A stretch of 64,000 nt of DNA from Methanospirillum lacunae (GTDB lineage: Archaea; Halobacteriota; Methanomicrobia; Methanomicrobiales; Methanospirillaceae). A program made the translations under genes and the position numbers. The first letter of the stretch is position 1, and each line of letters begins with the position of its first letter. Location of the stretch: positions 496,001 to 560,000 of the forward strand of contig NZ_QGMY01000008.1 in NCBI RefSeq assembly GCF_003173355.1, read 5' to 3'. This document shows, in pieces, positions 1-64,000 of this stretch. The notes below the pieces were generated by a model that did no database searches, was not told the origin of the DNA, and saw only the letters and a program-made list of their open reading frames with translations.

Positions 1-537
1 ATGGTACTTTCGATGATTCTTGCAGCGGTTGTCACCGGTCAGATGATCTCACGGACCCGGCGATACCGGAGTCTGGCCTTGTCTGGTTTTATTCTCATTG
101 GAATAGCAACTGTGATCTTTGCCCTGCTGAAACCTGATACGTCCTTTGAGGTGATTGTCCTGGGTTCCATTCTTCTTGGGTATGGGTCTGGAATTATGCA
201 CCCACTTTTATCAATTGCTGCACAAAATGCCTTTACTCAAAAAGAGATTGGGGTAATTACATCCTCACTACAATTCTCCCGGAATATGGGGGCTACAATA
301 ATAACTCCACTTCTGGGGATTATCATGTATGGTGCTATTCAAAGTTCGAATGGTTCGATTGACATAACCACTGTTTCACCTGAAGTTTTAGCACATGCAA
401 TTGCTCTTGTGTTTGGCGTTTGTCTAATTCTTGTAGCAATTGCTTTTATTGCAACATGGCTTCTCGAAGATGTAAGGCTGACTCCACAGATCACCATCAA
501 ATCCGATGGGAACTCTATGAAAGAGGCGACTTCATGA
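1..537 (+). CDS. MFS drug-efflux transporter, C-terminal part (cut by window start)
   Basis: The 178 visible residues are the last part of a major facilitator superfamily transporter, probably of the multidrug (DHA2-like) type. Several hydrophobic segments are visible, with a loop reading GYGSGIMHPLLSIAAQNAF and a following stretch SSLQFSRNMGATIITPLLG, both typical of the C-terminal half of such pumps. A complete transporter would need about 400-480 residues, so the real start lies before the window and the ATG at base 1 is internal or coincidental. The stop overlaps the next start (ATGA), which suggests one transcript with the three genes that follow. The substrate cannot be read from this fragment. 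Confidence 0.75.
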   Translation: MVLSMILAAVVTGQMISRTRRYRSLALSGFILIGIATVIFALLKPDTSFEVIVLGSILLGYGSGIMHPLLSIAAQNAFTQKEIGVITSSLQFSRNMGATIITPLLGIIMYGAIQSSNGSIDITTVSPEVLAHAIALVFGVCLILVAIAFIATWLLEDVRLTPQITIKSDGNSMKEATS

Positions 538-983
538 CGGGAAAATTTTCCCTTTCATTGATAAAGCCTCTTTTTCTGGCTCTCCTCATTTTAAACGGGT
601 TGATATTTGTTGCAAGCTTACCAGCACTTTTCGATCCTGACCTCGCACTTCGTATTCACAGTGATCTGTATCCTGAAAGTGGAATGCTGATGATCTTTTT
701 GAAATCGGGAATCTGTTTCTTTTCAGGTATAACATACCTGATTGCAGCGTACGGATACTATCGCAGGTCGTTACATGTTTTTGCCGGAGTGCAGGGTTCA
801 GTTCCGCTCTTCCTGTTATATCTTGTTGAACTTGCAGCCTGGGGGACTTTTTATCTGCCTGTTTGGATAGGTTTCACGACATTCGGATTGGCAAGCCTTA
901 TCATCATGACTGGCTCATGGTTCTCACTGAGAACGACTATTTCAGAGCGTGATAGACATATTTCGCAGAGTTCCCCTTCCTGA
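534..983 (+). CDS. Small integral membrane protein of unknown function
   Basis: This encodes 149 residues and about four hydrophobic segments, so it is probably an inner-membrane protein. I place the start at the ATG of the ATGA overlap with the transporter stop. A longer reading from 420 would add a non-hydrophobic leader that overlaps the transporter gene. The 3' end overlaps the next gene by 35 bases. No family or catalytic motif was recognised. Overlap on both sides with a transporter and a phosphatase suggests translational coupling in one operon. Confidence 0.6.
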   Translation: MTGKFSLSLIKPLFLALLILNGLIFVASLPALFDPDLALRIHSDLYPESGMLMIFLKSGICFFSGITYLIAAYGYYRRSLHVFAGVQGSVPLFLLYLVELAAWGTFYLPVWIGFTTFGLASLIIMTGSWFSLRTTISERDRHISQSSPS

Positions 984-1482
984 AGATATACCTGGCAGAC
1001 TATATCTGACTGCCATGCCGGGGAGATATGAGTCGATAACTGAATTTGATGCACGGATCTTGAGACTTTCGATTCGTCATGTGGTCTGCCTGACTCCAAT
1101 AAAGGAGGTAATTGACAAATCACCTGATTATTACTCGTCTATATCAACTGGAAAACATCCGTGGTTGTTTCATCATTTTCCAATTTCCGATTATGGAGTT
1201 CCGGATGATCGGGATACATTTCTCTTTCTTTCCGAACTTATGGCGAAGAGTATCTTTGCCGGAGATGCAGTACTCGTTCATTGTGGGGCTGGTATTGGAA
1301 GAACCGGAACCTTTGCCATAGTTCTTGTTATGGCCCTTGGGATGAGTCGCCAGGACGGGGCTGCTGCTGTGCGAATGGCAGATGCTGAGCCGGAAGGGAT
1401 GGGCCAGAGGGTCCTCATTGACTGGTGTGCAGATGAACTTCGGAAGAAGAGCGAAATAGAAGAGACCTGTAAATCTGAGTAA
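949..1482 (+). CDS. Dual-specificity / tyrosine-type protein phosphatase
   Basis: The 177-residue protein carries the cysteine-phosphatase loop HCGAGIGRTG (Cys112, Arg118), which forms the phospho-cysteine intermediate. An upstream FPISDYGVP segment (Asp81) is a good candidate for the WPD-type general acid. Length and layout fit small archaeal dual-specificity phosphatases acting on phosphotyrosine, phosphoserine or possibly non-protein phosphoesters. The start is GTG at 949, inside the end of the preceding gene. The stop TAA overlaps the next ATG (TAATG). The target is unknown. The operon links it to a transporter and a flavoprotein. Confidence 0.85.
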   Translation: MIDIFRRVPLPEDIPGRLYLTAMPGRYESITEFDARILRLSIRHVVCLTPIKEVIDKSPDYYSSISTGKHPWLFHHFPISDYGVPDDRDTFLFLSELMAKSIFAGDAVLVHCGAGIGRTGTFAIVLVMALGMSRQDGAAAVRMADAEPEGMGQRVLIDWCADELRKKSEIEETCKSE

Positions 1483-2102
1483 TGCGAATTCTTCTCATCC
1501 TTGCCCATCCGGATATCTCAAGTTTTAATTATTCCATAGCCCAGGCGATAAGACAGGCATTAACAAAGAAGGGACATGATGTCATCTTTCATGATCTGTA
1601 CTCTGAAGCCTTTGATCCGATCCTTCCTGCATATGAGATTCCCCGTGATGTTCCTCTTGATCCGGTGATAGCCAGACATTGTTCTGAACTTGCTCAAGCA
1701 GAAGGAATTGTTGTTGTTCATCCGAACTGGTGGGGCCAGCCTCCTGCTATCCTCACCGGATGGATTGATAGAATTATCAGGCCTGGTGTTGCTTACCGCT
1801 TTATCAAAAACGATAATGGCGAAGGTGTGCCTGAAGGCCTGCTGAAAGCTCGAGCAGCCCTTGTAATCAATACCTCAAATACCAGAGAAGAAAGGGAGAA
1901 TCTGGTCTTTGGTGATCCACTTGAACGTATCTGGCGTGATTGCGTCTTTGGCCTGTGTGGTGTTACAGAATTTCATCGCCGGATTCTCCGCATTGTTGTG
2001 ACTAGTACAGTAGAACAACGCCAGTCATGGATTCAGGAGATGAGCAATCTGGCAGTTGATATATTTTCAAACTTACAGGATCATGGAGGGCAAGACCTCT
2101 GA
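1482..2102 (+). CDS. Flavodoxin-fold NAD(P)H oxidoreductase (flavodoxin_2 / quinone reductase-like)
   Basis: The 206-residue protein begins with MRILLILAHPD, the first strand and phosphate-binding loop of the flavodoxin_2 family. It continues with VVHPNWWGQPPAILTGWIDR, the segment that contacts the flavin and quinone-type substrate in NQO1/KefF-like enzymes. The family reduces quinones or other electrophiles in two-electron steps with NAD(P)H and FMN or FAD. The start overlaps the stop of the phosphatase by one base, so it is the last gene of the four-gene operon. Its natural acceptor here is not known. Confidence 0.85.
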   Translation: MRILLILAHPDISSFNYSIAQAIRQALTKKGHDVIFHDLYSEAFDPILPAYEIPRDVPLDPVIARHCSELAQAEGIVVVHPNWWGQPPAILTGWIDRIIRPGVAYRFIKNDNGEGVPEGLLKARAALVINTSNTREERENLVFGDPLERIWRDCVFGLCGVTEFHRRILRIVVTSTVEQRQSWIQEMSNLAVDIFSNLQDHGGQDL

Positions 2103-2153
2103 AGAATAAAGAGTAAGGGTCCTGGTTTTTAAGGCCCGGATACATTAATCTTC

Positions 2154-2579
2154 TTATTTCTCGGGTGCAGCAGGGATTGCCTGGAGATACATTTTATAAT
2201 ACTCATCAAACCAGTCAGCCTTATCCAGTCCTCCAAGTTCAAGAGGGGATGCCCAACGGTATTCTTCATGTTCACTGCTTATGGCCAGCCCTCCGCTTAT
2301 CATTGATCCAATCATTACCAGGTGAACAACCCTCCATTCATCAGTCTCCTGCATAGCAGTTCCTGCAGCAGTATGAATTACGACCTGAAACCCGGTTTCT
2401 TCAAGAACTTCACGCTGCAAAGCTGCATCAAAGGATTCTGATTCGTTAATTTTTCCTCCCGGAAGTTCCCACTTCCCTGGATTGGTCTTTGATGATTGTG
2501 AGCGTTTCAGTACGAGGATGTGCCCTTGTTGATCAAAAAGAACGATCCTGACTGAAAGGGCGAATGTTTTTGGTGCCAT
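2154..2579 (-). CDS. Nudix hydrolase
   Basis: The 141-residue protein has a complete Nudix box at about residues 41-63: GG, Glu, then REVLEETGF. This binds divalent metal and hydrolyses nucleoside diphosphates linked to another moiety. The N-terminal strand and the GKWELPGG turn resemble MutT/NUDT-type NTP pyrophosphohydrolases, so nucleotide-pool cleaning is likely. It is convergent with the flavoprotein operon. The substrate cannot be assigned from sequence alone. Confidence 0.9.
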   Translation of the reverse strand: MAPKTFALSVRIVLFDQQGHILVLKRSQSSKTNPGKWELPGGKINESESFDAALQREVLEETGFQVVIHTAAGTAMQETDEWRVVHLVMIGSMISGGLAISSEHEEYRWASPLELGGLDKADWFDEYYKMYLQAIPAAPEK

Positions 2580-2642
2580 ACTACAAGGTCACCTCCGGTC
2601 AGGGATAATCATTGTGTTCGCGTAGGTGATGTGCAAAATGGT

Positions 2643-2673
2643 AAAAAAAAGGATTCAGTCTATGTATAAGACT
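2643..2673 (-). terminator. Stem-loop plus T-run terminator of the secreted-protein gene
   Basis: Read on the minus strand just after the stop at 2681, AGTCT and AGACT arms (2657-2673) enclose a 7-base loop. They are followed after a few bases by eight consecutive T (A-run at 2643-2650 on the plus strand). Archaeal termination relies mainly on the T-run. The position directly behind the gene supports the call. Confidence 0.6.
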
Positions 2674-2680
2674 AATACAG

Positions 2681-3250
2681 TTACCAAAGTCCTGAACGAG
2701 CACCCTTATTGGTTGAGCCATGGGTGTAGGGGTCATAGGATCCCGTATCTGCTATTACAGTTGTCGGTTTAGGCATAGTATAGATCGTTGCTCCCGGATA
2801 TCTTGACTTTATCCGGTCCCAGGTGGTTTTTGATGCTTCATAGTACTCGTTAGCATCATCATACAAGGAACTGTCAGAGGTAACAGGTGAATAGAAACTA
2901 TCTCCAAGACTTGAGGCATCTTCATACTCATCTCCTGCCTTCCATGTATAGTAAATAAATGCATTGATGTCGGTTGCATTGCTATAAAGGGCAGGGCTGA
3001 TATTCATTTTTGACATCTTTCCCTGGGCATTCCTGAGATCTGTCAGAGCTGTTCCGGTTGGCAGTGTCTTGTTTGAGAGACCATATATGGTTGTATTAGC
3101 CTGTTCGAGAAATTCCTTATCCTGGTAGGGTCCGGAGGCTGGCGATGGTTTGAGAGAAAATCCAACCATCGGGAGGGCTGATGCCTGCAGTGAAAGTAAG
3201 CAGACTGCACAGAGACCGATGATGAGAACCAATGCGGTACGGTTGATCAT
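2681..3250 (-). CDS. Secreted protein of unknown function
   Basis: The 189-residue protein starts with a signal peptide (hydrophobic run to about residue 25, ending ASA). The mature part is polar, tyrosine-rich and mostly helical in appearance, with NTTIYGLSNKT and similar N-glycosylation-type sites. No domain was recognised. It is monocistronic: an intergenic gap lies on each side and a terminator follows the stop. A role in the cell envelope is only an inference from export. Confidence 0.7.
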   Translation of the reverse strand: MINRTALVLIIGLCAVCLLSLQASALPMVGFSLKPSPASGPYQDKEFLEQANTTIYGLSNKTLPTGTALTDLRNAQGKMSKMNISPALYSNATDINAFIYYTWKAGDEYEDASSLGDSFYSPVTSDSSLYDDANEYYEASKTTWDRIKSRYPGATIYTMPKPTTVIADTGSYDPYTHGSTNKGARSGLW

Positions 3251-3514
3251 ATTATCCGGTCAGGTTAACCGGGAATGGAGATAAGGTTTCTTGACATAAA
3301 TTTGACTTCCACGTTCTATCATTTTGCACGGTCAAAACCTTCATATGCCCTGATAAATATCAAACATGTTTAGAAAAATTTAATAAAAGTCCAACTTTGA
3401 AATTGGCGTGATAGATTATAATATTGGAATTCTTTATCCTCTTCTCGGATAGAAATCCTATGTTAAATTTGTGAATTCATTTTTGTAAGAGAAAGAAAGG
3501 AAATATTACGAATG

Positions 3515-3580
3515 ATATTTAAATCTTGACAGGATGATATGCCATTTCATGTCGAGAGTATGGGCATATCATGTAGGAAG
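3515..3580 (+). promoter_or_regulatory. Putative TATA box and ribosome binding site of the first sheath-like gene
   Basis: The 336 bases between 3251 and 3586 hold no gene. An AT box (ATATTTAAAT, 3515-3524) lies about 65 bases before the ATG at 3587, leaving a leader of roughly 35-40 bases. An AGGAAG motif at 3575-3580 sits six bases before that ATG and decides this start over the ATG at 3539, which has no comparable motif. Other parts of the gap are AT-rich and show nothing clear. Confidence 0.45.
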
Positions 3581-3586
3581 ATATAC

Positions 3587-4531
3587 ATGAAGTTTGGATC
3601 TGTGGTTCTTTTAGCGATACTTGTCCCTGTAGCACTAATCGGGTTTGCTAAAGCTGACCGGTTGCCAAACCAGACACCTGAAAACCAGGTTTTCACTCTT
3701 GACACAGTCATTGACGTCACTGGTGCTGTCGATGCCGGAACCAAGATGGACTGGTTTATCACCACTCCTGGAGTTATTGAGACTGGTACTCTTGCCCATC
3801 ATGATTCTGATTCATATTTTTATCCTCTGGGAAAGGTAATTGCTGATACCCAATATCGTGATTCTATCCTTTCAAATGGTGGAAAATTAGCTGAAAATAA
3901 GAATTTTGGTTTTTCATCAAAGGATCAGTTAAATGGTCTGAACAACATTGATTCGTCAAAAGTTCTGACCTATGGCAGTACAGAAGGTTCACACCTGGTT
4001 GGAGAAGAGGAGTACACCCTTGATGTTGCAGGGGAGGCAAAGAGGGCTGATGACAATATCCGGTGTGTCTTTTCAATGATAAATGGCAGGTGGCTTCCAC
4101 CATTCTGTAACATTGTCTCTGCAAAGAGCTCCCTTATCAATGTAAATAGTGCACAGGTTTCAAGCAAGGGCACTGTTCGGGCTGTAGCGACAACCGATGA
4201 TATTCCTGCAGAAGTGAATTACCAGATCGCAGTTACTCCTGATGCGAACTCAGGTAGTGGCTTTGCAGAAGGTACTGTAAAGACGACTTATGCAGGTAGC
4301 GTGATGGAAGGTCGCGATATTGGGTTATATTCTACCGGAAATTATGCAAAATACCCGTTGACAGATCCTGAAGGTACTCCTCGAACCTTTGATATCTATT
4401 CTGGGTGGTACACTGATGGATCTGCGTACAAAACCTCTGTAATTAATACCTGGAAAGACTCTACTACAGTAACCGGTGGCATCAAAAACCTCCAGAAGGC
4501 CTTTGCCTACAAGTCCGGTTTCAGAATCTGA
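3587..4531 (+). CDS. Secreted sheath-like / surface structural protein, paralog 1
   Basis: The 314-residue protein has a signal peptide that ends near KADRLPN and a beta-rich mature region. It is a clear paralog of the protein at 28563-29426: both share ADRLPN, NGGKLAENKNF, EGAHLVGEEEYTL (here EGSHLVGEEEYTL), NIRCVFS, CNIVSAKSSL, VNVNSAQVS, VTPDANSGSGFAEGTVKT and the C-terminal ITGG/VTGGIK..LQKAF sequence. The start is aligned with the paralog's MKFG start. It is longer by an insert near residues 60-75 and another before the end. Methanospirillum cells wear an amyloid-like proteinaceous sheath; I infer a sheath or surface role from export, repeated conservation and genus, not from a proven match. 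Confidence 0.7.
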   Translation: MKFGSVVLLAILVPVALIGFAKADRLPNQTPENQVFTLDTVIDVTGAVDAGTKMDWFITTPGVIETGTLAHHDSDSYFYPLGKVIADTQYRDSILSNGGKLAENKNFGFSSKDQLNGLNNIDSSKVLTYGSTEGSHLVGEEEYTLDVAGEAKRADDNIRCVFSMINGRWLPPFCNIVSAKSSLINVNSAQVSSKGTVRAVATTDDIPAEVNYQIAVTPDANSGSGFAEGTVKTTYAGSVMEGRDIGLYSTGNYAKYPLTDPEGTPRTFDIYSGWYTDGSAYKTSVINTWKDSTTVTGGIKNLQKAFAYKSGFRI

Positions 4532-4628
4532 AACTAAATGAGGATGGAGAACATCTCTCTTTCAGTTCTTTTTGTCTGTTTGATAACCCGTTCTCTTATC
4601 CCCACAAAACTCAATCAGTACGTACAAT

Positions 4629-6113
4629 ATGTTCTCGTTCCTGTCAGATTTTACCGCAAGGTTAATGCGGGTTGGCGATGTTCAGCGCCAGAGTTTTCTC
4701 CACTTTGGGACGAGCGTAACAGTTATGGTCCTCGGATTTCTCTCAACGATGGCCATCACCCATCTTACCGGGTCGCCCTCTGTTCCCGGAGGTCTCTTTC
4801 TCTTCCTCTCGTATCTTGGAATATTTAGCCTAATTAGCAGCGGTGGGCTTGGTGGAGCGGCGATTGCTTATATGAATCCTGTAAAACAGCGTGAAGAGTA
4901 CTTTTCTGCATACCTTGCCCTCCGTATTCTCCTGCTTGCAGTCTCACTTTTCGTGCTGGTTCTTTTTGCACCACTCTTGTATGATCTTTCAGCAACCGGA
5001 CTCTTTCCCTGGCTACTTGGGGCGGTAGTTGTCACATCGCTCTCTGATATTGCAGGAACATGGGTGTATGGGACAGGCAGGGCTGGTTTTTTGCAGATCA
5101 GCACCCTGGTAAACAACCTTATCAGGATTATCGTCCAGACCCTGGCAGTGGTGGCAGGGTACGGGGTTGCCGGTCTTGCCGGAGGGGTTGTGGCCGGTCT
5201 TATTGCCGGTTTTGTCTACCTTGTTCCACTCTGCAGGTTCAGACCAGTTTTATTCAATGCAAAGTCTGCAGAGAATTTAATCCGGTTCTCGTTCTGGTCT
5301 CTCCTGGCGTCTGGTGGAATGGTTCTGTACGGAAACATTGATACTATCCTGCTCGGGTATTTTTCTTCTACAAGTGAAGTAGGGCTGTATCGCATTCCTC
5401 TCCAGCTGGCTTCTTTCTCACTATTTTCTGCCCTGGCACTTCAGACAATACTCTATCCCAAGTTTGTTGCCTGGAATAATGAAGGCAGAAGAGATCTAAT
5501 CTCTGCATCTCTTGCAAGTGCCCTTTCGTATTCACTTCTTCTGGCTCTCCCAGTATGCATTGGTGGTTCTTTTCTGGGAGGCCGGCTTCTTTACTTCCTC
5601 TATGGATCACCTTATGAAGCAGCCTGGCCTGCATTGATCCTCCTCCTGGTTACCCAGGTTTCATATGTTTTTGTCTACCTCTGGTCCATGACCCTGGGAG
5701 CTCTTGGAATACCCCGGGCTGGGGCAATGGCTGCTCTGATAGCATCTATGGTAAACATACCTCTGAACCTAATTCTCATTCCTGTGTTTGGCATAACCGG
5801 TGCTGCCGCTGCAATTCTTATCACCGTTATTGTTCATGCCTGCTGTGCATATATATTCTTAAAACCTCATATCCGGTTGATTCCTGATTTCAGAGCACTT
5901 CGATCAATTTCACTCGCAACCGGAATCATGGCAGTATGTGTGATTTGTTTTGTCACGTTGATCCCTCCTGCAACTGTGGAAGTGGTTGCTGCCACAGTAG
6001 TAATCGGCGGTGGAATCTATCTCCTGACACTGATTAGACTTGAACATGGTATTGATTCGGCACTTCGCAGGATGATACAGGAGATGGGAATCGTCCTCCC
6101 CGAATGGCTGTAG
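4629..6113 (+). CDS. Polysaccharide flippase, Wzx/MATE-like (MOP superfamily)
   Basis: The 494-residue protein is almost entirely hydrophobic, with about 12-14 membrane segments and a short cytosolic N-terminus containing FTARLMRVGDVQRQS. The layout, the internal pseudo-symmetry and the GIPRAGAMAALIASMVNIPL segment fit the polysaccharide transport family that flips lipid-linked glycans across the membrane. It probably exports units for surface glycans or N-glycosylation. It stands alone, about 100 bases after the sheath-like gene, and no strong ribosome site precedes the ATG, so the exact start is less certain than the family. Confidence 0.8.
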   Translation: MFSFLSDFTARLMRVGDVQRQSFLHFGTSVTVMVLGFLSTMAITHLTGSPSVPGGLFLFLSYLGIFSLISSGGLGGAAIAYMNPVKQREEYFSAYLALRILLLAVSLFVLVLFAPLLYDLSATGLFPWLLGAVVVTSLSDIAGTWVYGTGRAGFLQISTLVNNLIRIIVQTLAVVAGYGVAGLAGGVVAGLIAGFVYLVPLCRFRPVLFNAKSAENLIRFSFWSLLASGGMVLYGNIDTILLGYFSSTSEVGLYRIPLQLASFSLFSALALQTILYPKFVAWNNEGRRDLISASLASALSYSLLLALPVCIGGSFLGGRLLYFLYGSPYEAAWPALILLLVTQVSYVFVYLWSMTLGALGIPRAGAMAALIASMVNIPLNLILIPVFGITGAAAAILITVIVHACCAYIFLKPHIRLIPDFRALRSISLATGIMAVCVICFVTLIPPATVEVVAATVVIGGGIYLLTLIRLEHGIDSALRRMIQEMGIVLPEWL

Positions 6114-6187
6114 TTTTTTTATCTCCTGCCTGCTGTTTTTCCTATGAAGCGGCATTCATATCTTCCATTGAAATAAGACAATAGAAC

Positions 6188-6853
6188 ATGACTCCGAAGG
6201 TGCTGTATAGTGTCGTCATCCTTATATGGATGATTTTCGTGGCAGGATGTACGTCACAGCCTTCATCAATCTCGCCATCTTCTGATTCATCTGAGGTACT
6301 AGTATCAACCATAATCCCAATGCAACCTCAAGTGAACATAACAGCAACTCCAGTCCCAATGTCTTCACCTGGCACGCTTCCGGATAATAAGACACCTTCT
6401 CCCGTGATATCAATATCCCCTGTTCGAACGATTGTGCCGGACCGAACCCAGGATCCCCTTGTTGGGTTTCGGGATTCTATCATTCTCTCTTTGGACAACC
6501 TCCAGTCAGGTAAAGAGGGTCTCATCCTGACCTATCGGTCCGGCGATATTAACAGGGTACAGCAGAAAGCAAATGAGTATGCTCTCATGGTCCGGCGGAA
6601 CAGTGAACTTTCAGATGTTCCCACGAAGATGGACTTTGTCAGGCTGAATTATTATGACTATATTGATCAAACTGAACAGGTTGCCAAAAACTTCAAGGAA
6701 GGAGCAGCCCGGTATTTATCATCAGACAAAGCATCAGCAACCTCATTCTTTGAAGCTGGTATCATGTCTGCAGATCGTGCCGATATTTCTGATAAAAGGA
6801 TCAGGACTTTTCTAAGAGAACATGTCAGGCAGGTCCAGATAAATCAGACCTGA
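6188..6853 (+). CDS. Putative lipoprotein with threonine/proline/serine-rich linker
   Basis: The 221-residue protein has a membrane segment followed by a lipobox VAGC at about residues 18-21, so it is likely lipid-anchored outside the cell. About 70 residues rich in Ser, Thr and Pro come next, an extended and probably glycosylated linker. A helical domain of about 130 residues (DPLVGFRDSIILSLDNLQSG onward) follows. No enzymatic motif was recognised. It is a solitary gene between the flippase and the HEPN gene. Confidence 0.65.
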   Translation: MTPKVLYSVVILIWMIFVAGCTSQPSSISPSSDSSEVLVSTIIPMQPQVNITATPVPMSSPGTLPDNKTPSPVISISPVRTIVPDRTQDPLVGFRDSIILSLDNLQSGKEGLILTYRSGDINRVQQKANEYALMVRRNSELSDVPTKMDFVRLNYYDYIDQTEQVAKNFKEGAARYLSSDKASATSFFEAGIMSADRADISDKRIRTFLREHVRQVQINQT

Positions 6854-6970
6854 ATACGAAACCCTGCCACATATTTTTTCTCACCTTTTTAGTATTTTAT
6901 TCATTTTACTAGTATTACGGGGTTTTATTCTTGCGAAGATCCCCTGGGGAACAGATCGAATTACTTATTG

Positions 6971-7477
6971 ATGGATAAGATAAATTGGATCTATCAGCTG
7001 CATCCCTCCCTCTGCAGTTCCATATCCGGATATGATACCATGAGAGAACGGTTTGAAAATTGTCTTTTAAACGGCAGGATTGTCCCGATGATGCCAGACT
7101 GGGATTACATCCTTCTTGAGTTGTCTGAAGCAGACAGGGATCTTGCTGCCTCTCAAAGGGCAGATGCACATCATGACTGTAAATGGGCAATTATCACTGC
7201 TTATTCCTCTATGTATCATTCCTATCGTTCACTCATCATGGTGAAAGGATACCAGGAGAAAAGCGAATCCTGCCTTCGCGACGCTCTTGATGCTCTCTAT
7301 GTAGAGGAAGGAGCCTTGGATCCTGCCCTTCTTGCCGGGTTTCGAGAAGCCAAGCATTTGTATAACCAGGCACTTTATGATGGTGTTTACAGTGAACCGT
7401 CATCAAAATGGATCCTGGAATCTGCAAAAGCTATACGTGAAGCAGTCAGAGGGTTGATCCCTGTGGACCCGTTTTAA
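6971..7477 (+). CDS. HEPN-domain protein
   Basis: The helical protein of 168 residues contains LLELSEADRDLAASQRA, then KWAIITAYSSMYHSYRSLIMVKGY and a C-terminal AKHLYNQALYDG segment, the layout of HEPN proteins that often accompany minimal nucleotidyltransferases. No nucleotidyltransferase gene lies next to it. The strict RX4-6H ribonuclease motif of toxic HEPNs is not obvious, so it may be a non-toxic binding partner. The start could be ATG 6971 (used here) or ATG 7040; neither has a strong ribosome site. It is convergent with, and overlaps by four bases, the PAS gene. Confidence 0.65.
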   Translation: MDKINWIYQLHPSLCSSISGYDTMRERFENCLLNGRIVPMMPDWDYILLELSEADRDLAASQRADAHHDCKWAIITAYSSMYHSYRSLIMVKGYQEKSESCLRDALDALYVEEGALDPALLAGFREAKHLYNQALYDGVYSEPSSKWILESAKAIREAVRGLIPVDPF

Positions 7478-8328
7478 GATTCATAGAGATCATGATGTCG
7501 TCTCAAAAAGTTTCTCACCTTTTCTGATTCAATCCATCCTTTATCCAGTTCATCAATTATTTTGTCTATTGCCAGAACCTGTTCGTATATCTGTTCTCTC
7601 CTCTGGGGCTCAATCTCTTCAGTCAGGATATCAATAATCGTCAGGGGATTGCGGATCTTATCATTGAGTGTGGCAAGAGTTCCCATATTCATATCGATCT
7701 GATCGATCGCCTCCCGCATTTTTTGTTCATTTTTCTTGCGGTCAGAGATGTCCCGGGCAATAGAGAGGAGTAACTTTCTTCCCCTGAATGTAAAGAGATG
7801 TGAACTTACCTCCATGGGTATTTCCTCGCCTGTTCTTGTTACATGGATCACATCGTACATCGCATGACCATTTTTGTAAACTTCAATTGCCTGTTCTCTG
7901 TATTTATTCCAGCAGCTTTCAGCAAGAATATCCCAGGGTGTCAGACAGAGCATTTCATCGTAGGTGTATCCAAGGAGTTTGTATGCTCTTCTGTTTACGT
8001 TGAGGAAAGGAACCGGAAACATATCTGGGTTAAAATCATACACATAAATGGCATCGTTTGCATTTTCAAAGACTGCACGAAACCTCTCTTCACTCTCTCT
8101 GAGAGCTTCTTCGACAGATCTTCGCTCCTGGACTTCTGCGAGCAGTTCTGCGTTTAGAGATTCAAGGTCCCGTGTTCGATCCTGAAGAGCCTGGTTTACG
8201 TTCTCAAGTTCGATTAGTCTTTCCTGCAACTCCGGAAAGTAGTTCTTCCTGACTGATGACTCGCCGAGCCCGATGATCTTCTGTCGTTGGTGTTTCCAAT
8301 CTGGAACTTTTTCAAAGTGCTCTGGCAT
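7474..8328 (-). CDS. PAS-domain sensor protein with degenerate histidine-kinase dimerisation helix
   Basis: From the ATG at 8328 the protein has 284 residues. It has an N-terminal GLGESSVRKNYFPELQERL segment, a coiled coil, a PAS domain (AVFENANDAIYVYDF to LLLSIARDISDRKKNE) and a C-terminal helix. That helix resembles a HisKA box (NDKIRNPLTII), but the phospho-accepting His is replaced by Asp, and there is no ATPase domain. It may bind a ligand and signal by protein contact rather than phosphotransfer. A longer reading starts at 8397, but I prefer 8328 because the MPEHFEK start leaves a short 17-base overlap with the dehydrogenase gene upstream, suggesting co-transcription. Confidence 0.75.
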   Translation of the reverse strand: MPEHFEKVPDWKHQRQKIIGLGESSVRKNYFPELQERLIELENVNQALQDRTRDLESLNAELLAEVQERRSVEEALRESEERFRAVFENANDAIYVYDFNPDMFPVPFLNVNRRAYKLLGYTYDEMLCLTPWDILAESCWNKYREQAIEVYKNGHAMYDVIHVTRTGEEIPMEVSSHLFTFRGRKLLLSIARDISDRKKNEQKMREAIDQIDMNMGTLATLNDKIRNPLTIIDILTEEIEPQRREQIYEQVLAIDKIIDELDKGWIESEKVRNFLRRHHDLYES

Positions 8329-9475
8329 AAATCTGTTCAATATCCCTGATATCCGGTTCTCTTGGGTTTGTTGCCAGACAAGGATCCCGGATGGCATTTC
8401 TGGCTAGGTCGGGGATACAATCCATAGAGATTCCAATCTGTCTGAACCGCTGAACAATCCCAACAGACTCCCTCAGTTTTGTTAGAGCCTGGATCAATTC
8501 TCCTTTACATTGCTCAGCATCTGAACATTGGTAATCAACTCCGAGAGCTCTTCCAATACTCAGGTACCGGTCCGGACAGGTTGAAAAGTTGAACTCTATT
8601 GCACTTTCTAACAAGAGAGCGTTACATTCTCCATGGGTGAGATCGTATTCTCCTCCAAGACTATGGGCCATGGCATGAATAATACCAAGACTTGCGTTGG
8701 AAAATGCCAGGCCAGCAAGTAGACTGCCGAGAAGGGTCTGATATCGGTAATGCAGGTTTTCAGGATTCTGGTATGCAAGTGGGAGGTATTTACTCAAAAT
8801 TCTGATAGATTCAAGGGCATGGATATCGGTCACTGGTGAACTGGCATTTGAGACATACGCTTCAATACTATGGACGATAGCATCCATCCCGGTATGGGCA
8901 GTAAGTCCCTTTGGGAGGGTTGTGAGTGGAATCGGATCGATTAACGATATGTCTGGGACAATTTTCTTGCTTATTATTGTTATTTTTACTTTTCTTCTGC
9001 TGTCATTGATGACCGCAAACTGTGAAACATCTGCTGCTGATCCTGCAGTTGTCGGAATACAAATGAGGGGTGGAGATGATACTGAAATATTGTCTACCCC
9101 CTCAAAATCGAGAATGTGGGAATGGTTGGTGACTACTATACCTATCCCTTTTGCACAATCGATCGGACTTCCTCCCCCAATAGCAACGAGAGCATCACAC
9201 CTGGATTCACGATAGAGGTCAGCCCCTTTCATCACCTCAAAGTCCCTGGGGTTGGGATTCACATCTGAAAATATTGTATACTGGATCCCTTCGGCAGTAA
9301 GACTTTCAAGAATCGAGGAGATCCATCCGGTTTTGAGCATCTGTTCATCGGTGACTACCATCACGTGGGATACGCTGTAATTTTTTGCGTATCTCCCCGC
9401 GAGTAATCTGGCATCTTCACCGATAATAAACTCAGGGGCTACAAACTTTCTCAGTTCATGCCTGATGTCGGTCAT
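8312..9475 (-). CDS. Iron-containing alcohol dehydrogenase (Fe-ADH family)
   Basis: The 387-residue protein has the NAD(P) loop GGGSPIDCAKG, the conserved PTTAGSAADVS segment and the metal-binding HAMAHSLGGEYDLTHGECNALLL with its spaced histidines. This is the normal length and order for iron-dependent alcohol dehydrogenases, which interconvert alcohols and aldehydes or ketones. The co-transcribed PAS gene downstream is an unusual partner and hints that a sensor is expressed with the enzyme. The physiological substrate cannot be read from the sequence. Confidence 0.9.
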   Translation of the reverse strand: MTDIRHELRKFVAPEFIIGEDARLLAGRYAKNYSVSHVMVVTDEQMLKTGWISSILESLTAEGIQYTIFSDVNPNPRDFEVMKGADLYRESRCDALVAIGGGSPIDCAKGIGIVVTNHSHILDFEGVDNISVSSPPLICIPTTAGSAADVSQFAVINDSRRKVKITIISKKIVPDISLIDPIPLTTLPKGLTAHTGMDAIVHSIEAYVSNASSPVTDIHALESIRILSKYLPLAYQNPENLHYRYQTLLGSLLAGLAFSNASLGIIHAMAHSLGGEYDLTHGECNALLLESAIEFNFSTCPDRYLSIGRALGVDYQCSDAEQCKGELIQALTKLRESVGIVQRFRQIGISMDCIPDLARNAIRDPCLATNPREPDIRDIEQIYARAL

Positions 9476-9585
9476 CCGGTATCCCCCTGTTATTTACCCA
9501 CACATTAGAAGATATGGTTGACTCACGACCTTATAAGTGCAACTCTTTAATCTGACATTTATACGGTATCCTTGGTTTTTTTTCA

Positions 9586-12500
9586 ATGAAATTATTAAAT
9601 CATCGTACATCAAAACAAACTCTTTCGGAACATTCTCAGGTGGAAAGGATGGATTATCAAAGTGACTCAAAAACAGCACTAATAGAAGATGGGCTATTAG
9701 TATCTGAATTCTCTCAGTTTCATGATCTGGTAAAAGCAGGAAAAGTAACCTCTGCTTCAGCAATTCCTCATTTTTCTGCTCTTGATCCTGATCAGGATGC
9801 TGCTCTCCATGCTCTTTTTACTGAACTTGTTGAACAAACAAACACACTAGAGCATCAGGTCGCAGAATATCGTTCGATTCTGGATGCGGTTCCATATCCT
9901 ATCCATGTCACAGACAATGACATGAAATGGACGTACATGAATAAGTCGTTTGAGAAACTTCTTATCGAGAACAAGGTTATTAAAAACCGCGAATCCGCGT
10001 ATGGTATGCCCTGCCGTACTGCGAATGCAAATATCTGTGGTTCTGAAGAATGTGGTATACACCAGCTCCAGACATCTGGTAAGAACGAAACCTACTTTGA
10101 CTGGCTGGGGGCATCCTGCAAGCAAACAACTGCTCCTGTCCTTGATGCAGATGGAAACAAGGTTGGGTATGTTGAAGTTGTCCACGATCTGACAGAGCAG
10201 ATGAATCAGATTGCATACTACCAGTCAATTCTGGATGCAGTTCCGTATCCGATTCATGTCACTGACATTGACATGAAGTGGACGTATCTGAATAAGTCGT
10301 TTGAAAAACTTCTTATTGAGAATAAGGTCATTAAAAACCGTGAATCCGCGTATGGTATGCCTTGCCGTACTGCAAATGCAAATATCTGCGGTTCTGAAGA
10401 ATGTGGTATACACCAGCTCCAAACATCTGGTAAGAACGAAACGTATTTTGACTGGCTTGGAGCATCCTGTAAGCAGACTTCAGCCCCGGTTCTTGATGCC
10501 AAGGGGAAGACTGTCGGGTATGTCGAGGTGGTTCACGATCTCACAGAACAGATGAACCAGATTGCCTACTATCAGTCAATTCTGGATGCAGTTCCTTATC
10601 CGATTCATGTCACTGACACAGATATGAAGTGGACGTATCTCAACAAGGCATTTGAAAAACTTCTTATTGAGAATAAGGTCATCAAAAATCGTGAATCCGC
10701 ATATGGTATGCCTTGCCGTACTGCAAATGCAAATATCTGCGGTTCTGAAGAATGTGGCATTCACCAGCTCCAGACAACCGGTAAAAACGAGACGTATTTT
10801 GACTGGCTGGGGGCATCCTGCAAGCAGACTACAGCGCCGGTGCTTGATGCCAAAGGTCAGACTGTCGGGTATGTTGAGGTGGTCCATGATCTGACAGAGC
10901 AGATAAATCAGATAGCATATTATCAGTCTATCCTTGATGCAGTCCCATATCCGATTCATGTCACTGATAATGATATGAAATGGACGTATCTGAATAAGTC
11001 GTTTGAAAAACTTCTTATCGAGAACAAAGTCATCAAAAACCGTGAATCTGCATATGGCATGCCTTGTCGCACTGCAAATGCCAACATCTGTGGCACAAAT
11101 GAATGTGGCATCAATCAGCTTTTGACGACAGGTAAGAATGAGACCTACTTTGACTGGCTTGGAGCGTCCTGTAAGCAGACAACGGCTCCGGTGCTTGATG
11201 CCAAAGGAAACCGCGTCGGGTTTGTTGAGACTGTTCAGGATCTCACTGAACAGATGAACCAGATAGCATATTATCAGTCGATTCTTGATGCTGTCCCGTA
11301 TCCTGTTCATGTCACTGATAATGACATGAAATGGAAGTATATGAACAGAGCATTTGAGAAGCTTCTCGTTGATAACAAGGAAATTAAAGACCGCGAATCT
11401 GCATATGGCCTGCCCTGTCGTACTGCGAATGCAAACATCTGTGGTACAAATGATTGTGGTATCCATAAACTTCGCACAACCGGCAACGATGAGACATATT
11501 TTGACTGGCATGGTGCCTCCTGTAAGCAGACAACTGCCCCTGTTCTCGATGCAAAAGGTGAAACTGTCGGCTATGTCGAGACTGTTCAGGATCTCAGTGA
11601 ACAGGTCAGCTTAATCGCGTTCCTCAAAACTGAAGTCTCCCGGGTTACCAAAAATCTGCAACATCTCTCTGCCGGAGAACTTAATCTGAATATGGAGATA
11701 ACGAAAGCAGATGCCTATACAGTCGAAGCTCACGAATCTTTTGTTACTATCGATGAAAATCTGTTGAATCTAAAAAATACTCTTGAAATGCTTGTATCTG
11801 ACATCCAGGCCCTTTCAGATGCTGCAGTTGCAGGGAAACTGGAGGTTCGTGCAGATACAGGTAAACATCTTGGGAACTTCAGGAAGATTGTTGAAGGTGT
11901 CAACTCTACTCTTGACAGTGTTATTGTTCCGGTGAAAGAGGCACTGCGGGTTTCAAAAGAGTACTCTGAATATAATTTCAAAGCCCGGATGGATCCAAAA
12001 CTCAATGTCGAAGGTGAATGGATCGAATTCAGGGATTCACTCAATAATATCGGATCCCAGATTGCCGGTGCAGTTGGGATGATTAATAATCAACTCCTTG
12101 ACCTGGCTTCAAATGCAGAAGAGGCAACGGCAAGTATTGAAGAGGTATCAGAGGGTGCCCAGCAGATTGCCAGGAATGCAGGGAGTGTCAGTTCAAACTC
12201 GGCTTCAGGTGAGGATGGGATTGTTCAGGTTCTCAAGGCAATGGAAGATCTCAACATTACAGTAGGGGAGGTCTCACGCCGGGCAGAACAGGTTTCAACC
12301 ACGGCAACGCTTGCAAACGATTTCTCTAAAAAAGGAGTTGAACTTGCTGAGCAGTCAGAAGGCGCAATGCAGGAGATAAAGCGTTCTTCAGAAGAGGTCG
12401 GTCAGATTGTTACGGAAATTAACAGACAGATGGAAGAGATCGGAAAGATTGTACGGTTGATATCAGATATTGCAAACCAGACCAATCTCCTTGCCTTGAA

Positions 12501-12996
12501 TGCGGCAATCGAGGCTGCACGGGCTGGAGAAGCAGGTCGCGGGTTCGCTGTTGTAGCAGCGGAAGTCAAGTCACTAGCCCAGGATTCACGCCAGTCTGCA
12601 GAAAATATTGCTGATATGATCTCAACACTCCAGGATAAGGCCCGCAAAGCTAACGATGCTATGGGCAAGGCAGGGAGTGCTGTTGAGCAGGGAAGTGCTT
12701 CACTAGCTCAGACACTTGGTTCATTTAATCAGATCGTCGTATCTATAGACGAGATTACCAGAAATGCAACAGATGTAGCCTCAGCTTCAGAGGAACAGGC
12801 CGCTTCAGTTGAAGAAGTTACAGCAAGTATTCATGAGGTATCAGGGCTTATCCAGAGTACGACTAAAGATGCAGGGGACGCTGCCGCTGCAACAGAGGAG
12901 GCTTCAGCATCGATTGAACAGATCAGTAAAATTGTCAGCAATGTAAGTGGCATTGCAGATTCTGTATCGCATGAAATGTCAAAGTTCAAGGTTTGA
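9586..12996 (+). CDS. Soluble methyl-accepting chemotaxis protein with five tandem Cys-PAS domains
   Basis: The 1136-residue protein has no membrane segment. Residues about 95-679 hold five PAS repeats of 117 residues. Each contains AVPYP(I/V)HVTD, a three-cysteine stretch [11 protein letters not shown] followed by (E/D)CGI, and a fourth cysteine in GASCKQT. A HAMP-like connector follows (about 690-810), then the coiled-coil signalling domain with the hairpin [20 protein letters not shown] and methylatable Glu/Gln-rich helices. It should signal to CheA/CheW from the cytosol. The conserved cysteines suggest binding of a metal, heme or redox ligand, but no CXXCH heme motif is present. Repeats 1-4 are most alike; repeat 5 has drifted. 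Confidence 0.9.
9868..11622 (+). repeat. Five tandem 351-bp repeats (in-frame, PAS-coding)
   Basis: Units begin at 9868, 10219, 10570, 10921 and 11272, all exactly 351 bases apart, so each is 117 codons. The first four are nearly identical at the protein level. Their DNA differs mainly at third codon positions, indicating expansion followed by selection on protein sequence. The fifth differs at more residues (for example DNKEIKDRE in place of ENKVIKNRE). The exact period makes unit loss or gain by recombination easy. Confidence 0.9.
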
Positions 12997-13074
12997 TCAC
13001 TCTCCCGAATAGGGACAGACGATTCGGATGTCCTAAATCACTACATTTTTCTCCTGATAATTCCTTTTTACTCT

Positions 13075-15369
13075 ATGTTCTGTCGTTTAACCTGGTTTCA
13101 TCTCCTGATCTTCATCACTACGGCTTTACTCCTCTTGACACCTGTACAGGCACGTGATACAAATCACCCGACTTCTGAAGATATCAGCATGGCAGAATTT
13201 TTTTATCCCGATAACGCTGTTTCACATATTTATCATGCTAATCTCAACCCGACCTGGGTTCGAAACGATTCTTTCTGGTATATGGATCCCGGAAAGCAGA
13301 CCACCATGTTTTTTCTTGTAAATGTCTCACAGAATTTCAGAACCCGACTACTGGATACTGACCGGCTGGTTGCATCCCTGTCTAATGTGAGTGGAAAAGA
13401 GATTGATCCCGCTCATCTTCCGATAACAAATATTGTTGTTCCACCAGATCTTAATTCCATCAGGTTTGATGCATTTGGAAAGACATGGTCATGCGATCTC
13501 TCGGTATATCACCTCTCTGACATGACGCTCCCTGCTGCTGTTCGTACTGGGCTTCCCTCACCTGATCAGCATTACATCGCTTATGTAAATGGCAGCAATC
13601 TCAATGTCTATGATACTACTGCGGGTGTCTCATCACAGCTTACAACAGATGGTACATCTGACTATTTTTATGGAAAGCGATCTGATACCGTGAGATATCC
13701 GGTCACTGAGGCGAGGTTGAACTCTTCTCCAACTCCGTATCTTGTCTGGTCGCCTGATTCAACAAAAATCCGCACCTTTAAAATCGACCAGCAAAATGTC
13801 AGCCAGTATTATCTTGTGCAGAATGCTCCTGAGAATGGTTCAATTAAACCAATTCTGTATTCATACCGGTTTGCAACTCCCGGAGATGCAGTTGTTCCTG
13901 AATATGAACCAATTACCATTGACGTCAGAACGCAGCAGATTATTTCGATGAACTGGTCTAGTCAGCCTGAAACTACCATGATGGATACAGACCAGGACGA
14001 ATTATCCAAATGGAGCAGCAGTGGTGATATCTATACTCTGTATCTTGAACGTGGTGAGAAAACTCTCAAGCTGCTCAAAGAAGATTCCATAACCGGTGAT
14101 GTTCACGATATTCTGAATGAAACCGGAGAAACATACCGGGAAGCTAATCTCCAGTATGCATCCACACCTAACTTTGCTGTTCTAAAAAATTCAGATATCA
14201 TCTGGTTTTCTGAGCGTGACGGATGGGGGCATCTCTACCTGTATGATTCAAACGGTACTCTGAAAAATCAGATTACATCAGGACCCTGGGTAGTTCGTGA
14301 TCTGCTTGCAGTTGATGAGAACTCTTCTACTGTTTACTTTACTGCCAGTGGAAAGGAGCAGGGAAACCCATATTACAAATACCTCTACCGGATTGGTCTT
14401 GATGGATCAGGCCTGACACTTCTCACTCCGGGAAATGCAGATCATGAGGTAACACTTTCACCTGATTTTACCAGTTTTATTGAATCATATTCCCGGACAG
14501 ATCTTCCAACTGTTACTGATCTTAAATCGATAGACGGGACACTTCTGATGCATCTGGGAGCTGCCGATGATTCAGATATTACAGGCAGGGGATGGGTTTC
14601 GCCAGAGCGGGTAACATTCAAAGCACGTGATGGATCAACCGATCTGTATGGTCTCGTGTTCAAACCAACGAACTTTGATGAAACAAAAAAATATCCGGTC
14701 GTAGATATTGTATATCCCGGCCCATATACAATTGTGACTGCAACCCAGTATCCTTCAGATTCAGGCTGGAACTCAAAAATATTCTGGACTTGCCAGATGC
14801 TTTCAGAACTTGGGTATGTTGTTGTCACCATGGACGGACTTGGAACTGCGTACCGGTCAAAGGCATTTCATGATGTAAGTTATGCAAACCTGAGTGACTG
14901 TGGAATTGCTGACCACATTTCCGGGCTAAAGGAACTTGCATCCCGGTATTCCTGGATGGATATAAGCAGAGTAGGAATGTATGGAAAATCTGCAGGAGGA
15001 TTTATGACTGCCCAGGCAATGCTTACGTATCCGGATTTCTTCAAGGTGGGTGTTGCTGCCTCTGGCGATCAGGATTGCCGTCTCTATGGCTCGTTCTGGG
15101 GAGAGAAATACGAAGGATATCCTGTCAGTGACCGGTACCTTGAGCAGGTCACTGCCAAAAAAGCTGCAAATCTATCAGGGAAACTTCTCCTCCTGACAGG
15201 GGATATGGATGATAATGTTCATCCTGCAATGACCATGCAACTTGCCGATGCTCTGCAAAAGGCCAACAAAACCTTTGACATGTTCGTGTTTACTAATAAG
15301 AATCATGATCTGAATTATGATCCATACTACTTACGAAAAATGATGAAATATTTTGTGGATAATCTGTAA
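13075..15369 (+). CDS. Secreted dipeptidyl-peptidase IV-type serine peptidase (family S9B)
   Basis: The 764-residue protein has a signal peptide (to about residue 26, ending PVQA), then a beta-propeller domain of DPP IV type with blades such as HYIAYVNGSNLNVYD and VWSPDSTKIRTFKID. An alpha/beta-hydrolase domain begins near residue 530. The nucleophile Ser639 lies in GKSAGG, the acid is probably Asp712 (GDMDDNVH) and the base His744 (NKNHD). S9B enzymes remove N-terminal dipeptides, often X-Pro. The common GWSYGG elbow is altered to GKSAGG, so specificity may differ. It is followed after 12 bases by the META-domain gene, probably the same transcript. Confidence 0.88.
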   Translation: MFCRLTWFHLLIFITTALLLLTPVQARDTNHPTSEDISMAEFFYPDNAVSHIYHANLNPTWVRNDSFWYMDPGKQTTMFFLVNVSQNFRTRLLDTDRLVASLSNVSGKEIDPAHLPITNIVVPPDLNSIRFDAFGKTWSCDLSVYHLSDMTLPAAVRTGLPSPDQHYIAYVNGSNLNVYDTTAGVSSQLTTDGTSDYFYGKRSDTVRYPVTEARLNSSPTPYLVWSPDSTKIRTFKIDQQNVSQYYLVQNAPENGSIKPILYSYRFATPGDAVVPEYEPITIDVRTQQIISMNWSSQPETTMMDTDQDELSKWSSSGDIYTLYLERGEKTLKLLKEDSITGDVHDILNETGETYREANLQYASTPNFAVLKNSDIIWFSERDGWGHLYLYDSNGTLKNQITSGPWVVRDLLAVDENSSTVYFTASGKEQGNPYYKYLYRIGLDGSGLTLLTPGNADHEVTLSPDFTSFIESYSRTDLPTVTDLKSIDGTLLMHLGAADDSDITGRGWVSPERVTFKARDGSTDLYGLVFKPTNFDETKKYPVVDIVYPGPYTIVTATQYPSDSGWNSKIFWTCQMLSELGYVVVTMDGLGTAYRSKAFHDVSYANLSDCGIADHISGLKELASRYSWMDISRVGMYGKSAGGFMTAQAMLTYPDFFKVGVAASGDQDCRLYGSFWGEKYEGYPVSDRYLEQVTAKKAANLSGKLLLLTGDMDDNVHPAMTMQLADALQKANKTFDMFVFTNKNHDLNYDPYYLRKMMKYFVDNL

Positions 15370-15381
15370 AATCGGAGAAAA

Positions 15382-15837
15382 ATGAATAATTATTTAAAGT
15401 GCCCTCATATCCTGGTATGTTCAGTTCTGGGATTTATCCTTTTATTTGTCATTACACCGGTTGCCGGAGAGATAGAGTACATTTCATCACCTGATGGAAA
15501 ATGGATTGTAGAACAGTACAGGAATGGGAGTGGAGAGTTGATCTCACCTCTTTCTGATGCTCAAATTACTGCATCATTCCTGCAGGAGAATCTCATCGGC
15601 ACAATGGGATGCAACGAATACGCAACTCAGTACACTGCAGCTGGTGGTGCAATGCTCATTCCCAGTTCCACTGTTACACAAAATTCCTGTTCTCCTTCCA
15701 TAAAGGCCCAGGAAACTGAATATCTTGATAATCTCAAACATGTAGCATTATACCAGGTCAATGAATCCCGGCTCCAACTGTTTGATGATGATGAGGAACT
15801 TCTGGTTTCCTATTTTGCACAAAAATCAGGAAATTAA
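15382..15837 (+). CDS. Secreted META/HslJ-domain protein
   Basis: The 151-residue protein has a signal peptide ending PVAG and then a META domain. The signature GTMGCNEYATQYTAAGGAM and the later SRLQLFDDDEELLVSY match the HslJ type, a small beta-rich fold found in envelope proteins and lipoproteins. Its function is not established. It lies 12 bases behind the peptidase gene with ribosome-site-like GGAGAAA between them. Confidence 0.75.
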   Translation: MNNYLKCPHILVCSVLGFILLFVITPVAGEIEYISSPDGKWIVEQYRNGSGELISPLSDAQITASFLQENLIGTMGCNEYATQYTAAGGAMLIPSSTVTQNSCSPSIKAQETEYLDNLKHVALYQVNESRLQLFDDDEELLVSYFAQKSGN

Positions 15838-15898
15838 GGAACTTTAAGACCTACATTTTTTCGTGAGATATATGTAATTTTACGACCCTCATCTATTG

Positions 15899-16783
15899 AT
15901 GATTCGCAAAGATAATTCTCGTCAGTTTTTATTTCTATTCTGTTTCACGATTCTCCTGATATTACCCTCTGCATCAGCTCAAGGTATTAACCTCACACCG
16001 GCTGGACAACTGGACTGGAGGATTGATCATGCTGTTGTTGTGGTTGATGATCTCAACAAATCTATAGATGAATTCAGAAATGCAGGTTATAGTGTTACAT
16101 CAGGCGGTGAGTTTCCCGGAGCAGACACTCACAATGCACTGATCCCATTCGCTGATGGCAGTTATATTGAGTTATTTGCCCCGATGGATTTGTCCTTAAG
16201 TTATCAGATGAAACAGCTCATCGCCAGTGGCGAATTTGATAAAGCAATGAATGACCTGAATCCATTGGATAAGAGGTTTATGCTCCATCTGGCAGAAGGT
16301 CCTGGTCTCAGGGATTTTGCTCTCTCTGCTCCCGGAATCAATCTCACTGATGAGTCAACCAGTGCTACATTGAGTGGCTTGAATTTTTCCAGCCCTGTTG
16401 CCATGTCCCGGACAGGAGCGAGAGGAAATGTCTCCTATCACGTTATAGTTTCAGAATTTGAAAATCAGATGGCTTTTCCATTCCTCATCACTGACGACAC
16501 TCCCCGGTCGTACCGGGTGCAAGAAGTCAATGCCAGTTATCATCCAAATGGAGCTACAGGAATCGGATCAATCTCCGTAGCAGCAGCCGATCCCTCATCA
16601 GTCCTGCCGTTTTATGACTCGCTTCTTTCAGGTGTTTCAAAAAATCAGACACAAAATGAGACCGTGTATGCACTCAATGGTTCATCTCTTTCAATACTTC
16701 AGAATTCAGACAAGTCATTAAAGGATGGTCCGGCCAGCATTATGATTAAGGATAGTGATGGAAAGATGATTATTATACCTTGA
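15899..16783 (+). CDS. Secreted VOC (glyoxalase-like) protein
   Basis: The 294-residue protein has a signal peptide (hydrophobic stretch to about residue 28, ending SASA). A glyoxalase-like domain follows, starting [20 protein letters not shown] and containing [27 protein letters not shown]. The two expected beta-alpha-beta-beta-beta modules are visible. VOC proteins bind a metal and act on small molecules; an exported one is unusual and may bind rather than convert a ligand. A TTG three bases earlier is an alternative start. The end overlaps the convergent chemoreceptor gene by 11 bases. Confidence 0.7.
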
Positions 16784-19283
16784 ATCTTCCCATCTCCAGA
16801 TTAATCCGGTCTGTTGCCTGTGCTACAATTGAGACTGACCTCGCAATCTGATCAAGTGCAGCAGAGGTCTCTTCTGTTGCAGCAGCCGAAGAAACTGCTT
16901 CTTCAGCGGTTTTTTTAACCTGATCTTCCACCTCATTTATATTGGCTGTAATCTCCTGGACTACAGCGGCCTGTTCTTCAGCAGCTGCTGCAACTGTAGA
17001 CACGTGTTCTGATATCTGACCCACATGGGTTATGATCTGAGAAAATACATCAAGCGTTTCATTGACAGCCTTGTTTCCTGATACTACTTCGGTTGAGGAT
17101 CTAAGCATTGCATTTGAGGCATCAGATGACTGACGCTGCAATGTTGTAATCATCGCTGTTATTTTCTCTGCTGATTGTTGTGATTCTATAGCAAGAGATT
17201 TTACCTCGTCAGCCACGACTGAAAAGCCTCTTCCTGCATCACCAGCTCGTGCTGCTTCTATTGCTGCATTCAGGGCAAGAAGATTTGTCTGGTCTGCAAT
17301 GTCACTAATAAGTCGCACGATCTGACCAATCTGTTCCATCTGCCCTGACATCTCACTCATCGTTCTGTTACTTTCTTCAATTGATGAGGTTATGTTTCTC
17401 ATCTTCTCTTCTGCCTGGTGTGCCAGCGTTGATCCCTGTGTTGATAAATCATCGGTTGTTCGGGTGATTGAAGCGACCGTGTCTGTCATTTCGGCAACGT
17501 TTGTGATGTTTACAGACAGATCATCCATTGCATGAAGAACCTGGCTTACACCTTCCAGGCTTGAATCCGCTAGTGCACTAACTTCACCTGAACTGGATGC
17601 CAATCTTGCAGAACTCGCAGATACTTCTTCGAGTGAAGCGTTTGTCTCTTCAATACTTCCTACCACCGACTCTATCTGTTCTTTTACTCCGCTGACTGCG
17701 CCCGAACTCTGCTCTCCGATCTGGTTCATTGCATCGCGAAGAGTTATGAATGACCCTGATACCGGAATTGCAGGATCAAACCGGGCAGTATAATCACCCG
17801 AGGCGTAGATTTTCGCAAGTGCCATTGTTCCATTTACAGGCTTGATGACAGCATCAAGAGTTTCATTAATTCCAGAGACGATCTTCTGGTATTCTCCCTG
17901 GAATTGCATGTGATCTCCTCTCACCTGCAAATTTCCTTCTGTGGCCTGATGTGCAAGATTGGTTACAATATCAACCATTTTTTTAATGGTATCACGCATC
18001 TGGATCATCGATTTTCCGAGAAGATCATGATCAGAAGAAACCGGGATATCTACAGACAGATCACCAGCTGCAATTCCATCAGCAGCGAGAGCTTTTCCCT
18101 GTAAACTTGAAAGCATACGTCTGAATGCATCTGCAAGTCTTCCAATCTCATCACTGCGTTCGATGATGATTTCATCTCCCAGTTCTCCCTCTGCAATAAT
18201 ATTGGCATGTGAAGTGATCTGCTCAATAGGCCGTGCAATCCCCTTTGCTGCAAAAAATAAAAGGAGAAGGCCGATAACAGTAAAAAAACCACCTATGAGC
18301 AGTAAAATCAGCGTATTCATTCTTGCTTCTGCAGTTGCGATATCAACCGGCACCGTAAGAATAACTGACCATGGTTTTTCTGAATTTCCTATCTGCACCG
18401 GTGTATATGCAGTAATAGCACCCTGTTTTTCTGAAACATCATTTCTCCCTTTTTGTATATCCGAAAGGATCGATTGAGCCTGTCCTGAAAAGGGGAGTGA
18501 AGCGTTACCCAGGGCTTTTCCCACTGTATCTGGATACCCAGTAGCGCCGGTTACAATCCCATCGTTTGAGATGAAATAAATTTTTGCTGTATTTTCGTAG
18601 GCATGCACACTATCTGCAAGCCCCTGAATATTTTCAAGCGGCACATCAACCCCGGTAATTCCCACAAATTTTCCATCCACGAGAATAGGCACTACTACAG
18701 ATGACAGCAGGATCTTCCTACCCTGAATCTCCCATGGGTAGGGCTCGGTGACATATTCTTTTAGAGATTTTTTAGGAATCTGGTAGAACTCACTCCCTTC
18801 TTCTCCTTCATGAAAACTATACACTTTGTCAAGTTTTGGCTTTCCTGCAGTATCCCTTGAGTAATATGCCATGAACTGCCCGGTTTCATCAGTTCCTTCT
18901 TTTCCCTTATAGTTTGAATCCTGCCCATCCCAGACATTAGGTTCAAGGACAATGTAAATCCCGTTATACTGGACATACTGATTCATCAGCCCATAGATCA
19001 TGGCCTGGATATCTTCACGTGAAGGTTTTTTCCCGGTTTCAAAAGATCCTTTTATTGATCCTGCAAGAGTTCTATCTACCTCAAATGCACGGTTAATTTC
19101 ATCTTTGAGAATGATTGCCTGATCAGATGAGAGAGATTTTACCTGAGTAAATGAGCCCTGTACAGAAATCGTATACTGGGACATACTTGCATACCCGATA
19201 ATCGCACAGGATACGATGACAAGGGCTATTGCCCCAAAGAAAAGAATCTCATGTCTGATTGATTTGAAGTGTAGTTGTCTCAT
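16773..19283 (-). CDS. Membrane methyl-accepting chemotaxis protein with Cache sensor
   Basis: The 836-residue receptor has a membrane segment at about residues 12-33. An extracytoplasmic dCache-like domain follows to about 325, with [18 protein letters not shown] and [17 protein letters not shown] typical of that fold. A second membrane segment ([20 protein letters not shown]) and a HAMP domain come next. A second HAMP-like region and the signalling coiled coil follow, with the hairpin [20 protein letters not shown]. It ends LEMGRFKV, like the soluble receptor's MSKFKV. It probably senses small organic ligands outside the cell and controls the archaellum through CheA. Confidence 0.9.
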
Positions 19284-19523
19284 TTTTTTATCCTTTTTCT
19301 GATGGTTTTCAGAGTGTGTGGTTCAGGACTATCCACACAGGATGAAAACCAAAGATTAAACACCGAATATCAAGTCAATACTCTGTCCAATGCGAACATA
19401 TCCCTTTGGGGTCACCTATGAATGCGGCAGTTCCCATTGTAAGCATTCAGAAGATCATCCATCGTTTGGTTATTTAAAATAGATGTTAATAACAAAAAGT
19501 TCGTGACATTAAAATAATAATGA

Positions 19524-21398
19524 TCAGTTATTCTTTCTGAAAAAAGATGGAAATAATTCTCTTTTTCCCGGAATCCTGAGTGCAGCCCAGTATTCATCGA
19601 TAAAATCCGTGTCAACCAGAAGATCGATGTATCCCATTTTTTCTGCAATACTGATTGCCCGGTCCCGGTTATCTATTGAAATAAGTGATTGATAAGCACC
19701 AGACAGTGATCCGTTACCGATCCTGTGATACTCTGCATGTGGAAACTCTGGAATGATTCCAAATTCGGTCAGTTTTTCTATTGAACCATATGTACCAAAG
19801 GCTCCGGCAAGATATACGTGTTTGATATCTGTGATCTTGATCCGGTATTTCATCATTAGAACGCTGATTGCTCCACAGACAGCAGCCTTTGTATCCATAA
19901 GATATGCCATATCCTGCTTTGTGATCACGATATCTCGCCCGGTTCCTGATTTCTCTGCAGGAACAAGCACATATCCGGGACCATCTTCAGTGTTTCTTAC
20001 CCCTGGAGCACCTTCAACAAACTTTCCGGTAAAGTCAAGAATCCCGGCAGCAGCCATGGCTGGTGCTGCATCGATGATACCTGATCCGCATATACCTTTA
20101 GGCAGTGTGTCACCAATCACCCTGATTACTGCCTCACCGGTTTCACGTTCTATCGATGCATGTTCTATTGCCCCGAGCATCGCCCTCATTCCGCATCGAA
20201 GCCCTGCACCTTCAAATGCCGGTCCTGAAGCACATGATGTTGAGACAAGCCAGTCCCGGTTTCCAAGCACGATCTCGCCATTTGTTCCAAGATCGATGAG
20301 GAGTGAGAGGTCTTCTGACTGATCGATCCCTGCAGTGATCAGATCTCCCACTGCATCTCCCCCGACAAATCTGCTCACTGCAGGCAAACACCAGATCCAT
20401 CCTTTCTTATGAATCACGAGACCAGATTCCTGAACTCGCATTAGGATTGGCGTTGTGGAAATTTCAACATCAACATAGTCAAGAGGACTTGGATCAATCC
20501 CAGCAAAAAGCCAGCACATGACGGTATTTCCCCCGATACAACAGTCAACTACTGCATTCTGATCGATCCCGGCATCAGAGATCAGTCTGCCGATCGCTTC
20601 GTTGATACTACCAATAGCTGCAGACCTGAGAGATGCCAGACCTGAAGGAGTGCGACCAATTACAATCCGGGTTACGAGTTCCTCCCCATACGTGATCTGT
20701 TTGTTTAATGCGGATGCCCGGGCCAGGATCTTTCCTGTGCTGAGATCCACGAGAAGGGCTGCGACGGTTGTCGTCCCGAGATCGATAGCAACTCCATATG
20801 CTTTTGGAATACTCTCTGAATTATTGATCTCAATAACTTCGGGCGACCCTCCGGTAGTCGTGATAAGAGCCGATACTGGCTCAGATGATGCCAGGATTCT
20901 GGTGATAATTTCAGTGCTGATCTGCGGTTTAACACCTGTATACCCAGGCAGACGAATCGATGGTCCGAGTATGGCAGATGGTCCGTCTTTTACCACCTGA
21001 ACCTGAAACCATCTTCCAGCTGGCTTAAACTCCCCTTCATTTACTTCTGATGTGAGCAGAATCTGCGGTTGATCAATCCGTGATTCTACCGGTATGGTAA
21101 ACTCAGCATCTGACCAGACTTTTGTCAGACAGGCTAGTTTATATCCGTGTCTTCTCTCTCCTGGACTGAGGCACTGCGAGCAGATATCCTTATCCTCTGA
21201 ACAGTCCCCCCTGATTCGGATGATCCTGCATTTACCACACTGTGCTTTTCCACCACAGATAGCCTCAAACTGGATCCCTGCCCCCCTGATGGCATCAAGC
21301 ACGGTCTTTCCGGCAGGCACGGTTACCATCCGGCTCATCGGGTTGAAGAGGATCGTTACAGTCTTTTCCACGTATCGATCTCCCTGCGGTACACTCAC
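19524..21398 (-). CDS. RACo-type reductive activator of a corrinoid protein (2Fe-2S + ASKHA ATPase)
   Basis: The 624-residue protein starts with a plant-type 2Fe-2S domain (Cys48, Cys54, Cys57, Cys90). A linker and a long ASKHA-fold region come next, with GVAIDLGTTTVAALLVDLSTG and LLIDLGTNGEIVLG as the phosphate and adenosine motifs. Such proteins use ATP to drive low-potential electrons onto Co(II) corrinoids. It ends the cdh operon, nine bases after cdhE, so the likely target is the corrinoid iron-sulfur protein CdhDE. This mirrors acetogens, where the activator lies with the acs genes. Membership in the DUF4445 family is clear; the target is inferred from position. Confidence 0.85.
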   Translation of the reverse strand: MSVPQGDRYVEKTVTILFNPMSRMVTVPAGKTVLDAIRGAGIQFEAICGGKAQCGKCRIIRIRGDCSEDKDICSQCLSPGERRHGYKLACLTKVWSDAEFTIPVESRIDQPQILLTSEVNEGEFKPAGRWFQVQVVKDGPSAILGPSIRLPGYTGVKPQISTEIITRILASSEPVSALITTTGGSPEVIEINNSESIPKAYGVAIDLGTTTVAALLVDLSTGKILARASALNKQITYGEELVTRIVIGRTPSGLASLRSAAIGSINEAIGRLISDAGIDQNAVVDCCIGGNTVMCWLFAGIDPSPLDYVDVEISTTPILMRVQESGLVIHKKGWIWCLPAVSRFVGGDAVGDLITAGIDQSEDLSLLIDLGTNGEIVLGNRDWLVSTSCASGPAFEGAGLRCGMRAMLGAIEHASIERETGEAVIRVIGDTLPKGICGSGIIDAAPAMAAAGILDFTGKFVEGAPGVRNTEDGPGYVLVPAEKSGTGRDIVITKQDMAYLMDTKAAVCGAISVLMMKYRIKITDIKHVYLAGAFGTYGSIEKLTEFGIIPEFPHAEYHRIGNGSLSGAYQSLISIDNRDRAISIAEKMGYIDLLVDTDFIDEYWAALRIPGKRELFPSFFRKNN

Positions 21399-21407
21399 GA
21401 AAAAAAG

Positions 21408-22835
21408 TTAATTCCCTTCTTGAGGAGGCCAGTGTTCACGGATCATCTTGCCAATTCCTGAAGAGTCACGGGGACCGACCAGGATCTGCCAACCGCTCGC
21501 CTCTTCAGTCTCTCCTGAAAGTCGTGCAGCGAGCCCGGGCAGGATGAGATATCGGTGAGTAACCTTTTCTTGGACGCCAGAATTTCGTAGTGCATCACCA
21601 ATCTTCTCAGCGTTCAGATACCGGCCTGCAACCGCTGCTTCGACAGAAAGACCACCGGTTTCTGTGACAATGAGGTAACAGTCAATCTTTGCAGCCTTGA
21701 TATCTGATTCAACAGTAAAGAAGGTCAGGGCATAGTTTGAAGTTATAAACACTGGTGCATCAGGCCCTGGATTGCCAAATATCCTCAATCCCGGTTCAAC
21801 AGATACTGGCTTTCGTGGATCAGTATAGAGGCCAAATCTCCAGATGAGCTGAGGAAGCACGGCCCATCCGTCAAGACTATGCATGATGAGCAGATCTGCA
21901 TATCTGGTCATCAGGATTGAAGCTGTGTATACCTCTTGCCACCGGTTTACCTCATCACTCAGTTCCTGCCCGGTCCAGACAGAAATGGGTGTTCCAAGAA
22001 TTGGAAGACCGAAGAGTGAATCCCCATCCCTGCATGCTGCCTTCCTGATCGCAGTGAAAGAGAAGACAGTTCCGGCAAGTCCTTCATCTCCGAATGTTCC
22101 GGGATCAAGCACAATATCTGTAATCCCACATGCCTGGAGAGTTTTGACCAGAGATCGGAGGAGTGAAAGATCTCCTGGGGCAGAGGCAACCAGCGGGCAT
22201 CCATGACTTACCGCGAGATCTGCCATTGCTCTCCAGTTCTTAGAGGTTGCAGCATAGATTAGGGGATGTCTGTTTCCAGCCACATCAAGTCCTGCCTTCA
22301 TCACTCCGGGATCATGGGTACAGAGGATAAGGGGGAGATCAGAGCTTTCAACTACCACTTTCACTGCTGCTTTAAATCGGTCTACGTCACCGGTCACTGA
22401 CCTTACTGCGATTGCATCCAGAGTAAGTGTCCTGCCAATATATCCGTATGAAAATCCGGCTATCTTGTGAACACGTGCATTTATCGCAGCAGCGTCCATG
22501 TCGTCAGATACATCAATTGCAATAGGTGGTGGGTACTGGTACGTAAACTCATGACGCTGGAGAACGTGTTTTCCCCCGACTGTAATTTTTCTGTCTGACC
22601 CTATTGTTATTGCCTTCACTGGCGGTGCAAGAAGTTCCTGCAGTTTTATAAAAGAGTCTTTGTACTGACTGTCATGAATCGGAGGACATCCCCCGGCCAC
22701 TGCTTCACCATTGACTACCTTTGTAGCAAATGCCATACAGTTTGGGACACCACACTCACCACAATTTGTTCGTGGAAGGAGTTTGTACACGTCAATCGGG
22801 CTGATCTCTCGTATCCCTTTCTTCTTTTCTGACAT
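21408..22835 (-). CDS. cdhE: CO dehydrogenase/acetyl-CoA synthase gamma subunit (corrinoid iron-sulfur protein, large)
   Basis: From the ATG at 22835 the protein has 475 residues. The start is chosen because AGGGGG lies five bases upstream, and it falls eight bases after the cdhD stop. A 4Fe-4S motif appears near the N-terminus (Cys25, Cys28, Cys33, Cys50). A TIM-barrel and a cobamide-binding C-terminal domain follow. With CdhD it carries the methyl group between tetrahydrosarcinapterin and the A-cluster of CdhC. The length is that of the archaeal family. Confidence 0.93.
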   Translation of the reverse strand: MSEKKKGIREISPIDVYKLLPRTNCGECGVPNCMAFATKVVNGEAVAGGCPPIHDSQYKDSFIKLQELLAPPVKAITIGSDRKITVGGKHVLQRHEFTYQYPPPIAIDVSDDMDAAAINARVHKIAGFSYGYIGRTLTLDAIAVRSVTGDVDRFKAAVKVVVESSDLPLILCTHDPGVMKAGLDVAGNRHPLIYAATSKNWRAMADLAVSHGCPLVASAPGDLSLLRSLVKTLQACGITDIVLDPGTFGDEGLAGTVFSFTAIRKAACRDGDSLFGLPILGTPISVWTGQELSDEVNRWQEVYTASILMTRYADLLIMHSLDGWAVLPQLIWRFGLYTDPRKPVSVEPGLRIFGNPGPDAPVFITSNYALTFFTVESDIKAAKIDCYLIVTETGGLSVEAAVAGRYLNAEKIGDALRNSGVQEKVTHRYLILPGLAARLSGETEEASGWQILVGPRDSSGIGKMIREHWPPQEGN

Positions 22836-22843
22836 GTTGCCCC

Positions 22844-24094
22844 CTAAATTCTGGCAGTCACCCATGACGCATCAGTTGCTCCTTTTGCTGCAGTTCCTGC
22901 GATCAACCTGGATGATACATCACGCATTGTTGAGACTGCAAGTGGATGCATCATCAGGAAGAGATCCACTCCTGCAAGAAGCAGTGTCAGGCTCCCTATT
23001 GTCTCCCAGATAGGGCCACGAAGATCTCCTGATCCATATTCTGGTCCTAGATCCATCCATGCCTCACGTGCTGACCAGGCGTTTGTCGCTGCTGAGATCG
23101 TTGGATGCTGTAACTCAACATCTCCCATGAGTCCTGCAGTTCGCGCCCGTTCATGGATCGTAAATGAGTATTCAAGACCATATCCAAGAGCAACTGTTGT
23201 CAGGTCGTTTAGGATACGATCTGCAGGGAAGAACTGGTACAGACGTCTGTTCAGTTCCTTGGCGCTGTTCAGATCAAGACCGGTAAAAGCAAGGATACAG
23301 TGGCCATGCTTATCTGCTGCTTTTGCCACCGGTTCCAGGGTTTTTACTTCAGCCATATCAGATGTCACTGAGTTGAGGAGGAGTCGTTCCCCTTCTGCCA
23401 TCTCTGCTATCTCAACAAAAGTCTGTGCATCCTTCTTTGGATCACCACATCCGCCGATGATGATCGGTACATCCACAGCCTGAAGTACATCCTCTACTGT
23501 CTTTGCCGCTTCCCTCGGACTGGCATCAGAGATGAGAGGGTCGGTGCTGAGCAGATGAACAGTGACCATGTCTGCACCATATTTCTCAACATTCATTTGT
23601 GCCCAAGCTGCCGGATCGTTGATAACCTCCGTGAGATGGTTTTTGAGAGCACGTGGCATGGGAAACGATGTATCAAAGACATCCATGGCAATAACCGGTG
23701 GATGAGCTGGTGGCACTTTTGGATCAGTAAATGGCGGAGTTCGTGCACCACCCACCGTTATTGTCTTTCCCCTGCTCCCTCCTTCTCCTTTTGTTGCACC
23801 GAGTGTAACTTCCCGGATACGTGCAGGATATGACTCAGGTATTGGTGTGAATGGTTCAGTCAGAAGTTTTTCCGGCCATTTTGATCGATCAATGATGGAA
23901 ACATCATGGGGAGGTATGGCACCAGGCATTGTAAGACCTGGAAGATAAACTGTTGATCCTCCAACCGGAATTGTCAGTTCCAGTTCTGCCAGATCCAGTT
24001 CAACATTCTCGAGAATTATCTCTCGTCCTGCCAGGAGTTCTGCAATTCCGGGTCCCAGAAGCCGGAGTAGTCCGGAGAGTTCTGACTCATCCAT
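22844..24094 (-). CDS. cdhD: CO dehydrogenase/acetyl-CoA synthase delta subunit (corrinoid iron-sulfur protein, small)
   Basis: The 416-residue protein has the CdhD pattern: TIPVGGSTVYLPGLTMPGA near the start, AMDVFDTSFPMPRALKNHL in the barrel and VPIIIGGCGDPKKDAQTF in the central part. It forms a TIM barrel that pairs with CdhE and takes part in methyl transfer. It overlaps the end of cdhC by eight bases. No cofactor cysteines are expected in this subunit. Confidence 0.93.
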   Translation of the reverse strand: MDESELSGLLRLLGPGIAELLAGREIILENVELDLAELELTIPVGGSTVYLPGLTMPGAIPPHDVSIIDRSKWPEKLLTEPFTPIPESYPARIREVTLGATKGEGGSRGKTITVGGARTPPFTDPKVPPAHPPVIAMDVFDTSFPMPRALKNHLTEVINDPAAWAQMNVEKYGADMVTVHLLSTDPLISDASPREAAKTVEDVLQAVDVPIIIGGCGDPKKDAQTFVEIAEMAEGERLLLNSVTSDMAEVKTLEPVAKAADKHGHCILAFTGLDLNSAKELNRRLYQFFPADRILNDLTTVALGYGLEYSFTIHERARTAGLMGDVELQHPTISAATNAWSAREAWMDLGPEYGSGDLRGPIWETIGSLTLLLAGVDLFLMMHPLAVSTMRDVSSRLIAGTAAKGATDASWVTARI

Positions 24095-25511
24095 TACTGT
24101 TTCCTCCTTTCCTTTCAGGCTCTATCGGTCTTATGATCACCTTTTCAGCAAATATCTTTGCATTCTTTAAAATGATCTTTACTCCTCCGGCAGTAATTGG
24201 CAGTTCTCCTGCTACAAATACTGGTTTCTGCCCTCCCTGAACGAATGGGGATCCTTGATCCTCTGATCCAGGGGTATTGATATCTTCAATTTCCGACGAT
24301 GCCCATTGAAGAGCCAGAGGATGAGACATTTTTATGAGAAACTCTTTGAGTGATGGAATATCTGTTGAATCTGTCTCTGTTGCTATTTTTTTGGAAATGT
24401 CTTCTGGGATAAACCCGGAGAGACTATCTTTGATCTCTTTGGGCATCCACACGATGGCGTTCCATCCCCCGTCAGCACAAAGGAATTTTCTGGATCTCAT
24501 ATACTCCAGTGAGATGCCATGAAAACCTTCCACCTGTCTTCCACCGGCGGTTGAATCTGCAAGAGTAGAAAAAGCCAGGCCATTTACGGTAGGTCCAGGG
24601 AACCTGCGATGCACGATCCCAAATCCTTCAACTTCAGGAATATAGAATGCGATGGCTTCAAAGCAGCCGCAGGAGGTATGCGGGTATCCGAATGCAGAAT
24701 AGAGGTAAACCCTGTTTACCTCACCCATCGACCTTTTTTTAGCATGCTCGTTTATCCCTGAGTATTCCCCCTTGTCTGGATCAATGCAGGCATCTTTTGC
24801 AATAGGAAAAATCGGCCCTTCAGGATCCATACGGGCTGCGGCCCTTCCATCAAACCAACTGATAGCTCCGCAGTTTGCGTACCGTTCTGGTGTAATAACA
24901 CAGATATGTGATGGTGCAAACGACTGGCAGAGGGCACATCCATAAAATGTGTCAACCTGCTCATCAGACAGACCCCGGGCACGTGCATCTCTTGATTCAT
25001 ACCGTTCACGTGCCATGGCATAGCAGGAGTTGAAATCCTCACCTGCGGTTATGAAGGTGATCTGGATCTTCTCAATAAGAGCCAGTTCGCTCCGGTAAAG
25101 CCTTTCAATTGCTTTACCAATGTAAACGAAACTATCAAGTCCTTTCGCATAGGATTTTTTCCCGATTCTAATCCAGATATCATATCGCTGGTTGAGATGC
25201 ATGACACCCTGGATGTAGTTCATGTACTCGTGAATCCGGCGTTCAAGGACTCCTTCAAGATCCTCTTCAAGCTTCGATCCTGCTACCTCGACAAGGATAC
25301 CAAACCTGGCATGAGATCCCGGAGGGATATCTTTGAGATCAGGCCCGATGACTGATATTTTACCGTCTTCGATTGCATCGGGGTTTCTGACCAGCACAAT
25401 CTCAAACTTCTGGTCGACCTTTGGACCTCCAAGCTCGACCTGCATGTCCTCTTTTCTGATCCTCTCTCCTTCAAAGACCAGCCCAACTTCTACCGGAATG
25501 TCTTCAAACAT
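24087..25511 (-). CDS. cdhC: Acetyl-CoA synthase beta subunit (A-cluster)
   Basis: The 474-residue protein joins methyl, CO and CoA at the nickel-iron-sulfur A-cluster. The ligand cysteines are visible: Cys192, Cys195, Cys204 and Cys214 in GCALC...HIC...NCG, and Cys281 and Cys283 in TSCGCFE. This matches the shorter archaeal form, which lacks the N-terminal CODH-binding domain of bacterial AcsB. I use the ATG at 25511 with GGGG upstream; TTG 25529 and ATG 25523 are alternative starts. It overlaps cdhB by eight bases. Confidence 0.94.
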   Translation of the reverse strand: MFEDIPVEVGLVFEGERIRKEDMQVELGGPKVDQKFEIVLVRNPDAIEDGKISVIGPDLKDIPPGSHARFGILVEVAGSKLEEDLEGVLERRIHEYMNYIQGVMHLNQRYDIWIRIGKKSYAKGLDSFVYIGKAIERLYRSELALIEKIQITFITAGEDFNSCYAMARERYESRDARARGLSDEQVDTFYGCALCQSFAPSHICVITPERYANCGAISWFDGRAAARMDPEGPIFPIAKDACIDPDKGEYSGINEHAKKRSMGEVNRVYLYSAFGYPHTSCGCFEAIAFYIPEVEGFGIVHRRFPGPTVNGLAFSTLADSTAGGRQVEGFHGISLEYMRSRKFLCADGGWNAIVWMPKEIKDSLSGFIPEDISKKIATETDSTDIPSLKEFLIKMSHPLALQWASSEIEDINTPGSEDQGSPFVQGGQKPVFVAGELPITAGGVKIILKNAKIFAEKVIIRPIEPERKGGNSNG

Positions 25512-26058
25512 GCTTTTCCCCATTTTCAAGTAAAACTGCGGCTGCCTGCAGTTGTTTTTTCCATGGATCTACTGCAATATTCCCAAATGACCAGGTTGCA
25601 TGCGGTTGATATTTTCTATTCAGATTTATTGTATTTAGGTGTGGTGCCGAGTTTCGAAGTCCGGACAGAATTGTCCAGCAGAATGAATAGGGAATTGCAG
25701 CAAACAGCACAAGATCATACTGACCCAGATTATCAAACCCTTTCCACTCCGGGTCTCTGAGTCGATCGGCTATCTCCATCCCTCCCATAATAGCTTCTAT
25801 ACTGATTCCATGACTGATAAGTCCCTTTACTGCAGGAGATGTTCCCAGTACCGGGATGTGCCTGACACGTGAAACAGTACTTATAAATCCGGTTAATGAT
25901 TCACAATCCGGACTTGTTGCTGCAATTTCGTGTCCGATGATGAATATTGGCCGTTTCACCCGATTTAGAAGTGCAACAATGACTTCGGGTTTCCCGATAA
26001 CTGATGCATGGGATGTTCCTCCCATCTCTGCCCGTATCCAAGAATCATCCCCTGCCAT
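25504..26058 (-). CDS. cdhB: CO dehydrogenase epsilon subunit
   Basis: The 184-residue protein is the small subunit found with archaeal CdhA. It has the Rossmann-type pattern RPIFIIGHEI and later LVLFAAIPYSFCWTILSGLR, and ends with the helical KKQLQAAAVLLENGEKHV. It forms the alpha2-epsilon2 component and may bind flavin or CoA, which is not settled. The presence of this subunit marks the operon as archaeal. It sits five bases after cdhA. Confidence 0.93.
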   Translation of the reverse strand: MAGDDSWIRAEMGGTSHASVIGKPEVIVALLNRVKRPIFIIGHEIAATSPDCESLTGFISTVSRVRHIPVLGTSPAVKGLISHGISIEAIMGGMEIADRLRDPEWKGFDNLGQYDLVLFAAIPYSFCWTILSGLRNSAPHLNTINLNRKYQPHATWSFGNIAVDPWKKQLQAAAVLLENGEKHV

Positions 26059-26063
26059 TTTTG

Positions 26064-28418
26064 TTACTCCTTTGCATCCCGTATTTGTGATTTTAGCATG
26101 GTTGGATTTGGTATCGGTTGTTCGTTGTATCCTTTCTGCTCAAGGATGGGAAGGATCTGCTCTTTCATCGTGATTGGGATATCAGCCTGTGACCTGACAA
26201 AGAGGTTGAGGTCATCAGGCATCTGGTCATAAAGGCGCCTGTACAGATCAACGTAATTGGTAAGTTTCATTGATCTTCCCCGGGAAGTGTCATTTGGTCG
26301 CATGCAGAGTTTTGCAGCAAGCGTCATTGCCTCTTCCGGAGTTTCTGCAGCAATAAAGAGGTGTTCAGGTACAGGGCCTACCTGTACCTTCTCACCGGTC
26401 CGGGAATCATACACAAACCAGTCTTCTGGTTTATCCTTCCTCCCAAGAAGCATACGTCTGTACTTCGATCCATGAGGGCCTACGATGACCGGAATGCCAA
26501 GTCGCCAGAATCCAGCTGCAATTGCTGCTGCTTTCTGGGACATTGCTCCCCAGGCTATTCCAACAGCCCCGACACGGTTATACACGTAATCTGCAATCTC
26601 TTCGTAATTGCCCCGGAGACTCCGTTTTGCAAATATACTTGCAATCTTAATGGTTGCACCGGCAATATGAGCATTTGAGACACAGGATCCAACGTTCACG
26701 ATTCCTCCGGCATCGAACCGGCCATGAAACTCTTCGTATGGTGTCTGTCCGTCTTCATTGCGGTACATCCCGATAGCCATTGCCGAGCAGCCTGAAGTGA
26801 CAACGATATATCGCCGCCGGGCAAACTCCCGTGCCATATCAGCGACTTCTTTAGCCCCGTTCCCGTAATTTGCGCAACCGATAAAAGCCACAACGCCCGG
26901 GATCTCACCGAGAACTATCGGGCCTCCAACCTCCCTGATCTCGATATCCTGGATTGCACCACGGCCTGCCCTTACATTAAACCGTTCGGCACAAATCTGG
27001 GTTTCAGCAGCAGAGAGTATTGCACTATGGACCGGAATTTCCTTGGAACAGACATCTTCGCATTTCCCGCAACCGATACAGGAATCATAGAGAGAGGCTA
27101 GTGCAGATAAATCTCCATCTCCTGCCTGTTGAACTGCGATAGCAAGGGGCATCGAAGCCGGGCATACTCGTGAACACTCCTGGCATCCTTTACACCGTTT
27201 TGCCAGTTCAAAAAGATCTTCTATTGGTGGAATAGCCCTGAAATTTCTTCCTTTCTCTTTTACTGCTATAGCAGTCCGGACTGCCACTTCACCAACCTTT
27301 TCTGGATCAAGAATAAGAACCCCTGGTGTCTTACCGCTGAGAAGGTCTTCAATAATCGCCTCAGGTTCATCCCCTGTCCGGTCTGGAAGGCCAGAGCAGT
27401 TCATGGAACTGGTTGCGATGAGTGGTGCATAAATCTGTTGTGCTTCAATGAGCAGATCAGCCCTGACACATTGTTCATCTACTACAATCACATCCGGAAC
27501 ACCGCTTCTGATATAGCGGAGTTGCCATGATATCGGCCCGATGATCTTTGCGTTTGGATCATACCGGGTCAGGTCCACCGCAGTACAGCATATCCCGGTG
27601 ATCTCAATTGTTCCGCTTAAATTCTGCTCTCTGGCATAGTCGATAATTTCGATTGCTGGAGGAACATTGTGCCCTACAACAAGGATAACCGGTTTTTCAG
27701 CGTCAACGGTTCCAAGTCCAAGTTCAATGAGTGATGCATCAGGGTCTGCTTTCGGGAATGAGAATGCTGATATCTGGGCAATATCTGCAACCTCGAGACC
27801 AACATGATCCATGGTCCCGGCATGGAAGACTTTGGACTCAAAGTCTATAGCATCACCTTCCTGGCCGGTATGTGCAGCTGCAAGGAGTTCGGTGGTCTGG
27901 CGTTCGCAGTAATCGAGAACGATCTCAAGATCTCCGAGTGTGGTTGGTTTGATTCCACAGACTAGCCTGATGATTGGTGCTTCAGTCTCGATAGAATTTC
28001 CACCAATATCAAGGAGATGGCGTCTGCCATATGTTTTGATAAGATGCGTTACGAGATGACGGGCATGACTAATATGGGTTGCAGCGCCAATACAGGCTGC
28101 AAGTAGTACGATTCTGGATTGTTGTGCTTCCATCCCAATACCGCAGGCACCCTTTTTTCCTCCTGACAGGTCGCACTTTCCGTATGTACAAAGGCAACAT
28201 AGGTCACAGAATGGGAGATATAAGGGTTTATACCGGGAAAGAAGCATCCGATCCCAGTTCCTGAGATCAGTGTGCGAAGGCATTGGTGTTGGCCCTTCAT
28301 CCTCATCCCACTGGTCACCACGCAATGATCCTATGGAAACCTTAAGGTTCTTTAGTGATGCAGCGCTGGACTTCAGGTCATCCAAGGTAAGTGTAACGTT
28401 TTTCCTGTTCACAGTCAT
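26064..28418 (-). CDS. cdhA: CO dehydrogenase alpha subunit (Ni C-cluster, extra ferredoxin clusters)
   Basis: The 784-residue protein oxidises CO or reduces CO2 at a nickel C-cluster. An N-terminal cysteine group (CDLCCLCTYGKCDLSGGKKGAC) binds the B- and D-type clusters. Two 4Fe-4S motifs at about residues 400-415 and 440-460 (CKGCQECSRVC, CIGCGKCEDVC) are the archaeal additions. C-cluster cysteines are visible near GCANYGNG, TSGCSA and VGSCVSNA. Length and order are normal. It heads the cdhABCDE-RACo transcript. Confidence 0.95.
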   Translation of the reverse strand: MTVNRKNVTLTLDDLKSSAASLKNLKVSIGSLRGDQWDEDEGPTPMPSHTDLRNWDRMLLSRYKPLYLPFCDLCCLCTYGKCDLSGGKKGACGIGMEAQQSRIVLLAACIGAATHISHARHLVTHLIKTYGRRHLLDIGGNSIETEAPIIRLVCGIKPTTLGDLEIVLDYCERQTTELLAAAHTGQEGDAIDFESKVFHAGTMDHVGLEVADIAQISAFSFPKADPDASLIELGLGTVDAEKPVILVVGHNVPPAIEIIDYAREQNLSGTIEITGICCTAVDLTRYDPNAKIIGPISWQLRYIRSGVPDVIVVDEQCVRADLLIEAQQIYAPLIATSSMNCSGLPDRTGDEPEAIIEDLLSGKTPGVLILDPEKVGEVAVRTAIAVKEKGRNFRAIPPIEDLFELAKRCKGCQECSRVCPASMPLAIAVQQAGDGDLSALASLYDSCIGCGKCEDVCSKEIPVHSAILSAAETQICAERFNVRAGRGAIQDIEIREVGGPIVLGEIPGVVAFIGCANYGNGAKEVADMAREFARRRYIVVTSGCSAMAIGMYRNEDGQTPYEEFHGRFDAGGIVNVGSCVSNAHIAGATIKIASIFAKRSLRGNYEEIADYVYNRVGAVGIAWGAMSQKAAAIAAGFWRLGIPVIVGPHGSKYRRMLLGRKDKPEDWFVYDSRTGEKVQVGPVPEHLFIAAETPEEAMTLAAKLCMRPNDTSRGRSMKLTNYVDLYRRLYDQMPDDLNLFVRSQADIPITMKEQILPILEQKGYNEQPIPNPTMLKSQIRDAKE

Positions 28419-28534
28419 CGGCTAGTATATTCTGACTGTACATTAGGAGGACAGGAGTTAATTAGCGTATACCCTCTTGGGAGGATATGGTAATTTCTGC
28501 TATGAGAAATGATCGGAAAACTTGTGAAAACTTC

Positions 28535-28572
28535 AAAAAAGGGATTATTAGGGTTTCAGAGTTTATACTCTG
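28535..28572 (-). terminator. Terminator after the second sheath-like gene
   Basis: On the minus strand, CAGAGT and ACTCTG arms around a four-base loop (28557-28572) overlap the stop codon region. After 16 bases a run of six T follows (A-run at 28535-28540 on the plus strand). This would separate the highly expressed sheath-like gene from cdhA downstream. Confidence 0.55.
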
Positions 28573-29426
28573 AATCCGGAGTTGTAGGTGAAGGCCTTCT
28601 GCAGGGTCTTGATTCCACCGGTTACTTCGGTGTTGTCTTTCCAGCTGTTGGTTGCAGAGGTCTTGTTCCAGGTTGCTGCACCATCTGATGTTGTTCCATC
28701 ACGTGCATAGTTGCTGTCGCCACCGTCACGGGCTTCCATAATGCTGCCTGCGAAGACGGTCTTAACAGTACCCTCTGCAAAGCCGCTTCCTGAGTTTGCA
28801 TCAGGGGTAACTGCAATCTGGTAGTTCAGGCCTGCTGGTACATCTGCGGTCTCAGCGACTGCACGGATCTGTCCCTTGGTTGAAACCTGAGCGCTGTTAA
28901 CATTGACGAGGCTGCTCTTTGCAGAGACAATGTTACAGAATGCTGGCAGGATGCTTCCATTCAGGGTTGAGAAGACACAACGGATGTTGTTATCTGCATT
29001 TGCGTAGTTACCTGCAACTGAGAGAGTGTACTCTTCCTCACCAACAAGGTGTGCACCTTCGGTGCTGGCGTAGGTCAGAACCTTCTGTGACTCAATGTTG
29101 TAGAGACCAGATCCCTGGTTCTTTGAGTTGAAGTCGAAGTTCTTGTTCTCTGCGAGCTTACCACCATTGGTCAGGATTGCATCCTTGTAGGTAACATCAG
29201 AGATTGACTGACCTGCTCCCAGAATACCGGTTGGGATTTTTCCTGGATTTGCAATAACCCAGGACATGGTTGACTTATCATCAACTGCACCAGTGGCATC
29301 GATAACGGTGTCAATGGAGAAAATCTGGTTTTCAGGGGTTGCGTTTGGAAGGCGGTCTGCTGCTGCAAAACCGACGATTGCCACAAGGGCAACCAGTGCA
29401 ATAGTTGCGATGTATCCGAATTTCAT
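28563..29426 (-). CDS. Secreted sheath-like / surface structural protein, paralog 2
   Basis: The 287-residue protein has a signal peptide ending FAAA before DRLPN, and a mature region rich in small and beta-forming residues with only two cysteines (CVFS and CNIV). It shares most conserved blocks with the protein at 3587-4531. The codon choice is very regular, the promoter is strong and a GTAGGAG ribosome site precedes the ATG, all signs of high expression. A sheath or surface subunit role is inferred from this and from the genus-like context. An alternative is an unrelated abundant secreted protein. Confidence 0.72.
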   Translation of the reverse strand: MKFGYIATIALVALVAIVGFAAADRLPNATPENQIFSIDTVIDATGAVDDKSTMSWVIANPGKIPTGILGAGQSISDVTYKDAILTNGGKLAENKNFDFNSKNQGSGLYNIESQKVLTYASTEGAHLVGEEEYTLSVAGNYANADNNIRCVFSTLNGSILPAFCNIVSAKSSLVNVNSAQVSTKGQIRAVAETADVPAGLNYQIAVTPDANSGSGFAEGTVKTVFAGSIMEARDGGDSNYARDGTTSDGAATWNKTSATNSWKDNTEVTGGIKTLQKAFTYNSGFRV

Positions 29427-29531
29427 TACAGTACTCCTACAATTATGCTGATACTCTATGCATCAACTTGTATCAATTATTCATCAAAGAATAAATGCTT
29501 GCTGGGGTCAACAGGAAGGCCTCTTCCACCT

Positions 29532-29546
29532 ATTATATATATCCTT
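29532..29546 (-). promoter_or_regulatory. Strong archaeal promoter (TATA box) of the second sheath-like gene
   Basis: Reading the minus strand, AGGATATATATAATAG gives a purine-rich BRE-like edge and a near-ideal TATA element about 110 bases before the ATG at 29426. A start 25 bases downstream would leave a leader of about 80 bases ending in GTAGGAGT. Confidence 0.55.
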
Positions 29547-29651
29547 TATGAATTTCATGACTATATGAATTCGAAAATACCAAAACGAATATTTTAGAAT
29601 TGATTGGAATTTTATGAAACTGATGCATGGGGAGATTTCATCTTAAATTCA

Positions 29652-30413
29652 TTAGTATCCTGCATTTTCCAGAATTTTTTTAACAGATAATGGTCCTGGA
29701 ATATCTAAAGGCAACCCAATCAACGGAAGGCCTTCAATTACCCGGTTAGCGACTACTTCATCATATTCGATCTTTCCCAGGTATCGGATCTCACTGATCT
29801 CTTTTGCACGGGAACCAAGTTCTTGCGGAAACAGAAATCCTCCAATACTGGAAAAATTTTTCCAATGAATTCCCGACTCTTCTGCAACTCTTTTTGCCCG
29901 GATCAGGTGAGAGAATGATTTACTGGATGGGCCGATGACATCAAATATCTCATCCACATCGGCAGTAACCCGGCGGTTCAAATGTTCAAGGCCACCAGGA
30001 GCATCGATGAGGACATATTTGTACTGTTTGGTCAGTCTTGAAAGTGCATCCCGGAGCGCTGCATCGGGCATGCAATAGCACCCTTCTACCCATTTAGTTC
30101 CAAGAGCAAGGAAATCAAAGTTTTTCCCCTCGTAGAGTCCGTCTCTCCATATCCGGTGCTCGATTCTTTCTGAGGGAGCAACTCCTATGGTAGTTCCACC
30201 TTTGCCGATGAATGTATCTTCAAGAAGTTCGGCTACCGTCTTACGTCCTTCTGCTTCAAGATCCACTCCAATCATCTCCCCAAGATTCTGATCGGGATCA
30301 AGATCGACGAGCAAGAGTGGAGTGTCCCCTTTCCTGATGAAATAATCAGCCATCAGGCTTACAAAACTTGTTTTGCCGGTACCTCCCCGGCCCATTGTGA
30401 CAATAATCTTCAT
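29652..30413 (-). CDS. CooC-like P-loop ATPase, Arg-variant Walker A
   Basis: The 253-residue MinD/ParA-type ATPase has a Walker A reading GRGGTGKTS, so the usual signature Lys of the deviant motif is Arg9. DLDPDQNLGEMIGV (switch) and VLIDAPGGLEHLNRR (Walker B) are present, and a CXC pair is seen in EGCYCMPD, the metal-binding motif of CooC. CooC proteins bind nickel and load the C-cluster. The Arg change suggests altered dimerisation or ATP use. It follows a more standard CooC by 14 bases, so the two form an operon upstream of cdhA. Confidence 0.8.
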   Translation of the reverse strand: MKIIVTMGRGGTGKTSFVSLMADYFIRKGDTPLLLVDLDPDQNLGEMIGVDLEAEGRKTVAELLEDTFIGKGGTTIGVAPSERIEHRIWRDGLYEGKNFDFLALGTKWVEGCYCMPDAALRDALSRLTKQYKYVLIDAPGGLEHLNRRVTADVDEIFDVIGPSSKSFSHLIRAKRVAEESGIHWKNFSSIGGFLFPQELGSRAKEISEIRYLGKIEYDEVVANRVIEGLPLIGLPLDIPGPLSVKKILENAGY

Positions 30414-30427
30414 GGTACTATCAAATG

Positions 30428-31213
30428 TTAGCCGGACAGAAAATTCTGTTCAAGGGACTCGGCAAGAGTTTGAACTGCTGTCACCGCTTTATATTCTGTT
30501 TCTGTTATCACTGGCTTTCCTATCATTCCTGATGCGAGAATATCCTGATCATATGGAATATATGCCAGGATCGAAACATTATGTTCTTTGGCTGATTCAC
30601 GGATTCTGTTCTCCACGTCCGGGCCGGTCACTCTATTTGCTATATATGCAATGTTTGGTATTCCTGACGGCCTGGCAAGGTCTGCGATTCTCCCTGCAGT
30701 TATTAATGATGCCTGATGTGCGTCTGTTATGATTAAGAGGATATCAACATTCTTCGCAGTTCCTCTCCCCAGATGTTCCACTCCTGCCTCCATATCCATA
30801 ATAAGGATTTCATTACGCTCGACAATGAGATGAGACATCAGTGTCCGGATGAGGTTATGAGCCGGACATGCACATCCTGATCCCATTGCCCTGACCATTC
30901 CCATAACAAGGAGTTGCACTCCGCATGGGGTAGAAGCAGCCTGAGATGATACAATGTCATCAACAGTATATGATAATTTAAAGACGCCCGGAAAATCAGT
31001 TTTTGTCTTCTCATCAATGAGGATTTGGTTTTCTGCTATCGGAAGAATCCGGGATGCCTCTTCTGGTGACATACCAAGCATAAGGGCAAGGTTTGGTGAT
31101 GTGTCAGCATCTATTGCGATGGTTTTCAGGCCTTTTGCAGCATACATGCAGGCAAGTGTTCCGGCAATGAAAGTCTTTCCGACTCCACCTTTTCCTGCTA
31201 TTGCTATCTTCAT
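30428..31213 (-). CDS. cooC: CO dehydrogenase nickel-insertion ATPase CooC
   Basis: The 261-residue protein has the intact deviant Walker A GKGGVGKT, IDADTSPNLALMLG as switch region, Walker B ILIMDMEAGVEHLGRGT and the CXC motif in GSGCACPAHN. CooC couples ATP to nickel delivery into the C-cluster of CO dehydrogenase, here most likely CdhA encoded 2 kb downstream. It is the first gene of a two-gene operon with the Arg-variant paralog. MKIAIAG is the natural start. Confidence 0.88.
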   Translation of the reverse strand: MKIAIAGKGGVGKTFIAGTLACMYAAKGLKTIAIDADTSPNLALMLGMSPEEASRILPIAENQILIDEKTKTDFPGVFKLSYTVDDIVSSQAASTPCGVQLLVMGMVRAMGSGCACPAHNLIRTLMSHLIVERNEILIMDMEAGVEHLGRGTAKNVDILLIITDAHQASLITAGRIADLARPSGIPNIAYIANRVTGPDVENRIRESAKEHNVSILAYIPYDQDILASGMIGKPVITETEYKAVTAVQTLAESLEQNFLSG

Positions 31214-31362
31214 TGTTATTACCTATGGCTCGTATCTGTTTACCGTTCAATATGATGGTTATTCATAGAGTACCCCTGAAATTATGACCCCTGATAAAAA
31301 CCTCTTCTTGGGGTCTGATTTTCATTTGAAAAGTTTATTATGTTGCAGTAAGAGTTATTCGT

Positions 31363-32211
31363 ATGGATCCGAGTCGCATCGTTGTATACCTTATTATTTC
31401 TCTTGTAGTTTTTCTGTCTTCCCAGGGGTGTTATGCAGAATCTGACAATGGCAGCCAATTAGTCGGAAACGTTATTTCTGCTGATACTTTGAACCAAAAT
31501 CTATCCCAGAATCCGGCAGGGGTAGACATCCTTCATCTACTGAACCAGTCAGGGTCAAGTGGAACACCTGCATCTGTCAGGATTATCCAGGTAAATCCCG
31601 GAGCTGTATATACTCCTGGTGCAGCCAATTCTGCTCCCGATACATTATATCTGATTTCTGGAACTGCCAGGGTATCAGCTGATACCTCATCTGTTAATGC
31701 AAAGTCCGGGGATGCAGTTGTTGTTCCAGAAGGATCTTTGTTCGACATAGAAAGCATCGGAAATGAGACTCTTACCTTTATATCTGCTCTTTCATCACCG
31801 GTTCAGGTTCAGGAAACAGAAAAACAAAGTATGTATGTAAAATCACCCGGTGAGGTTACTACAGTTATCCTTGGAAATGAGACTGATAACACTAGTTTTA
31901 ATGTAAGCAGGATTCTTGACACAAATGGCGATGCTCTTCCGTTATCATATGATTTAGCTGTTGTTTCTGTACCGGCAGGGCATACAATCGGATCTCACTA
32001 CCTGGATAGCGGAGAGATTGGATACATGCTTGAAGGATCAGGTGAAATAACGATCGGGTGTGCTGTGCATACTATTAAAAAAGGGGATGTTTTTTTCATT
32101 CCTTCAAAGGCTGTACAGAAACTGATTGCTTCAGCAGACCTGAAATACGTCCTTCTCACTGATCCCTTTTATAAACCCGGTGAAGATTTTCCAGTTTCAT
32201 CATCCTGTTAA
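31363..32211 (+). CDS. Exported two-domain cupin protein
   Basis: The 282-residue protein has a signal or anchor segment to about residue 26 (a cysteine in SSQGCYAES may be lipidated). Two cupin domains follow. The first runs IIQVNPGAVYTPG to VVVPEGSLFDIES, the second VSVPAGHTIGSHYLDSGEI to GDVFFIPSKAVQKLI. In the second, a His-Glu pattern (SHYLDSGEIGYML) could bind metal; the first lacks the histidines. It may bind or convert a small molecule outside the membrane. A TTTATTA box about 30 bases upstream is a likely promoter. Confidence 0.72.
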   Translation: MDPSRIVVYLIISLVVFLSSQGCYAESDNGSQLVGNVISADTLNQNLSQNPAGVDILHLLNQSGSSGTPASVRIIQVNPGAVYTPGAANSAPDTLYLISGTARVSADTSSVNAKSGDAVVVPEGSLFDIESIGNETLTFISALSSPVQVQETEKQSMYVKSPGEVTTVILGNETDNTSFNVSRILDTNGDALPLSYDLAVVSVPAGHTIGSHYLDSGEIGYMLEGSGEITIGCAVHTIKKGDVFFIPSKAVQKLIASADLKYVLLTDPFYKPGEDFPVSSSC

Positions 32212-32233
32212 ACCCGGATACCCTTTTTTCATT

Positions 32234-33244
32234 TTATCTGAATGGACAGACAATAGCATCCTGTTTTCGGCATGCATCACATGACGTACATGCTGCTTCA
32301 GAGTCAGGATGTTCCTTCCATGTCTGAACCAGGTTCGGCTCCCTGATGAATGGCCGGGACATGGAAAAGTAAGCAATATTTGTAGCATTAAGAATTTCAT
32401 TCATGACAGCCGGATTCCTGTTCATTCCTACCATGATTACCGGAGTTTCTATCAATTTTGCAATCGTGGCTGCGTAATCTCTGAATACGGATTCTGAATA
32501 TTTTCCCCTTGGTGGAAGAGGGAGTCCTTTCCCGGCTCCACCGGTGATCTCAATTCCATTAATTCCTCTGGCTGATAACTGGGTGCATGTATATTGGCAG
32601 GCTTCAAAAACCCCGTCATCTTCACCCTCAAAATCTCCACAGTTGATCTTGATAAAAATCCCAAACTCAGTACCAACCCTTGAACGAACCTCGTCATAGA
32701 TCTCTAAAATAAACCTGCCCCGGTTTGCAACCGAACCTCCGTACATGTCAGTTCGTGTGTTCTTTTTTGAGCTTAAGAACTGGCTTAAAAAGTACCCATG
32801 CCCTGCGTGTATCTGTATTCCATCAAAGCCTGATTTTTTCGCTCGTATTGCTGCCTCACCATATGTCCGTGAGATCGCGTATAATTCATGAAGGGTGGAC
32901 CCTCCGGGTGTCTGCCAGTCTCCACCTCTTCCAACAAAGGTAATCTGCATAACAACCGGAACGTCATGCTGATGAATCATTGAGGTCATCTCATGATACC
33001 CGGGAATAAGTGAGTCGTCAGCAATACTCATCATACCCGGAAGACCAGTGGGATCAGGAACTATGGTGGTTGCTCCGGTGATGATCAACCCTACCCCTCC
33101 CTGAGCGAGTTCATCATAGACTTTGATCAGGCGTTCGGTGGGCTGACCGGACAGATCAGCCATTGCTTCCCAGGTGGCTGATCTGACAAATCTGTTTTTC
33201 AGAGTTAGAGGACCGATTTTTGTTGTATCAAACAGGGTTCGCAT
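32234..33244 (-). CDS. Old-yellow-enzyme family FMN oxidoreductase
   Basis: The 336-residue TIM barrel starts with LFDTTKIGPLTLKNRFVRSA and has GFDGIQIHAGHGYFLSQFLS, the catalytic His-X-X-His-like segment, and IKINCGDF. It ends with a cysteine cluster, CTSCDACRKQDAIVC, that could bind an iron-sulfur cluster as in the larger 2,4-dienoyl-CoA reductase type. The NAD(P)-binding domains of those larger enzymes are missing, so an external reductase is needed. It reduces activated C=C or similar bonds. A GGTGA ribosome site precedes the ATG. Confidence 0.85.
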   Translation of the reverse strand: MRTLFDTTKIGPLTLKNRFVRSATWEAMADLSGQPTERLIKVYDELAQGGVGLIITGATTIVPDPTGLPGMMSIADDSLIPGYHEMTSMIHQHDVPVVMQITFVGRGGDWQTPGGSTLHELYAISRTYGEAAIRAKKSGFDGIQIHAGHGYFLSQFLSSKKNTRTDMYGGSVANRGRFILEIYDEVRSRVGTEFGIFIKINCGDFEGEDDGVFEACQYTCTQLSARGINGIEITGGAGKGLPLPPRGKYSESVFRDYAATIAKLIETPVIMVGMNRNPAVMNEILNATNIAYFSMSRPFIREPNLVQTWKEHPDSEAACTSCDACRKQDAIVCPFR

Positions 33245-33247
33245 GAT

Positions 33248-33574
33248 TTATTCACCTATCATAGTTTGGGGAATATTCTGTTCCCTCTCTGTCGGATGGG
33301 TTATAATTGGTTGACCTCCTGTAATCACACCCACTCCTAGAATGCGTTCTATTACATCCAAGAAAGAAAATTGTGAGAGGTTTCTCATTACTATCTTTTT
33401 CATAGTGATGGTATTTGTATGGGTCAGATTCTTACTGGTTACCCTGGGAAGGCAGGGATACCCAGTTACTAGTCGGACAGTGAGATGATTTGCCGGATTT
33501 CCAGTTTCATGAAAACTAATCAGATCATTTTCTTTGTCATTACTTTTTGTTGGAACATGATCCACAGACTTCAA
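33248..33574 (-). CDS. Doubtful small ORF upstream of the FMN oxidoreductase
   Basis: This reads 108 residues from a TTG and stops four bases before the oxidoreductase start, carrying that gene's ribosome site in its last codons. No domain is recognised; the segment SFLDVIERILGVGVI is vaguely like gas-vesicle GvpA helices but the rest is not. Spacing favours a real coupled gene, while composition and lack of a good start argue against it. Confidence 0.25.
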   Translation of the reverse strand: MKSVDHVPTKSNDKENDLISFHETGNPANHLTVRLVTGYPCLPRVTSKNLTHTNTITMKKIVMRNLSQFSFLDVIERILGVGVITGGQPIITHPTEREQNIPQTMIGE

Positions 33575-33711
33575 TTCAGTAGCAGTTTCCGGTTTTTTGG
33601 AACCCGGTTAAATCATCCACTACATAAGGAAATTTTCTTCTGAATTATCGCCAGTCCGTAGATCACAATATAGATATGTACTGAATGTGAACACTCGGTC
33701 ATTACTCTGTA

Positions 33712-33762
33712 TTTTATTAGCAGGATTTTGTTCAGTTTAAAAAATGTAAGGAGAGGTGATGA
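33712..33762 (+). promoter_or_regulatory. Promoter and ribosome site of the cooF-cooS operon
   Basis: An AT box (ATTTTATTA, about 33712-33720) lies some 30 bases before a purine-rich AAGGAGAGGTGAT ribosome site, which ends a few bases before the cooF ATG at 33769. The 190 bases upstream hold no gene. A second AT stretch (GTTTAAAAAA) is too close to the ribosome site to be the main TATA box. Confidence 0.4.
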
Positions 33763-33768
33763 GATTTT

Positions 33769-34371
33769 ATGAAGACCGTCTTTGTACGGCAGGATAGGTG
33801 TGTCGGATGCAGGCATTGTGAAATTGCCTGTGCTGTCGAACACTCGGAGAGTAAGGACTTATTCCAGGTTTTTACCGAGGAAAAACCATCCCATCCGCGC
33901 ATTCACGTCGAATCCGTGGATAATTATCTCTCGTTTCCCAACCGGTGCAGGCATTGTGACCCTGCTCCCTGTATGCAAGTCTGTCCGACACGTGCATTGA
34001 GCCGGGACGAGGCGACCGGTTCAGTTCTGGTATCATATACCCGGTGTATTCAGTGTAGTGTCTGTGCTATGGCATGTCCGTTCGGGATCATCACGTTTCA
34101 GCAGGTCAGGCAGCTGGAGAGTGATCGGGAGGTCAATGCAAAGTGCGACAATTGTATTGGACGGTTATCAGAAAACCGGATCCCGGCATGTGCAGAGGCA
34201 TGTAAAACCGGAGCCCTTGAGTTTGGTGACGTGAACGATCTCATTAAAGAGACAAGGGCTGACCTGACCATGAGGCTCATCAGGTCACAGGGTTCGGACA
34301 TACAGGGACCGGCAATGCCGGATAATATTCGGGCATATAAAGCAGTTATGGAGACTATTGCCAATCTTTGA
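33769..34371 (+). CDS. cooF: CooF-type polyferredoxin electron carrier
   Basis: The 200-residue protein has four 4Fe-4S motifs in the CooF/HycB arrangement: CVGCRHCEIAC, CRHCDPAPCMQVC, CIQCSVCAMAC and CDNCIGR...CAEAC. It should accept electrons from the CooS next to it and pass them to a partner enzyme. It heads a plus-strand operon of six genes. CooF usually feeds a hydrogenase or a flavin oxidoreductase; here the downstream genes suggest a NuoEFG-like unit. Confidence 0.9.
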   Translation: MKTVFVRQDRCVGCRHCEIACAVEHSESKDLFQVFTEEKPSHPRIHVESVDNYLSFPNRCRHCDPAPCMQVCPTRALSRDEATGSVLVSYTRCIQCSVCAMACPFGIITFQQVRQLESDREVNAKCDNCIGRLSENRIPACAEACKTGALEFGDVNDLIKETRADLTMRLIRSQGSDIQGPAMPDNIRAYKAVMETIANL

Positions 34372-34392
34372 GGATTTCAGGGAGAGAAGATT

Positions 34393-36282
34393 ATGTTCAG
34401 TTCGTCAGATATTAAACAGGAAGCAGAGAAGCGGGCACTGGATACAACCGACCAGGAGATCATCGGAAAGGCAATAGAAGACGGCATTGAGACTGCATGG
34501 GAACGGTTCGCCCTCCAGCAGCCACAGTGTGGGTTCGGACAACTCGGTGTCTGCTGTAATAATTGTGCGATGGGGCCGTGTCGGATCGATCCATATGGAG
34601 GAAAACCATCACACGGAGTTTGTGGAGCGAATGTCGACACTATTGTCTCCAGAAACCTGCTCGATGATCTCTCGGTCGGTGCAGCTGCACACTCAGACCA
34701 TGGCAGGGAAGTTGTTGAGGTTCTGCTTGAGACAGCAGAGGGGAAATCTGAAGGCTACCGGATCTGCGACGAAGAAAAACTGAAACGGGTCGCTGAAGAG
34801 TACGGAATCGGGACTGCCGGGAGATCAAAAGAGGATATTGCAAAAGATCTCGCCCTTGGAATGCTCGCAGAGTTTGGGAGTGTTAAGGGCTTTATTCAGA
34901 TGGCAGAACGAGCTCCGGATAAGACAAAAGCGATCTGGACAGAGTTTGGCATTACTCCACGGGGAATTGACCGGGAGATCGTGGAAGCTATGCATCGTGT
35001 CCACATGGGGGTAGATGCAGACTTCATAAATATTCTCCTTCATGCAATGCGAACCGCCCTTGCAGATGGCTGGGGAGGATCGATGATTGCCACCGATTGT
35101 TCTGACATTCTCTTTGGCACTCCAAAGCCTCTGACCTCCTGGGCAAACCTTGGAACACTAAGCACAGACAAGGTGAATGTTGTCCTTCACGGTCACAATC
35201 CTCTCCTGTCAGAGATGATCGTTCAGGCAGTCGAGGACCCGGAACTGAAAAAGTATGCAATTGAGAAAGGAGCTAAAGGGATCAACCTCGTTGGAATGTG
35301 TTGTACCGGCAACGAACTTTTGATGCGTAGTGGAATCCCGATTGCAGGGAATGTTCTCGACCAGGAACTTGCGATTGCTACCGGAGCCGTCGAAGCGATG
35401 GTGGTTGATTACCAGTGTATCTTCCCCTCGATTCCGGCAACAGCGGGATGCTACCATACAAAAGTTGTTACCACCAGCAGGAAGGCAAAGATCCCGGGAA
35501 CGCAGTATATGGAGTTCAGTGCAGAGACTGCTCTTTCAACTGCAAAGGAGATCATCAGGCTGGCCATCGATAACTATCCGAACCGGAACCTTGACCGCGT
35601 GAGAATCCCGGGAAAACCAATGAAAGTAATGGCCGGTTTCTCGGAAGAGGAGATCAGAAAAGCACTTGGCGGAACATACAAACCGCTGATTGATGCCATC
35701 GTTGCCGGCCAGATCAAAGGTGTTGTTGGTATTGTCGGATGTAATCATCCGAGGATCAAGCAGGATTATGGGCATGTAACCCTTGCAAAAGAACTGATTA
35801 AGCGTAATATCCTTGTTGTGGAGACCGGATGTGCAGCGATAGCCTGTGGGAAGGCAGGGCTTCTCCTGCCTGAAGCTGCAGATAATGCCGGTTCCAGACT
35901 CAAGGCTGTATGCAATCTTCTTGGTATTCCGCCGGTGCTCCACATGGGATCATGTGTTGACAACTCGCGGATCCTTGTCATGGCCTCGATGGTTGCAAAA
36001 GAACTCGGCGTTTCGATTGGTGATCTTCCACTTGGTGGAGCAGCACCCGAGTGGTACTCACAGAAGGCTCTGCCTATCGGGACGTACTTTGTTGCGTCAG
36101 GTGTATACACAGTTCTCGGGATTCCACCCAAGATCTTTGGGAGTAAGAATGTACTGAATCTCCTTGCTGAAGGCCTCAAGGGAATAACGAACTCAGCGTT
36201 TGCAGTCGAGCCCGATCCGGTGAAGGCTGCTGATCTTCTTGAAGAAGAGATCAACCGTAAGCGTGCAGCCCTTGGCATCTGA
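34393..36282 (+). CDS. cooS: Monofunctional Ni-CO dehydrogenase catalytic subunit
   Basis: The 629-residue enzyme oxidises CO to CO2. D- and B-cluster cysteines are visible at 46, 54, 55, 58, 63 and 77 (spacing CX7CCX2CX4C). C-cluster ligands fit His268 (HGHNP) and Cys304, 342, 450, 480 and 521 (GMCCTG, YQCIF, GCNHP, ETGCA, GSCVDN), so all expected ligands are present. It is separate from, and very different to, the CdhA encoded 6 kb upstream on the other strand. It is 21 bases after cooF. Confidence 0.95.
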   Translation: MFSSSDIKQEAEKRALDTTDQEIIGKAIEDGIETAWERFALQQPQCGFGQLGVCCNNCAMGPCRIDPYGGKPSHGVCGANVDTIVSRNLLDDLSVGAAAHSDHGREVVEVLLETAEGKSEGYRICDEEKLKRVAEEYGIGTAGRSKEDIAKDLALGMLAEFGSVKGFIQMAERAPDKTKAIWTEFGITPRGIDREIVEAMHRVHMGVDADFINILLHAMRTALADGWGGSMIATDCSDILFGTPKPLTSWANLGTLSTDKVNVVLHGHNPLLSEMIVQAVEDPELKKYAIEKGAKGINLVGMCCTGNELLMRSGIPIAGNVLDQELAIATGAVEAMVVDYQCIFPSIPATAGCYHTKVVTTSRKAKIPGTQYMEFSAETALSTAKEIIRLAIDNYPNRNLDRVRIPGKPMKVMAGFSEEEIRKALGGTYKPLIDAIVAGQIKGVVGIVGCNHPRIKQDYGHVTLAKELIKRNILVVETGCAAIACGKAGLLLPEAADNAGSRLKAVCNLLGIPPVLHMGSCVDNSRILVMASMVAKELGVSIGDLPLGGAAPEWYSQKALPIGTYFVASGVYTVLGIPPKIFGSKNVLNLLAEGLKGITNSAFAVEPDPVKAADLLEEEINRKRAALGI

Positions 36283-36305
36283 TCTCATTCCTTTTTGGTC
36301 AGACC

Positions 36306-36827
36306 ATGAATGACACAACATTTCATGAGATTATCTCACGGTATCATTCCCCTTCGGGAAGAACACTCGGGATACTGCGGGATATCCAGATACAGGAAGG
36401 CTATATTCCCCGGGAACTGCTCAACCGGGTTTCTGTTGAACTGAATGAACCTGTTTCACGACTGTACAGTCTGGTCACCTTTTATTCATTCTTCAGCCTG
36501 CACCCGGTTGGAGAACATATGATCACGGTCTGCATGGGAACCCCATGTCATGTCAGGGGAGCAGAGAAGATCCTTGAAACTCTGCAGTCGCTCCTTCAAC
36601 TTTCAGGGGAGAGTAAGGACGGAAAATATTCGCAGACCACGCAGGATAATATGTTCACCGTTGAAATTGCCCGATGTTTTGGAGCCTGTAGTATGGCTCC
36701 GGTGCTCCATGTTGATGGCGATCTCTACGGATATGTAACACCCGAGAAGATCCCTGATATCCTTTCTCGTTACGGGTGGAAGGGAACCGGGATCAGCCAG
36801 TCGGAGAACAGGAGTGATGCGAGATGA
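36306..36827 (+). CDS. NuoE/HydC-like 2Fe-2S thioredoxin-fold subunit
   Basis: The 173-residue protein has the NuoE pattern: a helical N-terminus with YHSPSGRTLGILRDIQIQEGYIP, then four cysteines in VCMGTPCHVRG and ARCFGACSMAPV that bind one 2Fe-2S cluster. In complex I, HydABC and related enzymes this subunit takes electrons from the flavin subunit. The stop overlaps the next start (ATGA). It lies 23 bases behind cooS, so it belongs to the CO module. Confidence 0.9.
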   Translation: MNDTTFHEIISRYHSPSGRTLGILRDIQIQEGYIPRELLNRVSVELNEPVSRLYSLVTFYSFFSLHPVGEHMITVCMGTPCHVRGAEKILETLQSLLQLSGESKDGKYSQTTQDNMFTVEIARCFGACSMAPVLHVDGDLYGYVTPEKIPDILSRYGWKGTGISQSENRSDAR

Positions 36828-38524
36828 CCGGCTTTGTCGGACCGATAGAGACTCCCGAAGATCTCTCAAAGGTCAGGGAAATTGGGCTTTCAAAACTGCT
36901 AAACCGTCCGAGGATCGCAGTCGGTCTTTCCACGTGTGGGATTGCTGTAGGCGGTGAGAGACTTTTTGCACGGCTCAAGGAGATCATCTCATCAGGAGGC
37001 TATAATATTGCTCTTGTCCGGGTCGGATGCATCGGGTTCTGTAAGGAGGAACCGATTGTAAATATCACGATCCCGGGAAAACCGCTCGTAATCCTGCACC
37101 AGGTCTCCGAGAATGATGCAGAAGCGATTGTAAATGCCGTGCTCAAAGGGGGCGTTCCTGATGAGAAAGTACTCTGCAAGGTTTCATCATGGGATCATAT
37201 CACCAGAACAATAATCTACGGAACCGGATTTGAACAGATTCCTGATTATCACGATATCCCGTTCTTTAGCAGACAGACAAAGGTGATCCTTCGCGATGCC
37301 GGGTTCATCAATCCTGAAGATATCGACGAGTACATCGCAGTCGGCGGGTACCAGGCCTTTGTCTCTGCAGTCTCTTCCCGGACCCCTGAAGAAGTTATTG
37401 ATATCGTGAAACAGTCAGATCTCCGGGGCCGTGGTGGTGCAGGATTTCCCGCAGGTCTGAAATGGGAGATCACACGGGAAGCAAAAGGTCATCTCAAGTA
37501 TATTGTCTGCAATGCAGACGAGGGTGATCCCGGTGCGTACATGAACCGGAACGAGATGGAAAGCGATCCTCACATGCTTATTGAGGGGCTGCTCATCGGT
37601 GCATATGCTATCGGGACATCTGATGCCCTTATCTATATCAGAGCCGAGTACCCGCTTGCCATCGAGAGGCTCAGGAAAGCAATAGATCAGGCACGTGAGT
37701 ATGGACTTGTTGGCGAAAACATTCTCGGGACTGGGTTTTCGTGTGATATTCAGCTTGCAACCGGTGCCGGTGCATTTGTCTGCGGTGAATCAACCGCCCT
37801 TGCTGCCTCTATTGAGGGTAAGACCGGACGACCACGTCCACGTCCTCCCCGGCTCACTGATAAAGGAATCTGGGGGAGGCCGACCGATCTCAACAACGTG
37901 GAGACCTTTTGCAATGTTCCGGTGATTCTTACCCGTGGTGCAGAGTGGTACCGGGGAATCGGTGCGAAGGGCAACACCGGAACCAAGGTTTTCTCTCTTG
38001 TCGGCAAGGTAGAGAATGTCGGGATGGTCGAGGTTCCACTTGGGACAACGCTTGACACCATCGTGTCAGAGATCGGAAATGGTGGAGCCGGGGGAAAGTC
38101 GGTCAAGGCTGTGCAGACCGGTGGACCGTCAGGCGGATGTATCCCTGCCCGGCTCTTTGATACACCGGTTGACTTTGAGCACCTGAACGAGGCTGGGTCT
38201 ATGATGGGTTCCGGTGGTATCGTTGTGATGGACGAGGATACCAACATGGTTGATATCGCCCGGTATTTCATCAATTTTGCCACCAGCGAGTCATGTGGGA
38301 AGTGTGTTCCCTGCCGTGAAGGGCTCAAACATACACTGCTGATCTTAAACAAGGTCATGGCAGGGAAGGGAACTGCTGCTGATCTTGAGATGCTGGAGTC
38401 TCTTTCTGATACCATACAGGCAACCTCACTTTGTGGTCTCGGGCAGACTGCACCAAATCCGGTTCTTACAACGTTGAAATACTTCAGAGAAGAGTATGAG
38501 GCCCTGATTTCGGAGGGGACATGA
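36824..38524 (+). CDS. NuoF/HydB-like FMN and NAD(P)-binding subunit
   Basis: The 566-residue protein has an N-terminal thioredoxin-like domain with cysteines in STCGIAVGG and VGCIGFCKEEP. The FMN/NAD core follows with GRGGAGFPAGLKWE, CNADEGDPGAYMNRNEME and GAGAFVCGESTALAASIEGK. A 4Fe-4S site comes last (ESCGKCVPCREG and a later SLCGLG). It resembles HydB of bifurcating hydrogenases but ends right after the 4Fe-4S domain, without the extra C-terminal ferredoxin domain those often have. It should exchange electrons with NAD(H) or NADP(H). It overlaps both neighbours by four bases. Confidence 0.92.
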   Translation: MTGFVGPIETPEDLSKVREIGLSKLLNRPRIAVGLSTCGIAVGGERLFARLKEIISSGGYNIALVRVGCIGFCKEEPIVNITIPGKPLVILHQVSENDAEAIVNAVLKGGVPDEKVLCKVSSWDHITRTIIYGTGFEQIPDYHDIPFFSRQTKVILRDAGFINPEDIDEYIAVGGYQAFVSAVSSRTPEEVIDIVKQSDLRGRGGAGFPAGLKWEITREAKGHLKYIVCNADEGDPGAYMNRNEMESDPHMLIEGLLIGAYAIGTSDALIYIRAEYPLAIERLRKAIDQAREYGLVGENILGTGFSCDIQLATGAGAFVCGESTALAASIEGKTGRPRPRPPRLTDKGIWGRPTDLNNVETFCNVPVILTRGAEWYRGIGAKGNTGTKVFSLVGKVENVGMVEVPLGTTLDTIVSEIGNGGAGGKSVKAVQTGGPSGGCIPARLFDTPVDFEHLNEAGSMMGSGGIVVMDEDTNMVDIARYFINFATSESCGKCVPCREGLKHTLLILNKVMAGKGTAADLEMLESLSDTIQATSLCGLGQTAPNPVLTTLKYFREEYEALISEGT

Positions 38525-39339
38525 CTGAAGGGCCAAAGATGGTGACGGTCACCATCAATAAAAGTCAGTACCGGGCAGAGGAAGGGGAGACGATGCTCTC
38601 GGTTGCGATGCGAAATGGCATTGATATTCCGCATCTCTGCTATGAAGAGTCACTCGATCCCTATGGTGCATGCCGGCTCTGCATGGTTGACCATGTCACA
38701 TGCGGAAAGCGGACGATGATGACTGCCTGCACAATGCGGGCGAAAGAAGGGTTAGAGATCATGACCGACACGCCCGAGATCGTCAAATACCGGTCAACAC
38801 TGTTTGAGCTTTACCTTTCACAAGCTCCAAAGTCTGATGTCATCAAAAAAATGGCTGCACGATATGGGGTCACAAAGACGCGTTTTCTCAAAAAGATTGT
38901 ACATGACGATCCGCTCGGGGGAAAATGTATTCTCTGTGGATTGTGTGTCCGGGTCTGCGATGAGATCATGGGCGGGAGTGCTATCGGATTTATCAACCGG
39001 GGTCCTTCAACGGTTGTGAACACCCCGTTCTTTGATGAGAATCCTGCTTGTCTAGGCTGTGGAACCTGTGCAAAAGTCTGTCCCACTCATGCAATTGAGA
39101 TCGAGGATCAGGGTGATACCAGGGTTATGAAATCATGGTCAGGAACAAGGATCAAACTTCAGGAATGCCCGGACTGTGGGCAGTATTTCGTACCAAAAGC
39201 AATGCTTGAAGAGATTCAGAGCATTCCCGATCCCGGGATCATCGATGAACTGAAAACTCTCTGCCCTGCTTGCAGGGCTAAAGAGATCGCAAAGAGTGTC
39301 TTCAAATCAACCTTCCAGGGATCAGTTTATCATGGATGA
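38521..39339 (+). CDS. NuoG/HydA N-terminal-like iron-sulfur subunit
   Basis: The 272-residue protein has a 2Fe-2S domain (CYEESLDPYGACRLC...C) and two 4Fe-4S motifs (CILCGLCVRVC and CLGCGTCAKVC). At the C-terminus it has four cysteines in two pairs (CPDC, CPAC), a zinc-ribbon-like end. The His-Cys 4Fe-4S motif found between these in NuoG and HydA is absent, as is the whole molybdopterin or H-cluster domain. It can therefore wire clusters between the flavin subunit and another enzyme, plausibly CooS through CooF. It overlaps the next gene by eight bases. Confidence 0.88.
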   Translation: MTEGPKMVTVTINKSQYRAEEGETMLSVAMRNGIDIPHLCYEESLDPYGACRLCMVDHVTCGKRTMMTACTMRAKEGLEIMTDTPEIVKYRSTLFELYLSQAPKSDVIKKMAARYGVTKTRFLKKIVHDDPLGGKCILCGLCVRVCDEIMGGSAIGFINRGPSTVVNTPFFDENPACLGCGTCAKVCPTHAIEIEDQGDTRVMKSWSGTRIKLQECPDCGQYFVPKAMLEEIQSIPDPGIIDELKTLCPACRAKEIAKSVFKSTFQGSVYHG

Positions 39340-40237
39340 TTCTGACCGGAAAACCCGGATTTATGAAACAGCAGGAGAACTGCAGCGAAAAGCCAGGTCT
39401 GGTGAGAATGGTTTTCGGGTTGTGATCACAGGGAAAGGAGGTGTAGGCAAGACTACGATAACTGCCATTCTTTCTCATCTTTTTGTGAAGCAGGGATTTT
39501 CAACGCTTGCTGTTGACGAGGATCCTCAGATGAATCTCCCCTATGCTCTTGGTGTTCCAACAAGTGAGGAAATTGTTCCGATTACCGGGAACCTGGATTA
39601 CATTGAGGAGAAGACCGGAGCCCGGCCCGGCAGCGGCTGGGGTCTGATGATGTCACTCAATCCCGATGTCTCTGACGTTGTCGAGCGGTTTGGGATGAAA
39701 GGGCCCGGTGATATGAATATCCTGGTGATGGGAACGGTTGTCCAGGCAGCTGCAGGCTGTCTCTGCCCAGAGAATACTCTTCTTGACTCGGTAATCAGGT
39801 ATATCAATCTCCGGGAAGGTGAAGTGATATTACTGGACACTCAGGCCGGGGTTGAGCATTTCGGAAGAGCCCTGGCCCGGGGATTCGGCCAGGCATTACT
39901 TGTGACAGATCCGACGTTTAATGCAGTGCAGGTCGTGAAAAAGGCGGTACAGCTTGCACAGGATCTTGATATCAAGAGAAGGTACCTTGTAATTAACCGG
40001 GTGAGATCTGAACGTGATATCAAAAAGGTGTATTCGATTCTTGGGGATACGGTAGATCTTTTTTCCGGGATGTTTTACCTGCCGTACGAGTCAGAGATGC
40101 TTGAGTGCGAGCCTGATGTCAGGGGAATCATCGGAACCGAGTCCGGGTTTGTTGCGGGAGTGGAGGAGATCAGGAGAGAACTTGAAGCGTGTTGTCAGGG
40201 ATATGATGGGGTTGTTCCCGATGATTCTCCAGGATGA
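39332..40237 (+). CDS. cooC: CooC nickel-insertion ATPase of the CooS operon
   Basis: From the ATG at 39332, which overlaps the previous stop by eight bases, the protein has 301 residues. A 30-residue polar leader precedes the Walker A motif ITGKGGVGKTT. DEDPQMNLPYALGV, Walker B VILLDTQAGVEHFGRA and the CXC pair in AAGCLCPEN are present. It likely matures the nickel cluster of CooS in the same operon. A 271-residue copy with only two amino-acid differences lies at 50691-51506, and a relic lies near 57.7 kb. Confidence 0.9.
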   Translation: MDDSDRKTRIYETAGELQRKARSGENGFRVVITGKGGVGKTTITAILSHLFVKQGFSTLAVDEDPQMNLPYALGVPTSEEIVPITGNLDYIEEKTGARPGSGWGLMMSLNPDVSDVVERFGMKGPGDMNILVMGTVVQAAAGCLCPENTLLDSVIRYINLREGEVILLDTQAGVEHFGRALARGFGQALLVTDPTFNAVQVVKKAVQLAQDLDIKRRYLVINRVRSERDIKKVYSILGDTVDLFSGMFYLPYESEMLECEPDVRGIIGTESGFVAGVEEIRRELEACCQGYDGVVPDDSPG

Positions 40238-40319
40238 ATGAATCTCTCTTTTCTGATGGATTTGAGTAAGATTAATTATTGATGACAGAGGTGTATTTCT
40301 TCTTGTTTACCACTAATCA

Positions 40320-40682
40320 CTATGAACTCTCTTTCTTTTTATCACATTCTTGGGCGATGATTCTGGTTATCTCGTCCTGTAACTCCGGCACTTTATGAAC
40401 GATAATATCCCATAGGATATCCATATCTATTCCAAAATATCCATGAATCAAAACATCCCGGAATCCTGACACCGCTTTCCAGTCTATTTTCGGGTAAGTC
40501 GTCTTGATATTATCACTCAGGTTTTTCACTGCTTCCCCGATAATCTCAAAATTACGTATTACAGCATCTATCCGCATCTGATCATCGGTAAATTCTTCAA
40601 ATGTAAGGTTCTTGATATACAATTGAATATTTTTTATCGCATCTGCAATATCGGTGAGATAGAGTAACTGTGACCTAGACAT
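40320..40682 (-). CDS. hepT: HepT-type HEPN toxin (DUF86)
   Basis: The 120-residue helical protein has the HEPN ribonuclease motif RDVLIHGY (Arg75, His80, Tyr82), the RX4HXY pattern of HepT. HepT cleaves RNA unless the partner MntA adds AMP to the motif tyrosine. The upstream mntA gene overlaps it by eight bases, so the pair is complete. It is convergent with the cooC gene. Confidence 0.88.
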   Translation of the reverse strand: MSRSQLLYLTDIADAIKNIQLYIKNLTFEEFTDDQMRIDAVIRNFEIIGEAVKNLSDNIKTTYPKIDWKAVSGFRDVLIHGYFGIDMDILWDIIVHKVPELQDEITRIIAQECDKKKESS

Positions 40683-41005
40683 AGATTACATCTTTCAGAA
40701 TTGGATCACGGATGAGTGGTTTAAGGGCAGCATCGGTGACGAGATCAACCTTACGTTTAAAGAGATCTTCAAGATAGAATTTTGTCCCCATAAAATTATC
40801 AAATGTTTTTTTACCTTGCTGGAATGTAACCAGGACATCCACATCACTGTCCGGTTGCTCTTCCCCACGGGCAAATGAACCGAAGATGCCGATCTTCATA
40901 ACACCGAATTTTTCCTGAAGATCCGGTTGCGACTGACGAAGAAGCATGAATGGGTCCATTTTGATCCTATACCTTTGAGGTTTTTGTTGTCTTGAAATTA
41001 TTGCA
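40664..41005. repeat. Segment duplicated at 52310-52650 (mntA and flanks)
   Basis: The sequence from AGAGTAACTGTGACCTAGAC through mntA to the upstream CTTGAAATTATTGCATCGAT reappears at about 52310-52658 with few changes. The copy keeps only the first codons of hepT, so the duplicate antitoxin has lost its toxin. A more diverged third copy lies at about 49551-49860. Confidence 0.8.
40675..40959 (-). CDS. mntA: MntA-type nucleotidyltransferase antitoxin
   Basis: The 94-residue minimal nucleotidyltransferase has the signature GS-X10-D-X-D (Gly27, Ser28, Asp39, Asp41). The ATG at 40959 is preferred over a longer reading to 41019 because the copy at 52323-52607 has the same start. It neutralises HepT by AMP transfer to its tyrosine, as shown for the family. 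A nearly identical copy at 52323 and a broken copy at 49551 exist in this window. Confidence 0.88.
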   Translation of the reverse strand: MDPFMLLRQSQPDLQEKFGVMKIGIFGSFARGEEQPDSDVDVLVTFQQGKKTFDNFMGTKFYLEDLFKRKVDLVTDAALKPLIRDPILKDVIYV

Positions 41006-41154
41006 TCGATGAAGCACATATTTCTGTTCTGGTTACCTGGCTATTGAAGTTGAAACAGAGATGTAATTGGAATAAGATCACTTGGAGAACCGAAGGTAAT
41101 AGTAGTGATCAATCGAAAAGGGTTTTGATTCTTATCTCTCCTCATAATTTCTAA

Positions 41155-41484
41155 TCATATCTTTGGTCTGTGTTCAGATCCCCATGCAGCCATCATCTCC
41201 AGGATTGGGACCAAGGTTTTTCCTTTTTCTGTCAGAGTATATTCAACCCGTGGTGGTATTCCCGGGAATTCTTCACGATGAATTATATTTTCAATTTCCA
41301 GGGCATGTAATTGCTGACTTAAGATTTTATCAGATATTGTCGGAAGTCGTTTTTTTATCTGTCCATATCGCTGTACCTTTTGCTTTTGTAGTAACCAGAG
41401 TATTACCCACTGCCATTTTCCACCGACAATGGAAACCGTATACGACATGGGGCAGATCAAAAGATCAATAGGCCCGGCTTTCAC
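41155..41484 (-). CDS. HxlR-family winged-helix regulator, copy 1
   Basis: The 109-residue protein has the HxlR pattern: CPMSYTVSIVGGKWQWVILW with an N-terminal cysteine that often senses oxidants or electrophiles, SDKILSQQLHALE as recognition helix and PPRVEYTLTEKG as the wing. A second copy at 56080-56409 differs at few positions. It has no obvious target next to it, being followed by non-related genes, so it may have moved as part of a duplication. Confidence 0.85.
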   Translation of the reverse strand: MKAGPIDLLICPMSYTVSIVGGKWQWVILWLLQKQKVQRYGQIKKRLPTISDKILSQQLHALEIENIIHREEFPGIPPRVEYTLTEKGKTLVPILEMMAAWGSEHRPKI

Positions 41485-41681
41485 GTAATCACTCTACTTC
41501 TGTCAAGAAAAACCCGGTACTACATTGAATGGGTTTTCATGACAAAATGAGGAGAGCCAGAAGGCAGGAACGGTGACTGACGAGACAACATAAGGATTTG
41601 CAGGATGAACTATGCTATCAAAAGTTACAATAAAGTTACATAATGAGAAACTATTTACTCCAAAAGAGTCATGTATGGTAC

Positions 41682-42254
41682 ATGAAACAGATCCGGAGAA
41701 GAGATTACAATCTAATCCTCACCGGGATCAGCGTTGCACTGATTCTGGTGCTTGGTTTTGGAATCGTATCAGGAAATCCACTGCTCATCACAATGATAGT
41801 TGTCTCTGCTATCCTGGCTGTATCCGTTGCATACCGTCAGATCGGGGAAGTGATGACCGACGCACTCTCAGATGAGATCAGTGGGAGGGCGGCAAGAACC
41901 TCTCTCGGATTGACGATCATCATCACGTCGGTTATTTTTGCAGCTGCCCTGACTTTTTACTTCTCCGGAGGATGGGGTACAGGGATGGGGACCAGAGACG
42001 ATGGGATGATATCAATCGGGTTTTCCCAGTTCTATCCCCCAGGGAATGAGATATTCTCGGAGAAGGTGCAGATATCGGATCCCCAGAACATAACCAGTGA
42101 TGAACTTTTTTCACTGGAACAGATGTTCATGAAAGGGGTACGGGTCAGGGAGGCACCCTTGTTCTTCGGGGTTGGCTGTGGTTCGGTCACTATTCTTCTT
42201 GCCGGATTTTTCGCCATTTTTTCCCGGCATTATGGCAGAAAATTCGAGGATTAA
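41682..42254 (+). CDS. DUF2178-type integral membrane protein
   Basis: The 190-residue protein has three or four membrane segments and the short cytosolic stretch VMTDALSDEISGRAARTSL between the second and third, a DUF2178 hallmark. No activity is known. It is followed after six bases by a small HTH regulator, the usual pairing of the family in archaea. The start at 41682 (MKQIRRRDYN) is preferred over 41643 for the positive-inside charge before the first membrane segment. A mirror-image pair lies directly downstream. Confidence 0.7.
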   Translation: MKQIRRRDYNLILTGISVALILVLGFGIVSGNPLLITMIVVSAILAVSVAYRQIGEVMTDALSDEISGRAARTSLGLTIIITSVIFAAALTFYFSGGWGTGMGTRDDGMISIGFSQFYPPGNEIFSEKVQISDPQNITSDELFSLEQMFMKGVRVREAPLFFGVGCGSVTILLAGFFAIFSRHYGRKFED

Positions 42255-42260
42255 CATTGA

Positions 42261-42494
42261 ATGAAGAATAAGATCAGGATCTACCGGGCAATACATGCCC
42301 TTACCCAGGAAGAACTTGCCCGGTTGATCGGAGTAACCAGGAAGACTGTGAATACCATAGAGCGGGGGAAATATAATCCATCTGTCGATATTGCATACAG
42401 AATGGCAAAAATTTTCGGCATTACCATTGAAGAGCTCTTCTGTTTTGAAGAAGAAGGAGAGATGAAATCCCCGGAGGAGGAATGGGATTCCTGA
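42261..42494 (+). CDS. Small XRE-family HTH regulator, partner of the DUF2178 protein
   Basis: The 77-residue protein is almost only a Cro/CI-type helix-turn-helix: ALTQEELARLIGVTRKTVN with the recognition helix in RKTVNTIERGKY, ending acidic. Such mini-regulators in archaea commonly follow a membrane protein gene and may control their own operon. It is a close relative of the regulator at 42539-42763 on the opposite strand. Confidence 0.88.
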   Translation: MKNKIRIYRAIHALTQEELARLIGVTRKTVNTIERGKYNPSVDIAYRMAKIFGITIEELFCFEEEGEMKSPEEEWDS

Positions 42495-42538
42495 CCATTA
42501 GAATCGGCATTACGGCGTGGAAAAACGGACCGGAGCGG

Positions 42539-42763
42539 TTACTCCCCGTCGCCGGCAGGACCGTCCTTCTCCTCTTCGTAGGTAAAGACGTCTTCAATGC
42601 CTACCCCGAAAATCCGTGCGATACGAAACCCGATCTTCATCGAGGGACAGTACCTGTCTTTTTCAATAGAGATAATGGTGTTGCGGGTCACTCCTATCAA
42701 CTGGGCAAGTGTTTCCTGTGTCATATCACGTTCAGCCCTGAGCACTTTTATCCTGTTTTTCAT
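42539..42763 (-). CDS. Small XRE-family HTH regulator, second copy
   Basis: From the ATG at 42763 it has 74 residues: MKNRIKVLRAERDMTQETLA, then a recognition helix TRNTIISIEKDRY and an acidic end. It parallels the regulator at 42261-42494 (both share TQE.LA.LIGVTR.T and the final acidic tail). A longer reading to 42931 overlaps the upstream gene and is rejected. It starts 13 bases after the membrane-protein gene upstream. Confidence 0.85.
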   Translation of the reverse strand: MKNRIKVLRAERDMTQETLAQLIGVTRNTIISIEKDRYCPSMKIGFRIARIFGVGIEDVFTYEEEKDGPAGDGE

Positions 42764-42776
42764 GTACGCCTGTTGT

Positions 42777-43355
42777 TCAGAATTTTCTGCTGTAATAGAG
42801 ATTAAATACTCCGAAGAGGGCCAGCAGGGAGATGATTCCACAGGCGAGGGTAATTCCGACGAGACCCTTCCTCTCATTGTCAAGGAAACTCTCCCGTCTG
42901 AACCCGCAGTATTGAATTGCTTCGGTCTCATTCATCGCATCGATATTGGGTATTGTCGTTGAGCGTATGACATGTTCATGATTTCCCGGGAATCCGGGTT
43001 CATACATCGTAATTTCCATGGACCTCGTCCCATCACCGTTGGGATGATATCTCCCGTTGATCGTCGGAGAGAGGGGATCGCTGATGAGGAAGGAGTAGAG
43101 GATTACTGCACCGATAGCACCGAGAATGACAAAAATCTCCAGTGTCCTGAGTGCAGCAAGAGAACGGATCTCCCTCACCCGGTCGTCCCCGAGAACGATA
43201 TCCACATGTTGCCGGCATGCAAATACGATGATGACTCCGAGGGGGATGGCGATAACCGGGATGATGAGATAACCGGTAGCCATCGACCATCCGATCAATG
43301 ATGCCACCAGGCAGGCCACAGCCGCAGATATGATGAGAAATACCTGATACTTCAT
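42777..43355 (-). CDS. Membrane protein of the DUF2178-like type, second copy
   Basis: The 192-residue protein has four membrane segments and the cytosolic DDRVREIRSLAALRTLEIF stretch at the same place as VMTDALSDEISGRAARTSL in the plus-strand copy. A long extracytoplasmic loop (SPTINGRYHPNG... to SFLDNERKG) lies before the last segment. It follows the upstream DUF3821-like gene with a four-base overlap and precedes its HTH partner. Confidence 0.65.
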   Translation of the reverse strand: MKYQVFLIISAAVACLVASLIGWSMATGYLIIPVIAIPLGVIIVFACRQHVDIVLGDDRVREIRSLAALRTLEIFVILGAIGAVILYSFLISDPLSPTINGRYHPNGDGTRSMEITMYEPGFPGNHEHVIRSTTIPNIDAMNETEAIQYCGFRRESFLDNERKGLVGITLACGIISLLALFGVFNLYYSRKF

Positions 43356-44608
43356 CCTGATCCCTCCCGGACCGTGAACTCTCCTGAACAGGAAGCGGTT
43401 CCCGGAATTTCCCTGAGTAATTCGTGGTCGAATCCTGAGTTGCTGACATGTACCTCATACCTTCCCGGAAGCAGCGAGTAAGTCTGCATATTGAATGCCC
43501 AAAGGTTCTCCTTTCCGTTGCCTTTTTCCACACCTATGCACCCTGCTTCTCCGGAGAGTATGCCCCCCTGTGTCTTTTCCTTTGGATTAAACGTAAAATT
43601 TAGGGTAAATTCCAGGTTGGGGGGAGAGATCTCAACGCAGAGAACCTCCCCCGGGGGAAGGCTGGTTGTGCCGGAGATCACATGCACCTCGTCAGTCCTC
43701 ATCTCCGGTATGGCATCGATGGTCAGGAGATCAGATGTATTGTTCACGAACCCGGGAATCGTTTCTGTACGGGGGCCCGCCGCGATGCCATCGCCCGGAG
43801 AACCGGATTCCAGGCTTCCTGACACTTTTTCCATCTGGTCGTTCCTCGCTTTCCTTTCACCTGAAACCGTGATCCGGTACGGTCCTGTCCCGTTTACAGA
43901 AATTCCTGGCTGAAACATCCAGCGGTTCACTCCTTCTATCCCCGGGACCGTCGTGCAGTTTCCCTCGTACAGGACAGGAGAAGCATTATCCTTCCCCTTT
44001 CTTTCAGCCATTCTCCAGGCAAGGGGAGTACCGGGTGCAAGACTGGTGATCCCGGAAATTTCCATCTCTTTCTGGTTTTTGCGGACCGGGTTGATCCTGA
44101 TATAAGGTACCTGTACCACCTCTTTTTTCCTGATGCAATCCCCGGTGCAAGAGTCATTACCGAGCGTGAACCTGAAGGTCGTAACCGGATCGCTTTCAAC
44201 AAGTTTTTTATGCTCCACATCGAACCGGATTGTTTTGAACAGGATCCGGTATTCACCGGGTTCCAGCGGGGTGAGGTTAATTGTTCCTTTCCATATATCC
44301 CAGCCGTCAGAATCCCCGACGATCCATACATCGTTATTGGATATCGGTTTTTCAGTCCCGTTTTCCGGCGACAGAGAACCATGGACCGGATATACGTACG
44401 ATTGGATGGTGGAAGTTCCTCCCAGGTTTGTCTTCCCGGTCATGACAAGATTATTGTTCCCATCCACGCTGCTATTCGTGATAGGATCAACGGTGATCAC
44501 CGGGAAAAGGAACAGAAGAGGGGACTTGATAAAAAACACAGTGACAAACATGGCAACGAGGATAAATGCAGAGATTATCCCGGCACCGGTGAGGTAATTT
44601 TTTTTCAT
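43352..44608 (-). CDS. Membrane-anchored protein with three DUF3821-like domains
   Basis: The 418-residue protein has an N-terminal membrane anchor (about residues 7-35). Three repeats with the pattern DPI/NPV/DAI...V.ISG.TSL.PGT.L.W follow, starting near residues 40, 170 and 310. The LEPGEYRI and LLPGRYEVHV segments close repeats. These beta-sandwich-like repeats occur in Methanomicrobiales surface proteins and bind unknown ligands. Many N-X-S/T sites suggest glycosylation. Its stop overlaps the next start (ATGA). Confidence 0.65.
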   Translation of the reverse strand: MKKNYLTGAGIISAFILVAMFVTVFFIKSPLLFLFPVITVDPITNSSVDGNNNLVMTGKTNLGGTSTIQSYVYPVHGSLSPENGTEKPISNNDVWIVGDSDGWDIWKGTINLTPLEPGEYRILFKTIRFDVEHKKLVESDPVTTFRFTLGNDSCTGDCIRKKEVVQVPYIRINPVRKNQKEMEISGITSLAPGTPLAWRMAERKGKDNASPVLYEGNCTTVPGIEGVNRWMFQPGISVNGTGPYRITVSGERKARNDQMEKVSGSLESGSPGDGIAAGPRTETIPGFVNNTSDLLTIDAIPEMRTDEVHVISGTTSLPPGEVLCVEISPPNLEFTLNFTFNPKEKTQGGILSGEAGCIGVEKGNGKENLWAFNMQTYSLLPGRYEVHVSNSGFDHELLREIPGTASCSGEFTVREGSG

Positions 44609-44811
44609 ATCATCTCAAAGTATTTTTTTTGTGTCTGATGAAAGATTTTTTTTCAGATCTCGTTTCTGCAGTAGGGACCTTTAATGAAGACCGAAAAGGG
44701 TACACTCCCATTTTATTGGGGGGGAAAGACCCCATTATGCCACCAGGCTCGTCACCCGGATGTGATGATCGGTATTAATCCCTCCCGGTCTGAAAACGGG
44801 TAATAGGGTGA

Positions 44812-45597
44812 TTATTTCAGGGTAAATATCACTCCCGAGCTGGAAACAGGGCCCTTGACCATGTCATCGGCATAAACCTCTCCCTTGAACGTCGATGCGG
44901 TCACATTGTACTCTCCCGGGAGGAGTTGAACCGTGTCAAGGGCATACGTTACGCGGTTATCATCGGGCCCTTTCGTCACCTGCGAGTTGGCCATGCTCCC
45001 GGTGGCAGGTCCGATCATCTCTTCCAGGTTGGCAGGATTTACCTCCCAGATGATATCGGTACCGACTGGGAGGTTCGTCTTCCCGGTAACCAGAAACTGA
45101 TCCCCCCGGTTTTTCATGCTGACAGGATCCAAGTTAATGAAGGCATTTTCCGGGATTTCTGTCGTTACCGGAGTGTCTGATCCGAGATACGTCCCTGTCA
45201 GGAGAAGTTTCGTGGTGTTGGCGGTCTCACCCAGTACCAGTTTTGGACTATCCCCGGTTTGTTCTTTCCTCTCTGTCACCTTCACGATGTACTCACCTGG
45301 TTTGATACCAGAGGTATCGATCGGAACTGACCAGCGGTTGACGCCGCCTGCTCCCCTGATCACCTTCGCACCCGTGTTATACCCGCCATTCTGGATCTGG
45401 ATTAAGAGATTGGTCTCCTCTGCCAGATTAGTTGTTCCTGAGAGGATCACGAGATCACCGACGGTTTTTTCCGGTACCGGATCCACGGTGAGGAACGATT
45501 TTCCTCCCGGGTTTCCGTTCACCAGACCGATGATGATGACACAGGCCACCATGCAGATCATGATGACACGGTTGATTCGAAGTCTGTTGATTTCCAT
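44812..45597 (-). CDS. Secreted protein with two DUF3821-like repeats
   Basis: The 261-residue protein has a signal or anchor segment (RVIMICMVACVIIIGLV) and two repeats with TVDPVPEKTVGDLVILSGTT and NLDPVSMKNRGDQFLVTGKT. Each is followed by a closing GIKPGEYIVKV or LLPGEYNVTAS strand. It is a shorter relative of the protein at 43352-44608. The 200 bases between the two genes hold a GGGG/CCCC hairpin near 44730 but no gene. Confidence 0.65.
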   Translation of the reverse strand: MEINRLRINRVIMICMVACVIIIGLVNGNPGGKSFLTVDPVPEKTVGDLVILSGTTNLAEETNLLIQIQNGGYNTGAKVIRGAGGVNRWSVPIDTSGIKPGEYIVKVTERKEQTGDSPKLVLGETANTTKLLLTGTYLGSDTPVTTEIPENAFINLDPVSMKNRGDQFLVTGKTNLPVGTDIIWEVNPANLEEMIGPATGSMANSQVTKGPDDNRVTYALDTVQLLPGEYNVTASTFKGEVYADDMVKGPVSSSGVIFTLK

Positions 45598-45621
45598 AGT
45601 ACCACACGATCAAATTGTTGC

Positions 45622-45651
45622 GCATTATGTATAAATTTTTTGGCATAATGC
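45622..45651 (-). promoter_or_regulatory. Inverted repeat across the TATA box of the DUF3821-like gene
   Basis: GCATTATG (45622-45629) and CATAATGC (45644-45651) are perfect eight-base arms with a 14-base spacer. On the minus strand the spacer contains AAATTTATAC, a TATA box about 33 bases before the ATG at 45597. A regulator bound here would block or recruit the transcription machinery. Confidence 0.6.
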
Positions 45652-45738
45652 AAATTATTTCTTACTTCATTCAGGACCAGGTCGGTACCTGCCATATCTG
45701 CTGGATAGGAGCGATCATTACAGTTGTTCAGGATTTGT

Positions 45739-46647
45739 TTACCTTCTCAAATCACCGACCGTGAAAGGGATTATGGCAAATGTGTCATCGATTAAGGTGG
45801 GATCATTTGCCATGCCGTCGTGGAAAGCAGAGATGAGTGCGTTTGCTGCATTACTACCCTGCAGGCTTCCCGGACCGATGAGTTTGAAGAGAATTGTGCT
45901 ATTGTTAAGTTTCAGGTTGTGGACATAATCACCACTGATAACGAGATCGAACTGGTTATCCGCCATCGGGTGTTGCACAATCAGATAATTTTGTCCTTTT
46001 GGAATTTTCTCTGATACCGTTGCATCGGCATTAAAGGTAAAGGAAGCATCAGGATTTACCGGAATCGTGGTATTAAACACGTAGTTATCACCTAAAATCC
46101 ATATCTGGACCGCAGGGGGGATACCTATTGCAGTGCCGTTGACCGTAAAGAGCTGCCCATTTACTGACAAAGGAGAGATATCTGCCATGATGTAGGGTTT
46201 TTTGATGATCAAATTAATCTGGGAAGCTTCGGGGCCCAACTGATCTTTTGCGTTTGGCTGACTTTCGGCATAAATACTATACGATCCGGCATCAAATGGG
46301 AGATTCGCTGTATAAATGGAGTATTCCCAGGTTTTATCCGGTTTTGTTTTCACTTCTGTGAATGAGTCCGGGTTTCCGCTGACCACAGCGTTGTCGGGTG
46401 ATGTGAGTTTAACCCCCTTATCCTGACGATTGGGGCCGGTTAGGAATAGGTATGTTGTGTTTGAATCAGTATTCTGACCTCTTAATACCACTTTTTCTCC
46501 CAAATAATAAGATTGATTACCGTCTGCTGAAATAGTAACTCCCGTGCCCGCAAAGGCGGGGGATATCAACAGAACTGCCGCTCCTGATAATAGGACCAGC
46601 AGGATCACATTACGAAACCTAAAAGGGTTGTTGCAGTGTGGTTTCAT
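45739..46647 (-). CDS. Secreted DUF3821-domain protein
   Basis: The 302-residue protein has a signal peptide (VILLVLLSGAAVLLISPAFA) and a DUF3821 domain: ISADGNQSYYLGEKVVLRG, TTYLFLTGPNRQDKG, LPFDAGSYSIYAESQP, then a second domain and a helical C-terminus. DUF3821 proteins are typical of Methanomicrobiales envelopes; their function is unknown. It lies 98 bases downstream of the decayed membrane-protein gene. Confidence 0.8.
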   Translation of the reverse strand: MKPHCNNPFRFRNVILLVLLSGAAVLLISPAFAGTGVTISADGNQSYYLGEKVVLRGQNTDSNTTYLFLTGPNRQDKGVKLTSPDNAVVSGNPDSFTEVKTKPDKTWEYSIYTANLPFDAGSYSIYAESQPNAKDQLGPEASQINLIIKKPYIMADISPLSVNGQLFTVNGTAIGIPPAVQIWILGDNYVFNTTIPVNPDASFTFNADATVSEKIPKGQNYLIVQHPMADNQFDLVISGDYVHNLKLNNSTILFKLIGPGSLQGSNAANALISAFHDGMANDPTLIDDTFAIIPFTVGDLRR

Positions 46648-46745
46648 ATGTAAATATGGTGATCTTTACAACATAAAACATTTTCCTTTATCCTTTGTGT
46701 GGATCATTTCACCAACATTTTTTCCAGGAGTGGACGGATAAAAAG

Positions 46746-47856
46746 TTATGAATGAGGTTCTGGTTCTGGGGATCCGGGCATCTGCACGCTCTTTGTAGAT
46801 GTGTAGAGATCCAGCGTAGCGATCCCCCCTATTGTTGCCACGACAAAGGCAAAGGTTAAAAATGCGAGATCGTAAAGGAAACCAAGAGCAATCCAAATGT
46901 GAGTGGGATGAGTGACTGTCTCATATGGAGATACCATCCCGAATGCAGTCTGGATGAGCAAGTATGTAAGGAACACACCGAATACGAGAATTCCAAGAAA
47001 GATGACACAGGCAACTACCTCAGTCCAGATCTTTTTCATCATGCCAAACGATCTCACAACTGCCTCTATGAGGGTTTTTTGCTCGAGTACGATATGGGGC
47101 ACGACAAACGGGGTCAGGATGAACAGAAACAGATTAATCACCGAAATAGATAGGGTATTCATGAACCCATATGGATATATCCATATCAACGGTGATCGTC
47201 CTTCATAACCCGGAACCTCGGTAAACATATTCCAATCGAGCGTCCAGTAGAAGGGGAACTGGGTAATCGTGCTGGTAATGAAAGAATAAGACCTTAATAT
47301 ATTGAGGAACTGAAGATTCGGCGGCAAAAAAAAAACTAAATGTAAAATAATAGCATACCTGTGGGTGCCAGAATTAGGGACCATAATAAGATGGTGTTCT
47401 GGATTTTTTTCACCTGTTTAAGCTCTTCATAGAACGATGTTTTACCCTCTTTCTTTGATGAGGTGCTCAAGACAAGGCCCCCCCCTGCAAGTATACCCGG
47501 CAGAACAGAGTCATAAACACAAGTAAAAAGTCTTGGGTATGCGATACGAATATATCCAGTTGCATGATCCTGTCAAGGAAGTAAAACACCCCCTCGCCGA
47601 TGGTGTTTCCCGTTAGTACTAGCCCAGAAAGGAAGGTAAACCAGAGGAGCTGCCGGTTCTGGTTCAAAGTTTTCATCCCTGAAAGGGCAGATCCGATTCC
47701 CTAGCGGATAGATCCCGATCTGCTGCTACCTCCCTCAGACTGCCCTGCACAGGCAGGTTCCGGCAGGATATCGCTACCTGCCTGCATAGAATGAACTATC
47801 GGTGGTTTCCGGCACAATCCCAACCATAGATTGGCGATTCTGGAAATGAGGAACAT
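46746..47856 (-). pseudogene. Decayed paralog of the membrane protein at 47861-48979
   Basis: Reading from ATG 47856, MFLISRIANLWLGLCRKPP matches the start of the neighbour. An in-frame TAG (47701-47703) replaces a codon, after which SALSGMKTLNQNRQLLWFTF resumes in the same frame. A frameshift near 47480 and another near 47340 then separate LVLSTSSKKEGKTSFYEELK from the last 200 residues (46746-47384), which again match the neighbour up to its C-terminus. Three breaks in one copy indicate a pseudogene, not recoding. It arose by tandem duplication with the intact gene. Confidence 0.8.
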
Positions 47857-47860
47857 CAGA

Positions 47861-48979
47861 TCACAACCCCTGCTGGTTAGCTGATTCAATGGCAATTTCT
47901 CTGATTTTTGCCGATTTGTAGAGATCCAGAGAGGCAATCTCCCCAACTGTTGCCATTACAATCACAAAACAGAACAGTGCAATATCATACACGAGAGCAA
48001 GAGCAATCCATACATTTTCCTGACAAATCATGCCAAACTCATCTGGTATGACTAATGTGGATGCAACTTGAACGAGTGGATACGTAAGGAACACACCAAA
48101 TGTTACGACTCCAAGGAAGACGGTACAGGCTACTGCCTCATCCCAGGTTTTTTTCATCACGGCAAAGGATCCTACAACTGCTTCCCTGATGGTCTTCTGC
48201 TCTAGAACGATAAATGGGATAACAAAGGGAGTCAGGATAAACAGGAGCAGATTGATCTCTGAAAAGATCGCGGCCTGCATGATCCCGGATGGATATATCA
48301 AGGATACCAGAGAGAGCCCCCCATAACGTGAGGAGTCGAAAAGTATGTATGGGGTGAAAATCGGGTTAAAGGGGAATTCAATAAGAAGGTTAAGGATGGA
48401 TCCAAAAAGGGTTCCTAGGATATTGGGAAATAGGTGATTACGCGGCAACCAGTCGGGAGCGTAAAAGTAAATATTGAAGAGCAGCATGCCTGCGATTGTC
48501 AGGACAAGCGACCACGACAAGATTGCTTTCCAGTATTTTTTTGCCCTAGTAAATCCCTCAAAGAATGATGCATGATCTTTTTTATACGAAATGCTCAAGA
48601 CAAGGCTAGTCAGCAGGAATACCAGACAGAACAATGTTGCGAGTTCGATTATAGAGTTCAGGATAACCCATTCGGTTTCATTTGGTAGCATGATCCAGGT
48701 GGTGTAGCTAAGTACCCCCTGGCCTATAATATTTCCCATCAATACAAGCCCGGAAAGGAAGGTAAACCAGAGAAGCTGCCGGTTCTGGCCCAAAGTCTTC
48801 ATCCCTGAGAGGGCTAGTCCGAGCCCCCGAATTGTTCTCGATCCATCGCCACCGCTACGCGGTGGTCCCACATGGGTAGAATCCGGCCGAATATCGATAC
48901 CTCTCTGCAGGGTATGTTCTGCTGGTGATTTCCGGCAAAAGCCAAACCAATGTTCAACAGTTTCGGATATACCGGTCAT
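47861..48979 (-). CDS. Multi-span membrane protein of unknown function
   Basis: The 372-residue protein has a soluble N-terminus of about 60 residues and then about six membrane segments, with VLEQKTIREAVVGSFAVMKKTWDEA between the middle ones. That cytosolic stretch and the general layout resemble archaeal DUF4013/DUF7847-like proteins, whose function is not known. It starts in the four-base overlap with the HTH gene upstream, so the pair is probably one regulatory unit. Confidence 0.75.
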   Translation of the reverse strand: MTGISETVEHWFGFCRKSPAEHTLQRGIDIRPDSTHVGPPRSGGDGSRTIRGLGLALSGMKTLGQNRQLLWFTFLSGLVLMGNIIGQGVLSYTTWIMLPNETEWVILNSIIELATLFCLVFLLTSLVLSISYKKDHASFFEGFTRAKKYWKAILSWSLVLTIAGMLLFNIYFYAPDWLPRNHLFPNILGTLFGSILNLLIEFPFNPIFTPYILFDSSRYGGLSLVSLIYPSGIMQAAIFSEINLLLFILTPFVIPFIVLEQKTIREAVVGSFAVMKKTWDEAVACTVFLGVVTFGVFLTYPLVQVASTLVIPDEFGMICQENVWIALALVYDIALFCFVIVMATVGEIASLDLYKSAKIREIAIESANQQGL

Positions 48980-49413
48980 CCTTGATCCTCCCAGACCTTT
49001 ACGAGCAGTTCCTCCGCCATCTTTGTCGGGTCCTGTGTCTTTTCAAGTTTTATTCCAAGTTCTGCTGCGAAATCCCAGATGAACTCAATGCATTTTGTGA
49101 ACTCGTCGCAGGAAATACAATCACCGTCATGCTCGTACCATACCTGCATGCCGTGCTTTTCTGATATCAAGATGAAAGCACCCGTCTGGAACGGGATGGA
49201 TCTTCCGAACAGGATCCCCCGCTTCACATCGATCTTTTCAACCTGAATTCGATTAGCATGGGCCATCTCACGTAACGATGCATCGATCTTTTCATCCATT
49301 ATGAGGAGGGCCTGTGAAACACCCTGCCTGGTTATCCCAATGAGGTTTGCGATGGAGATGTTCGACATACCACTGCGGCGCATCTTCCAGAAACTGAACT
49401 GTTTATCGTTCAT
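48976..49413 (-). CDS. HTH regulator with cysteine motif (Tfx-like)
   Basis: The 145-residue protein begins with a helix-turn-helix of the Tfx/LuxR-like kind (MSNISIANLIGITRQGVSQAL). A second domain follows, with SIPFQTGAFILISEKHGMQVWYEHD and a cysteine group DCISCDEFTKC that may bind metal. It overlaps the membrane-protein gene. A start 12 bases upstream (49425) is possible. Confidence 0.75.
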   Translation of the reverse strand: MNDKQFSFWKMRRSGMSNISIANLIGITRQGVSQALLIMDEKIDASLREMAHANRIQVEKIDVKRGILFGRSIPFQTGAFILISEKHGMQVWYEHDGDCISCDEFTKCIEFIWDFAAELGIKLEKTQDPTKMAEELLVKVWEDQG

Positions 49414-49550
49414 TGGAAGGAACATGCGTAAATACTTTGATGTTTACCATTATAATTATTTGTTTATATGCGATGTCGACAGAGCATTAAAGTTCTCTTT
49501 CTGATCCACCTCCATGTATCATCCCAGGAGATATCGACAGGCTCGCGTTC

Positions 49551-49829
49551 TTAAACAACGTCATTCAAGATAGAATCACGGATGAGTGATTTGAGTGCAA
49601 CATCGATGACGAGGTCAACCTTACGCTTGAAAAGGGCTTTAAGATAGAATTTAGTCCCCATAAAATTATCAAATGTCTTTTTTCCTTGTTGGAATATGAT
49701 TAAAACATCTACATCGCTGTCAGGTTGTTCCTCCACATGAGCGAATGAACCGAAGATACCAATCTTCATAACCCCGAATTTCTCCTATAATTCTGGTAGG
49801 GACTTACGAAGAAGCTTAAATGGGTTCAT
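49551..49829 (-). pseudogene. Broken mntA copy
   Basis: From ATG 49829 it reads MNPFKLLRKSLPEL, then an in-frame TAG where the intact copies have Gln. It continues EKFGVMKIGIFGSFA with the nucleotidyltransferase motif GS-X10-D-X-D intact. The last residues are lost. An ATG after the stop could give a 72-residue protein that keeps the catalytic signature, so residual function is not excluded. No hepT is next to it. Confidence 0.75.
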
Positions 49830-49897
49830 TTTGTTCATGTACCGTTGAGGTTTTTGTTGACCATCAAGTGTCGTGATTCCTATTATGAGGTTACCGT

Positions 49898-50623
49898 TCA
49901 AATGACTTTGGCAATCAGCTGAATGAGATTAAAGTATTTTCCGCCTTCCGCCTCCATCATTTTGACATCCTCAGCCACAACAGGATGATAACCGGTCAGC
50001 CATTCTTTCCACGCCAGGTTACAACAGGCCATTTCACGGCTGTTCACAATCTCAATGCCTTCAACCCTCTCCCACAAATCTTTCCACCAGTCAAGAGAGT
50101 GCAGGGTTCTTTCCATCTCGCAATTCCAAAATGGCTGCATATCATCCGGAACATTATTCCCGAATTCGTATTTTAAGCCGGGAATAGCCACGGCAATATA
50201 GCCGTCCTTTTTCACAAAAGGCATGAGTGATGGGAGCATTTCAGCAGTATCGCCGAAATAATGGTATGCGTCCACTGAAAACAACAGATCAAAATATCTG
50301 TTTGCGAAGGGCAGTCCTTTCGTCGCATCTACTGAAATCGGAACGGCTTTTTCATCAATCTTGATAGATTTGAACCGCTCATAGTTTTCAGTCGGTGAAA
50401 TCCACAAGTCAGCGGCGAAAGTTTTTGCACCGAACTTTTGTGTCAGGAAGAGCGTGGAAAGACCACATCCACAACCAAGGTCAAGGATGCACATATTCTC
50501 CCTGACGGGTAGGGATGAGGCTAACTCCTCTGCTACTCGCATAGCATTAGGGCCCATCATATTAGCTTTCAAAAATTCCAGGTTTTTCTGACTGGAAATA
50601 AATTGGTTTGTGAAGGTGTACAT
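49898..50623 (-). CDS. SAM-dependent class I methyltransferase
   Basis: The 241-residue protein has motif I CILDLGCGCGLSTLFL, motif II with the acidic AADLWISP, and motif IV DLLFSVDAYHYFG, the order of class I methyltransferases. The substrate is unknown; its closest kinds are the methyltransferase-11 type used on small molecules. It is a solitary gene between a broken mntA and the cooC copy. Confidence 0.85.
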   Translation of the reverse strand: MYTFTNQFISSQKNLEFLKANMMGPNAMRVAEELASSLPVRENMCILDLGCGCGLSTLFLTQKFGAKTFAADLWISPTENYERFKSIKIDEKAVPISVDATKGLPFANRYFDLLFSVDAYHYFGDTAEMLPSLMPFVKKDGYIAVAIPGLKYEFGNNVPDDMQPFWNCEMERTLHSLDWWKDLWERVEGIEIVNSREMACCNLAWKEWLTGYHPVVAEDVKMMEAEGGKYFNLIQLIAKVI

Positions 50624-50690
50624 GTTTTTTCTCTGTTAATCCTCTATCTCGCTGCTATAAATCAATTATAGAGAATTGTGATTCAGGGTT

Positions 50691-51506
50691 GTGATCACAG
50701 GGAAAGGAGGTGTAGGCAAGACTACGATAACTGCCATTCTTTCTCATCTTTTTGTGAAGCAGGGATTTTCAACGCTTGCTGTTGACGAGGATCCCCAGAT
50801 GAATCTCCCGTATGCTCTCGGTGTTCCTGTAAGTGAGGAAATTGTTCCGATCACCGGCAATCTGGATTACATTGAGGAGAAGACCGGAGCCAGACCCGGC
50901 AGTGGCTGGGGTCTGATGATGTCACTCAATCCCGATGTCTCTGACGTTGTCGAGCGGTTTGGGATGAAAGGGCCCGGTGATATGAATATCCTGGTGATGG
51001 GAACGGTTGTCCAGGCAGCTGCAGGCTGTCTCTGCCCAGAGAATACTCTTCTTGACTCGGTGATCAGGTATATCAATCTCCGGGAAGGTGAAGTGATATT
51101 ACTGGACACCCAGGCCGGTGTTGAGCATTTCGGAAGAGCCCTGGCCCGGGGATTCGGCCAGGCATTACTTGTGACAGATCCGACGTTTAATGCAGTGCAG
51201 GTCGTGAAAAAGGCGGTACAACTTGCACAGGATCTTGATATCAAGAGAAGGTACCTTGTAATTAACCGGGTGAGATCTGAACGTGATATCAAAAAGGTGT
51301 ATTCGATTCTTGGGGACACGGTAGATCTTTTTTCCGGGATGTTTTACCTGCCGTACGAGTCAGAAATGCTTGAGTGCGAGCCTGATGTCAGGGGAATCAT
51401 CGAAACCGAGTCCGGGTTTGTTGCGGGAGTGGAGGAGATCAGGAGAGAACTTGAAGCGTGTTGTCAGGGATATGATGGGGTTGTTCCCGACGATTCTCCG
51501 GGATGA
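50691..51506 (+). CDS. cooC: CooC ATPase, nearly identical 5'-truncated copy
   Basis: The 271 residues match residues 31-301 of the cooC at 39332-40237 except Thr-to-Val (GVPVSEE) and Gly-to-Glu (IIETESG). About 20 base changes separate the copies, almost all silent. Sequence match starts at GGGTTGTGATCAC; upstream a TGA in frame leaves only GTG 50691 as start, so the polar leader and most of the first beta strand are lost. The Walker A, Walker B and CXC motifs are intact. No CO-dehydrogenase gene lies near, so any activity would act in trans. Confidence 0.75.
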   Translation: MITGKGGVGKTTITAILSHLFVKQGFSTLAVDEDPQMNLPYALGVPVSEEIVPITGNLDYIEEKTGARPGSGWGLMMSLNPDVSDVVERFGMKGPGDMNILVMGTVVQAAAGCLCPENTLLDSVIRYINLREGEVILLDTQAGVEHFGRALARGFGQALLVTDPTFNAVQVVKKAVQLAQDLDIKRRYLVINRVRSERDIKKVYSILGDTVDLFSGMFYLPYESEMLECEPDVRGIIETESGFVAGVEEIRRELEACCQGYDGVVPDDSPG

Positions 51507-51604
51507 GTGAGTAGGCACTTCTCTTCTTTTTTACCCGGTGGAAGACGACCTTGTTATTGGTTTTTTCTGATTCAAAATTGCCCGGATAAAATTACTTTGA
51601 GCGC

Positions 51605-51946
51605 TTAGTGAAATCCGTGCCTGTAAAATTGTTCTTTGAGATTTTGGATATCGTGATGGCAGGTCTCCCAAACAATCTGCCAATCAGTTTTGAAATACTG
51701 ATGACAGAGGAAGTTTCTCATTCCAATCATTCCACTCCAGTCAATATCTGGCATTTTTTGCTGTGTTTCTGGATCAATCCTTCTGGACGCTTCCCCGATG
51801 ATCTCTAAATTTCTAAGTACTGCATCCTGAGTTTTTTGGTCTTTTAAAAAATCCTCATATGAATCATAGGAGAGATATGACTCAATTTTCTCTATGGCTT
51901 TAAGGATGTCATTGATGTACATTTCGCCTGTGCGGGGTTTAGACAT
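51605..51946 (-). CDS. hepT: HepT-type HEPN toxin, second type
   Basis: The 113-residue protein has the HEPN motif MRNFLCHQY (Arg77, His82, Tyr84). It pairs with the mntA overlapping it by eight bases. It is only distantly similar to the hepT at 40320, so this pair is a separate toxin-antitoxin lineage, not part of the duplication. Confidence 0.88.
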   Translation of the reverse strand: MSKPRTGEMYINDILKAIEKIESYLSYDSYEDFLKDQKTQDAVLRNLEIIGEASRRIDPETQQKMPDIDWSGMIGMRNFLCHQYFKTDWQIVWETCHHDIQNLKEQFYRHGFH

Positions 51947-52250
51947 ATACGAGATCCTGCATAATGGAACTACGAAGCAGGGGATGAAGAGCCCCGGGTG
52001 TTGTGAGATCTACATTCCTTCCCAGCATTGTACGTAATTCATCCTGTAAATGGACCAGATTGAAAAAACCTATAGCCTTATTGAATTCTACGAGAATGTC
52101 AATATCACTCTGTTCATTGAGTGTATTATTTGCAGCAGAGCCGAAAATAGCGATTTTTGAGATATGATATTTCTCCTGAAGTGAAGGTCGATGAAGATTG
52201 ATAATTTCTTTCACTTCCTCCAGGGTATCAACCCGGTGCATATTACTCAT
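51939..52250 (-). CDS. mntA: MntA-type nucleotidyltransferase, second type
   Basis: The 103-residue protein has GS-X10-D-X-D (Gly37, Ser38, Asp49, Asp51) in FGSAANNTLNEQSDIDILV. It is the antitoxin of the hepT downstream. Its sequence is clearly different from the three related mntA copies in this window. Confidence 0.88.
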   Translation of the reverse strand: MSNMHRVDTLEEVKEIINLHRPSLQEKYHISKIAIFGSAANNTLNEQSDIDILVEFNKAIGFFNLVHLQDELRTMLGRNVDLTTPGALHPLLRSSIMQDLVYV

Positions 52251-52322
52251 TCAACGTTCCGGGTTATCAGGGTATTTAGGAACATTACGGTGAACCGAAT
52301 CTATTTTTAGAGTAACTGTGAC

Positions 52323-52607
52323 CTAGACATAGATTACATCTTTCAGGATAGGATCGCGTATGAGTGGTTTAAGTGCAGCATCGGTTACAAGGTCAACCTT
52401 ACGCTTGAAAAGGTCTTCAAGATAGAATTTTGTCCCCATGAAATTATCGAATGTCTTTTTTCCCTGCTGGAATGTCACAAGGACGTCCACATCGCTGCCT
52501 GGCTGTTCTTCACCACGGGCAAATGAACCGAAGATGCCGATCTTCATAACACCGAATTTTTCCTGAAGATCCGGTTGGGACTGACGAAGAAGCATGAATG
52601 GGTCCAT
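52323..52607 (-). CDS. mntA: MntA-type nucleotidyltransferase, orphan copy
   Basis: The 94-residue protein differs from the copy at 40675-40959 at only one visible residue in the motif region (Asp to Gly in QPGSDVD), with the catalytic GS-X10-D-X-D kept. Its hepT is reduced to the first few codons. Without a toxin it may be a leftover or an antitoxin acting on the other HepT. Confidence 0.8.
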   Translation of the reverse strand: MDPFMLLRQSQPDLQEKFGVMKIGIFGSFARGEEQPGSDVDVLVTFQQGKKTFDNFMGTKFYLEDLFKRKVDLVTDAALKPLIRDPILKDVIYV

Positions 52608-52851
52608 TTTGATCCTATACCTTTGAGGTTTTTGTTGTCTTGAAATTATTGCATCGATTATGTGAGGATATACCTCTTTGATACTAAAGCTGGCATCCCA
52701 TACCGTTCACCGTCAATAAGATGCCCAATCCGGATCTTATTCTCCAATTTCCAACAATTTTAAAATCGTTCAGATTTTTTCTGGCTGAAAAATATGGAGG
52801 AAATTGGCGTCCATACTTGTGTTAGGGTTTCTGTTTTTATCATAACTTTTT

Positions 52852-54315
52852 TCAATGTGCCAGCCCTATTTCGCCAGACAGGTTTGGGCTCTCCTCTGCT
52901 ATCAGGGGGAGAGTGAAAGATGAGAGAATTGCTATCATAGCCACACCCGTCAGCCACCAGAATGCACCGGAATATGCTTTCGTAATCTCGGAAATCCCGG
53001 ATGTCCCATGGATTAGAAGTTGTTGCTGGATAACAACCGCTATTACAGCAGAACCGAAGGCTCCTCCGATCAACTGGAAAATACGTGTTGCACTGCTTGC
53101 ATGTGGTATTTGTTCCATGGAAAGACCACGAAACGAAGATACCATTACAGGGATTAACACTCCACCAAGTCCGATTCCATCGACAAACAATGCCAGTGCA
53201 ATGAAGAGAGGATTTGTATCAGGACCGGCAAATGAGAATGGTACTGTCCCGATTATGATAACAACCAAACTGGCCTGGACAAGTATCCGTGAATTTATAC
53301 GATCTGTCAGCCTTCCGATCCAACTCCGTGTCAGCAACATTCCGAGCCCTTCCGGGATAAGCCAGAGTCCGGCATAGAGGACATCTGCTCCCCTGACCTG
53401 CTGGAAATACAATGGTAAAATAAACATCATTCCGGCAGATATGGCTCCTACAGCGAATAGCAAAATACACGAGGCTGAAAAGGTATGAGACTTGAACAAA
53501 CTGATATCCAGTAACGATCCCTCTTTTTTCATAGCAATGTGGATGATGAATCCTCCCAGAAGAATCAGGCTGGCAGTTAATGGAATGAGGATTATCTCAT
53601 CAAATAGGTTTACTCTGGAACTTACCCGGGAAATCGCATACACAAGAAGTGCAAGAGCTGGAGAAAGCAGAAGAATTCCCATTATATCGAGAGTCTGATG
53701 ACTGTCTGAAATCTCATCCTCGGGTAGTTCCCGCCAGGCAAAAACAATTGCTGCTATGCAAATTGGGATATTGATAAAAAAAATCCAGTGCCAGTTCAGA
53801 ATATGAATAATAATCCCACCCAGTACTGGTCCAAAGATCGGGGCAAACAAGGCTGGCAGGCCCATAAGTGACATGATCTGACCAAGGTTATGTCCCCCGG
53901 CTGCTTGTGCGGTCAGTGTCATGAGAATGGGAACAATCAGACCGGCACCTATTCCCTGGAGAATTCTAAACATGATCAGGCTGGTAACATCCCAGGATAA
54001 TGCTGACAATATTGATCCAGCCAGGAATACCCCAAGCGAAAACAGCCACATCCGTTTGCCGCCAAAGTTACTCACTGCCCAGCCTGATACCGGGATAGTC
54101 ATACTCATTGCAAGCATGTACCCGGTGATCATCCACTGAATATCAGCCACCGTCGTGTGTAAGCTTGCAGTTAATGTATTGATGGCAACGTTTACCATTG
54201 TTGTATCAAATAGTGGAGCCAGGCCGCCAACCAGGAGGATAACTGCGATTTTCAGTACCGCTGGATCGATTTTTTCTTTGGACTTTGTTGCAATTTTTTT
54301 TAGTTCTGTATTCAT
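52852..54315 (-). CDS. DHA2-family multidrug transporter (14 segments)
   Basis: The 487-residue protein has 14 hydrophobic segments, the signature PLFDTTMVNVAINTLTASL in segment 1, and the antiporter motif C region GPVLGGIIIHILNWHWIFFINIP, as in EmrB/QacA pumps. It exports drugs or organic ions in exchange for protons. It is divergent from the TetR gene with two operator-like sites between them, the usual repressor-pump unit. Confidence 0.9.
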   Translation of the reverse strand: MNTELKKIATKSKEKIDPAVLKIAVILLVGGLAPLFDTTMVNVAINTLTASLHTTVADIQWMITGYMLAMSMTIPVSGWAVSNFGGKRMWLFSLGVFLAGSILSALSWDVTSLIMFRILQGIGAGLIVPILMTLTAQAAGGHNLGQIMSLMGLPALFAPIFGPVLGGIIIHILNWHWIFFINIPICIAAIVFAWRELPEDEISDSHQTLDIMGILLLSPALALLVYAISRVSSRVNLFDEIILIPLTASLILLGGFIIHIAMKKEGSLLDISLFKSHTFSASCILLFAVGAISAGMMFILPLYFQQVRGADVLYAGLWLIPEGLGMLLTRSWIGRLTDRINSRILVQASLVVIIIGTVPFSFAGPDTNPLFIALALFVDGIGLGGVLIPVMVSSFRGLSMEQIPHASSATRIFQLIGGAFGSAVIAVVIQQQLLIHGTSGISEITKAYSGAFWWLTGVAMIAILSSFTLPLIAEESPNLSGEIGLAH

Positions 54316-54333
54316 GTTTTTTACGCCTCAATA

Positions 54334-54378
54334 TAAGAAACGCAAAGTACCTTATTATAAGAAACGATTAGTTCCTTA
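54334..54378. promoter_or_regulatory. Two 21-bp operator-like palindromes between pump and TetR genes
   Basis: Sites at 54334-54354 and 54358-54378 are 24 bases apart. The second has arms TAAG-A-AAC and GTT-C-CTTA around GATTA; the first has TAAG-A-AAC and a more degenerate GTACCTTA arm. Spacing of about two helical turns would allow two repressor dimers on one face. A TATA-like ATTATAAATAC follows at about 54379-54389 for the TetR gene. Confidence 0.6.
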
Positions 54379-54409
54379 ATTATAAATACATTTTCAGAAA
54401 AACAGGAAT

Positions 54410-55117
54410 ATGCAAAATGTTCAGATATTTCAATCGTTCAATTTAGGGCAGACAATCTCAATGGGTAAAGAAAAAAAAGGGCTATCTTCAGAGCATCCTC
54501 CTGCGGATGATAATGCGGAGGTCCAAAGAGGAACCCGGCGCCGGGGGACAGTTCTAGAAGATGCGATACTTCTGGCTGCCTGGGAAGAACTTTTCACAGT
54601 GGGATATGGGCACCTGACGATGGAAGGGATTGCCACCAGGGTACAAACAAACAAGGCGGTATTGTACCGCCGCTGGCCAAATAAAGGCAGACTCATCATG
54701 GCTGCAATGAAAAAGTTTCTCCCTGAGTCTCATAAAGAGGTTCCTGATTCCGGCGATCTTCGTACTGATGTTTTGATTCTTCTCAGAAGCGTTGCAGAGC
54801 CCCTGCAGATAATCGGTGCTGAAACCATTCATGGGCTACTCGTTGATTTATTAGACAAAGAGAAGATTTCATCGATTCCCTCGATGTTACAAACAAGAGG
54901 GAATAGCAGAATAAACATAGCAATGAAGATTATATTGCAACATGCACAAGACCGGGGAGATATTCACCTTGAAAAAATTACACCCCGTATTATTTCTTTG
55001 CCTATGGATCTCATGATATTAGAGGTTTTCACCCGTCATGAACCCCTATCTGAAGCGACCCTCAATGAGATAGTAGATGAGATCTTCCTGCCACTTGTCA
55101 CTGGAGGTAGGGGTTAG
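54410..55117 (+). CDS. TetR-family transcriptional repressor
   Basis: The 235-residue protein has the TetR DNA-binding domain: VLEDAILLAAWEELFTVGYG then LTMEGIATRVQTNKAVLYRRWPNKGRL with the recognition helix. A helical ligand-binding domain follows. It probably represses the divergent pump through the palindromes just upstream. ATG 54410 lies about 20 bases after a TATA box, which would give a very short leader. An in-frame ATG at 54461 is an alternative start. Confidence 0.88.
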   Translation: MQNVQIFQSFNLGQTISMGKEKKGLSSEHPPADDNAEVQRGTRRRGTVLEDAILLAAWEELFTVGYGHLTMEGIATRVQTNKAVLYRRWPNKGRLIMAAMKKFLPESHKEVPDSGDLRTDVLILLRSVAEPLQIIGAETIHGLLVDLLDKEKISSIPSMLQTRGNSRINIAMKIILQHAQDRGDIHLEKITPRIISLPMDLMILEVFTRHEPLSEATLNEIVDEIFLPLVTGGRG

Positions 55118-55127
55118 ATCTGGTTTA
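55113..55127. repeat. 15-bp direct repeat, left copy (right copy 56039-56053)
   Basis: GTTAGATCTGGTTTA occurs at 55113-55127, right at the end of the TetR gene, and again at 56039-56053. It brackets the toxin-antitoxin segment. It could mark an insertion or recombination boundary. The 190 bases after the left copy hold only a doubtful ORF. Confidence 0.6.
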
Positions 55128-55315
55128 ATTCACGGCTTTCTTCGTACCTTCTTGTTCGTTTTTAGCCAGTATTCAGATCTTTGGTGACCCTCATTTCCTG
55201 AATAGAGTCCGGGGTTAAGTGTTTGTTCAGGTTCTCGTCCAGGCGTTTAGTCAACCAGTAATTTTGATAGGTCAAATATTTAACGACGTGTTTGTGGTGA
55301 ACAGAACCAAAACGG

Positions 55316-55650
55316 TTAGTTTGAGTTTTCGAGTTCAAACAATTTAAAGAGTCGCTCATGAACCTTCCGGACCAATTCCGGAGATAAAACACCGAGTTCA
55401 CGCAGAAGCATGGATTTTGAAATAGTCATCAACCGGTGTAATTGAAGAGTGGATGATACCCTTATACCAGCAAGACGAAATGCCGGATCAATTGATTCAA
55501 TGATTATATCTGTTTCAAGAAGAGTGTCTGGAATCCTGCTGGTAATAAATGCAAGTATGACATGTTCGTATGGACCGATCTCATTTGTCAGACACACTGC
55601 CGGCTGACTTTTTTACCTGAAAGATCATCAAAGGGAAATGGGACCAGCAC
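55316..55650 (-). pseudogene. MazF/PemK-type endoribonuclease toxin with frameshift in an A-run
   Basis: Reading from GTG 55650, VLVPFPFDDLSGKK is the MazF/PemK start. Then six A in a row put the frame out, where seven would give the expected QPAVCLTNEIGPYEHVI, which resumes in another frame and runs to the end. One base lost in a homopolymer can be a true mutation or a sequencing error. No ATG is seen; the only start-like codon is GTG. If intact it would cleave mRNA and be neutralised by the overlapping upstream gene. Confidence 0.7.
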
Positions 55651-55654
55651 AACT

Positions 55655-55909
55655 TTATTTTTTATTATTTATTGGCTTCCCGTCATGAACTGAATATATG
55701 TCTTCTTCAGGATCATGAAGGTAATCAAAAGCCGGGTTCTGTGCTCCGGCCTGGAGCCATTCATGTTCGTCGCACTCATTATCTGATGAATAAAGGACAA
55801 TTACACGTACTCTTTTTGGACCTGAAATAGGAATAATGTCATCCAGTTGTAACTGGTGTCTTTCATTAACTGTTCCACGTAATTCTATTGCGGTAAGAGT
55901 TGTACCCAT
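55655..55909 (-). CDS. Antitoxin partner of the MazF/PemK toxin
   Basis: The 84-residue protein has the pattern AIELRGTVNERHQLQLDDIIPISGPKRVRVIVLY, found in small proteins encoded directly before MazF/PemK toxins, followed by an acidic C-terminal half (EHEWLQAG...DPEEDIYSV). The N-terminal half probably forms the DNA-binding or dimer part and the C-terminus wraps the toxin. The stop overlaps the start area of the toxin. Confidence 0.75.
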   Translation of the reverse strand: MGTTLTAIELRGTVNERHQLQLDDIIPISGPKRVRVIVLYSSDNECDEHEWLQAGAQNPAFDYLHDPEEDIYSVHDGKPINNKK

Positions 55910-56079
55910 ATATTATACCGTTACTTGGTTTCCTGAATATGATTGGGTATGTTCAATTCCCATTTTGATAATCTTGGTTTATGAGTATATCTGTTTTTGT
56001 TTTCAGGTAGGTTTTTACCTCTCGTCACGGAAGTAAGAGTTAGATCTGGTTTAGTTCTTATTTCCGATGACACTTCTGA

Positions 56080-56409
56080 TCATATCTTTGGTCTGTGTTC
56101 AGATCCCCATGCAGCCATCATCTCCAGGATTGGGACCAGAGTCATTCCTTTTTCTGTCAGAGTATATTCGACCCGTGGTGGAATTCCCGGGAATTCTTCA
56201 CGATGAATGAGATCCTCACTTTCCAGGGCATGTAACTGCTGACTTAAGATTTTATCAGATATTGTCGGAAGTCGTTTTTTTATCTGTCCATATCGCTGTA
56301 CTTTTTCGTTTTGTAATAACCAGAGTATTACCCACTGCCATTTTCCCCCGACTATGGAAACTGTATACGACATGGGGCAGATCAAAGGATCAATAGGCCC
56401 GTCTTTCAC
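56080..56409 (-). CDS. HxlR-family winged-helix regulator, copy 2
   Basis: The 109-residue protein matches the regulator at 41155-41484 at nearly every position (differences such as KDGPID for KAGPID and NEKVQ for KQKVQ). The cysteine in CPMSY and the recognition helix SDKILSQQLHALE are unchanged, so both should bind the same DNA sequence. It is divergent from the SnoaL-flavoprotein operon and likely controls it. Confidence 0.87.
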   Translation of the reverse strand: MKDGPIDPLICPMSYTVSIVGGKWQWVILWLLQNEKVQRYGQIKKRLPTISDKILSQQLHALESEDLIHREEFPGIPPRVEYTLTEKGMTLVPILEMMAAWGSEHRPKI

Positions 56410-56525
56410 ATAATCACTCTCCTTTTTGTTAGTATCTTTCCTGATTGTTCGTCTGTACTTTAACTAAAAATATCTTCTTATTCTATTCTGTACATGCCAC
56501 GTTTTCAAAAAGGAGCGTTTCTTAT

Positions 56526-56957
56526 ATGGAAAACAATCAGTCACTTGTAATACTTGCTGCACAGAAGTACTTGTCTGTAGTAAAAGGCGGATCAATCGAT
56601 ACATGGATGGATATCTGGGCCGATGATGCCGTGGTGGAATTTCCGTATTCCCCGGATCCGTTTCCCCGGCGACTGGAAGGCAAAGATGCTATTTATGCAT
56701 ATTACAAAAATATTGCACCTTTATTTGAACTACGTGAGGAAAACCCCTTTGTAACTTATCTGTCCTCTGATCCTCTGGTTGGGGTAGTTGAGATCTCTCT
56801 TCGGTTCTTTATCTCGTCTACAAAAAAAGAGTACAACCAGGATTATATCTGTATTATTAAGGTCAGGGATGATGGGAGAATTATCTTCTTCCGTGAATAC
56901 TCTGATCCGGTCCGGGGGCAAAAAGCATTACTTCCTGATGAGGTGCCAGCCTCATGA
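56526..56957 (+). CDS. SnoaL/NTF2-like protein
   Basis: The 143-residue protein has a cone-shaped NTF2 fold pattern: YLSVVKGGSIDTWMDIWADDAVVEFPYSPDP, GKDAIYAYYKNI and the closing strands ICIIKVRDDGRIIFFREYSDPV. Members isomerise or hydrolyse small molecules or only bind them. The ATG at 56526 with AAGGAG upstream is used. Its stop overlaps the start of the flavoprotein gene (ATGA). A broken copy lies at 62265. Confidence 0.8.
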   Translation: MENNQSLVILAAQKYLSVVKGGSIDTWMDIWADDAVVEFPYSPDPFPRRLEGKDAIYAYYKNIAPLFELREENPFVTYLSSDPLVGVVEISLRFFISSTKKEYNQDYICIIKVRDDGRIIFFREYSDPVRGQKALLPDEVPAS

Positions 56958-57550
56958 AGGTTTTGGGAATCCTGGGCAGTCCACGCCCGCAAGGCAATAC
57001 TGCAACACTGTTACATCATGTTCTACAAGGAGCCGCTGCACATGGTGCTGAAACAACTATCATCTGTGCATCTGACCTGGAAGTTCGTGCCTGCACAAAC
57101 TGCGATGTATGTAAACAAACCGGACAGTGTATAAAAGACGATGATATGCAGGGGATATATGATCTTATCGCCGGGTCTGATGTTATTGTTTTTGCATCTC
57201 CAAATTACATGGGCGGAATTTCCGGTCATCTTAAGCCCATCATCGACCGTTTATACCTGTATTCAACGGTATCTGCTGAAGGGACGTTGCAGACTATAAT
57301 TGAGCACCGGAAAAAAGCTGCTTTACTTATTACCCAGAATGCTCCACTGGAATATTCACATTATATTGAAGCGTTTACGCCATTGAGGGGGATATTAAAC
57401 CTTATTTTCCAGGGTGAGTTTGATCCGGTTCATGAATCGGTTATGATCCCATTGCTTGTTGCAGCAGGTATGACCGGGCCAAAAAGTGTGGCAAAAAATC
57501 TGGGTTTGATAGAGGAAGCGTATACTTTTGGTAAAAATTTGGTGGGGTAG
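56954..57550 (+). CDS. Iron-sulfur flavoprotein (Isf-like, NADPH-dependent FMN reductase fold)
   Basis: The 198-residue protein has the flavodoxin-like start KVLGILGSPRPQGNTATLLHH with the FMN phosphate loop SPRPQGNT. It also has a compact cysteine motif CTNCDVCKQTGQC at about residues 48-60 that binds a 4Fe-4S cluster in methanogen Isf. SPNYMGGISGHLKPIIDR contacts the flavin. Isf proteins reduce oxygen or peroxide with ferredoxin electrons. With the HxlR regulator and the SnoaL protein this looks like a redox or electrophile response operon. A truncated copy is at 62555. Confidence 0.88.
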   Translation: MKVLGILGSPRPQGNTATLLHHVLQGAAAHGAETTIICASDLEVRACTNCDVCKQTGQCIKDDDMQGIYDLIAGSDVIVFASPNYMGGISGHLKPIIDRLYLYSTVSAEGTLQTIIEHRKKAALLITQNAPLEYSHYIEAFTPLRGILNLIFQGEFDPVHESVMIPLLVAAGMTGPKSVAKNLGLIEEAYTFGKNLVG

Positions 57551-57682
57551 AATGGGTACTATCTATGGCTCACATTTTTTAGAAAGGTGATCCGTGAATT
57601 TCGGTTCTGGTTTCTTGAATGGTTTGATGTAAATATATAGTATAATCGGGATATTTGATCGCTCTCTGAAAAGGTGAGTCCA

Positions 57683-57980
57683 CGTTGGTAATTATCGGGA
57701 AAGTGGGTATTGGAAAGACCTCATCCTTTCCATTATTTCCCACCTTTTTGTGAACCAGAGGTTTCAACGCTCGCTGTTTAAGAGGACTATCTGACAAATC
57801 TCCTGTATGCTTTAGTTTTTACGACACTCAATATGGTAATACCAATCACCAGAAACCCGTATTATATTGAGAAGAAGGCCGGTGGACATCTCGACGATGG
57901 TTGGGGGCTGATAATGTTTCTGGTGTTGTGGAATATTATGGAAAACCCCCAACCTCGTGATTCAACTGGGGTCTTGCTTG
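57683..57980 (+). pseudogene. Relic of a third cooC copy
   Basis: GTAATTATCGGGAAAGTGGG starts a decayed Walker A. The bases then spell pieces of CooC: LVIIGKVGIGKTS, later VIPITRNPYYIEKKAGG and DDGWGLIMF, the counterparts of IVPITGNLDYIEEKTGA and GSGWGLMM. Stops and frameshifts break it and it ends at the region of the CXC motif. This shows that cooC has moved into this region more than once. The 345 bases from 57981 to 58326 hold no recognisable gene. Confidence 0.7.
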
Positions 57981-58326
57981 TGATCCAAGTTTGCCATTTA
58001 CAAAAAAGTATTTTTTATTGATTTTGGATTGGCCCAAAAATTAGTTCACTACTGCTACTATAATTAAACCAGAGATTAGTCCAAATAGTTCTACATGATC
58101 TGGATGAGAGCTCTATTCCAGGTTTTTCCCTTGTAACCGTGTGGGCAACTGTGTTTTTTCTGAATTTTCTTATGGGATTTCAAAATCTGTTATTGCCTAG
58201 GCCTTTATTGCTTAATCTCTAAGGAGTTCAAGTGCTCAAATCCGGCATATGTATTTTTCTAGTTTACTTTCTTGTAGTGATATTTCAAATTAGGATAACA
58301 GAAACGAGTGATTAACGAGAGGCTCC

Positions 58327-58773
58327 TTAAACAGGATCTTCTTTTCGGTTGAGTTTAGTGTGGACATCTTTTAGAATACCATCGATATCTTCGATCAGTT
58401 GATTAAGTTTAGTAGAATCTACTTCCACTGGCCCGGACAAATCCTCACCAATAACTTCAGATCCAAGGTAGATTAGACTCCATAAACCGAGAATTTTCAA
58501 AACCGGAATCAGCTTTTCACCTGACTGTGTAAGCGAATATTCAACCTTTGCCGGAACAACCGGGTAGACAGTCCTTATAATAATACCATCGTGCTCCATT
58601 TCACGGAGCTGTTTTACGAGCATCCTCTCGCTGATTTCCGGAAACTTATGTGAGATATCGCTATACCGTTGAGTTCCATCCTTTAGTGCAATAACGATAA
58701 GCAGTTTCCACTTTCCTCCGATAACATTAAGTGCAGACTCTATCCGTCGCCAAAAATCCTTGTTCTTCGTCAT
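58327..58773 (-). CDS. HxlR-family winged-helix regulator, divergent member
   Basis: From ATG 58773 the protein has 148 residues with the HxlR pattern ALNVIGGKWKLLIVIALKDG, SERMLVKQLREMEHDGIIIR and PAKVEYSLTQSGEKL. It has about 40 extra C-terminal residues and no cysteine at the usual N-terminal position, so it is unlikely to sense electrophiles in the same way. It is divergent from the metallo-beta-lactamase gene, with two TATA-like stretches between them. Confidence 0.85.
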   Translation of the reverse strand: MTKNKDFWRRIESALNVIGGKWKLLIVIALKDGTQRYSDISHKFPEISERMLVKQLREMEHDGIIIRTVYPVVPAKVEYSLTQSGEKLIPVLKILGLWSLIYLGSEVIGEDLSGPVEVDSTKLNQLIEDIDGILKDVHTKLNRKEDPV

Positions 58774-58876
58774 AAGAGTAACTATATTTTTTGTTAGCAC
58801 CTGCTAAAATTGTTAGTATCTGCTATAAATTGACATATATTTGATCTTTATAGAGAAAAAAAGGAGTTGAGGGAAT

Positions 58877-59548
58877 ATAGAGATAATACCTGGAATTCAC
58901 CAAGTCGATGGCGTAAATGGTAATTGTTTTATCATTGTCCGGGATGAACTAACACTTATCGATACTGGAATGCCAAAAAACAGCGCTAAAATAGTTACAT
59001 ATATTCAAGACACTCTGAATCGAAAACCTTCAGATCTCAAAACTATCATCCTGACACACTTTCATATTGATCATGTGGGCGACGCTGATGATATCAAAAA
59101 ATTGAGCGGTGCGAAGGTAGCTATTCATGAAGCAGATGCAGATTACGTTGCCGGTAGAAAAATTCAGCCTGTACCAAAAGGTGTTATGGGATGGATCTTT
59201 AAGTTACTCATCCCCTTATTTTTCGGATCAAGGCCTGTTGAACCGGAGATAAAACTCAAAGATGGTGACACCATCGCTGGTCTCATTTCCATTCATACAC
59301 CCGGACACACACCCGGGAGTATTTGTCTTTTTGATCCGGCATCAAAAATTCTGTTTGCGGGTGACGTACTGAGGTTTAACGGCAATAAAATCAGAATTGG
59401 GCCCTCATCATTAGACCTAAATGAGATAAAACAATCAATCAATAAAATTGCTGCGATCGATTTTGATATCATGTTATCAGGACATGGAATACCTCTTAGG
59501 CCCGATGCTTCCGTAAAGGTTCGAGAATTTGCAAAGAGAAATACTTGA
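58877..59548 (+). CDS. Metallo-beta-lactamase-fold hydrolase with apparent ATA start
   Basis: The protein carries the metal motif THFHIDH, a later HTPGHTPGSICLFD, AGDVLRF and SGHGIPLR, all in the order of the glyoxalase II-like group. Homology continues 31 codons upstream of the first ATG (58970) through EIIPGIHQVDGVNGNCFIIV, but no ATG, GTG or TTG exists between the in-frame TGA (58868-58870) and that region. The codon in the expected place is ATA at 58877, ten bases after AAGGAG. Either ATA initiates weakly, or translation starts at 58970 and makes a protein that lacks the first beta strands. Confidence 0.75.
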   Translation: MEIIPGIHQVDGVNGNCFIIVRDELTLIDTGMPKNSAKIVTYIQDTLNRKPSDLKTIILTHFHIDHVGDADDIKKLSGAKVAIHEADADYVAGRKIQPVPKGVMGWIFKLLIPLFFGSRPVEPEIKLKDGDTIAGLISIHTPGHTPGSICLFDPASKILFAGDVLRFNGNKIRIGPSSLDLNEIKQSINKIAAIDFDIMLSGHGIPLRPDASVKVREFAKRNT

Positions 59549-59955
59549 AAAATTGATTTCCGGGAGTATAAAAAAAAGTCTATAATGATATGTAAGAATG
59601 TCTTGGAAATAAAATGGGCATCGTTCCATGTTTGCCGTTATACACAAGAAATAACAGATAATGGGTTTTAGCAATCTATGGCTATGTAAAACATTTCATT
59701 TGAGAGCACTTCTGATAATCGTTGGACTTCTCAAGTTAAATGAAAAATAGAAGATGGAAGCGATTGTTGATGAATTGAAAGAGTAATGCATATCCCATAT
59801 TGAGCAAATAGACCGGGAAGTAACACCATTAGCCTTCAGAATACCTAACTCCATGTCAGTATTATGGTAACAATGTTGAACAAAAAATATAAATTAATAG
59901 ATTTCTTCGCAATTAAAAGACCAATGCTTTATTTACTGAGGTCTGGGGATGAAGA
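59549..59955. other. Mostly non-coding gap with a possible gene remnant
   Basis: No gene is supported over about 400 bases. At about 59755-59850 the plus strand spells EAIVDELKE, stop, then CISHIEQIDREVTPLAFRI, suggesting a decayed coding fragment of unknown origin. The last 50 bases before the transporter are AT-rich and contain an ATAAATTAATAG TATA-like stretch. Confidence 0.35.
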
Positions 59956-61353
59956 ATGAATATATCCAACTCTCCGCAACCCACCGAAAGTAAAGATGCA
60001 TTTGATTGGCATTTTGTGACCCCTTTATACATCGGCTCCGCATTAAATCCTGTCAACACTACATTCATTGCCACTGCATTGGTGCCAATTGCTGCGGCTA
60101 TTAATGTTCCGGTTGGACAAACTGCTGTTCTGGTCGCAGCACTTTATATGGCATGTATCGTTGCCCAGCCGGCAGCCGGAAAATTATCTGAGGCCTTTGG
60201 TCCACGGCGGGTGTTCCTTGCAGGTATTTTCGCTGTACTGGCTGGAGGAGTGCTGGGTGGTTTAGGTCAAGACCTTGTAACGTTGCTTGTATCACGGATC
60301 CTGATTGGGGTGGGTACCTCGACCGGATATCCTTCAGCAATGCTGCTGATCCGACAGCGGGCCGAATCAGCCCGGTTGACAGAGCCCCCGGGAGGAGTTC
60401 TTGGCGGCCTTGTGATAGCGGGAATGGCAACTGCGGTTATAGGCCTGCCTATTGGCGGATTCCTCGTCGCCGCCTGGGGCTGGCGGAGTGTGTTTTTTAT
60501 TAACATCCCGCTGGCTCTCGTGGCGCTTATTATGGCTTTTTCCTGGATCCCGCGAGACACCCAATGCAGAAGTGAGAAGACGCTTCGTACCTTGGTCCGC
60601 ATTGATCTGGCCGGCATCATGGTCTTCAGTGTCACGATGATTGGCCTCCTGGTCTTTCTCATGTCACTGCCAGATCCGAACTGGATTGTATTAGGTGTAA
60701 CTGTTCTGCTTGGTTTGGCCTTTGTCTGGTGGGAAGGAAAGGTAAGCCAGCCTTTTATTGACCTCCGTCTGTTGGCAGCGAACCAGCCATTGATACTCAC
60801 CTATGTACGCTTTGCCCTTGCAATGGTGTGCGTCTACACCGTAATGTATGGTGTCACGCAATGGCTTCAGATCGTCAAAAATATTTCATCCGCTGATGTA
60901 GGCTTCATTATTTTACCCATGAGTCTCGTATCCATTTTGCTTACGTGGCTGGTCTCGCGACGAAACCTCGTACGAACTCCCCTTATCGCGTCTGCTGTTG
61001 CCTGTCTGATAGGGTCTGTAGGTGTATTTTTAGTCACCACGACAACCCCAATAATCTGGATAGTGGTAATCACAGCGGTCTTCGGGATTACTATGGGGAT
61101 GGGTGCAAGTGCAAACCAGACAACCTTTTACACCCAGGTCACTGCTGATCAGATTGGAACCGCTTCAGGCCTGTTCCGTACCTTTGGGTATATCGGTTCG
61201 ATTACATCATCGGCCCTTATCGCGATATTTTTTAATCCAAATGTCAGTGACCAGAACTTGCATTTAATTGCTGCAGTAATGGTTGTCCTCAGCGTTGTGG
61301 GGTTAATCATTATCATTGCGGACAGGAAAATTATGATGTTAGTTAAAGCATAG
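59956..61353 (+). CDS. DHA2-family MFS multidrug transporter
   Basis: The 465-residue protein has about 14 hydrophobic segments. The first reads PLYIGSALNPVNTTFIATALVPIAAAI, and motif C appears as AVIGLPIGGFLVAAWGWRSVFFINIP. It differs clearly from the transporter at 52852. No regulator lies next to it, although the HxlR and MBL genes upstream might share its control. The substrate is unknown. Confidence 0.87.
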   Translation: MNISNSPQPTESKDAFDWHFVTPLYIGSALNPVNTTFIATALVPIAAAINVPVGQTAVLVAALYMACIVAQPAAGKLSEAFGPRRVFLAGIFAVLAGGVLGGLGQDLVTLLVSRILIGVGTSTGYPSAMLLIRQRAESARLTEPPGGVLGGLVIAGMATAVIGLPIGGFLVAAWGWRSVFFINIPLALVALIMAFSWIPRDTQCRSEKTLRTLVRIDLAGIMVFSVTMIGLLVFLMSLPDPNWIVLGVTVLLGLAFVWWEGKVSQPFIDLRLLAANQPLILTYVRFALAMVCVYTVMYGVTQWLQIVKNISSADVGFIILPMSLVSILLTWLVSRRNLVRTPLIASAVACLIGSVGVFLVTTTTPIIWIVVITAVFGITMGMGASANQTTFYTQVTADQIGTASGLFRTFGYIGSITSSALIAIFFNPNVSDQNLHLIAAVMVVLSVVGLIIIIADRKIMMLVKA

Positions 61354-61429
61354 TGTGATTCTTCCAGAAGGTATTATAGAGGTTATCTAGGAGATGATTC
61401 ACACTGGACAAGATGCTTCTATCCTAAAC

Positions 61430-62035
61430 AGCGTCAAAAGGATCACTAGGCATACCTGACCCTTTCCCCAGTCCTTTCATACCTATCTTGTCCAACACCT
61501 TTTCTGCCTTCTTTTGCAGTCCGATATACCATCTCTGCATTTCTTCCTCTAGATCATATGCAATAATTTCCGGATTTTGAATCGGAAGAGGCTATAGGGT
61601 CCGCCATCGTTGATAGAGTTCAGCCTCTATCGATGGAATGTGACTTTGTATACGCTGTGTCTTCTGGGCTGGGAGCAGATTGAATCGAGTGACTTGAGAT
61701 TTACATCTTTTGTGAAATCAGGAACATCCATCCCAGCAAGGTCTGGGAGGACAGTGGACTGGATCCAATCATCTAGTTGTGTGGCACTTCCGGGATCAAT
61801 GAGACGATTGATTGCCCAGGTTACTAGATATTTACCCGGAGAGAGCCCTTCAATGGTTTCAAATCGAGTGGTATATCGGTCAATGATATTGACAACATTG
61901 AGGGATTGTGCAATCTTCCACAGGAGTATCACATCGCCAACACCACGACTCTTCAGCGGGAAAATATTTTCAGGAAGAAATCGTTTTGTTTTGGGTTTCG
62001 GTACTCTTTCTTATTCCCCTTCTACGCCGAAATTC
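61430..62035 (-). pseudogene. Relic of an IS1634-type transposase
   Basis: On the minus strand KRVPKPKTKRFLPENIFPLK leads into GDVILLWKIAQSLNVVNIID, RYTTRFETIEGLSPGKYLV and INRLIDPGSATQLDDWI, typical N-terminal parts of IS1634 transposases. After 61627 the frame breaks. A fragment with EAELYQRWRTL, EEEMQRWYIGLQKKAEKVL follows. The catalytic region is missing. It marks a past insertion. The 229 bases up to 62264 hold nothing clear. Confidence 0.7.
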
Positions 62036-62264
62036 TGAATTATTTTTTGTTTCACCCGCCATTTTCCCAGACTGACGTAACCTCATAAAGATAGATCCGG
62101 TTTCCCCTTTAGATTCGTTGAATCCAACTCATAGTGATCAACTGATTCACCAAGCATAATTAAAAATACGGTTTACTTTCAGAATTAATTTGTTAAAAAA
62201 TAAGTGAGGTGAAGGATAGAAGATTTTTGAATCACGAGATAGTGATTAAAATCTCTCGGATAGG

Positions 62265-62558
62265 ATGGAATATGATCAGTCACCAGTAATTCTTGCTGCT
62301 CAGAAGTACTTGTCTGTAGTAAAAGGCGGATCAATCGATACATGGATGGATATCTGGGCTGATGATGCCGTGGTGGAATTTCCGTATTCCCCGGATCCGT
62401 TTCCCCTGCGACTGGAAGGCAAAGATGCTATTTATGCATATTACAAAAATATTGCACCTTTATAATTACGCGAGGAAAACCCCTTTGTAGCTTATCTGTC
62501 CTCTGATCCGCTTCGGGGGCAAAAAGCATTCCTTCCTGATGAGGTGTCAGCATCATGA
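62265..62558 (+). pseudogene. Broken copy of the SnoaL-like gene
   Basis: MEYDQSPVILAAQKYLSVVK and the following 45 residues match the gene at 56526, then TTATAA stops the frame where the parent has TTATTT. After the stop the match resumes (EENPFVAYLSSDPL) and then jumps directly to RGQKAFLPDEV. The missing 130 bases lie between two copies of CTCTGATCC in the parent. The ATGA junction to the flavoprotein gene is kept. Confidence 0.85.
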
Positions 62559-62866
62559 AGGTTCTGGGAATCCTGGGCAGTCCACGCCCGGAAGGCAATA
62601 CTGCAACACTGTTGCATCATGTTCTACAAGGAGCCGCTGCACATGGTGCTGCAACAACTATCATCTGTGCATCTGACCTGGAAGTTCGTGCCTGTACAAA
62701 CTGCGATGCATGTAAACAAACCGGGCAGTGTATACAGGACGATGATATGCAGGAGATGTATGATCTCATTGCCGAGTCTGATGGTATTGTTTTTGCATCT
62801 CCAAATTACATGGGCGGAATTTCCGGTCATCTTAAGCCCATTATTGACCGGTTATATCTGTATTAG
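62555..62866 (+). pseudogene. Flavoprotein copy cut by an insertion sequence
   Basis: 103 residues match the first half of the iron-sulfur flavoprotein at 56954, including SPRPEGNT and CTNCDACKQTGQC. The match ends at 62864 inside RLYLY, where a TAG and CCCCCT begin. The second half with the flavin-contact end is missing in this window. If the insertion was clean the remaining part should reappear at the far end of the element. Confidence 0.85.
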
Positions 62867-62897
62867 CCCCCTCCTAAAAAGACTAAAAATCAGGGGG
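62865..62897. mobile_element. Probable left end of an insertion sequence
   Basis: Homology to the flavoprotein gene ends at 62864. CCCCCT (62867-62872) and AGGGGG (62892-62897) form an inverted repeat around AT-rich sequence. The following 135 bases are AT-rich and lead into the transposase gene. The right end lies beyond the window, so no target-site duplication can be tested. Confidence 0.6.
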
Positions 62898-63031
62898 TAA
62901 ATCTAACCCAATTCATCAGGTTCTCTGAAAATTTCACCGGATCTCAAAAAGTGCATTCAAATATTCCTTTATTTTAATAAAAGAAGAAGTTCAAATCGAA
63001 AGATCTAAGGTACAAGAAGGAGATTTATTAT

Positions 63032-64000
63032 TTGGTTAAAACAATGAAATCTCCACTCATAGTTGATCCTAAAGATCATAAATGGTTATTGCTCGAAACA
63101 GTCATTCGAAATTTCGATAAGCGTAGGGTCGGACAAGAAATCTCTAAAGCTGGAATAAATCCTGTTCCGCTTGCTCGAATCTACCTATCAATCATTTTTG
63201 TTGCGATGTTTTTCTCTTTAGATATCACATATGTTATAAGTGAAATTAAGAAACGTCCTCAATTACGTAAATTTCTAAATATTAGGACGGTTCCATCAGC
63301 GGATTGGATTTACCGGTTTTCGAGTCAATTTTCAGATGAACAATTCGTTGCATTAACCAATGGAATATTAACCGCAATAAAACCGAAAAAAAGAGTTAAA
63401 GAGCCACAAACAATCATAATTGATGGTTCTGCATTATCTATTGATTTGAATTGGTTCCGAAGGAAATACTCAAAATCAAAACTTGATTCATTACCTTATT
63501 CCTGGGGGTATTCGCCTTCAAAAGGATATTATATCGGATATAAACTAACCTTGGCAATTAATTCAAAATCATTATTGCCACTGGCTTTTTTGTTGCATTC
63601 AGGTTCTCCAAATGATTCTAAAATATTTCCTGAAATCATTGCTGAATTGGTAAGAAGACGAATTTTAAAAGAGAATGATTGTGTAATCCTTGACAGAGGA
63701 TACTACGCATATGAAAATTATGCTGAACCACTTTTAAATCATAGGATTTTACCGCTTATCATACCAAAAAAGAATCTCAATATCAGAAAACTAAAAAATT
63801 TGTTTAATTCATCAATTATTTGGTTTAATTCAATTAGAGCGCTTGAAAACATTGAAAAAATTCAAAATTTACTCCGAAAATTATTTGAATTTCTTAATGA
63901 CCCTACGGAATGGATTTCTTTACGTTCAAAAATTGAGGATTTATTCAAATTTGGCAAAAAGGCTCTTTCATGGGAATCTTTACATTGTTATACCAAAAAG
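63032..64000 (+). CDS. DDE transposase (IS4/IS5 superfamily), cut by window end
   Basis: The open frame runs from TTG 63032 to the window end, 323 codons without a stop. AGGAG lies nine bases before the TTG; the next ATG (63044) is too far from it. The first catalytic Asp is likely Asp131 in IIIDGSALS and the second Asp221 in ILDRGYYAYENY; the third acidic residue lies beyond the window. Base composition is much richer in A and T than the neighbouring genes, a sign of recent arrival. Confidence 0.85.
   Translation, partial: MVKTMKSPLIVDPKDHKWLLLETVIRNFDKRRVGQEISKAGINPVPLARIYLSIIFVAMFFSLDITYVISEIKKRPQLRKFLNIRTVPSADWIYRFSSQFSDEQFVALTNGILTAIKPKKRVKEPQTIIIDGSALSIDLNWFRRKYSKSKLDSLPYSWGYSPSKGYYIGYKLTLAINSKSLLPLAFLLHSGSPNDSKIFPEIIAELVRRRILKENDCVILDRGYYAYENYAEPLLNHRILPLIIPKKNLNIRKLKNLFNSSIIWFNSIRALENIEKIQNLLRKLFEFLNDPTEWISLRSKIEDLFKFGKKALSWESLHCYTKK

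Follow-up and report, generated by a model that had tools for sequence, protein, structure and literature searches.

Five tandem cysteine-bearing PAS units in a soluble chemoreceptor of Methanospirillum lacunae, a candidate redox sensor

A soluble methyl-accepting chemotaxis protein (MCP) is encoded in the window, a stretch of 64,000 nt from Methanospirillum lacunae. It carries five tandem PAS units, and in each of them the cysteines are spaced C-x7-C-x4-C-x21-C. PAS-MCP receptors, tandem PAS domains and poly-HAMP arrays are already known kinds. The protein is a real, modestly novel variant of the PAS-MCP type, built on a cysteine-PAS subclass (C-x7-C-x4-C) for which no description was found in the part of the literature that was searched. 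Tentatively, we consider this receptor to be a cytoplasmic redox or oxidant sensor in which every unit carries one metal centre, a [4Fe-4S] cluster being the likeliest.

The coordinates of the gene and its parts are listed in Table 1. As called, the open reading frame codes for 1136 aa, and Pfam assigns PAS_4 (4.6e-37, five stretches), HAMP_2 (3.4e-10) and MCPsignal (3.4e-41) to the product. The units belong to the PAS superfamily by the PAS_4 profile match and the PAS alpha/beta fold, and the protein scores 141.4 bits for MCPsignal (curated cut-off 34.6). The region flanking HAMP_2 (11611-12170) is poly-HAMP-like by eye. No membrane span was found in the product, where the 19-residue Kyte-Doolittle mean peaks at 0.88. 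A sequence-only reading of this DNA had proposed a multi-PAS chemoreceptor devoid of membrane spans, and the Pfam domains and the hydropathy profile bear this out. Translation probably starts at the ATG at 9649 and not at 9586, because the syntenic orthologue has the same GGTGG...ATGGATTAT start, and its own upstream ATG leads into a TAG. The genes adjoining the array receptor carry no information on its stimulus, neither in Methanospirillum nor in the bacterial neighbourhoods. A second MCP, of the membrane type (dCache/PDC sensor, HAMP, MCP), is encoded 3.8 kb downstream (16773-19283, minus strand).

Table 1. Features of the five-PAS receptor gene (positions are those of the window)
Feature	Position	Strand	Basis
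Soluble methyl-accepting chemotaxis protein: five Cys-PAS units, HAMP region, MCP signalling domain	9586..12996	+	ORF, Pfam, hydropathy
Probable true start: GGTGG Shine-Dalgarno-like element and ATG at 9649	9639..9651	+	Conserved in orthologue L056
Cys-PAS unit 1 (C143, C151, C156, C178)	9874..10224	+	Register and cysteine count
Cys-PAS unit 2 (C260, C268, C273, C295)	10225..10575	+	Register and cysteine count
Cys-PAS unit 3 (C377, C385, C390, C412); sister of unit 2, lineage-specific duplicate	10576..10926	+	Unit trees, dS
Cys-PAS unit 4 (C494, C502, C507, C529)	10927..11277	+	Register and cysteine count
Cys-PAS unit 5 (C611, C619, C624, C646); most divergent	11278..11610	+	Register and cysteine count
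HAMP_2 domain	11863..12057	+	Pfam at aa 760-824
MCP signalling domain (CheA/CheW-contacting hairpin)	12343..12846	+	Pfam MCPsignal at aa 920-1087

Each unit starts with the motif SILDAVPYP, and the five starts are spaced by 351 bp four times, without indels, just as the sequence-only reading had counted them. Tandem Repeats Finder reports a period of 351 at 9877-11604 (4.9 copies, 84% matches, 0% indels, score 2045). The product has 20 cysteines, four per PAS unit and none elsewhere, while a typical MCP from the same genome has about two. The units had been described as near-identical. This holds for the protein (76-95% identity) but less so for the DNA (75-90%), the differences being mostly synonymous (unit-unit dS 0.5-3.7, dN 0.02-0.14). 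Units 2 and 3 are 90% identical at the nucleotide level (dS 0.54). The longest exact run common to two units is only 56 nt, the gene lies within a contig of 560,696 bases, and the orthologue shows the array independently, so that, judged from the assembled sequences, the assembler has probably neither collapsed nor expanded the array. An assembly artefact was accordingly rejected as an explanation, with units that are 10-25% apart in bases and a four-unit orthologue in a single-contig genome.

That orthologue (L056) is found in the sister genome G010 (3.93 Mb), and it shares the neighbours of the array gene: a flippase, a PAS protein, an iron-type alcohol dehydrogenase and an S9 peptidase. One genome per species was sampled. 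In the unit trees, unit 4 of the window pairs with unit 3 of L056, and unit 5 with unit 4. The first units of both genes pair in the protein and codon trees, this being unresolved in the nucleotide tree. Units 2 and 3 of the window are sisters, and unit 2 of L056 is their counterpart by position and, with low support, in the protein tree. Because dS is 0.54 between units 2 and 3, compared to about 1.3 between orthologous units, the trees and distances indicate that one unit (2 or 3) was gained in the window lineage after its split from G010. For the orthologous units, dN/dS is 0.015-0.030; it is 0.051 for the signalling half and 0.055 for the neighbouring alcohol dehydrogenase. A pseudogene is ruled out by the values of 0.015-0.03. 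Because unit-unit dS reaches 0.5-3.7 with mostly synonymous differences, the copies are, by this measure, old, and every unit is kept under strong purifying selection. Recent expansion or ongoing homogenisation as the main process was rejected, given these dS values and the positional orthology of the units. The evidence for gene conversion over short tracts is weak (units 2 and 4, p 0.0016, the best of ten pairs and uncorrected). It had also been supposed that recombination between units may change the sensitivity of the receptor. The copy number has indeed changed (five versus four), but a single gain is seen where the synonymous distance has reached about 1.3, and positional orthology is preserved in the other units. 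To judge from these comparisons, copy number changes through recombination, but slowly, and rapid tuning is not supported.

Such uniform copies had been called rare, which does not hold in the source genome (3.74 Mb, 25 contigs). It has 45 MCP genes, of which about 20 encode no strongly hydrophobic segment, and all 45 were surveyed for internal repeats by a diagonal scan. Near-identical tandem modules, with a best pair of at least 94% protein identity, occur in six of the 45, the array gene included, and in most of these six the units differ mainly at synonymous sites. Three of the remaining five are poly-HAMP receptors, one has 230-aa PAS pairs, and one has five 133-aa units. The poly-HAMP receptors (L102:2-6184, L103:30-5000 and L104:78-5441, all on contig C2) are 1656-2060 aa long and have about 15, 11 and 13 tandem HAMP_2 units of 91 aa, respectively; many adjacent units are 90-99% identical as protein and 78-94% as DNA. 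An orthologue-like poly-HAMP receptor has 2099 aa in the source genome and 1755 aa in G010. In the MCP with repeated PAS pairs (L105:347-4549), identity reaches 100% over 60 residues. The 133-aa modules (L106:689-4696) belong to no clear Pfam family, and their number varies across six Methanospirillum genomes (five in the source genome, four in G010, three in G004 and in G011, two in JF-1 and in G003). From the six tandem-module MCPs and the variation of copy number across species we conclude that receptor lengthening through tandem module duplication is a habit of the genus, the cysteine-PAS array being one instance.

The unit has relatives in Acetobacterium, several Clostridium, Pseudobacteroides, Cellulosilyticum, Geomonas and a betaproteobacterial MAG. 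Nearly all of the named bacterial hosts live as obligate anaerobes, which is in keeping with the proposed redox or metal-centre sensor. Among archaea, relatives occur in nine of 38 genera of the source order and in nine of 132 genera of the phylum sample. The recognized outputs are nearly all MCPs. The search for a three-cysteine PAS in other receptors, which the sequence-only reading had called for, was thus rewarded with C-x7-C-x4-C units in other methanogen, acetogen, clostridial and Geomonas receptors. In another family of the phylum, one Cys-PAS match (G378:C16:8564-8920) contains a single in-frame TAG, possibly subject to pyrrolysine read-through.

Four conserved cysteines per unit had been noted, and this applies within the array; in the wider family, only three are conserved. 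C57, C65 and C70 (unit numbering) are invariant in 75 of 75 aligned units (methanogens, Acetobacterium, Clostridium, Pseudobacteroides, Geomonas and the betaproteobacterial MAG), and none of these 75 has His, Asp or Ser in place of a core cysteine. The search seeds partly held cysteine contexts, which favours members that keep their cysteines; profile searches agreed. Further cysteines are present in 60 units, and the other 15 have the core three only, so that a fourth cysteine ligand is, on these counts, not obligatory. Positions 53, 88 and 92 account for 62 of the 70 further cysteines. Not one of the 75 units combines C53 with C88 or C92 (Fisher p 8e-7; p 2e-4 for C53 versus C88 in the Acetobacterium group alone), but these values are uncorrected for relatedness, and they are weakened by Acetobacterium making up nearly half of the relatives. 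On the unit tree, C53 changed four times and the hairpin cysteines five times. A distant sister PAS class carries C-x8-C-x4-C-x-C in the same loop, with the fourth cysteine built in. It is represented by L055 (aa 354-465), L079 (aa 21-143), L099 and L017 (ORF 8313-11186), at times shares a receptor with the three-cysteine PAS and is a candidate for an Fe-S site of its own. Since the core three are invariant, the fourth alternates among positions and the distant class has its fourth built in, the pattern of three fixed ligands and one exchangeable ligand fits a metal site. Two Methanospirillum paralogues outside the 75 units (L068:2486-4666 and L069:2617-4824) have lost C65 and C70 together with one stretch of nine residues. 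They retain the rest of the PAS domain despite this deletion and are natural negative controls.

The AlphaFold model of one unit (mean pLDDT 95.2) has PAS topology, and its best Foldseek matches are PAS structures (top E 2.8e-8). The C-x7-C-x4-C motif is placed in a loop before helix F, and the fourth cysteine in the following beta-hairpin. In PAS topology, positions 88-92 are the turn between strands G and H, which to judge from the secondary structure of the model should adjoin the start of helix F, just after C70. In the model of two units (mean pLDDT 92.9), an unbroken helix (117-131) bridges them, and their relative placement is less certain (pTM 0.67). A PDB search with a single unit returned no match. 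The nearest solved relatives by profile, both weak, are PAS chains of Aer2 (E 0.002 and 0.006), and no homologue of solved structure from the PDB and profile searches shows such a cysteine site.

The proposal of a multi-site redox, metal or ligand sensor is upheld insofar as the cysteine pattern, three invariant and a fourth that moves, agrees with five repeats of a metal or redox site. From this pattern we infer the cofactor, the stimulus, the direction of the response and the benefit of five sites, as follows. The five PAS units, joined head to tail by continuous helices, would form a sensory rod that signals via HAMP and the MCP signalling tip to CheA and the archaellum motor. The cysteines of each unit would hold one oxidant- or redox-sensitive metal centre, giving about ten per receptor dimer. 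Were the cluster to be lost or its oxidation state to change, the PAS domain would be altered, and the linker helix would relay this, so that the strictly anaerobic cell may leave oxidizing zones. With the unit repeated, each signalling tip would be served by several sites, which may make a response to a weak stimulus more likely.

A thiol redox switch without metal is an unlikely alternative. Here, disulfides would form and break, or thiols of the CoM type would react, and thereby alter the PAS domain. Three invariant cysteines within 14 residues and an optional fourth are compatible with this, and methanogens are known to use thiol/disulfide control (MsvR and RdmS, PMC7278568), but the report of redox-dependent autophosphorylation of RdmS was later revised (PMC11784639). 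Moreover, disulfides need pairs and not an invariant triplet whose two later members vanished together with the loop.

A structural or regulatory zinc, or another single metal, might stiffen the loop while the PAS pocket senses an unrelated small molecule. Zinc sites with three cysteines and a variable fourth ligand are common in general, and the unit model shows a long loop with little secondary structure. Zinc is nevertheless unlikely: the lack of any His, Asp or Ser replacement of the core cysteines is unusual for zinc over such divergence, and the obligately anaerobic life of nearly all named hosts also speaks against it.

That the units bind heme or another ligand as in Aer2, with the cysteine loop shaping the pocket, appears improbable. 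The weak profile matches and the PAS-HAMP-MCP layout of Aer2 (PMC3570549) point in this direction, and the cysteine loop aligns with the heme-ligand region of Aer2. The histidine and the distal tryptophan, which we take to be the heme ligand and a conserved pocket residue of the Aer2 PAS domain, are however both unconserved in the aligned unit columns. The array receptor also reaches only 136.6 bits in the NCBIfam test for Aer2-type equivalogs (cut-off 1200). It is highly improbable that unit number is a matter of geometry, setting receptor length or array packing while most units have no sensing role of their own. In favour of this, the two-unit model has an unbroken joining helix, and HAMP modules of no obvious sensor role lengthen other receptors of the genome, but each unit keeps its four cysteines at the low dN/dS given above, where pure spacers would be expected to drift.

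Returning to the metal-centre sensor, a broader proposal can be made, which we regard as possible but doubtful. The C-x7-C-x4-C PAS may represent an undescribed class of metal-cluster sensors of anaerobes. Three cysteines would then bind a [4Fe-4S] cluster, its fourth iron being open or taken by an interchangeable ligand, and Methanospirillum may tune receptor gain in the course of evolution through the addition of units, a route that it also takes with HAMP and other modules. Should the units contain Fe-S clusters, methanogens and acetogens would offer a redox chemoreceptor open to direct test. The taxis of these organisms has hardly been studied: movement towards acetate is all that is cited for M. 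hungatei, and the signals of its 27 receptors are unknown (PMC4704411). The species series of two to five units is a natural experiment that sets extra sensor copies against receptor gain, and the moving fourth cysteine offers a clean handle on cluster ligation.

Several known systems resemble the array receptor in part. Aer2 from Pseudomonas aeruginosa is also soluble, with cytoplasmic PAS sensing, a HAMP relay and an MCP tip, but it has one heme-b PAS between HAMP arrays, whereas the array receptor has five N-terminal cysteine-PAS units. The units are not LOV domains, which have a single photoactive cysteine in a conserved flavin-binding motif; the units lack the LOV motif, and their three invariant cysteines are part of another motif. 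The [4Fe-4S] PAS of NreB from Staphylococcus carnosus also has four cysteines and a proposed role in oxygen or redox sensing (PMC9918477). NreB differs in having only one PAS domain, as part of a histidine kinase, and a cysteine spacing of C-x2-C-x11-C-x2-C, in contrast to the C-x7-C-x4-C-x21-C found throughout the array. A sensory [FeFe]-hydrogenase was considered as a parallel and rejected, as its C-terminal [4Fe-4S] cluster is located outside the PAS domain (PMC13104023). The Cys-PAS MCPs of Acetobacterium, Clostridium, Geomonas and other Methanomicrobiales are of the same PAS subclass, with C-x7-C-x4-C and MCP output, but they have one or two units, usually apart. One Methanospirillum protein has three units, two of them adjacent, and among the proteins seen, more than two adjacent units occur only in the array gene (five) and its orthologue (four). 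Poly-HAMP chains, known as long tandem arrays from soluble receptors (PMC3570549), are alike in having one signalling module in long tandem, as in the three of the source genome with about 11-15 units. HAMP, however, is a relay, while the array receptor repeats a PAS sensor with a cysteine site of its own.
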